From an uncultured Bacteroidota bacterium (GTDB lineage: Bacteria; Bacteroidota; Bacteroidia; AKYH767-A; OLB10): a DNA stretch of 34,017 nucleotides. The stretch spans positions 1 through 34,017 of the forward strand of contig CAIXTT010000188.1 in assembly GCA_903922455.1 (NCBI GenBank), read 5' to 3'. Shown here piece by piece: positions 1 through 34,017 of the stretch. A program made the position numbers and the translations under genes. Numbering within the stretch: the first letter of the stretch is position 1; every line of letters starts with the position of its first letter. Below the pieces are notes generated by a model. That model ran no database searches. It was not told where the DNA came from and saw nothing but the letters and a program-made list of their open reading frames with translations.

Positions 1-625
1 CTGTAAACCCATCCACAGAAGGCATATTTAACTGCACCTTGGTATCGGTTCCAAATAAAGCTTTTACATCTCTCGCTACTCCTAAATGAGAAGCTGCATC
101 AGCACGATTAGGTGTTAATCCAATTTCAAAAACGATATCATCCTCTACTTTAAAATAATCCGCAACAGGAGTTCCCACAGCGATAGTATCTGGCAATATT
201 AGAATGCCGGCATGAGAAGTTCCCAACCCAATTTCATCTTCCGCGCAAATCATTCCTTCAGAAGCTTCTCCTCTAATCTTCGACTTTTTAATTTCGAACA
301 ATTCACCTCCTGCAGGATAAAGAACAGTGCCTGGCAATGCAACAACTACAGTTTGACCTGCAGCTACGTTAGGAGCACCACACACAATTTGTTTGGCAAC
401 TCCATCACCAATATCCACTGTAGTGATATGCAATCGATCGGCATTTGGATGTTGAACGCAAGTTAAGACCTTGCCAACACAAAGCCCTTGCAATCCCCCC
501 TCCACACTTTGCCACTTGGACATTTGTTCCACTTCCAAGCCACAATCAGTGAGTGCAGCAGAAAGCTCCTCCGGAGAACATGTAGGCTTTACAAATTGCT
601 GCAACCAATTATAAGAGATTTTCAT
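1..625 (-). CDS. pheT: Phenylalanine--tRNA ligase beta subunit, N-terminal part (truncated by window edge)
   Basis: The beta subunit of the (alpha-beta)2 enzyme that charges tRNA-Phe in the cytoplasm. The 208 visible residues begin MKISYNWLQQFV, the usual PheT start. They continue into the EMAP/OB-fold tRNA-binding domain, roughly residues 48-150, with VGKVLTCVQHPNADRL and IVCGAPNV. A core entry motif, IGLTPNRADAASHLGVARD, follows near residue 180. The catalytic-like core, the B5 domain and the anticodon-binding domain lie beyond the window. The ATG at 625 is chosen because it gives the family-typical N-terminus; an upstream ATG at 643 is out of frame. A candidate -7 box (TACTTTTG) ends 21 nt upstream of the start. 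The call is firm; only completeness is unknown. Confidence 0.96.
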   Translation of the reverse strand, partial: MKISYNWLQQFVKPTCSPEELSAALTDCGLEVEQMSKWQSVEGGLQGLCVGKVLTCVQHPNADRLHITTVDIGDGVAKQIVCGAPNVAAGQTVVVALPGTVLYPAGGELFEIKKSKIRGEASEGMICAEDEIGLGTSHAGILILPDTIAVGTPVADYFKVEDDIVFEIGLTPNRADAASHLGVARDVKALFGTDTKVQLNMPSVDGFT

Positions 626-645
626 AGTACCAACTAGATTTCATG

Positions 646-653
646 CAAAAGTA
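646..653 (-). promoter_or_regulatory. Candidate Bacteroidota -7 promoter box for pheT
   Basis: On the minus strand this reads TACTTTTG, an exact fit to the Bacteroidota primary-sigma -7 consensus TAnnTTTG. A TTTT lies 19 nt further upstream where TTTG is expected for the -33 element. It sits 21 nt before the pheT ATG. The same octamer occurs upstream of gldC. The motif is short, so this is a prediction only. Confidence 0.45.
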
Positions 654-700
654 CCAAATTGCTGTAAGAGTAAAAAGTGCTTAATGACTAATCAAAAAAA

Positions 701-728
701 AGCCTCAAGAGTTAAAACTCCTGAGGCT
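701..728 (-). terminator. Rho-independent terminator of the giant surface-protein gene
   Basis: An imperfect inverted repeat: AGCCTCA pairs with TGAGGCT, followed by a one-base mismatch and then GAGT/ACTC around a TAAA loop. On the plus strand it is preceded by eight A residues (693-700), which become a U-tract on the minus strand. It lies just past the stop codon of the gene ending at 750 and separates it from pheT. Confidence 0.8.
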
Positions 729-749
729 CAGTCCACAATTCAATTTTTA

Positions 750-3700
750 TTATCGTCGGATAATTACGTAGCCATTAAGTGGCTTCTCGTCATTGCCCAA
801 ATCAAGGATATAATAGTAGGTTCCATTTGGTAAAACTTCCCCTATTCCAATCTTATCTACATTCGATAATCCAGTCCATGAATTATCATAACTATTCATT
901 TCATATACGAGTGTACCCCATCGATTAAATATTTTCAAATTCGCATTTGGAAATTGATCAATATAGCTGATCACATAATTATCATTGAATCCATCATTGT
1001 TTGGAGAAAATCCAGTAGGAACAACAATTGTATTACAATTTGAAGTGACAATAACATTATCTTGATTGGTACATCCATTCGCATCGGTAGTTGTTACTAT
1101 AAAAGTGTTCGTTGCAGATGTGTTTACAAGAGTACTGGATTGATTCGGCGTAGTACATAAATTTGCTGGAGTCCAACTGTACGTTAATCCACCAGTAGCA
1201 CTTAAAGTAAGCACATCATTACAGGCTACATTTTCATCTGTTCCTGCATCCACAATTGGAAGTGGATTTACAGTGACAGTTATAGGTCCATCTGTAAAGG
1301 TTCCGCAGCCAGATGCAGCCGAAATAGAATAATCTCCTCCTTGTGTAACCACTAATTGTGTAGTGGTATCTGATAGCAACGCAGCACCATTCAACATCCA
1401 CTGATACGATAATCCGGTGTAGGAAAGTACAGACAATGTTGCGCTATCACCTTCACAAAAAATATTATTTCCTGTAATAGTTATTGCAATTGAAGAAGTA
1501 TCCACTAAAGTATACCCTCCTACAACTTGACATCCTACCGAATCGGTAATCAATAATTGATAAAATCCAGCAGGTAAACTATCGAGTGCGGTTAAAGTAT
1601 CAGATGTATTCCATAAATAAGTGTAAGGCGCAACACCACCTGAAAGTGTAGTTTGAATACTTCCATACACACCTGCGAAACAATTTGGGTCCACCACTGT
1701 TGCGTTTAATACGATGAGAGAATTTAATTCAAAAATTGTATCGCTCATTGATAAGAAACATCCATTGGAATCGGTAACCAATACAGTATAAATTCCAGCT
1801 TGTATCCCATTCAATGAATCGGTTGTTGAACCGTTACTCCAGCTATAATTATACCCAGGAGTTCCGCCACTTACCGTAACACTCATAGCACCAGTACTGT
1901 CGCCAGCACAAACAATATCAGTGGAAGTAAGTGCGATGTTTAGTGCAGCCGAAGGAGCGATGATGGTATCTGTTAATGTATAAATACAAGCATTCGAATC
2001 GGTAACGATCACTGTATAAATTCCTGCTGCTAATGAATCTAAATCTTCATCGGTAGAGCTATTGTTCCAAGCATAAGAATAAGGACTTGTTCCACCCGAA
2101 ATTTGAATGTCGATGATACCATTATCTTCTCCGAAACATAAAACGTCTTGAGAAACTATAGTTCCAGATAGCGGCAACAGTGGTCCAGGTACAGTGTCTA
2201 AATACGTTAATACGCAACCGTTAGAGTCAAGAATAACGACATTATAAATTCCAATGGTTAAACTATCGACATCTTCATCCGTACTTCCATTCGACCAAGT
2301 AAATGAATAGGTTCCTGTTGGAGAAAGCGTAATATCAATAGCACCAATACTATCTCCTCCACATAAAACTGGAGTCACGGTGGCAGTAACTTGAGGTAAT
2401 GGATGAATATAGATGTACAACCAAGCCGTATCACAACCAGCAGGATTTTGTTGATCGCAAACAACATATTGCAAACTATCCCATCCTGCCGCATTGAAAT
2501 TGGCAGCATAAATAATTTCCTGATTTGCGCCAACAAAAGCTAATCCTTGGCTACCTTGAGCATAAATAGAAACGGTGAGAGTATCACCTTCTGGATCGAT
2601 ATCATTTCCTCTTACATAGATGATAGCAATATCTCCACCACAAACAATCGCCGAATCACTTTGAGCAATGGGTAAATCATTTACGGGTGTGACAGTAATA
2701 ATTACAAGAGCGGTATCACATAAAATTGGAGTTGGATAACCTGAATCGCAAATTGCATAAATCAAAGTATCGATTCCATTAAAATTAGAATCGGGGCAAT
2801 ACGTTAAAATACCAGTCGTAGGATCTAAACTATAAGTACCGTTTGATGGACTTGAGATAATAACTAATGTACTTAAGTCAATCATATTTTCTACATCCGT
2901 ATCATTGCTTAAGATGGCAATTTGGATGCAGGAATCTTCGGGAGTTGTTGCGTAATCGTCCACAGCTACCGGCGCATCGTTCACCGGATTAATCGTGATG
3001 ATGATCCATGCGGAATCACAATACACAGGCATACCATCGTCACAAATAATATATAAGATGGAATCCATTCCGTTAAAATTTGGACCCGGCGTGTAAATAA
3101 TTTGCCCTCCCGGACCAATGACAACACTTCCACTAAACGGACCTTGTAAAATTCCAAGTGCATTCGTATCCAAATTATTGTTGGGGTCAGAATCGTTATT
3201 CAAAACATAAATTACAACGGTTGTATCTTCACCCGTAGATATTGTATCATTTATTACAATCGGAGGATCGTTTACCCAAATCGTGATAGAAGCTGTACTT
3301 GTACAACCGAGACTATCCGATACCGTTAGTAAATAAGTAGTCGTTACAGTGGCAGTCACTGTTGGATTCGAAACTAAACTATCGTTCAATGTTAATCCCG
3401 GATTCCATTCATAAGTATACGGTGCCGTTCCTCCAGAAGCAGCAGGAAATCCTCCTAATATCACAAATGTTCCAGTAGGTACAAACTGATCTACACCCGC
3501 ATCGGCAACAGGAGCTGGAGAAATTGAAATAGCTACAGAGTCTGTACTGTTACAAGCGCCATTAGTAATACTCCAAACAAAGGTGTTTATTCCAATTTGT
3601 AAATTACTTACTGTTGAGCTTGGATTAGTTGGATTATCTAGTGTTGCTGCTCCTAAAGAAGTCCAGGCTCCTACACCACTTCCAGCAGCGTTTGCAGAAA

Positions 3701-6700
3701 GAGCAATGGACGAGGAAGCGCAAGCTAGTTGATCGACACCTGCATTGGCAACAATTATTGAATCCACTTGAATAATTATAGTATCACTGCTTGTACAACC
3801 ACCATTGGTTACTGACCAAACAAATGCATTGCTTCCATACACTAAATTACTCACTGCAGAATTTGCAGCAGCAAGATTAGAAATTGTTGCAGCACCTAAA
3901 CTTGTCCAGGCACCAACACTCGTTAGTGGGGCAACTGCATTTAAGTTTCCAATAAATATTTCGCAACCATTTTGATCAGGACCTGCATCAGCAATCTCAG
4001 CAGAATCTACTTGAACAAGTATTGTATCTGAACTTGTACATGTACCATTGTTGATAGTCCACACAAAGGAATAACTTCCAAAAGTATTTAATCCACTCAC
4101 TGTAGTACTCGCACTCGTTGGATTTGCAATGATTGCAGAACTGGTAGTTGTCCATTGTCCAACTCCTATTGTTGGAGTATTTCCTGACAAAGAAACAGTA
4201 CCACCCACACAAACCGCTTGATCAACGCCGGCATTTGCATTAATTAATGAATCGATTGTAATTAAAACGGTATCACTGGTTGTACAAGATCCATTAACGA
4301 GCGTCCAAACAAAAGAATAAATTCCTACTTGCATACCATTTACCACAGTATTTGGTAAAGTTGGATTTACGATGGTTGCTGCAGACGAAGTTGTCCACGT
4401 TCCTATGGCCGGTGCTGATGCATTTCCATTTAATGTAGAGGTTGTAACATTACATAAATTTTGATCGGAACCTGCATTTGCAATTATTGTACTATTTAAA
4501 GTGATTACAATAGTATCTTGAGCAATACAAGAACCATTGATAATGGTCCACACGAACGGATAAACACCTGAAGCCGCGAGTCCAGTGACTGTTGCATTAG
4601 GAGCGTTCACATTTGAAAACGTTCCTCCATTCAATGCAGTCCATGTTCCTGTACCACTCGCTGGAGTATTTCCTGCAAGCACCAAAGCATTTCCTAAACA
4701 AAGTTGTTGATCAGGACCTGCGTTGGCAGGAATCAATGTACTTACAATAATATTCACGGTATCACGAGTGACGCAAGCGCCATTAGTGATTGTCCAGACA
4801 AACGTATTGGTTCCGACAATAAGTCCAGTCACTCCTGAATTCGGATTGCTATTCGTTGTAATAGCACCACCCGTGGTAGAAGTCCAAAGACCCGCTCCAG
4901 GAGCAGCAGCATTTCCCGACAAAGTAGCTGTTGTTACATTACATAAATTTTGATCGGGACCAGCAGTAGCAATAACGTTACCGCTTACCGTTATACTCAT
5001 TGTATCGCGACTCACACAAGCACCGTTGGTGATGGTCCAAATAAAAGAGTAAGTTCCAGTTGTATTTAATCCGCTTACAGCAGAAGATGGATTGTTAGGA
5101 TTTGCAATGATCGCCGATGAGGATGTAGTCCAATTTCCACTACCAGGGGCAGGAGAATTTCCGCTCAGTGTAGCAGAGGGAGAACTTGCACAAATTTGTT
5201 GATCAGAACCTGCGTTGGATGGAATTAATGTACTAACAACAATATTGATCGTATCTCTGCTGATACAATTTCCATTAGTAATGGTCCATACAAATAAATT
5301 ATTTCCAATTGCTAAATTTGTGACTCCACTATTCGCTAAAGCTACATTTGTTACCACTGCTGAACCTAATGATGACCAACTTGCAGTTCCCGTTGCAGGC
5401 GCGTTACCCGCTAAAGTAGCTGCGGTAAGCGCACATAAATTTTGATCAGGGCCAGCGTTTGCCACAATGGCTGAGTCAACCGTAATACGAACCGTATCGC
5501 GAAGTACACAGGCGCCATTGGTAACTGTCCAAACAAACACATAGGCACCAGCGTTAGTTAATCCACTAACCGCAGTACTTGGATTAGTAGGATTCGCAAT
5601 GATAGCAGAAGAAGGCGTTGTCCACAATCCCGTTGCAGGGATTGGATTGTTACCAGAAAGACTGATGGACGCTCCTTGACAAATTTGTTGATCCAACCCA
5701 GCATTACTTGGAATTTGAACATTCACAGTTACACGCATGGTATCTCTACTGATACATGTTCCATTGGTGATCGTCCAAATAAATAAATGATTTCCTGGAG
5801 TAAGTGCAGTGATGGTTGTGGTCGGACTTGAAGGTGTTGTGATTGTTCCTCCATTTAATTTTGTCCACACACCAGTTCCTGGAGCAGGATTATTTCCTGC
5901 CATGGTTACCGATGTTTGTGATTCACAAATTTGAATATCGGGACCTGCATTTGAAATGATTAATGCATCTACTCTTATTATAATAGTATCTCTGCTTACA
6001 CAGGCACCATAAGTTGTTGTAAAGATAAAGGTGTTCAATCCAACAGATAATCCACTGACTGTAGTAGTAGCTGACGAAGGACTTGCAATCGTTGCACCGC
6101 TCGAGGTCGTCCATGCACCTATGCCAGGAGCAGGACTATTTCCAGTTAATGTTGCCGTGGTTGCATTACAAAATTGTTGATCGGGTCCGGCATTTGCAAT
6201 GACTGGATTTCGCACTATGAAAACTACCGTATCTCTTGAAACGCAGGGGCCATTCGTAATGGTCCAAACAAAATTGTAAAAACCTGATGTTATTAAACCA
6301 GTAACTGTAGTTACGTTGTTTGTAGGATTCGTAATAGTACCACCATTTAATGCGGTCCATAAACCTGTTCCAGGTGAAGGATTATTTCCACTTAACAAAC
6401 CAGAGGCAGTAGTAGTACATATTTGTTGGTTGTTCCCTGCATTGGCAACAATGGCAGTACTCACTGTCATTAACATTGTATCACGACTTACACATGCACC
6501 ATTTGTTACGGTCCAAATAAACGTATATACACCAGCGGTAGTTAATCCACTTACTGTAGATGTTGCACTGGTAGGGTTTGAAATGGTTGCTGAGGAAGTA
6601 GTAGTCCACAAACCTGATCCAGGAGCAGGACTTGACCCCGCTAGCGTTGCAGTTCCTGGTGATGCGCATACTAATTGATCGGCACCAGCAGCGGATACTA

Positions 6701-7562
6701 CAGGATTCGATACAATAATATTCATGGTATCTCTAATTACACAAGCTCCGTTGGTAACGGTCCAAACAAATACATAAGTACCTGGAGAAGTTAATCCTGT
6801 GATGGGTGTATTTCCATTTACTGGATTTGATATTGTAGCAGCGCTCGTTGTTGTCCACAGCCCTGTACCAGGAGCTGGATTTGAACCAGCCATTGTTGCT
6901 GTGCCCGGTGTTGTACATATATTCTGATCAGTACCTGCATTTACAACAACGGGTTGATCGACAATAACTGTCACTTGATCGGCATCACTGCATGTACCAT
7001 CGGATACTACCCAAAAGAATAAATACGTTCCACTAATTAAATTTGAAATAAGTGTCGTATCATTTGCAGGAGAAGCAATCACTCCTGAAGAAGCAGTAAA
7101 CCAAGTTCCGGTCACGCCTGCAATTCCAGGATCAAAGGCCATAATGGTGGTGGATGATTGCGGAGAACAAATACGTATTGTATTATTTATTGTCTGCGCC
7201 ACCAATACATAAATAATGTGAGTGATAGAATCCTGAAGTCCGTTGGCGTTTGTAACAACTAATTTAACTGTAAAGTTTCCTCCCGTAGCATAAGCATAAT
7301 TTGGATTTTGTATGGAGGAAGTACCACCATCTCCAAATGTCCAACTCCATCCAGTGATGGCGGCATTTCCGGGAAGTGACATATCAATAAAGGATACAGT
7401 ATTGCTAATACAAACGATGGTGTCGTTTGCATCAAATGCAGCAGTGGGAGCTTGTGCTTTGGCTGCTTGCGAGAAGCAACAAAGGAAGATCAAGACGACT
7501 CCTGCAATTCTTAAATTTCTAAAACTTCGAAACATTTTGTCGGTTTTGATGTCGTGGGACAT
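750..7562 (-). CDS. Giant secreted repeat protein with PKD, PKD-like, cadherin-like and SprB-type repeats and T9SS type B C-terminal domain
   Basis: A predicted cell-surface or extracellular protein of 2270 aa exported by Sec and then the type IX system. Residues 10-37 form a signal peptide ending AKA-QA; ATG codon 10 (position 7535) may be the true start, since it gives a normal short N-region. Order of parts: a PKD domain (about 38-118, WTFGDGGTSS); a divergent first module, then fourteen 81-83-residue modules opening A-N-A-G-x-D-Q (about 205-1352), each with two conserved cysteines; a related Ig-like unit; three cadherin-like units (about 1429-1720, NDPPIVINDTISTGEDT type); four SprB-like repeats (about 1730-2017, SNGSTDEDVDSL); two Ig-like units; and the C-terminal 90 residues with PTGFSPNNDGFND and FNRWGTLVY, the gliding-motility-associated type B sorting signal. 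It is a monocistron between two terminators. An adhesin or motility-surface role is inferred; the ligand is unknown. Confidence 0.9.
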   Translation of the reverse strand: MSHDIKTDKMFRSFRNLRIAGVVLIFLCCFSQAAKAQAPTAAFDANDTIVCISNTVSFIDMSLPGNAAITGWSWTFGDGGTSSIQNPNYAYATGGNFTVKLVVTNANGLQDSITHIIYVLVAQTINNTIRICSPQSSTTIMAFDPGIAGVTGTWFTASSGVIASPANDTTLISNLISGTYLFFWVVSDGTCSDADQVTVIVDQPVVVNAGTDQNICTTPGTATMAGSNPAPGTGLWTTTSAATISNPVNGNTPITGLTSPGTYVFVWTVTNGACVIRDTMNIIVSNPVVSAAGADQLVCASPGTATLAGSSPAPGSGLWTTTSSATISNPTSATSTVSGLTTAGVYTFIWTVTNGACVSRDTMLMTVSTAIVANAGNNQQICTTTASGLLSGNNPSPGTGLWTALNGGTITNPTNNVTTVTGLITSGFYNFVWTITNGPCVSRDTVVFIVRNPVIANAGPDQQFCNATTATLTGNSPAPGIGAWTTSSGATIASPSSATTTVSGLSVGLNTFIFTTTYGACVSRDTIIIRVDALIISNAGPDIQICESQTSVTMAGNNPAPGTGVWTKLNGGTITTPSSPTTTITALTPGNHLFIWTITNGTCISRDTMRVTVNVQIPSNAGLDQQICQGASISLSGNNPIPATGLWTTPSSAIIANPTNPSTAVSGLTNAGAYVFVWTVTNGACVLRDTVRITVDSAIVANAGPDQNLCALTAATLAGNAPATGTASWSSLGSAVVTNVALANSGVTNLAIGNNLFVWTITNGNCISRDTINIVVSTLIPSNAGSDQQICASSPSATLSGNSPAPGSGNWTTSSSAIIANPNNPSSAVSGLNTTGTYSFIWTITNGACVSRDTMSITVSGNVIATAGPDQNLCNVTTATLSGNAAAPGAGLWTSTTGGAITTNSNPNSGVTGLIVGTNTFVWTITNGACVTRDTVNIIVSTLIPANAGPDQQLCLGNALVLAGNTPASGTGTWTALNGGTFSNVNAPNATVTGLAASGVYPFVWTIINGSCIAQDTIVITLNSTIIANAGSDQNLCNVTTSTLNGNASAPAIGTWTTSSAATIVNPTLPNTVVNGMQVGIYSFVWTLVNGSCTTSDTVLITIDSLINANAGVDQAVCVGGTVSLSGNTPTIGVGQWTTTSSAIIANPTSASTTVSGLNTFGSYSFVWTINNGTCTSSDTILVQVDSAEIADAGPDQNGCEIFIGNLNAVAPLTSVGAWTSLGAATISNLAAANSAVSNLVYGSNAFVWSVTNGGCTSSDTIIIQVDSIIVANAGVDQLACASSSIALSANAAGSGVGAWTSLGAATLDNPTNPSSTVSNLQIGINTFVWSITNGACNSTDSVAISISPAPVADAGVDQFVPTGTFVILGGFPAASGGTAPYTYEWNPGLTLNDSLVSNPTVTATVTTTYLLTVSDSLGCTSTASITIWVNDPPIVINDTISTGEDTTVVIYVLNNDSDPNNNLDTNALGILQGPFSGSVVIGPGGQIIYTPGPNFNGMDSILYIICDDGMPVYCDSAWIIITINPVNDAPVAVDDYATTPEDSCIQIAILSNDTDVENMIDLSTLVIISSPSNGTYSLDPTTGILTYCPDSNFNGIDTLIYAICDSGYPTPILCDTALVIITVTPVNDLPIAQSDSAIVCGGDIAIIYVRGNDIDPEGDTLTVSIYAQGSQGLAFVGANQEIIYAANFNAAGWDSLQYVVCDQQNPAGCDTAWLYIYIHPLPQVTATVTPVLCGGDSIGAIDITLSPTGTYSFTWSNGSTDEDVDSLTIGIYNVVILDSNGCVLTYLDTVPGPLLPLSGTIVSQDVLCFGEDNGIIDIQISGGTSPYSYAWNNSSTDEDLDSLAAGIYTVIVTDSNACIYTLTDTIIAPSAALNIALTSTDIVCAGDSTGAMSVTVSGGTPGYNYSWSNGSTTDSLNGIQAGIYTVLVTDSNGCFLSMSDTIFELNSLIVLNATVVDPNCFAGVYGSIQTTLSGGVAPYTYLWNTSDTLTALDSLPAGFYQLLITDSVGCQVVGGYTLVDTSSIAITITGNNIFCEGDSATLSVLSYTGLSYQWMLNGAALLSDTTTQLVVTQGGDYSISAASGCGTFTDGPITVTVNPLPIVDAGTDENVACNDVLTLSATGGLTYSWTPANLCTTPNQSSTLVNTSATNTFIVTTTDANGCTNQDNVIVTSNCNTIVVPTGFSPNNDGFNDNYVISYIDQFPNANLKIFNRWGTLVYEMNSYDNSWTGLSNVDKIGIGEVLPNGTYYYILDLGNDEKPLNGYVIIRR
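3505..6950 (-). repeat. Fourteen tandem ~246-bp coding repeats (82-aa PKD-like modules)
   Basis: Inside the giant surface gene, the plus strand shows the complement of A-N-A-G-x-D-Q about every 246 bp. Fourteen units fill 3505-6950. Each ends with a segment like VWTxTNGxC followed by SRDT or TSSDT. Copies are diverged, not identical. The 15-mer ACATAAATTTTGATC recurs at 4452, 4941 and 5433, that is every second module, showing a higher-order two-module period. Confidence 0.9.
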
Positions 7563-7617
7563 TTTTACTCCAATTCTTACGAAAAAAGTGTAAGATTAGT
7601 TTCGGATAAAGCAATGA

Positions 7618-7639
7618 CACTTCTATTTAGTAGAAAGTG
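7618..7639 (-). promoter_or_regulatory. Small hairpin in the leader region of the giant surface gene
   Basis: On the minus strand CACTTTCTA pairs with TAGAAGTG (eight pairs, one bulged T) around a CTAAA loop, 56-77 nt upstream of the giant gene. There is no U-tract after it on either strand, so it is not a terminator. It could be an operator or a leader stem. It is AT-rich and could be chance. Confidence 0.25.
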
Positions 7640-7764
7640 ATAAAAAACCATCAAAATATCAGTGAAAAGAGGCGCATCCCTTGGCTAGACAAGCTTTTTC
7701 TTACGCTTAAATTTAATAAAGGTTTCAAAAATTATAAAATTGAATGAAAAAAATAGTTTTAAAA

Positions 7765-7790
7765 AAACCCGAACTTATAGGTTCGGGTTT
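7765..7790 (-). terminator. Terminator at the 3' end of the dcw operon
   Basis: A perfect 10-bp stem, AAACCCGAAC with GTTCGGGTTT, encloses a TTATAG loop. It is flanked by A residues at 7761-7767, giving the U-tract on the minus strand, and by T residues at 7788-7791, so it may work in both directions. It lies 33 nt past the yqeY stop and insulates the giant surface gene from the division operon. Confidence 0.9.
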
Positions 7791-7822
7791 TGGGAATAAA
7801 TAAATGGGACTAGGAGTACGTA

Positions 7823-8269
7823 TTAACTCAATAATTCTTTTACTAGGGCGGAAACCATTTTATTATCGGCTTTGCCAGCAAGCGCTTTTGTAACGACACC
7901 CATCACCTTGCCCATTTCGGCTGGCGACTTCGCACCTGTTTCTTCAATCGCTGCTTTCACCGCTTTGCGGACATCATCCTCACTCATCATTTCAGGTAAA
8001 TATTTTGAAATGATGGCAACCTCTTCACGCTCCGGCGCAGCAAGATCTTCGCGTTGTTGTGTTTCGTAAATGGAGATGGATTCTTGACGTTGTTTTACCA
8101 ATTTTTGCAACATCTTCACTTCATCCTCTTCACTCAACTCTTTACCACCTGCGCTAGTTTTCGCCAACAAAATCGCCGACTTAATAGCGCGAATAGCACG
8201 GAGTCCCGCCTGATTCTTTGTTAACATAGCGGTTTTTAAATCCGCCATGACGGATTGTTCTAAACTCAT
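7823..8269 (-). CDS. GatB/YqeY domain-containing protein
   Basis: A small soluble protein of 148 aa, the normal length for YqeY. It resembles the C-terminal tRNA-binding tail domain of the amidotransferase subunit GatB. The helical N-terminal half (SLEQSVMADLKTAMLTKN) and the C-terminal signature MGKVMGVVTKALAGKADNK are both present. The molecular function of stand-alone YqeY is not well defined; a tRNA-related role is inferred from the GatB likeness. It starts 10 nt after the ftsZ stop and is the last gene before the operon terminator, so it is presumably co-transcribed with ftsZ. Confidence 0.92.
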   Translation of the reverse strand: MSLEQSVMADLKTAMLTKNQAGLRAIRAIKSAILLAKTSAGGKELSEEDEVKMLQKLVKQRQESISIYETQQREDLAAPEREEVAIISKYLPEMMSEDDVRKAVKAAIEETGAKSPAEMGKVMGVVTKALAGKADNKMVSALVKELLS

Positions 8270-8279
8270 GATTGTATTA

Positions 8280-9962
8280 TTAATCTACGCGATCGTGCAA
8301 GAAAGGATTATTGGGTCTGATTTCAGGCTTGTTATCGTCAAATGATAAAGTATAACGACTTACATTACTATCAGAAGAAGCAGGCGTATTTTCCAACTTT
8401 ACATTTCTTCTTTTGAATGCAGGTTCCTTTTCCATTTCAGCTAAACCGCTTGGAGAATTATGTCTCAAACCCGCCTCTTTCAATCGCATGATGCGATCCC
8501 AAGATCGTTGATACATTTCATCTTCTTGATTCTTTTGCTCAGGAGCTGATTGTGTATTGCTAGGTGACTCGTGGTTTAACTCATGACGAATTACGAGAGC
8601 ATCATTGACTTCTATCACTGGAGGAATAGACGACTGAACCGTTTTGATATAAGGCTCTTCTAGAGTCGGGAAATCCAATTCAATCATTCCTGTATCTGGA
8701 TCCATGCTCATGTCGGCTTGATCCGTAAATGCATACGAATAATCATTGTGTTGATCAAATCCCATGTCGTCGCGGATGAATAAGAAAGGCTCGGCAGGAT
8801 CACTATTTTCCATTGGAGTTTCTTCCACTTTACTTTGCACTTCAACAACTCTATTAGTTGCTGAGGGTGGAGCAGGAATTGAAGCAGTAGCTACAGGCTC
8901 ATCTAACTTATGAATAATTACTTCTGGACGTTTTATCTCTGCCATTTTTTGTTCTCCGGTTTTGAATCCAGTTGCAATAACCGTTACAGAAACTTTATCA
9001 CCTAATGATGGATCATGTCCTAATCCTAGTATGATTTCAGCGGTTTGACCAGCTTGTGCTTGAATATAATCATTGATCTCACCTACTTCATCCATCGTCA
9101 CTTCATTATGTCCGCTGGTGATGCTTAATAAAATATAATTAGCGCCTTCAATTACATTATCGTTTAATAAAGGTGAATCTAAAGCTGCTTCAGCAGCGCG
9201 CACTGCGCGATTATCGCCTTCTGCATTTGCAGATCCCATGATGGCTACACCACTGTCCTTCATAACGGTCTCTATATCCGCAAAGTCAACATTGAGGTGC
9301 ATGGTGTTAGTGATGATCTCTGCGATACTCTTCGCAGCAGTTGTTAAAATATCATCTGCATGACCAAAGGCATCACGTAATTGTAAGTTCCCGTGGATCT
9401 CACGCAACTTATCATTGCAGATAATCAACAAAGCATCTACATTTTTCTTCAACTCTTCAATTCCCAATTCCGCTTGTTGTTTACGCTTGCGTCCTTCGAA
9501 ACCAAATGGAATGGTTGCAATACCAATGGTCAAAATACCCATTTCACGAGCTATGCCAGCAATTACAGGAGCTGCACCAGTACCTGTTCCACCACCCATT
9601 CCAGCAGTGATGAAAGCCATGCGTGTACCATTTCCTAAAAGAGATTTTAACTCTTCTACATTTTCGATGGCTGCATTTTTTCCTACTTCAGGAATTGCAC
9701 CGGCACCACGTCCTCTTGTAAGGTTAGGTCCTAATTGCATTTTATAAGGTACTGGACTAATCGCCAATGCTTGCGCATCCGTATTACAAACGAGGAAATC
9801 AACCCCTTTAATTCCGAGACGATACATGTGGTTTACGGCATTGCTACCACCGCCTCCTACACCAATCACTTTTATGATAGATGCTTCTTCTTGGCTGATG
9901 TCGAACTGGATCAGATTTGATCGCGAACCTTCGCGTTGATTGGGAAATTCTTGCTGATTCAT
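8280..9962 (-). CDS. ftsZ: Cell division protein FtsZ
   Basis: The tubulin-like GTPase that polymerises into the Z-ring at midcell. The N-terminal GTP-binding domain holds the tubulin signature GGGTGTG at residues 123-129, and the T7 synergy loop NVDFADIETVM supplies catalytic aspartates to the next subunit. The core ends near residue 340 (VTVIATGFKTGEQK). A long, acidic, low-complexity linker of about 200 residues follows. The protein ends in NPFLHDRVD, the likely C-terminal peptide that binds FtsA and other partners. At 560 aa it is much longer than the ~380-residue enterobacterial protein because of this linker; long linkers are familiar in Bacteroidota. It lies 38 bp downstream of ftsA in the dcw operon. 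Confidence 0.98.
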   Translation of the reverse strand: MNQQEFPNQREGSRSNLIQFDISQEEASIIKVIGVGGGGSNAVNHMYRLGIKGVDFLVCNTDAQALAISPVPYKMQLGPNLTRGRGAGAIPEVGKNAAIENVEELKSLLGNGTRMAFITAGMGGGTGTGAAPVIAGIAREMGILTIGIATIPFGFEGRKRKQQAELGIEELKKNVDALLIICNDKLREIHGNLQLRDAFGHADDILTTAAKSIAEIITNTMHLNVDFADIETVMKDSGVAIMGSANAEGDNRAVRAAEAALDSPLLNDNVIEGANYILLSITSGHNEVTMDEVGEINDYIQAQAGQTAEIILGLGHDPSLGDKVSVTVIATGFKTGEQKMAEIKRPEVIIHKLDEPVATASIPAPPSATNRVVEVQSKVEETPMENSDPAEPFLFIRDDMGFDQHNDYSYAFTDQADMSMDPDTGMIELDFPTLEEPYIKTVQSSIPPVIEVNDALVIRHELNHESPSNTQSAPEQKNQEDEMYQRSWDRIMRLKEAGLRHNSPSGLAEMEKEPAFKRRNVKLENTPASSDSNVSRYTLSFDDNKPEIRPNNPFLHDRVD

Positions 9963-10000
9963 GATTATGTGTTTTATGTTGTTAGCAGGTAAGTTTTTAA

Positions 10001-11281
10001 TTACAATAAATTATCCTTGTCGTCTCCTAAGAATTCGTTTGAAAAAATATTTTGCCACCATCTCTTTCTCGATTCACCTTTCACAGTGGGCTGTACGGTT
10101 GTACTGGCAGGACGTTTACGATCTCTTTCTAGATCTTGCAATCCCTTAATCACCAAACCAACACCGGTAGCGTACATTGGACTCTTCACTTCGTCCATTC
10201 CTTTACCAAGATGCTCGTTTGGATAACCAATGCGGGTGTCCATCCCCGTTATATATTCTACAAGTTGTGTGACGTGCTTAAGTTGTGATCCACCACCTGT
10301 AATAACAATACCGGCGATTAATTTCTTCTCAAATCCTGAGCTCTTAATTTCGTAATAAACGCTTTCGATAATTTCTTCCATTCTTGCTTGAATGATGGAA
10401 GCTAAATTCTTCACTGAAATTTCCTTTGGTTCTCTACCACGCAATCCTGGAATAGAAACAATTTCATTATCTTTCATTTGTTTCGCCAAGGCCGAACCAA
10501 ATTTTGTCTTTAATAATTCTGCTTGATTGCGAATGATGGAACATCCTTCTTTAATATCATCCGTAATCACATTTCCTCCAAAAGGAATTACAGCAGTATG
10601 ACGAATAATTCCATCTTGAAAAATGGCGATGTCTGTAGTACCTCCCCCAATATCCACTAAAACAACACCTGCTTCTTTTTCTTCTTCTGTCAACACAGCT
10701 TCTGCTGATGCAAGTGGTTCAAGGATGATGTCTACCGTTTTCAAATCAGATTTGGTAACACACTTCTGAATATTATTCGCTGCTGTGATTAAGCCCGTAA
10801 TGATATGACAATTCGCTTCTAAACGAACGCCTGACATACCAATCGGATCTTTGATTCCTTGTTCGTTATCGACAATAAATTCTTGTGGAATTACATGAAT
10901 GATTTCTTCACCTGGAGGCATCGCCAATTTGTACATGTCCTTGATAATCGCATCAATATCAATTCGACTAATTTCATCATTCGTGCTGGTACGAGTGATC
11001 ATGCCGCGGTGCTGCATACTCTTGATATGCTGACCGGCAATCCCCACGTGTACATCACTGATCTCTACACCAGATTTCGCTTCAGCTTCAAGCACGGCTT
11101 CCTTGATAGAGATAACTGTCTTCTCGATGTTGGCTACGATTCCGCGCATCACACCCAGCGACTCGGAACGACCCATTCCCATAATTTCCACTTTCCCGTG
11201 TTCGTTTCTACGTCCAACGATGGCGGCAATTTTTGTGGTGCCGATATCAAGTCCTACAATGATGTCTGTATTTTCCATCAA
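10001..11281 (-). CDS. ftsA: Cell division protein FtsA
   Basis: An actin-like ATPase (ASKHA fold) that tethers FtsZ filaments to the inner membrane and recruits later divisome proteins. The phosphate-1 motif GLDIGTTKIAAIVG lies near the N-terminus, phosphate-2 is VLVDIGGGTTDIAIF, and the adenosine motif is GIVITGGGSQLKHV. The SHS2/1C domain lies between the first two. The C-terminal tail RKRWWQNIFSNEFL is short, basic and aromatic, as expected of a membrane-binding amphipathic helix, followed by an acidic end. Length 426 aa is normal. It starts 3 nt after the ftsQ stop, in the order ftsQ-ftsA-ftsZ. Confidence 0.97.
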   Translation of the reverse strand: MMENTDIIVGLDIGTTKIAAIVGRRNEHGKVEIMGMGRSESLGVMRGIVANIEKTVISIKEAVLEAEAKSGVEISDVHVGIAGQHIKSMQHRGMITRTSTNDEISRIDIDAIIKDMYKLAMPPGEEIIHVIPQEFIVDNEQGIKDPIGMSGVRLEANCHIITGLITAANNIQKCVTKSDLKTVDIILEPLASAEAVLTEEEKEAGVVLVDIGGGTTDIAIFQDGIIRHTAVIPFGGNVITDDIKEGCSIIRNQAELLKTKFGSALAKQMKDNEIVSIPGLRGREPKEISVKNLASIIQARMEEIIESVYYEIKSSGFEKKLIAGIVITGGGSQLKHVTQLVEYITGMDTRIGYPNEHLGKGMDEVKSPMYATGVGLVIKGLQDLERDRKRPASTTVQPTVKGESRKRWWQNIFSNEFLGDDKDNLL

Positions 11282-11284
11282 AAT

Positions 11285-12094
11285 TTATTTTTTTATGCAA
11301 ACAATCTGATCTTTGTATTTCAGATTGATGATTGAATACTTATTCCAACCCATTTTATTCAATCCTTCACGATAGAATGCAAAAAGGTTGTCCATTTTTT
11401 CACTCAAGTTAGTGGTGTCGCCCAACAATATTCTGTGATCACCTACGCGTGGAATCAATTCCAAATCCTGAAATTCATTCACATAAATTTGTTCAGTATT
11501 CGCCGACCAGAAAGAATCCGTCTCTAAAAAATGCGCAAGAACATAGACTTGCTCTATCGTTCTTTGAATTTTTACAGCCGCAGTATCCGATTTTGGAGTA
11601 CCAATATGCACGTTCATTTCACCATATGTATTGAAGATAAATCCATTTGCTACCAATGCAGGAGGAGTATAACGATCTGATACAGGCATGAATGCGCCTG
11701 TATGATCAATATAATACTGCTCGTCGTTTTTGTTGATGATTCGCACTATTGGATTTCTTTGAATAAGTTCAATGTGAAGGACCCCTCCAATCGCTGAATA
11801 TACTTCTACGTCTTCAATGAAAGGGTTCGACAAAATAATTTTTTCTAACAATGCAGTGTTGATGGTTCCCACCGATTTTCCAATCAATTTTCCTTTACTG
11901 TTTGCCAACATCAACACATCATTTTTGTCGACAAACTCATGTCCCAAATCGCCTTTCATTTCCACAATCACATCGGTACACTTTAACTGTTCCTGCTTTT
12001 GATTTACAAATCCAAGTAAAGCTAACATGCCAACGGAGAATACTGACCACCCAACGATGGTTAATATTTTTTTGAAGTTTATTTTTGTTTTCAT
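11285..12094 (-). CDS. ftsQ: Cell division protein FtsQ/DivIB
   Basis: A bitopic inner-membrane divisome protein that, in characterised systems, links FtsL and FtsB to the ring. One transmembrane segment lies at about residues 10-28 (ILTIVGWSVFSVGMLALLGF) after a short basic cytoplasmic tail. A POTRA-like region follows (about 38-110, ending VEVYSAIGGVLHIELIQRNP), then the FtsQ beta domain containing YYIDHTGAFMPVSDRY. Length 269 aa is normal. The start overlaps the murC stop by 4 bp, which implies translational coupling. Primary sequence is poorly conserved in this family, so the position between murC and ftsA adds weight to the call. Confidence 0.93.
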   Translation of the reverse strand: MKTKINFKKILTIVGWSVFSVGMLALLGFVNQKQEQLKCTDVIVEMKGDLGHEFVDKNDVLMLANSKGKLIGKSVGTINTALLEKIILSNPFIEDVEVYSAIGGVLHIELIQRNPIVRIINKNDEQYYIDHTGAFMPVSDRYTPPALVANGFIFNTYGEMNVHIGTPKSDTAAVKIQRTIEQVYVLAHFLETDSFWSANTEQIYVNEFQDLELIPRVGDHRILLGDTTNLSEKMDNLFAFYREGLNKMGWNKYSIINLKYKDQIVCIKK

Positions 12095-13488
12095 ACTCCT
12101 TCAAAAAGTTTTTTAATAGGTTCAACTGATTGATCGATATCCCCTGCTCCTAAGGTTAAAAATACCTGTGGCGTATTTTTTCTCAGCTGGGCAATTAATT
12201 CTTCTTTACTTACTCTATGTTTATCTTGGATGGTCACTTTATCAAAAATGATTCCTGCATCCACTCCATCAATAGGTAACTCTCGTGCTGGATATATTTC
12301 CAATAAATATAAGGTATCTAATAAACTCAAACTTTCTGCAAAACCATCTAAAAAATCACGTGTTCGTGTGAACAAATGCGGTTGAAACGCTGCTGCAATT
12401 CTTTTATTCGGATGCAATTCACGTGCTGATAATATAGCGGCTCTCAATTCTTCTGGATGATGGGCGTAATCGTCAATGTAAATTACATTATCCTTTCGCA
12501 CATGATATTCGAATCGACGTTGCACTCCTGAATAACTTTTCAGTGCTTCTTTTAAGGAAACCATATCCACTCCTCGTTCAAGCGCTAAAGCAGAGGCTGC
12601 AACTGCATTCTCTACATTATGTCGACCTGGCAATCCTAATTCTAAGCCATCAATTACGTATGCTGGAGTAACTAAATTGAAAATATATTTTCCATTCACT
12701 ATATTAATATTTTCGCCCATATAATTTGCATGCGTATCAGTGATGGAATACGTAATTTTTCGAGCTTGACAATTTCCCAATTCCAATCCTGATTTTTGAA
12801 CAATGAATCCACTGGGATGAACTTGAGCTGCAAAAGCTTGATAATTCAAATGCATCTCTTCTTTACTACCATAAATATCCAAATGATCGGCGTCCATTGA
12901 TGTGATGATGGCTGCATCTGGAAAAAGTGTAAGGAAAGAACGATCGTACTCATCCGCTTCCACCACAATTTCATGCTTCGGTTGAGTTGATTTTCCTAAT
13001 AACAAATTCGATTTGTAATTAGAACTGATTCCACCTAAAAAAGCACTGATATTATGTCCGGCCGTATTTAAAATATGAGCTAGAATAGAAGAAGTCGTCG
13101 TTTTACCATGCGTCCCAGCAACTCCAAAACACACATGCGGTTCTGTAATAAATCCCAATACTTGGGATCTTTTTACTAGTTGAAACTCTTTGCTCTTAAA
13201 ATAATCAAGTTCTGTATGATGAGGTGGAATCGCTGGAGTTAAGACCACCAAAGTTTGATCTTTCAAACTCAAATCAGCAAAAGAAGTAGGAATTTGAGTA
13301 ACATCATCTTCAAAATGAATTTTCATTCCTTCCAATTTCAAAGCATCAGTTAACGGGGTTGAGGTACGATCATACCCAGCAACTAATTTTCCCTCAGCTA
13401 AAAAATAACGAGCAAGGGCACTCATGCCTATTCCTCCTATTCCGAGGAAATAAACTTGTGTGATTGTTTGCCAATTAATTTGTTTCAA
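12091..13488 (-). CDS. murC: UDP-N-acetylmuramate--L-alanine ligase
   Basis: A cytoplasmic ATP-dependent ligase that adds the first amino acid, L-alanine, to UDP-MurNAc. The N-terminal Rossmann domain begins VYFLGIGGIGMSALA (residues 12-26), the MurC-type UDP-binding start. The ATP loop GTHGKTT lies at 125-131; the His in this loop distinguishes MurC from MurD and MurE (GTNGKTT). The central EADEYDRSFL and the C-terminal YIDDYAHHPEE motif (nucleotide and substrate binding) are present. Length 465 aa is typical. It sits between murG (3-nt gap) and ftsQ (4-bp overlap). Confidence 0.97.
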   Translation of the reverse strand: MKQINWQTITQVYFLGIGGIGMSALARYFLAEGKLVAGYDRTSTPLTDALKLEGMKIHFEDDVTQIPTSFADLSLKDQTLVVLTPAIPPHHTELDYFKSKEFQLVKRSQVLGFITEPHVCFGVAGTHGKTTTSSILAHILNTAGHNISAFLGGISSNYKSNLLLGKSTQPKHEIVVEADEYDRSFLTLFPDAAIITSMDADHLDIYGSKEEMHLNYQAFAAQVHPSGFIVQKSGLELGNCQARKITYSITDTHANYMGENINIVNGKYIFNLVTPAYVIDGLELGLPGRHNVENAVAASALALERGVDMVSLKEALKSYSGVQRRFEYHVRKDNVIYIDDYAHHPEELRAAILSARELHPNKRIAAAFQPHLFTRTRDFLDGFAESLSLLDTLYLLEIYPARELPIDGVDAGIIFDKVTIQDKHRVSKEELIAQLRKNTPQVFLTLGAGDIDQSVEPIKKLFEGV

Positions 13489-13491
13489 TTT

Positions 13492-14637
13492 CTATCGTTT
13501 TACAAGTTGTAAGATTTCATTTGCTATTTCAAAAGCAGCATTTGGTCTTGCTAAGGGAGCAATATTTTCAGAAAGTTCCTTGCACTTCTCCTTATTAAAG
13601 ATGAGTGCAATGGCCTCCTTTACCAAACGAGTTGCAACTTCATTATCGGTAACCAATAATGCAGCGTTTCTATTTACTAATGCTTTGCAATTTTTTGTTT
13701 GATGGTCTTCTGCGGCTGTGGGTAATGGAACCATAATTGATGGCTTCTTCACAATACATAATTCAGAAACGGTACTAGCTCCCGCACGTGTAACTACTGC
13801 ATCCGCTAAAGCATACGCTAAATCCATTCGCGAAATAAAATCCATTGCTTTGATAGAAGTAGTACTAAGGATGGTTAACGCTTCTGACGCTTCCTGTGAA
13901 AATAATTTTCCAGTTTGCCAGATCACTTGCACCCCCGACTCAACCAATTCTTGAAGCCCTGACTTTATAGCTCTGTTAATACTGCGCGCACCTTGACTTC
14001 CTCCAACAATTAATAATGTTGGTCGCGTGGCATCCAAACCAAAAAACTGTGCTGCTTCTTCTCTTTTCCCTTCTATGGATTGAATATCACCGCGAACTGG
14101 ATTTCCAGTAAATACAATTTTTGCAGCGGGAAAAAAGTGATGCATGTTTTCATACGCCACACAGATCTTCTTTGCCTTTTTCGCTAGTAATTTATTGGTG
14201 ATTCCTGGATAAGAATTTTGTTCCTGTATTAATGTAGGTACGCCTCTTCGAGCAGCAATATACAATAGTGGACCACTGGCATATCCGCCAACACCCACCG
14301 CAACGTGTGGATTAAAATCCTTTAATATTGAATTAGCTTTGTTCAAACTTTTAATTAATTTAAGAGGAAATGATAAATTATCAATACTCACTTCTCGCTT
14401 TATTCCCGCTATGGGTAATCCTTTAATGGTGAATCCAGCTGCAGGAACTTTTTCCATTTCCATTTTACCTTCTGCACCAACAAATAATATTTCTATATCA
14501 TTATTCACTGCTTTCAATGCATTGGCAATAGCAATGGCAGGGAAGATGTGTCCACCTGTCCCACCTCCGCTAATTACAACACGTATGTTTTGATTAGGCT
14601 GCAAGGGCTGGCTTAGTATCGGTTTTATCAATCTCAC
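13492..14637 (-). CDS. murG: UDP-GlcNAc:lipid I N-acetylglucosaminyltransferase (lipid II synthase)
   Basis: A peripheral inner-membrane GT-B glycosyltransferase that transfers GlcNAc to lipid I to make lipid II. The N-terminal glycine loop GGGTGGH is at residues 24-30. The second glycine loop GGSQGARSINRA and the UDP-GlcNAc site TRAGASTVSEL are also visible. The ATG used gives 381 aa and a 44-bp overlap with ftsW. The catalytic loop begins only at residue 18, so an in-frame TTG at codon 12 (position 14604) is an alternative start with a shorter overlap. Both would give a full enzyme. The overlap suggests translational coupling with ftsW. Confidence 0.96.
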   Translation of the reverse strand: MRLIKPILSQPLQPNQNIRVVISGGGTGGHIFPAIAIANALKAVNNDIEILFVGAEGKMEMEKVPAAGFTIKGLPIAGIKREVSIDNLSFPLKLIKSLNKANSILKDFNPHVAVGVGGYASGPLLYIAARRGVPTLIQEQNSYPGITNKLLAKKAKKICVAYENMHHFFPAAKIVFTGNPVRGDIQSIEGKREEAAQFFGLDATRPTLLIVGGSQGARSINRAIKSGLQELVESGVQVIWQTGKLFSQEASEALTILSTTSIKAMDFISRMDLAYALADAVVTRAGASTVSELCIVKKPSIMVPLPTAAEDHQTKNCKALVNRNAALLVTDNEVATRLVKEAIALIFNKEKCKELSENIAPLARPNAAFEIANEILQLVKR

Positions 14638-15745
14638 TACTCACACTTAATATAATTCCAATGGCAGCACTTGTAAACCAAATGGAAGTTCCACCCATAC
14701 TTAACATGGGAAGTGGTTGACCCGTCACAGGAAATATATGCACCGCAACAGCCATATTTATTAATCCTTGAAATACTAAACTAAATGCACATCCTATGGT
14801 AATAAGCGCAGCAAATGCGCGCTCGGTCTTCTTGACGATTTGCATGGCTCGATAAAAAAGAAGTAAGTACAAAAAGAGTACGAATGTCCCTCCTAATAAT
14901 CCATATTCTTCAACGATGATGGCGAAAATAAAATCAGAGTAAGGATGTGGCAAGAAATTTCTTTGATCACTATTCCCTGGACCCTTGCCAACAAGTCCGC
15001 CCGTAGCAATTGCAATTTTAGATTGTTGCACTTGATAATTTCCTTCGTCGCCACCCCAAATAAAATTTTCGACACGTGATGACCAAGTGCTGATACGACC
15101 TCCTCCGATTCCTGTAAAATAAGCAAAAGCCAAATACAAACTGAAGATGACCACCGCACCTCCAAACATATACATGATGTACTTCATGCTTATTCGTCCG
15201 ATAAACATCAAGACCACACAAGTAGTAAATAATACAGCTGCAGTAGATAAATTTGCTGGTAAAATCAACAGACACACCACAGCAATCGGGATGATGATAG
15301 GAAGAAATGCCGTTTTAAAATCTTTAATATTATCTTGCTTCTTCGACAGCAGGCGAGCTACATATAGGATCAATGCGACTTTTGCAAAATCGGAAGTTTG
15401 AAAAGAAAGACCAATGATGGGAAGTGTTAACCAACGACTTGCATCATTAATGTTACTTCCCATTAATAAAGTGAAAAGCAACAAGGGTATTGCTACTAAA
15501 ATTCCAAATGTTGCGATGCGCGCATATACAGTATACTTCAACATATGAATACCATACATCAACGCAAAACCCAACAGCATAATGATTCCATGCTTGAATA
15601 AATAGTATTCTGTATTCCCCGACTGATACTTATAAGCCAGGGTTCCTGTTGAACTATACACAGCAAGTATACTCACGATACTTAATAGTATCACGATTAA
15701 CCAAATGGTGCGATCGCCTTTAAAGTAGGTCTCCAGCCAAGTCAT
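14594..15745 (-). CDS. ftsW: Septal peptidoglycan glycosyltransferase FtsW (SEDS family)
   Basis: A multi-pass inner-membrane SEDS protein that polymerises lipid II at the septum together with its class B PBP, here the FtsI of the same operon. At 383 aa it has the expected set of about ten hydrophobic segments. Family landmarks include GDEGNYQVQQSKIAIATGG, GKGPGNSDQ, LPHPYSDFIFAIIVEEYGLL (the conserved loop of SEDS proteins) and the end GGTSIWFTSAAIGIIL. It is called FtsW and not RodA because it lies between murD and murG. The gap to murD is 19 nt; the 3' end overlaps murG by 44 bp. Confidence 0.95.
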   Translation of the reverse strand: MTWLETYFKGDRTIWLIVILLSIVSILAVYSSTGTLAYKYQSGNTEYYLFKHGIIMLLGFALMYGIHMLKYTVYARIATFGILVAIPLLLFTLLMGSNINDASRWLTLPIIGLSFQTSDFAKVALILYVARLLSKKQDNIKDFKTAFLPIIIPIAVVCLLILPANLSTAAVLFTTCVVLMFIGRISMKYIMYMFGGAVVIFSLYLAFAYFTGIGGGRISTWSSRVENFIWGGDEGNYQVQQSKIAIATGGLVGKGPGNSDQRNFLPHPYSDFIFAIIVEEYGLLGGTFVLFLYLLLFYRAMQIVKKTERAFAALITIGCAFSLVFQGLINMAVAVHIFPVTGQPLPMLSMGGTSIWFTSAAIGIILSVSSEIDKTDTKPALAA

Positions 15746-15764
15746 CTTTCTCTCTCTTTATTAA

Positions 15765-17111
15765 TTATAAATTACGAACCGCTGTTTTGAATTTGCGACC
15801 ACGGTCTTCGTAGTTTTCAAACAAATCGAAACTTGCACAAGCGGGTGATAATAAAACGACATCGCCATTTTTTCCCAATCCATAAGCAGCTTGAACGGCT
15901 TCTTCTGCAGAAGCTGTTTCAATGATGATAGGAACAACCGATTTAAATGCTTCTATAATCTTTTTATTCTCGGTTCCCATGCACACGATTGCCTTCACTC
16001 TTTTTTTTACTAACTCGAGAAGCATTTCGTATTCATTTCCTTTATCAACTCCACCCGCAATCCATATGGTAGGTTTTTGCATAGACTCTAATGCATACCA
16101 AGTAGAATTCACATTGGTTGCTTTTGAATCATTGATAAATTCAATTCCGTGAACGGTAGTTACATTTTCCAGACGATGTTCAATGTTTTCGAAATCGGAA
16201 AAGCTCTCGCGAACTACCTCTTTACGAATGTCAAGAATACGTCCGGCTATTCCTGCTGCCATTGAATTGTAAATGTTGTGTTTGCCTTGAAGAGCAAGAT
16301 CGTGGATTGACATATTGTAGGTTTGGTTATGTGTTTGAATGTTTAATTGCGTGTCTTCTAACCAGGCGCTCATGTTTTCCTTTTTTTTGATGCTAAACGG
16401 AAAGCATTGCATAGCGGGCGTAATCTTTTCTAATTGTTGTAGGGTAAGCGCATCATCTGCACAGTAGATGAATACATCTTCACTTCGTTGATTCTGTATA
16501 ATCCTAAACTTCGATTCAATATAATTCTGTAAATTATATTCATAGCGATCCAAATGATCAGGAGTAATGTTTGTCAGCACCGCGATGTCTGCTCTGAATG
16601 TGTAACATCCATCTAACTGAAAACTACTGAGCTCAAGTACATAATAATCGTGCAATTCTTCAGCAACTTGACGAGCAAAACTTTTTCCGATGTTTCCACC
16701 TAAACCCACATTGAATCCTGCCTTACCTAATAAGTGATGCGTCAATAATGTTGTTGTGGTCTTGCCGTTAGTTCCTGTGATCGCAATTATTTTTGCTGTA
16801 GTATGCTTGGCTGCAAACTCAATCTCGGATTGAATTTGAATATTCGCTTCCTTTAGTTTTTTAATGATGGGTGCTTTGTCAGGAATTCCTGGACTCTTCA
16901 CCAACACATCGGCGGCCAATATTATTTCTTGCGAATGTTGACCTTCTTCGAATTGAATTTGATATTTTTCTAACTCTGCTTTGTACTTATCAGCGATCTT
17001 TCCAGAATCAGAAACAAAAACTTGCATGCCTAGCTTTTTAGCGAGTATAGCTGTCCCAACACCGCTTTCAGCAGCACCGAGAATGACCATATTTTCTTTT
17101 GAAGCAGACAT
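15765..17111 (-). CDS. murD: UDP-N-acetylmuramoyl-L-alanine--D-glutamate ligase
   Basis: A cytoplasmic ligase adding D-glutamate to UDP-MurNAc-L-Ala with ATP. The N-terminal UDP-binding domain starts MVILGAAESGVGTA, the ATP loop GTNGKTT is at residues 113-119, and NITPDHLDRY and INDSKATNVNST are MurD signatures. The C-terminal domain contains GGVDKGNEY and LLSPACASFDLFENYEDRG, which is diagnostic for MurD. Length 448 aa is typical. It lies 7 nt downstream of mraY and 19 nt upstream of ftsW. Confidence 0.97.
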   Translation of the reverse strand: MSASKENMVILGAAESGVGTAILAKKLGMQVFVSDSGKIADKYKAELEKYQIQFEEGQHSQEIILAADVLVKSPGIPDKAPIIKKLKEANIQIQSEIEFAAKHTTAKIIAITGTNGKTTTTLLTHHLLGKAGFNVGLGGNIGKSFARQVAEELHDYYVLELSSFQLDGCYTFRADIAVLTNITPDHLDRYEYNLQNYIESKFRIIQNQRSEDVFIYCADDALTLQQLEKITPAMQCFPFSIKKKENMSAWLEDTQLNIQTHNQTYNMSIHDLALQGKHNIYNSMAAGIAGRILDIRKEVVRESFSDFENIEHRLENVTTVHGIEFINDSKATNVNSTWYALESMQKPTIWIAGGVDKGNEYEMLLELVKKRVKAIVCMGTENKKIIEAFKSVVPIIIETASAEEAVQAAYGLGKNGDVVLLSPACASFDLFENYEDRGRKFKTAVRNL

Positions 17112-17118
17112 TTATTTT

Positions 17119-18378
17119 TTATCTCAACTTTAAGGTAACTACACTTAATACAGCAAGCATCAATCCTACAATCCAAAATCGAGTTACGATTTTAGATTCG
17201 TGATATCCTAACTTTTGATAATGGTGGTGAAGTGGCGACATTTTAAAGATGCGACGACCTTCTCCATATTTTTTTCGAGTGTATTTAAAATAACTTACTT
17301 GTACCATCACTGATAAATTCTCCACTAAGAACACGCCACAGATAATAGGAATCAATAATTCTTTGCGAATGGCAATAGCGAAAACGGCTATGATTCCACC
17401 CAATGCTAAACTTCCAGTATCGCCCATAAATACTTGTGCAGGATATGAGTTATACCAAAGAAATCCAACACAAGCACCTACAAATGCACTCATGAAAACC
17501 ATCAACTCACCAGTATTGGGAATGTACATGATGTTTAAATAACTTGCAAAAACCGTATTACCTGATACATAAGCGAAGACAGCAAGTGTAGTTCCAACAA
17601 TCGCGCTGGTTCCTGTTGCAAGTCCATCGATCCCATCCGTAATATTGGCTCCATTGGAAACTGCGGTTACAATAAATATCACCATCAAAATAAAGAGTGC
17701 GGGTAACATCCATGATTTATGATCGCCTGCCCAGCCAATCAAATCTGCATATTCAAATTCATTGTTTTTAAAAAACGGAATGGTAGTTTTAGTTGATTTA
17801 ACATTTACTCCTATAGATGCGATGTTTTCAGAATTATTAATATCATCAACGATATTTCCTCCCTGACTAATAACAACACTTGATTCAACCGCACTATTCT
17901 CGCGCACCACTACATTCGGATTAAAATAGAGAATAGAACCAATGATAACACCTAATCCTACTTGCCCAATTAATTTAGACTTCGCTCTTAATCCTTCTTT
18001 GTCTCTTTTAAATACTTTGATGTAATCATCTACAAATCCGATAATGCCCAACCAAATCACACTTACAATCATGGTGATGATATAAACGTTATCCAACTTT
18101 GTGAATAGAAATGTAGGAATGAGAATCGCAGCAATAATGATAAGTCCTCCCATGGTTGGAGTCCCTTGTTTTTTCGCTTGACCATCTAATCCTAAATCAC
18201 GAATAGTTTCTCCAACTTGCATACGCAATAGCAATGCAATGATTCGCTTTCCTAAAAACAAAGTGATCACTAGCGAAGTGATGATAGCCATCGCCGCTCT
18301 GAATGACAAGAAACGAAACACTCCAGCACCTGGAATGTCGTACGCTTTATCTAAGAATTCAAAGAGATAATATAACAT
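17119..18378 (-). CDS. mraY: Phospho-N-acetylmuramoyl-pentapeptide transferase (lipid I synthase)
   Basis: A polytopic inner-membrane enzyme that moves phospho-MurNAc-pentapeptide from UDP onto undecaprenyl phosphate. Catalytic-site landmarks are [38 protein letters not shown] and the histidine motif [11 protein letters not shown]. About ten hydrophobic segments are visible. At 419 aa it is about 60 residues longer than the E. coli enzyme. The extra length is mostly an Asn/Ser/Val-rich insertion at about residues 154-205 ahead of PFFK, in what should be a periplasmic loop. It lies 2 nt after murE and 7 nt before murD. Confidence 0.97.
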
Positions 18379-18380
18379 AG

Positions 18381-19838
18381 TTAACAGAGTTCAAATGATT
18401 CTTCTAATACTTGTAAGTCGTCAAAGGGCTGTTTCACCCCTTTAATTTCTTGATACTTTTCATGTCCTTTTCCGGCCAGAAGAATAATATCTCCTTTCTT
18501 CGCTAGCGCACATGCGGTACGAACTGCTTCACGACGATCGCTTACAGAAAGAACTTTCTTTTGTTGGTGAATAGGAATTCCAACTTTCATCTCAGCAATG
18601 ATTTGATCAGGATCTTCATTGCGTGGGTTGTCGGAAGTTAAAATCACGCGATCACTTTGATCACATGCAATGGCTGCCATCTGTGGACGCTTTCCTTTGT
18701 CGCGATCACCACCACAGCCTACCACCGTAATTATTTGTTCATTTCCTAAACGAATATCTTGTATGGTCGACAAAACATTTTGCAATGCATCCGGAGTATG
18801 TGCATAATCAATAATTCCTATTACACCATTTGCACTTTCCACTCGTTGAAATCTTCCTTCAGGTGACTGTAGTGTACTGATAGCAGTTAATACGGCTAAC
18901 TTTTCTTCACCCATCAACATCGCTACTCCATATACACTCAATAAATTGTATGCATTAAATTTCCCACTGAGTCGACATAATAAATCGTTTCCTTCTATGT
19001 TCAACATTAATCCAGCAAAAGAGCTTTCCAATATCTTCGCTTTGAAATCGGCAACACCCATCAAGCTAAACGTTTTCACTGTTGCTTTAGAATTTTGCAC
19101 CATTATTTTTCCATTGCGATCATCGGCATTCACTAATGCAAATGCATTGGATGAAAGCTTATCAAAAAACCCTTGCTTCGCTTTGATATACTCTTCGAAT
19201 GTTTTATGATAATCTAAATGATCACGAGTGATATTCGTAAATACACCTCCATCAAATTGTAATCCACTGATGCGATGCTGTACTACTGCATGCGAACTTA
19301 CTTCCATAAAACAGTAGGCACATTCCGAATCAACCATCTTCGCTAAAAGCGCATTCAATTGCAGGGGGTCAGGCGTAGTATGTGTGGATAGAATTTCTAA
19401 ATCATTAATTCGATTTACTACCGTGCTTAACAAACCAACTTTATAACCCAACTGACGAAACAATGCATGCAATAATGTAACGACGGTCGTTTTTCCATTG
19501 GTACCGGTTACCCCAATCAGTTTTAATTTTTCGGAAGGATGATCGTAAAAATTAGCAGCGATGATGGCTATGGCAAGTGAAGAATCTTTCACTTGAACAT
19601 AAGTTACACTTTGAAAACGTTCAGCAGGCATTTCTTCACACACAATGGCGGTGGCGCCTTTTGCAATAACTTCTGCAATGAAATGATGACCGTCGACTAC
19701 TGTGCCACGAATGGCAATAAATAAAGTATCCGCTTCTACTTTGCGTGAATCAAAGCACACCTTCTCAATCGAGATGGAAGTGTCACCACTTACTTCTTCG
19801 ATGCCGGCTTTGTAAAGTAAATCGCTAAGTAGATGCAT
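18381..19838 (-). CDS. murE: UDP-MurNAc-L-Ala-D-Glu--meso-2,6-diaminopimelate ligase
   Basis: A cytoplasmic ligase that adds the third stem-peptide residue. The ATP loop GTNGKTT is at residues 112-118, with [10 protein letters not shown] and [10 protein letters not shown] in the middle. DNPR at 403-406 is the recognised signature for meso-diaminopimelate binding; lysine-adding enzymes differ there. GKGHEKYQ lies near the end. So the peptidoglycan is predicted to be the DAP type, as in most Gram-negative bacteria. Length 485 aa is typical. Its first base overlaps the last base of ftsI, and mraY follows after 2 nt. Confidence 0.97.
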
Positions 19839-21940
19839 TACCCTAATTCAATTATTATTTGTTGTCCTTTTTGGAATTTTGCTCCTGGCTGCAATGACTG
19901 TCTCACTACGGCACCTCTACCCACTGGCTTCACCATCATCCCCTGACCTTCGAGTAAATAGATTGCATCGCGCAGACCCATGCCCGTTACGTTAGGCACT
20001 TTCTCATCTTCGGGAGTATATGTACTTTGTTGTTTGGTCACCCAACCATTTTCAGGACCATTGTATTTTACATTTAAATTCTTTGTTGCCTGCTTCGTAG
20101 AAAAACCACGTCCTGATTTTACAATTGGAAGTCCTGCATATAAAGAGTCGGGAGATTGTACCACTTCTTTATGCATTTTGATGTCGAGTGCATATGCTTT
20201 GTCGGCTATATCTTTAAAAACTGGACAAGCAATAGAAGCTCCGTAGTAAGCATTTTTACTCGGACCATATACAACGACTATACAAGAATACCGAGGCTCA
20301 TCGGCAGGGAAATATCCGCAGAAGGAAGCTTGATACTTCACTTTTCCCGTTTTGTAACCATCTTTTCCTTGTGCAATTTGCGCTGTTCCCGTTTTTCCGG
20401 CTATCGTATACTGCGCATGTTTAATATGTGATGCAGTACCTGTAGTAACTACTTCTTCCAACATACGTCGAGCCATAGTGATGGTAGCAGGAGAACAAAT
20501 ATTTTCAGAAATCACTTTCGCCTCATAGGCTTTTACTACTTTTCCTTTGTTGCTAATTTCCTTAACAAAAAGCGGCTGCACCATTTTCCCGTTGTTCGCT
20601 ACGGCATTATAGAAGGTAAGCAATTGCAAAGGAGTCAACTTCGATTCGTATCCAATTGAAATAAATGGCAATGAAATTTTAGACCAATCTTTATCCTTTG
20701 TATCTTTCAATCGAGCTGCAGGTTCACCAGGCAATTGCATTGCTAAAGGTTCTGCAATATGCATGCTACGAAGGCGATTCATCAACTTCTGTGGATCCTT
20801 TCCATAATACTTTATTGCAATTTTTGAGATGCCCACATTCGAAGAAACGGCAAATGCTTTCTTCACAGAGACATTTCCATAGCCACCATGATGTGAATCT
20901 TTCATCATAACGCCACCGGCTAACCGCAATTCTCCATTCCCTGTATCGCAGCTATCATCTAAGTCGATGTATCCATCTTCCATAGCAGCCATTAGTGTGG
21001 CTAACTTAAATGTAGATCCTGGCTCTGTTCCTTGACCAATAGCATAATTATAATCTTCACCATAACTATAACTATTTTCAGTTCCATTCCTTTTCAAATT
21101 AGCAATGGCCTTAATGTGTCCCGTTGAAACTTCCATCAAAATAGCACAGCCCATTTCGGCTTCACTCGCTTGCAGTTGATTCATCAATGCATTCTCAGCA
21201 ACATCTTGTAAATTCAAATCAATGGTGGTGATAACATCACTTCCATCTAATGGTTCAATTTCATTCTCATTGTTCACTGGCTTCCAAACATTGCCCGCTA
21301 TACGTTGCATCAAACGTTTTCCTGTTGTACCTCGCAAATTATTATCGAATGCACCTTCAATACCTACGGATTCCAGTGCATTGTTCTCCATTTTATATCC
21401 TACAGTACGAGAGGCTAATAATTTAAAAGGCTTTTCTCTACGGCTCAACTGATCAACAATGAGTCCACCTTTATTTTTTCCGAGACGAAAAAGTGGAAAG
21501 TTGCGCAATACTTTCTGCTCCGAATAAGAAACATTTCGCTTGAGTAATAAATAACGATTCCCTTCACTTCTTGCTTCCTTTAAAATTCTTTTATACTCAT
21601 TCTTCGATTTCCCTTTAAACAATTGAGCTAAACAATACGCGAGTGAATCAACATTATCATTAAACACATCGCTTTTAATTCCATGGGAATTTAGATCTAC
21701 ATGAATATCATATCTCGGTAAAGAAGTAGCCAACAAACTTCCATCACTTGCATAAATATTTCCACGCATTGGAGAGATGGTATGATAAGAAAGCGTTGAA
21801 AAATCAGCTTTGCTTTTCCAATATTCTCCCTGTACAAATTGCAAATAACCGATACGTCCGACAATCACCATTCCGAAAATCAGAAATCCGGCAAACACCA
21901 AATAAGTCCTGCGTAAAATATCATTTTTCTTCTCAGCCAT
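19838..21940 (-). CDS. ftsI: Septal class B penicillin-binding protein FtsI/PBP3 with C-terminal PASTA domain
   Basis: A D,D-transpeptidase crosslinking septal peptidoglycan with FtsW. A short cytoplasmic tail and one membrane anchor (about residues 13-30) are followed by the PBP dimerisation (pedestal) domain with RGNIYASDGSLLA. The transpeptidase domain holds all three active-site motifs: STFK at 309-312 (nucleophile Ser309), SSN at 366-368 and KTG at 516-518. A single PASTA domain (VPNVTGMGLRDAIYLLEGQG) fills about residues 649-700. At 700 aa it is longer than E. coli PBP3 because of the PASTA tail. It starts 7 nt after the ftsL-like stop. Confidence 0.95.
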   Translation of the reverse strand: MAEKKNDILRRTYLVFAGFLIFGMVIVGRIGYLQFVQGEYWKSKADFSTLSYHTISPMRGNIYASDGSLLATSLPRYDIHVDLNSHGIKSDVFNDNVDSLAYCLAQLFKGKSKNEYKRILKEARSEGNRYLLLKRNVSYSEQKVLRNFPLFRLGKNKGGLIVDQLSRREKPFKLLASRTVGYKMENNALESVGIEGAFDNNLRGTTGKRLMQRIAGNVWKPVNNENEIEPLDGSDVITTIDLNLQDVAENALMNQLQASEAEMGCAILMEVSTGHIKAIANLKRNGTENSYSYGEDYNYAIGQGTEPGSTFKLATLMAAMEDGYIDLDDSCDTGNGELRLAGGVMMKDSHHGGYGNVSVKKAFAVSSNVGISKIAIKYYGKDPQKLMNRLRSMHIAEPLAMQLPGEPAARLKDTKDKDWSKISLPFISIGYESKLTPLQLLTFYNAVANNGKMVQPLFVKEISNKGKVVKAYEAKVISENICSPATITMARRMLEEVVTTGTASHIKHAQYTIAGKTGTAQIAQGKDGYKTGKVKYQASFCGYFPADEPRYSCIVVVYGPSKNAYYGASIACPVFKDIADKAYALDIKMHKEVVQSPDSLYAGLPIVKSGRGFSTKQATKNLNVKYNGPENGWVTKQQSTYTPEDEKVPNVTGMGLRDAIYLLEGQGMMVKPVGRGAVVRQSLQPGAKFQKGQQIIIELG

Positions 21941-21947
21941 GATCGAA

Positions 21948-22349
21948 TTATTTTTCGGATTTAACTTTCACTACTATTTTGCTGGGAGCAGTCGTGGCTT
22001 CCTTTACCTCTTTTACTTCAATGGCTTTCGCTACTTCTGTTAATTTGGAACGATACATTAAATCGTTACGTGCTGTAATGAATTCAGCTCTCAACTCCTT
22101 TAAATCACGTCCGGTTTTATCAATATCACGAATGGATTTCTCCGCATAATAACTATTAGCGATATAAGCCAATCCTAAAAAGAACAAGAAAAACATATAC
22201 GGCATAATAACGACCACCGCACCGCGATCGAAATATTCAAAGATGTTCACTAAACGAATTAATTTTCTTGAAGCACTTTCACCATTTGCTTTTTGCTTAG
22301 CAACTGGTTTCTCTTTCGGCTCTTGGGCTGATTGACGGATTTTATTCAT
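21948..22349 (-). CDS. FtsL-like divisome protein
   Basis: A small bitopic protein of 133 aa. A basic cytoplasmic N-terminus of about 45 residues (KPVAKQKANGESASRKL) leads into one transmembrane helix at about 47-67 (VVVIMPYMFFLFFLGLAYIA). A charged segment follows that looks able to form a coiled coil (SIRDIDKTGRDLKELRAEFI), and the tail is Lys/Val-rich. This shape, and the position between rsmH and ftsI, match FtsL, which in other bacteria forms a complex with FtsQ and FtsB. FtsL proteins share little sequence, so the call rests on size, topology and context. The start overlaps rsmH by 4 bp. Confidence 0.85.
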   Translation of the reverse strand: MNKIRQSAQEPKEKPVAKQKANGESASRKLIRLVNIFEYFDRGAVVVIMPYMFFLFFLGLAYIANSYYAEKSIRDIDKTGRDLKELRAEFITARNDLMYRSKLTEVAKAIEVKEVKEATTAPSKIVVKVKSEK

Positions 22350-23263
22350 AGACGTTCAGCTATTCTCATTTTCGCACTGCGTGAGCGCGGATTTAACTCC
22401 ACTTCTTCTGAAGCGGGAACCACAGGTTTTCGGGTAATGGATTTAAACACTAATCCTATTGGATGACCGTATAAATCTTTGTTGATTTCACCTTTGAAAT
22501 TTCCACTATTCAAAAAGTTTTTTACTAAGCGATCTTCTAAGCTATGATAACTGATGACCACTAAGCGTCCACCTTTCTTCAACATCTGTACGGCTTGCAA
22601 CAACAATTCTTTTAAAGCACCCAACTCGTCGTTGACTTCAATTCTTAGTGCTTGAAAGAGTTGCGCATAAAAAGTATTTTCTTTCATTCTCGGAGCAAAG
22701 CGAGACACTGTACTTTTTAATTCATCGGATGTATTAATAAAATTCTCTTTACGAACACGAACAATTTCTGCAGCCATTCTTTTGGAAGAAGGTAATTCAC
22801 CGTACTCTTGAAACACACGAACCAATTCTTGCTCGGGATAATAATTGAGAATATCCTTGGCCGTTAATTGTTGCGATTGATTCATGCGCATGTCCAACTC
22901 TGCATTGAAGCGAATGGAAAATCCTCTACCTGCAATATCAAATTGATGAGAAGAAACACCGAGGTCGGCAAGAATCCCATCTACCTCTTCCACTTTATTT
23001 ACTTTCAACTGCTCAGCCAAATGCTTAAAGTTATAGGGCAATAAAATCAATCGCGGATATGCACTAACGTTAGCTAATGCATCTTGATCTTGATCAAACG
23101 CAATTAATCTTCCGTTCTCAAAACGATTTAATATTTCTGCTGAATGACCACCACCACCAAAAGTCACATCAACATAAATTCCGTCTTCATGAATCTGAAG
23201 ACCATCTACCGCCTGTTTTAGTAATACGGGGCTATGATACGTCACGTCCTGGTCCTCCAACAT
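22346..23263 (-). CDS. rsmH: 16S rRNA (cytosine(1402)-N(4))-methyltransferase
   Basis: An S-adenosylmethionine-dependent enzyme (formerly MraW) methylating N4 of C1402 in the 16S rRNA decoding centre. YHSPVLLKQAVDGL opens the protein, VDVTFGGGGHSAEIL is the SAM-binding motif I, and LIAFDQDQDAL, ILADLGVSSHQFD and VVISYHSLEDRLVKNF are family signatures. Length 305 aa is typical. The ATG at 23263 gives a 32-bp overlap with mraZ; an in-frame GTG at 23245 would cut the overlap to 14 bp but leave the core intact. The 3' end overlaps the ftsL-like gene by 4 bp. Confidence 0.97.
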   Translation of the reverse strand: MLEDQDVTYHSPVLLKQAVDGLQIHEDGIYVDVTFGGGGHSAEILNRFENGRLIAFDQDQDALANVSAYPRLILLPYNFKHLAEQLKVNKVEEVDGILADLGVSSHQFDIAGRGFSIRFNAELDMRMNQSQQLTAKDILNYYPEQELVRVFQEYGELPSSKRMAAEIVRVRKENFINTSDELKSTVSRFAPRMKENTFYAQLFQALRIEVNDELGALKELLLQAVQMLKKGGRLVVISYHSLEDRLVKNFLNSGNFKGEINKDLYGHPIGLVFKSITRKPVVPASEEVELNPRSRSAKMRIAERL

Positions 23264-23708
23264 TCAGTTTTCCCATTACCTCTTCGGCCAGTGCAGAAAA
23301 ATCTTTTGGCTCTTCAACAATCAATCGATTGTAGCGCTCCACCGACCATATTTCAATTTTATTGGACCAGCCATATAAAACGGCTTCTTTCTCTATACCT
23401 GCATATTCACACAAACGCTTCGGCAAAAGCAATCGACCGGCAGCATCTAATTCTAACTCTATAGCACCACGAAAAAAGTAACGCGCAAATTCACGATTCT
23501 TCGCCACGAACATATTCAGTCCGTTGATTGCATCGGAAATACGTCTCCACTCATCCATTGGAAATAAAGCGAGACAATTTTCAAAGCCCCGATTCAACAT
23601 AAACTTCTCATTGGCCTCCGGCGACACCTGCTTGCGCAAGCCCGAAGGCAGACTCAAACGCCCCTTGGCGTCAAGCTTACATTCATATTCTCCGTGGAAC
23701 TGCGACAT
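23232..23708 (-). CDS. mraZ: Transcriptional regulator MraZ
   Basis: A DNA-binding protein of the AbrB/SpoVT swapped-hairpin type, forming ring oligomers and regulating the dcw operon in characterised bacteria. Two MraZ repeats are visible: GEYECKLDAKGRLSLPSGLR near the start, and ELELDAAGRLLLPKRLCEY around residues 84-102, each with the conserved D-A-x-GR core. Length is 158 aa. It is the first gene of the operon and lies downstream of three GTGGG boxes, which suggests autoregulation. It overlaps rsmH by 32 bp. Confidence 0.97.
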   Translation of the reverse strand: MSQFHGEYECKLDAKGRLSLPSGLRKQVSPEANEKFMLNRGFENCLALFPMDEWRRISDAINGLNMFVAKNREFARYFFRGAIELELDAAGRLLLPKRLCEYAGIEKEAVLYGWSNKIEIWSVERYNRLIVEEPKDFSALAEEVMGKLNVGGPGRDVS

Positions 23709-23715
23709 TTTAATT

Positions 23716-23728
23716 GGTGGGGATGAGG
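23716..23728 (+). promoter_or_regulatory. Inverted GTGGGG element next to the mraZ start codon
   Basis: The plus strand reads GGTGGGGATGAGG, 8-20 nt upstream of the mraZ ATG. It resembles the operator sequence GTGGGATGAAG found on the opposite strand at 23787-23777. In the transcript it could pair with that segment if transcription starts upstream of it, or it could be an extra MraZ site. The likeness is seen directly; the role is inferred. Confidence 0.3.
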
Positions 23729-23739
23729 ATTTCTTCTGT

Positions 23740-23767
23740 GTGGTAAAAATAAATTAAATTTTACCAC
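23740..23767. promoter_or_regulatory. Perfect inverted repeat GTGGTAAAA / TTTTACCAC in the mraZ leader
   Basis: Nine-base arms at 23740-23748 and 23759-23767 are exact reverse complements around a 10-bp AT spacer. The right arm contains the mraZ-proximal MraZ box (AAAGTGGTAA on the minus strand), so the left arm supplies an inverted copy of that box. It may act as a dyad operator or as an mRNA leader stem. Confidence 0.45.
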
Positions 23768-23790
23768 TTTACCCCACTTCATCCCACTTT
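23761..23790 (-). promoter_or_regulatory. MraZ operator: three direct repeats of the MraZ box
   Basis: On the minus strand three adjacent 10-mers read AAAGTGGGAT, GAAGTGGGGT and AAAGTGGTAA, so GTGGG-type cores recur every 10 bp (one helical turn) at 53-82 nt upstream of the mraZ ATG. Direct GTGGG/TGGG repeats with this phasing before mraZ are the known binding sites of MraZ in other bacteria. They imply autoregulation of the whole operon. Confidence 0.85.
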
Positions 23791-24231
23791 GTTAAAAACT
23801 TTTTACCCCTCGAATTATTGTACTAAGACAAATAAAAATTGGGTTATACAGGTAAAAATGGTGGCTAAATGAGGCCTCAAAATACCCTAATTGTAGGATT
23901 TATTATTTTAATTATTAGCTAGTTATGAACAATCAATAGTTAACAAAATAAGCTGCCAGCTTGCATTGCATTTTACCTCTATAAAAGATTAAAAGGCTAG
24001 GCTAAACCGGAAATAATCTTTGAAAAATACAGAAATAACTTAGAAAAAGTCGAAAAAATACAACAAGCTTATAACTAATTATTTAAAAAATTGAGAAGTC
24101 GAATCTCTCCCACTTTACTATAATTTGAAAACCTCAACCTCTTCAATTTTCCTACTTTGATTGAAAAGAAGGCCTTACAAAAGCTCGGCATAGGGAGGGA
24201 TCAACTATTTTAGTCGAATCGTAATTTATAT

Positions 24232-25080
24232 ATGTCCCCAGAAGCTCAGGCGAAGTTTATTGATATAGAAGCCGTCATTCAATCCAAGAATCCTTCTCTT
24301 TTAAGATGGATGCCTAGGTTTGTGTTGAAGTACATCAAAAAAATTATTCATCAAGACCATGTAAATGATTTTATTTTTCGACAAGGTGATAAGCATTCAC
24401 ATGCATTTGTAGATGAAATTATAAGGGAATTTGGTGCCGAAGTATCCTTTGAGGGACTAGAAAATATTCCTGAAACAGGAGGGTGTATTATTGCTGCCAA
24501 TCATCCCATTGGCGGATTGGATTCCATTGCGCTGATGCAAACGGTGGCGAGAAAGAGGAAGGATATAAAATTTATTGTGAACGATGTTTTGTTACACATC
24601 AAAAACCTGAGTGACTTATTCATTGGCGTAAATAAGCATGGCAAAAATTCGACGGAAGTGTTAGATATGATTGACTCCTACTATGCGAGCGATATAGCCA
24701 TGCTCATCTTCCCGGCCGGATTGGTCTCCCGCAAACAGGAGCACGGATTAATTCGGGACTTAGTGTGGAAGAAGAGTTTTGTTGTAAAAGCAAAAAAACA
24801 TCAACGGAATATTATACCAGTACACATTGCTGGAAAAAATTCAAAATTTTTCTATAATCTCGCATGGTGGAGAGGTAAATTGGGCATCAAGGTCAATATT
24901 GAAATGTTTTATTTGATGGATGAGATGTACCGTCAGGATGGAAAAAAGATTCACATCACCATTGGAAAACCTATCCCCTATCCATTGTTAACACAAAAAC
25001 ATAATGATCAGGAATGGGCACAAAAAATTAAGTTACATATTTATAATTTAGCCGAAGGAAAAGACGAATTCGAAGCCTAA
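24232..25080 (+). CDS. 1-acyl-glycerol-3-phosphate acyltransferase-like (LPLAT/PlsC) protein; candidate glycine/ornithine-lipid O-acyltransferase (GlsA-like)
   Basis: A predicted membrane-associated O-acyltransferase of 282 aa. The LPLAT block I is AANHPIGGLD at residues 88-97; His91 and Asp97 are separated by five residues where the classic motif has four. Block III is FPAGLVSR at 160-167. There is no signal peptide. The gene is followed after one base by an OlsB/GlsB-type N-acyltransferase. In Bacteroides such a pair (GlsB and GlsA) makes glycine lipids, and elsewhere the fused OlsF makes ornithine lipids. By analogy this enzyme would add the second fatty acid to an N-acylated amino acid. 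The substrate is inferred. An in-frame TAG just upstream supports the ATG at 24232. Confidence 0.85.
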   Translation: MSPEAQAKFIDIEAVIQSKNPSLLRWMPRFVLKYIKKIIHQDHVNDFIFRQGDKHSHAFVDEIIREFGAEVSFEGLENIPETGGCIIAANHPIGGLDSIALMQTVARKRKDIKFIVNDVLLHIKNLSDLFIGVNKHGKNSTEVLDMIDSYYASDIAMLIFPAGLVSRKQEHGLIRDLVWKKSFVVKAKKHQRNIIPVHIAGKNSKFFYNLAWWRGKLGIKVNIEMFYLMDEMYRQDGKKIHITIGKPIPYPLLTQKHNDQEWAQKIKLHIYNLAEGKDEFEA

Positions 25081-25081
25081 A

Positions 25082-26011
25082 ATGATGCAAGATATTATTC
25101 CAGCCATTCCCTTAGATATCCTCGAAAAGGAATTATCGAAAGAACGCTTTGTTCGTGTTACGAATAATGGCTCTAATCATCTATACATTGTAAATCATCA
25201 TAACGCTCCAAATGTAGTTCGTGAAATTGGTCGGCTCCGTGAAGTGACATTTAGAGAATCTGGAGGAGGTACGGGATTGGATTGCGACCTTGATCATTTT
25301 GATACGAACGAAAATTGCTACGAACAACTCATTGCGTGGAACCCAGAAGACAAAGAAATTATAGGTGGGTATCGTTTCATTGAGTGTGGAAAAGTGAAAA
25401 AAGATCAAGAAGGAAATTATGAATTAGCCACGGCTGAATTATTTTCGTTTTCCAAAAAGTTCATTGATGATTTTATGCCCTTCACGATTGAGTTGGGAAG
25501 ATCATTTGTACAACCCAAGTATCAACCTCGTCCTGAAAATAGAAAAGGATTGTTTTCACTGGATAATTTATGGGATGGTTTAGGTGCTATTCATATTGAC
25601 TATCCACAAATAAAATATTTTTTCGGGAAAGTAACCATGTATCCACACTTCCAACGCGAAGCGCGTGATATGATATTGCATTTCATGAATTATTTTTTTC
25701 CAGACAAAGAAAATTTAGTGTTGGCGATTTATCCACTCAACATTGAAAATGACATGAGTGTATTTGCACAAGAAATTTCAGGACTTTCCTATAAAGAAGC
25801 GCATAAAATTCTCAACCAGCATGTGCGTGCACTAGGAGAAAACATTCCACCCTTAGTAAATGCCTATATGAATTTAAGTGCCACTATGCGCACCTTTGGC
25901 ACATCGGTAAACGAACATTTTGGAGACGTAGAAGAAACTGGAATTTTAGTCAGCTTAAACGATATTTACGAATCGAAAAAGGAAAGGCATGTGAAGACGT
26001 ATGTGAAGTAG
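25082..26011 (+). CDS. GNAT-fold N-acyltransferase, hemolysin/OlsB type; candidate glycine/ornithine-lipid N-acyltransferase (GlsB-like)
   Basis: Predicted to N-acylate an amino acid with a 3-hydroxy fatty acid from acyl-ACP, the first step of aminolipid synthesis. Length is 309 aa. Family landmarks are EIGRLREVTFRESGGGTG (about residues 54-71), the acidic DCDLDHFD stretch, QLIAWNPEDKEIIGGYRF and FTIELGRSFVQPKYQ. It starts one base after the stop of the upstream O-acyltransferase, so the two are almost certainly co-translated. The older annotation of this family as hemolysin is misleading. The glycine versus ornithine or other head group cannot be decided from sequence. Confidence 0.83.
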   Translation: MMQDIIPAIPLDILEKELSKERFVRVTNNGSNHLYIVNHHNAPNVVREIGRLREVTFRESGGGTGLDCDLDHFDTNENCYEQLIAWNPEDKEIIGGYRFIECGKVKKDQEGNYELATAELFSFSKKFIDDFMPFTIELGRSFVQPKYQPRPENRKGLFSLDNLWDGLGAIHIDYPQIKYFFGKVTMYPHFQREARDMILHFMNYFFPDKENLVLAIYPLNIENDMSVFAQEISGLSYKEAHKILNQHVRALGENIPPLVNAYMNLSATMRTFGTSVNEHFGDVEETGILVSLNDIYESKKERHVKTYVK

Positions 26012-26103
26012 ATTGATCTAACCTATTCATTTTCTGAAAACCTTCAGCATTTATTAATGATATAATTTATTGGTTGATACAGACGATAAAATGGCTCGCA
26101 AAG

Positions 26104-26145
26104 ACGCAGAGCCGCTAAGGCTGCGCTATGACAAATTTTCACGCA
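26104..26145. repeat. 42-bp imperfect direct repeat, copy 1
   Basis: It begins ACGCAGAGCCGCTAAGGCT and ends ACAAATTTTCACGCA. It matches copy 2, which starts 93 bp downstream, at 36 of 42 positions with no gap. The ACGCAGAG(C/G)CGCTAAGG word resembles short interspersed motifs I recall from bacterial intergenic regions, but I cannot name the family. Confidence 0.8.
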
Positions 26146-26196
26146 ATCCCAATAGCTATCCATCGGCCGCCAAAGGCTTGCCGACGGCGCTGCGGT

Positions 26197-26238
26197 ACGC
26201 AGAGGCGCTAAGGCTTCTCTACAACAAATTTTCTCGCA
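26197..26238. repeat. 42-bp imperfect direct repeat, copy 2
   Basis: It begins ACGCAGAGGCGCTAAGGCT and ends ACAAATTTTCTCGCA, with six mismatches to copy 1. The 93-bp period is a multiple of three, which keeps a spurious reading frame open across both copies. The spacer between copies is GC-rich (CGGCCGCC, GCCGACGGCGCTGCGG). Confidence 0.8.
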
Positions 26239-26314
26239 GGCGCAAAGTTTCCAATTATAGCTTTTTTGCTGGGCACTGCTGTCGCAAGGTCAAATTTTAT
26301 CTCATCTAAACCAA

Positions 26315-26350
26315 ATCCGTGTAAATCCTAATTATCCGTGTCATCCGTGT
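26315..26350. repeat. Triple ATCCGTGT motif
   Basis: The octamer ATCCGTGT occurs at 26315, 26334 and 26343; the last two are 9 bp apart. Iterated ATCCGTGT/AATCCGTG strings are familiar from scattered intergenic repeats, and I recall them near GxxExxY-type ORFs. No such ORF is visible here, so this may be a remnant. Confidence 0.6.
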
Positions 26351-26442
26351 TCCATCAAATTATAATCCCAACTAAAACACTTTTCAAGAGTACGATTTTA
26401 TTTTTATCTAGAAGAAAATCAACGCAAATCATAAAAAACCTG

Positions 26443-26566
26443 TGCCTGCCTACCGTCTTGCCTTTGCATAGCTTGTGCCTCCGCTAAAGCTTCAGCGACA
26501 CGCGGACGGCGAAGCGAGGAGCTTGCGCCACCGCTTTAGCGCACGCGCTTAGCATAGGTAGGTGCC
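26443..26566. repeat. GC-rich imperfect inverted repeat (REP/MITE-like structure)
   Basis: Nested complementary arms: CCTACC at 26449-26454 with GGTAGG at 26557-26562; GTG-CTC-type flanks with CAC; and CGCTAAAGC at 26482-26490 with GCTTTAGCG at 26533-26541. The centre (ACACGCGGACGGCGAAGCG) is strongly GC-rich. The whole could fold into a long interrupted hairpin. It has no coding capacity and lies between convergent operons, a common site for REP-like or miniature elements. Confidence 0.55.
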
Positions 26567-26621
26567 ATCAAACACAAATAGCATGAGGAATTTTAAGTTA
26601 CTAAAATTAATCCAATCCCCT

Positions 26622-27251
26622 TTAAAAATTCAACTTCGCATTCTTCGTCGGCGCAATGAAAATGGAGGAAGTTTCGGCAATGTATTTTAGCAATTCTTCT
26701 TTACCCTTTTCTTCCACTACGGAGGTAACAAAAAATGGAGGAGTGTCTTCCCAATCTTCTAACATTGCTTTTCTAAATGCTTCGATGTTATTGTTGAGTT
26801 GCTCCTTGCTAATTTTATCGGCTTTGGTGAATGCAATGGCGATGGCTAAACCATGCTCACCAATGGTTTTTAAAAAGGCCAAGTCTTTTTTTTGTGGTTC
26901 GATACGCACATCTACCAACACAAAAACGGTCAATAAATTTTCGCGCTTGCCTAAGTATTTGTACAAAGTTTTTTCCCATTCGGAACGCATCGATTGCGCC
27001 ACTTTCGCATAGCCATATCCTGGTAAATCGACCAAGTACCATGTTTTGTTGATGAGAAAATGATTGATGGTTTGCGTTTTTCCTGGACTCCCAGAAGTAT
27101 GCGCCAACTCTTTTTTATTCACTAAAAAATTAATGAGCGACGATTTCCCCACATTGGATCGACCAATGAAAGCAAATTCGGGCAAATCGGCTTCGGGAAG
27201 CTGTTCCACCGAACCTGAACTTTTTACAAATGTTGCCGTTTTTACTTTCAC
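26622..27251 (-). CDS. engB: Ribosome biogenesis GTP-binding protein EngB (YsxC/YihA)
   Basis: A TRAFAC-class GTPase needed for late 50S subunit assembly in well-studied bacteria. G1 is GRSNVGKS at residues 30-37, the switch region GSPGKTQTINHF precedes G3 DLPG at 75-78 (followed by YGYAKV, an EngB hallmark), and G4 is TKADK. Length 209 aa is typical. It lies 76 bp downstream of gldC on the same strand and is probably co-transcribed. The first in-frame ATG gives the usual short lead before the G1 motif. Confidence 0.96.
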   Translation of the reverse strand: MKVKTATFVKSSGSVEQLPEADLPEFAFIGRSNVGKSSLINFLVNKKELAHTSGSPGKTQTINHFLINKTWYLVDLPGYGYAKVAQSMRSEWEKTLYKYLGKRENLLTVFVLVDVRIEPQKKDLAFLKTIGEHGLAIAIAFTKADKISKEQLNNNIEAFRKAMLEDWEDTPPFFVTSVVEEKGKEELLKYIAETSSIFIAPTKNAKLNF

Positions 27252-27327
27252 GATTTTTCTCCTTTTTGAATGATTATTTTTTTATCGTTACACCCCTCTA
27301 TCGAAAGGAAACAACAACAAACGAAAA

Positions 27328-27678
27328 TTATTTAATTACTTTTTTCTCTTTTCCGAAGCGATGAGCAAAGGCTTTGATCTCTTTCGCCATCTCACTGTCG
27401 CTGGTGGAACGCTCGTAGGTATCGGCCATACTTGCCAAAGTCTCATACATGAAAAACTCCATTTCCTCCACCGACATCTCATGGGTCCACAAATCAATTC
27501 GCATCGTACTTTTTTCTGCTTTGTCCCAAATAGCTAAAAGCATGGCACTTGCCGGCTTTTGAGCATCGAGGCCAGCATCTTGGGCAAGCCATTGAAGTCC
27601 AACAGGCTGCTTTTCTTCATTCAGCTCCACCATCACTTTAATTTCTGATCGGCGGGCAACTTTGGTGTTAATAGACAT
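27328..27678 (-). CDS. gldC: Gliding motility protein GldC
   Basis: A small soluble protein of 116 aa without signal peptide or membrane segment. It matches GldC from memory in length and in its conserved stretches SEIKVMVELNEEKQPVGLQW, MRIDLWTHEMSVEEMEFF and TLASMADTYERST. GldC is found in gliding Bacteroidota and related non-gliders; its molecular job is unclear and in Flavobacterium it supports but is not strictly part of the core motor. It lies upstream of engB. A candidate -7 box, TACTTTTG, lies 23 nt before the start. Its presence agrees with the T9SS signal on the giant protein. Confidence 0.9.
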   Translation of the reverse strand: MSINTKVARRSEIKVMVELNEEKQPVGLQWLAQDAGLDAQKPASAMLLAIWDKAEKSTMRIDLWTHEMSVEEMEFFMYETLASMADTYERSTSDSEMAKEIKAFAHRFGKEKKVIK

Positions 27679-27700
27679 ATTTCTTTAGTCAGCGAGGTGT

Positions 27701-27708
27701 CAAAAGTA
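27701..27708 (-). promoter_or_regulatory. Candidate -7 promoter box for gldC-engB
   Basis: The minus strand reads TACTTTTG, an exact TAnnTTTG match, 23-30 nt upstream of the gldC ATG. The -33 position holds only a partial match (GTGTG). The same octamer precedes pheT in this window. Tentative. Confidence 0.4.
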
Positions 27709-27791
27709 CGCAATACAAGGCTTATCCACACGTTTCCATATAAATTCTTAAAATTTAGTGCTGAAATTCCCTAATTTAGCCCTTAGAATCT

Positions 27792-30700
27792 ATGGCTAAA
27801 ACGATTTTACGAAAACTTACTTATCTGCTCATCTTTATGCTCTTGGCTCCCTCAGCCAAAGCTCAGTTTACTAGAGGCGTGCAGATGAATTTTGGGAAGA
27901 ACAGAGTTCAATATAATGATTTTTTATGGACTTTCTATCGCTTTAAAAATTTCGATACTTATTTCTACCTAGGCGGGCAAGAACTTGCCGTTTACACCGG
28001 AAGAACGGCAGATGCTGACATTGCAGAAATTGAAAAACTTTTTGATTATCGAATTAATGGTCGATTTCAGTTTATTATTTATAACCGATTGACGGATCTG
28101 AAGCAAACGAATATTGGGTTAGAGGGTGAAGAACAAAATACAAATACAGGTGGATTAACACGCATTGTTGGAAATAAAATTCTGATTTATTTTGATGGTG
28201 ATTATCGCCATTTCCGTGAACAAATTCGTGCTGGTGTAGCACAGGTGATGATAAATCAACTGATGTATGGAGGTAGTATTAAAGATCGTTTGCAAGCATC
28301 GGTATTGTTGAATTTACCGGAGTGGTATGTGAATGGATTAATTGCTTATGTTTCGAAAGGATGGGCGCCTGAAGAAGATAGCAAAATGCGTGATGCAATT
28401 TTAGGAAAGCATTATCGAAATTTTGATAACCTTACCGGACAAGATGCTGAGTTTGCAGGGATGTCGTTGTGGAATTATATTGTGGAGACGTATGGCAAAA
28501 CATCAGTTTCGAATTTGTTGTACATGACACGCATCAACCGAAATATAGAAAACGGTTTTATTTATGTGTTAGGTGTGCCGATGAAAGAAGTTCGGAAAAA
28601 TTGGATTCAGTATTATCAAAATCTTTATGTGGAAGATGATAAAAACAGAAAATTACCCGTTGGTGATCCTGTTTATGTTTTGAAAAAAAAAAATCGTTAT
28701 TTCAGTCAGGTAAGAGTGAGTCCGGATGGAAATCAAATTGCCTATGTGACCAACGATTTAGGAAAGTATAAGGTTTGGTTGTATGATGTGCGTACTAAGA
28801 AAAGAAAAAAAATTGCCAAGGGTGGATATAAGTCGGTGAACCAAGCGATGGATTTAAGTTATCCCACTTTAGCATGGCATCCTTCAGGAAGATATTTGAG
28901 TGCAATCAAGGAAAAGAAAGGAAAGCTCTGGTTAGATTATTATACATTCGGCAAGAAAACAAAACGCGAATCGAATAAATTTTTCTATTTCGAAAAAGTA
29001 CTCGACTTCAGTTATAATTCTTCTGGTTCAGAAATCGTATTATCAGCAGTGCAAAAAGGTCAATCCGATCTTTATAGTTTTATTCCGCGCACTAAAACTT
29101 ATACTCAACTCACGAAAGACCGTTGGGACGATCTTTCTCCAAAATTTGTGATGGACGATCGTTACATTATCTTCAGCTCTACACGCACCGAAGATACTTT
29201 GCGACCGACTCCTATTCGCCAAGCGGATGAGTTAGAAGTACCTCTTGCGAGCGATGTTTTCCTGTATGATTTCATGAACAAGTCAGCTCAACTTTTACAA
29301 CTCACCAATACTTATGGCATCAACGAAACGGAGCCGATTCAATTAGATTCGTCCCATTTCTCGTACCTCAGCGATGAGAACGGAATTAAAAACCGATATA
29401 CCGCTACGCTCGATAGTGCCATTGCCTATATTGATACGGTAATCCACTACCGCTATATTGTAAAATCGGAACCACAAAGTGATTACAAAAGGAATGTATT
29501 GCAACACGATTTGAGCAGCAAAGGAACCAAGTATGCTGAGTTGATGCATTTGAATTCACGCTATCAAATCTTTTTGAATCCGGCTCCATCCTCTTCTTCG
29601 GTACTTACGGAACCACTAAAAAATACAAGCTTACGTATTAAGAATTTTAGAGCTGCTGCTCCTAAAAAAGAAAAATCGCAGAGCGGAACCGCCGTAAAAG
29701 TAGTTACACAAGAAAACTTCTCCACTTCTACCAATACGGAAAAAGTAGCCGACAGCACTTCCATCGATATTAATAATTATGTTTTCCAGTCGGATTTTCC
29801 ACGCAAGAAAAATAAAAAGGAAAAAGAAAAACCAGTTGTAGAAAAACCAGCCGTTGATTCAATAAATTTAGTTGATCCATTTGCACCAAATACAAGTGAA
29901 ACACTTGCAGGAATTATTGCACAAGGTCCTGTGGAAGATTCTGCTTCTTATTTGTTACCCAAGCAACGCAACTACGAATTATCGTTTATGCCAAGTTATG
30001 TATTAACACAACTCGACAATAATTTATTGAATGAAACTTATCAAGCCTACACAGGTGGAGCGGTTTATTTTTATCCAGGATTAAACGCACTATTTAAAAT
30101 TGGATTGAATGATCTCTTTGATGATTATCGTATTGTGGGCGGATTTCGACTCAGTGGAAATTTAAATTCAAATGAGTATTATGTACGTTATGAAAATTTA
30201 AAACATCGACTCGATAAATCCATTTCATTTTACCGCCAAGGGCGCGAGGAAGCAACCAATTTTTCGCTTTATAAAGTGCATACGCACGAAGTGAAATACA
30301 ATGTGCGCTGGCCGTTCAACGATTTAGCAAGCGTGCGTGGAATGGTGGCTTATCGTAATGACCGATTAGCTATTTTGAGTACCGATTTAGTCAATCTCAC
30401 TATACCTAATCAATTCCAACATTGGGGATCAGCGCGGGCTGAATTTGTTTATGATAACTCTATTAACACTGGCTTGAATCTTTACAACGGGATCCGTTAC
30501 AAAGTTTTTGCAGAGCTCTATCAACAACTCGATCAAAAGAATGCCGTATTAGGTGTATTCGGTGCCGACTTCCGTCACTATCTCAAGATCCATCGTCAAC
30601 TCATCTGGGCGAATCGTTTTGCAGCAAGTACATCTATTGGTACGCGTAAATTGATTTACTATTTAGGTTCTACGGACAATGCATTTACCCCGACCGATAA

Positions 30701-31157
30701 TTTCAATTACGATATTCAGATTGATCAAACACAGCAATATGCTTTTCAAGCCTTAGCAACCAACATGCGTGGATTTATTCAAAACATCAGAAACGGAAAT
30801 AGTTTCGCGCTCATCAACAGTGAAATTCGTCTTCCTATATTTCAATACTTAGTCAACAAACCGATACGTTCCGATTTCATTCGCAACTTCCAAATCGTTG
30901 GATTCGGTGATATCGGTACTGCTTGGACAGGTCCAAATCCTTATGACAAATCGAACTCTTTATTTAGAAAAGATTATAATGGAAATCCAATCAGCATCTC
31001 TGTTACGAAAACGGTAGAACCTATTGTTGGCGGATATGGATTTGGATTGCGGAGCAGAGTGCTTGGCTACTTCCTACGTGCCGACTGGGCTTGGGGTGTG
31101 GATGATGGTGTGGTGCAGGAAAGAATATTTTATTTCTCGCTCGGACTTGATTTCTAA
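27792..31157 (+). CDS. Outer-membrane TolB-like beta-propeller protein with degenerate peptidase MA-like domain and C-terminal barrel
   Basis: A protein of 1121 aa with a signal peptide (residues 1-25, ending SAKA-QF). Residues about 45-290 resemble the gluzincin peptidase MA fold, but the HExxH position reads AGVAQ (147-151) and the third-ligand segment WxxEG reads WYVNG, so zinc binding is probably lost. Residues about 300-620 carry TolB/WD40-like blades (VRVSPDGNQIAYVTND, LAWHPSGRYLSAIK, LSAVQKGQSDLYSF). A Lys/Ser-rich linker (about 620-720, PRKKNKKEKEKP) leads to about 400 residues of alternating aromatic strands ending YFSLGLDF, with the terminal Phe typical of outer-membrane barrels. 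The function is unknown; scaffolding or envelope assembly is a guess. It is divergent from gldC. Confidence 0.8.
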   Translation: MAKTILRKLTYLLIFMLLAPSAKAQFTRGVQMNFGKNRVQYNDFLWTFYRFKNFDTYFYLGGQELAVYTGRTADADIAEIEKLFDYRINGRFQFIIYNRLTDLKQTNIGLEGEEQNTNTGGLTRIVGNKILIYFDGDYRHFREQIRAGVAQVMINQLMYGGSIKDRLQASVLLNLPEWYVNGLIAYVSKGWAPEEDSKMRDAILGKHYRNFDNLTGQDAEFAGMSLWNYIVETYGKTSVSNLLYMTRINRNIENGFIYVLGVPMKEVRKNWIQYYQNLYVEDDKNRKLPVGDPVYVLKKKNRYFSQVRVSPDGNQIAYVTNDLGKYKVWLYDVRTKKRKKIAKGGYKSVNQAMDLSYPTLAWHPSGRYLSAIKEKKGKLWLDYYTFGKKTKRESNKFFYFEKVLDFSYNSSGSEIVLSAVQKGQSDLYSFIPRTKTYTQLTKDRWDDLSPKFVMDDRYIIFSSTRTEDTLRPTPIRQADELEVPLASDVFLYDFMNKSAQLLQLTNTYGINETEPIQLDSSHFSYLSDENGIKNRYTATLDSAIAYIDTVIHYRYIVKSEPQSDYKRNVLQHDLSSKGTKYAELMHLNSRYQIFLNPAPSSSSVLTEPLKNTSLRIKNFRAAAPKKEKSQSGTAVKVVTQENFSTSTNTEKVADSTSIDINNYVFQSDFPRKKNKKEKEKPVVEKPAVDSINLVDPFAPNTSETLAGIIAQGPVEDSASYLLPKQRNYELSFMPSYVLTQLDNNLLNETYQAYTGGAVYFYPGLNALFKIGLNDLFDDYRIVGGFRLSGNLNSNEYYVRYENLKHRLDKSISFYRQGREEATNFSLYKVHTHEVKYNVRWPFNDLASVRGMVAYRNDRLAILSTDLVNLTIPNQFQHWGSARAEFVYDNSINTGLNLYNGIRYKVFAELYQQLDQKNAVLGVFGADFRHYLKIHRQLIWANRFAASTSIGTRKLIYYLGSTDNAFTPTDNFNYDIQIDQTQQYAFQALATNMRGFIQNIRNGNSFALINSEIRLPIFQYLVNKPIRSDFIRNFQIVGFGDIGTAWTGPNPYDKSNSLFRKDYNGNPISISVTKTVEPIVGGYGFGLRSRVLGYFLRADWAWGVDDGVVQERIFYFSLGLDF

Positions 31158-31223
31158 AACCAACACATCCATCTAAAATAAACAAATTCACTTTTCAAAT
31201 TAAATATAATAAGCTCCTAAAAA

Positions 31224-32417
31224 ATGATCTCAGCAAAAAAAGTGCAAGAGTTAGCCATACAACAACAAGAAGAAATTGTGGCCATTCGTCGGCATTTGCA
31301 TAGTCACCCGGAATTATCTTTTATGGAGTTTAACACTTCTAAATTTGTTGCAGAGAAATTAACAGCATTCGGAATTCCGTTCAAAGATAAAGTGGCGGGT
31401 ACTGGATTGGTAGGACTCGTCGAAGGAAAAAATCCATCTTCAAAAATCATTGCGCTCCGCGCCGATATGGATGCATTGCCCATCACCGAAACTAACGATG
31501 TGCCTTACCGAAGTCAGAACGAAGGCGTCATGCACGCTTGCGGTCACGACGCACATACATCATCTCTTTTAGGTGCTGCCTCCATCTTGAATCAATTAAA
31601 AGGCGAATTTGAAGGCACTATCAAACTCATTTTTCAACCTGGCGAAGAGAAACTTCCTGGTGGTGCTTCCATGATGATTAAAGAGGGCGTGTTGGAAAAT
31701 CCAAAACCTTCCAGTGTTTTTGGACAACATGTGATGCCTTTTATTCCAGCAGGAAAAGTAGGATTCAGAAGTGGAATATACATGGCGAGTACTGATGAAC
31801 TTTATTTGAAAGTAAAAGGAAAAGGTGGACATGGAGCCATGCCGCATTTAAATATTGATCCTGTGCTAATCACTTCTCATTTAATTGTTGCCATGCAACA
31901 GATTGTTAGTCGTGTAGCCAATCCAATTTTACCGAGTGTACTCTCCTTCGGAAAAGTAATTGCGAATGGAGCAACGAATGTTATTCCAGATGAAGTTTAT
32001 ATTGAAGGCACTTTCCGCACATTGGATGAAAAGTGGAGAGAGGAAGCCCATCAACGTATGCTCGATCTTGCTCATCAATTAGTAGAATCGATGGGAGGAA
32101 AATTAGAATTCGAAATTAGAAAAGGATATCCTACTTTATACAACGACGAAGCGTTAACTGCGCGCGCAAAACAAAATGCAATCGACTATTTAGGAGAAGA
32201 AAACGTGGTTGATTTAAGCATTTGGATGGCAGCAGAAGACTTTGCTTTCTTCTCCCAAACGGCACCGTCCTGCTTCTATCGCTTAGGAACTCGTAATGAA
32301 GCGCGTGGCATTATTTCATCTGTGCATACTCCAACTTTCGACATCGAAGAAAATGCTTTGCAAATTGGAACAGGCCTCATGGCTTGGTTAGCCATTTGTG
32401 AATTACAATCAGCTTAA
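31224..32417 (+). CDS. M20 family metallopeptidase / N-acyl-amino-acid amidohydrolase
   Basis: A di-zinc hydrolase of the M20D (hippurate/IAA-amino-acid hydrolase-like) group that cleaves N-acyl or peptidyl amide bonds. Length is 397 aa. Visible landmarks are HSHPELSF near residue 26, LRADMDALPI at 78-87, HACGHDAH with metal ligands Cys106 and His108, FQPGEE with Glu141-Glu142, the dimerisation-domain motif GKGGHGAMPH and the late MAAEDFAFF. There is no signal peptide, so it is cytoplasmic. It lies 66 bp after the barrel protein on the same strand. The natural substrate cannot be told from sequence. Given the nearby amino-acid lipid genes, an acyl-amino-acid substrate is conceivable but unsupported. 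Confidence 0.92.
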   Translation: MISAKKVQELAIQQQEEIVAIRRHLHSHPELSFMEFNTSKFVAEKLTAFGIPFKDKVAGTGLVGLVEGKNPSSKIIALRADMDALPITETNDVPYRSQNEGVMHACGHDAHTSSLLGAASILNQLKGEFEGTIKLIFQPGEEKLPGGASMMIKEGVLENPKPSSVFGQHVMPFIPAGKVGFRSGIYMASTDELYLKVKGKGGHGAMPHLNIDPVLITSHLIVAMQQIVSRVANPILPSVLSFGKVIANGATNVIPDEVYIEGTFRTLDEKWREEAHQRMLDLAHQLVESMGGKLEFEIRKGYPTLYNDEALTARAKQNAIDYLGEENVVDLSIWMAAEDFAFFSQTAPSCFYRLGTRNEARGIISSVHTPTFDIEENALQIGTGLMAWLAICELQSA

Positions 32418-32449
32418 AAGAATAGACCTTGATTCAATAGAGAAAATAA

Positions 32450-33478
32450 TTACAATCTGTTCTTCAGAAATTCCTCTGCCTTAGCCACCATATTTGCCGA
32501 TCCAATAAAAAGTGGCACTCGTTGATGTAAAGATTCAGGTTGTATCTCTACAATTCGATTGAACCCATCAGAAGCTTTACCCCCAGCCTGTTCAATTATG
32601 AATGCCAAAGGATTGCACTCATAAAGGAGTCTTAACTTGCCATTTTTAGCTTTTCCAGTGGAAGGATAAATATAGATTCCGCCCTTTATCATATTTCTAT
32701 GAAAATCAGCTACCAAAGAGCCAATGTAACGAGTAGAATAAGGGCGATTTGTATCCTTATCTTCTACTTGACAATATTTTACATAGTCTTTTACGCCTTC
32801 CGGAAAATGGCGATAATTTCCTTCATTAATACTGTAAATAGCACCATCTTCGGGAATTTTCATATCCGGATGTGATAGGCAAAACTCTCCTATAGATGGG
32901 TCCAAGGTAAATCCATTAACACCATTGCCAGTCGTATAAACTAACATGGTACTTGATCCATAAATCACATATCCAGCAGCAATCTGTTCTGTTCCTTTCT
33001 GCATAAAATCAGAAACATCAGTAGGACCATGTCTATCATCAGATCGACGATAAATAGAAAAAATAGTTCCGATACTAACATTCACATCAATATTTGAGGA
33101 TCCATCCAACGGATCAATACACACTACATATCGTGCATCTTTAGAAACCTTGCTATCAATTTCTATGAGGTCTTCGTTTTCTTCAGATGCAATTGCGATG
33201 CACTCTCCTCCTGCACCAAGGGCTAAAATGAATTGCTCATTGGCATATACATCCAATTTTTTTTGATCTTCACCTTGAACATTTGTTTCACCGTGATCTC
33301 CTAGTATATCTGCTAATCCCGCTTTGTTCACTTCACGGTTCACCACTTTTGCAGCTATGCCAATGTCTCTTAACAGCCTACTCAACTCACCTTTTGCAAA
33401 TGGAAAATCAATTTGTCTTTCGATAATAAATTGGCCAAGAGTAATAAATCTTTTACCAGGAGTTAACGTTTGAGTCAT
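32450..33478 (-). CDS. fbp: Class I fructose-1,6-bisphosphatase
   Basis: A cytoplasmic gluconeogenic phosphatase converting fructose-1,6-bisphosphate to fructose-6-phosphate. The metal site is visible as SEEN (Glu99-Glu100) and [10 protein letters not shown] (Asp122, Asp125, with the phosphate-binding GSS). [34 protein letters not shown] and [20 protein letters not shown] follow, all class I signatures. Length 342 aa is typical. It is transcribed toward the M20 gene, with only 32 bp between the stops. An exact -7 box lies 26-33 nt upstream. Confidence 0.97.
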
Positions 33479-33503
33479 GAGGCTATATAAGGATTGAGTG
33501 TAA

Positions 33504-33511
33504 CAAATATA
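33504..33511 (-). promoter_or_regulatory. Candidate -7 promoter box for fbp
   Basis: The minus strand reads TATATTTG, an exact TAnnTTTG box, 26-33 nt upstream of the fbp ATG. A TTG lies 23 nt further upstream, longer than the usual spacing, so the -33 element is uncertain. Confidence 0.45.
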
Positions 33512-33625
33512 CAGAATGTAGATTGGTATTGTTTCAATAAAATTGGCATTTCACTAACTTATAAATGTTTAAAATTTATTGTCCTTTCCTCTCCATGTTT
33601 TGGGTAGATGTACTAACCTTGTAAT

Positions 33626-34017
33626 ATGCAAACTTCCTATCCGAAAGAAAAATTAAAGATTCTACTCTTAGAAAACATTCACCCTTCGGCCATCGCCCTT
33701 TTAAATAAAGCAGGATACACTGATATTGAGTCGATCAAAGGTTCCATCTCTGAAAAAGAACTTTTAGAAAAAATTGGAAAAGTGCATATTCTGGGAATCC
33801 GTTCAAAGACGCAAATCACAGAAGCTATTTTAAGAAAAGCAGAAAAATTGATTGCTATTGGCGCCTTTTGTATTGGCACCAATCAAATAAAAATGGACAT
33901 CGCCCGAAAACAAGGAATTGCTGTTTTTAATTCACCGTTTTCGAATACAAGGTCGGTTGCTGAACTCGTATTAGGTTTAAGTATTATGTTGATGCGACGC
34001 GTTTTTGAAAAGAGTGA
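33626..34017 (+). CDS. serA: D-3-phosphoglycerate dehydrogenase, N-terminal part (truncated by window edge)
   Basis: First step of serine synthesis, NAD-dependent oxidation of 3-phosphoglycerate. The visible 130 residues include KLKILLLENIHPSAIALLNK, HILGIRSKTQITEAIL, LIAIGAFCIGTNQIKMDIA and FNSPFSNTRSVAELVLG, which closely follow the E. coli-type SerA rather than other 2-hydroxyacid dehydrogenases. The NAD-binding core, the catalytic Glu/His and any ACT domain lie beyond the window. The ATG at 33626 gives the usual short lead. It is divergent from fbp, with 147 bp between the start codons. Confidence 0.93.
   Translation, partial: MQTSYPKEKLKILLLENIHPSAIALLNKAGYTDIESIKGSISEKELLEKIGKVHILGIRSKTQITEAILRKAEKLIAIGAFCIGTNQIKMDIARKQGIAVFNSPFSNTRSVAELVLGLSIMLMRRVFEKS

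Follow-up and report, generated by a model that had tools for sequence, protein, structure and literature searches.

A probable ancient pseudopeptidase domain in a POTRA-less outer-membrane protein of the WD40-Omp85 kind from Bacteroidia

Among the Omp85 proteins, the WD40-Omp85 subfamily of Heinz and Lithgow (2014) has a TolB-like propeller that replaces the POTRA domains, and the available part of that account likens the arrangement to a BamA-BamB fusion (PMC4104836). In the same text, PlpD is discussed as an Omp85 protein by which a lipolytic domain reaches the surface, and outer-membrane translocation is raised as a possibility for Omp85-metalloproteases (PMC4104836). As for peptidases at the outer membrane, BepA acts on LptD at BAM either by assisting or by degrading it, and its protease-dead variant E137Q, in the available text, still crosslinks LptD, with assembly promotion below that of the wild type (PMC8423444).

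The window, which is the whole stretch of 34,017 nucleotides analysed here (contig CAIXTT010000188.1, assembly GCA_903922455.1, from an uncultured Bacteroidota bacterium), encodes a protein of this WD40-Omp85 kind, with a TolB-like propeller ahead of its Omp85 barrel (Table 1). Built from 44 rows, the full-length model (mean pLDDT 81.3, pTM 0.78, with the linker below pLDDT 50 at construct residues 602-694) predicts a three-domain layout, in which a gluzincin fold and the propeller stand where POTRA domains are expected and the Omp85-type barrel follows behind. Peptidase-like domain and barrel lie in one frame in all 20 loci of the wider sample, which comprise 12 intact-site relatives and two f69 loci from outside the class and six class members, and all 20 match the full-length profile. 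Class membership was taken from kinship labels, the near relatives being Bacteroidia and Sphingobacteriales bacteria. An intact relative (L139) has matches over cut-off to PF13485 (5.2e-15), PD40 (5.7e-19) and PF01103 Omp85 (3.1e-12) within one protein.

Table 1. Features of the pseudopeptidase-propeller-Omp85 gene and of its conserved neighbour, in window positions
Feature	Position	Strand	Basis
Pseudopeptidase-propeller-Omp85 gene, 1121 aa	27792..31157 (including stop)	+	ORF; relatives; full-length model
Probable signal peptide, residues 1-25, ending ...PSAKAQ	27792..27866	+	Read off the sequence
Predicted gluzincin-fold (peptidase MA-like) domain, residues 36-292	27897..28667	+	Model, fold matches, profile alignment
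IRAGVAQVMI, residues 145-154, at the HExxH-helix place; A147 G148 Q151	28224..28253	+	Alignment, hhalign
WYVNGLIAY, residues 178-186, at the WxxEGLAEY place; N181 for the third-ligand Glu	28323..28349	+	Alignment, hhalign
Predicted TolB-like beta-propeller, residues ~288-589	28653..29558	+	VIA Z 23.1 to 2ojh; TIGR02800 E=3e-12
Disordered, fast-changing linker, residues 626-718	29667..29945	+	pLDDT <50; pairwise identity 0.19
Predicted Omp85/BamA-type barrel, residues 720-1121	29949..31154	+	VIA Z 24.9 to 8xnb
MRGF, residues 992-995, at the Omp85 L6 (V/I)RG(F/Y) place	30765..30776	+	R, G invariant in 36/36 barrels
FGDIG, residues 1038-1042, at the Omp85 FxDxG place	30903..30917	+	F, D, G invariant in 36/36 barrels
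M20-type amidohydrolase gene, conserved neighbour within the order	31224..32417	+	TIGR01891 357 bits, over cut-off

An earlier note, made from the sequence alone, had already taken the gene product for an outer-membrane propeller-barrel protein, and the full-length model bears this out. The best VIA scores are Z 23.1 for the propeller (model residues 264-565) against Agrobacterium tumefaciens TolB (2ojh) and Z 24.9 for the barrel against Deinococcus radiodurans BamA (8xnb; 3.8 Å over 315 residues), followed by Z 23.7 against Flavobacterium johnsoniae BamA (9n2e); the best Foldseek E-values are 1.3e-9 for BamA and 2.3e-8 for TolB. The NCBIfam model for TolB (TIGR02800) covers the propeller repeats only and reaches 46 bits, against an equivalog cut-off of 343, so that the protein appears not to be the TolB of Tol-Pal; the PD40 repeat is likewise under its Pfam cut-off in the window protein (E=0.0014). 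A PF01103 (Omp85) search of the window protein was empty up to E=10, and the barrel profile (A3) found no BamA among PDB sequences; the barrel assignment therefore rests on the fold, two motifs and the relatives. The motifs are MRGF, which we take to be the Omp85 L6 motif (V/I)RG(F/Y), and FGDIG, presumably its partner FxDxG. Together with these motifs, the BamA-type fold of the predicted barrel places the protein in the Omp85 superfamily.

The N-terminal domain was modelled separately (residues 36-292, 257 residues; 47 rows, mean pLDDT 83.4, pTM 0.81). Comparison of a structure prediction with gluzincin folds, proposed in the earlier note, gave peptidases as its best matches. In Foldseek, the five PDB hits at E<=0.001 are without exception peptidase domains of clostridial collagenases. 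VIA ranks families M9, M30 and M1 highest (Z 14.5 to 12): Grimontia collagenase has Z 14.5 (3.6 Å over 220 residues), lugdulysin of M30 has Z 14.2, and the M1 peptidases have Z 12-13. As most of the model is helical, and such models may score Z 13-14 even where no clear relative exists, Z alone is weak and homology is argued from sequence profiles, the fold matches agreeing with each other and with hhalign. There, a profile of 47 N-terminal domains (A1, which has one intact row, L043) aligned end to end with a profile of 47 intact relatives (A4), with a probability of 100 and E=8.9e-62 over 251 columns.

Single-family searches recognise the intact relatives more readily. Peptidase_MA_2 (PF13485) matches 45 of the 47 intact members at E<=0.01 (best 3e-18; L061, with 61.4 bits, is over cut-off) and 18 of the 47 A1 members (best 4.6e-7; the set includes the intact L043), and against the window protein it gives E=0.0022-0.023 depending on the cut (0.023 with the protein uncut, 0.0032 with residues 1-293), the domain missing the curated cut-off with 17.7-18.2 bits against 32.4. 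The same search of the window's own genome and 14 controls returned zero matches, which indicates just that it is blind here. Against PDB sequences, the N-terminal-domain profile found no gluzincin (best E 0.12, with unrelated names), and the profile of intact relatives found a glutamyl aminopeptidase (E=0.00064). By its predicted fold, rather than by a sequence-family cut-off, the domain is a member of the gluzincins and of Peptidase_MA_2.

The earlier note had aligned IRAGVAQVMI by eye and without gaps to IAHELTHVLI, and WYVNGLIAY to WxxEGLAEY. The same register was obtained by hhalign, which sets the H, E and H of the first motif on A147, G148 and Q151 and the third-ligand Glu of the second on N181. 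These are the residues of the window protein at the HExxH...E positions and, going by the missing HExxH and third-ligand Glu, its N-terminal domain would not be an active gluzincin peptidase. In the 50 rows aligned first, position 148 is Gly in 46 and position 147 Ala in 33, whereas 151 (Gln in 18, Arg in 16) and 181 (Gln in 14, Asn in 13, Glu in 10) vary; W178 and G182 are conserved in all 50.

The wider set holds 138 aligned stretches, of which the 130 of at least 180 residues were counted; the eight shorter ones (from L132-L136) were left out, one of them, L135, reading HEHE. A full site is present in 51 of the 130 domains (49 by alignment column, plus L109 and L115, both HELVH, by eye across an alignment gap or shift) and absent from 79; of the latter, 77 are class rows, 70 of them unique, and the remaining two are f69 rows from outside the class (L103 and L104). 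Outside the class the site is thus kept in 41 of 43 domains. The other ten intact rows come from class genomes: L110-L116 from seven f25 genomes, L123 from G220, L128 from G236, and L043, which keeps HELLH and EG, has a source genome with 3% estimated contamination and may be foreign to it. Because of these intact rows the claim is limited to the orthologue group of the window protein, in which the site is lost in every member seen.

An orthologue alignment at positions 147, 148, 151 and 181, the other check suggested in the earlier note, found the full set in none of the 70 unique class domains; W178 and G182 are present in all 70, which, with the gluzincin fold matches, upholds the view that the fold landmarks remain and the catalytic set is gone. 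The 51 unique intact domains are nearly uniform (H147, E181 and A184 100%; E148, H151 and E185 98%). The class domains have G148 in 80% and A147 in 47%, with A/E/Q/S seen at 147, R/Q/E/K at 151 and Q/N/E/D at 181, and they have lost Y220, which is present in 86% of the intact domains. Retained landmarks are P176, W178, G182, Y186 and G223. Several residues have been gained in the class relative to the intact set, namely W46 (100% vs 67%), G160 (100% vs 61%), W227 (99% vs 55%), W191 (91% vs 43%) and G109 (94% vs under 33%). Traces of the old site persist in a few class rows, such as L075 with H147 and D148.

The history of the loss was read from a FastTree phylogeny of 79 proteins built on 726 columns outside the peptidase domain. 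The 51 class proteins form one clade (support 0.99), with the intact L131 as its weakly placed sister (0.428), and two changes are enough to explain site loss on the whole tree, against a minimum of 14 in 1000 shuffles. A FastTree phylogeny of the peptidase domain only, from which seven duplicate rows had been removed beforehand, also gives a class clade, of 70 members (support 0.616). The loss on the class side was a single old event that the class members sampled have in common. Family f69 contributes a pair (support 1.0) that branches within the intact group and whose sister is the intact L156 (0.967); L103 and L104 have both HExxH His replaced and both Glu kept, a second, independent and partial loss, small and outside the class. 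In the same family, L154 and L155 (G333 and G341) read RELE and RERE at 147/148/151/181.

The domain without a site has remained constrained. Its non-synonymous distances (0.093-0.204 in eight pairs) are close to those of the barrel and, in every pair, smaller than those of the propeller, and its dN/dS is 0.044-0.157 in the five of eight pairs where it could be computed, ratios that are rough because dS is saturated. Mean pairwise identity is 0.476 for the peptidase-like domain, 0.384 for the propeller, 0.191 for the linker and 0.509 for the barrel. Purifying selection has thus acted on the domain since the loss. Because a single loss is shared, the whole domain is homologous to intact relatives and non-synonymous change is low, the N-terminal domain is probably an ancient pseudopeptidase of a POTRA-less protein of the WD40-Omp85 kind. 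Beyond what the earlier note contained, close full-length relatives retain the active site, and the loss is one event across the sampled class members.

The protein is present in 59 of 61 genomes (the window's own and its relatives), and the domain was matched in 193 of 296 genomes of the phylum sample, a count that includes intact paralogues. Many of the unmatched genomes belong to f28, and those listed as unmatched there have no domain match. Genus g47 of this family was taken as Flavobacterium, from a BamA with 1716 bits to F. johnsoniae BamA. Two class genomes hold both types of copy: G220 (dead L093, intact L123) and G236 (dead L088, intact L128). A plasmid of Salinibacter ruber, pSR116, carries a sequence (L159, 3944-5845) that is related to the N-terminal half and annotated as a basic secretory protein-like protein.

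Of the 29 order-level loci L002-L030, 28 have the M20-type amidohydrolase next to the gene, as does one of the 20 wider loci, the flank being too short to judge in L031-L050; no function is drawn from this neighbourhood. On the other side, divergent from the pseudopeptidase gene, lies the gene for GldC (27328-27678, minus strand; TIGR03515 over cut-off), followed by EngB (YihA/YsxC), and these two adjoin it in the nearest relatives only. Elsewhere in the window are the glycine-lipid synthesis genes GlsA and GlsB (24232-26011, plus strand; both over NCBIfam cut-offs) and a gene for a 2270-aa protein (750-7562, minus strand) that combines Ig/PKD/cadherin-like repeats, SprB repeats and a CHU_C type IX secretion signal domain; this gene adjoins a cell-division/murein cluster (FtsZ, FtsA, Mur ligases, FtsW-type, MraY-type and PBP).

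Here it is considered fairly probable that the domain is an ancient pseudopeptidase, emptied by one loss and then held under purifying selection, whose cleft holds a client or partner below the Omp85 barrel without cutting it. An ancestral outer-membrane protein that united a gluzincin peptidase, a TolB-like propeller and an Omp85 barrel lost, in one event on the line to the class members sampled, every zinc ligand of its peptidase domain and the general-base Glu as well. If Omp85 topology holds, as is assumed here, the gluzincin domain and the propeller would hang in the periplasm in place of POTRA domains, and the barrel would insert or export outer-membrane or surface proteins. The emptied cleft may bind an extended client segment or a partner with no cleavage, and another partner may dock on the propeller, in the manner of BamB or TolB. 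Where relatives have kept the site, the domain would also cut stalled clients, comparable to BepA with LptD at BAM. The suggestion of the earlier note that the domain is a binding module fits both the conservation and the BepA precedent. Against this reading, positions 147, 151 and 181 vary in the class, so that no new ligand is indicated at exactly those positions.

That the domain still binds metal and acts through displaced ligands is extremely improbable. An HExxH string does occur nine residues upstream (residues 138-142) in three of the 50 rows aligned first (L015, L017 and L018), and D196 is 86% conserved; the string is not retained in the close relatives of these three rows, where its second His is Arg or Lys. 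HExxH occurs in the barrel of one of 51 full-length class proteins (L046). The 70 unique class domains have no conserved His or Cys column (the best reach 59% for His and 4% for Cys), which makes a relocated metal site unlikely. The earlier note had named an HExxH elsewhere in the orthologues as one of two findings that would overturn its reading, and no conserved displaced site was found. The variation at positions 147, 151 and 181 would also suit a domain that serves as spacer or scaffold where POTRA domains used to be expected, with an empty cleft and only its outer surfaces of importance, as would the kept landmark residues and the single long conserved unit between signal peptide and propeller. 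Such a scaffold is nevertheless unlikely, since the domain is conserved nearly like the barrel and above the propeller and new conserved residues have appeared in the class clade.

The N-terminal half could instead be a passenger brought to the surface by its own Omp85 barrel in the style of PlpD, the dead domain binding a surface ligand; the precedent of PlpD and the translocation raised for Omp85-metalloproteases in the available text (PMC4104836) speak for it. With two domains and 550 residues the passenger would be large, however, and the TolB-like propeller resembles periplasmic proteins, which leaves this quite improbable. It is more doubtful still that the class proteins are inactive partners regulating an active paralogue, as the dead copy and intact paralogue found together in G220 and in G236 would allow; the window's genome and most matched class genomes have a single match, so that there is usually no active partner from this family. 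It is also proposed, as less likely than not, that the built-in quality-control protease of an Omp85 insertase switched once, at the base of the sampled Bacteroidia, from hold-or-cut to hold only, the dead domain becoming a dedicated client-holding module, with f69 (L103/L104) as a second lineage on the same path.

Set against known systems, the window protein has the fold of Peptidase_MA_2 (PF13485) and whole-domain homology to it via the intact relatives, with the three zinc ligands and the catalytic Glu of these peptidases all replaced. With WD40-Omp85 proteins it has the layout of propeller and Omp85 barrel in common (PMC4104836), whereas in the available part of that account neither an N-terminal gluzincin domain nor its inactivation is included, the word 'peptidase' is absent from the main text, and the 'Metallo' group is PF00149, a family other than PF13485 (PMC4104836). 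The WD40-Omp85 kind is published; searches of open-licence PMC papers turned up no description of a gluzincin domain at its N-terminus or of the inactivation of such a domain. The barrel fold (Z 24.9) and the places of MRGF and FGDIG are common to BamA/TamA, unlike the pseudopeptidase and propeller that the window protein has at the expected place of POTRA. From the same phylum, the F. johnsoniae BAM likewise serves outer-membrane biogenesis, and the subunits named in the available text are without this protein (PMC12611786); TamL is another Omp85 protein, and WD40, TolB and propeller are absent from the available text of its paper (PMC12045153). Since the gene is missing from the sampled Flavobacterium genomes, it could not have come to light in studies of the purified F. 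johnsoniae BAM, and an Omp85 protein widespread in Bacteroidia would be overlooked there.

The likeness to BepA lies in a gluzincin dealing with barrel-protein intermediates at an Omp85 barrel, where, in the available text, binding counts in both assembly and degradation (PMC8423444). BepA is a separate M48 protein with an intact site, whereas the domain of the window protein is fused to the barrel and its site is dead; as M48 is another gluzincin family, the comparison is one of working style. The intact and site-less relatives described here make up a natural series of putatively active and inactive versions of a single three-domain outer-membrane protein, through which BepA's question, cutting versus holding by a gluzincin at an Omp85 barrel, becomes testable.
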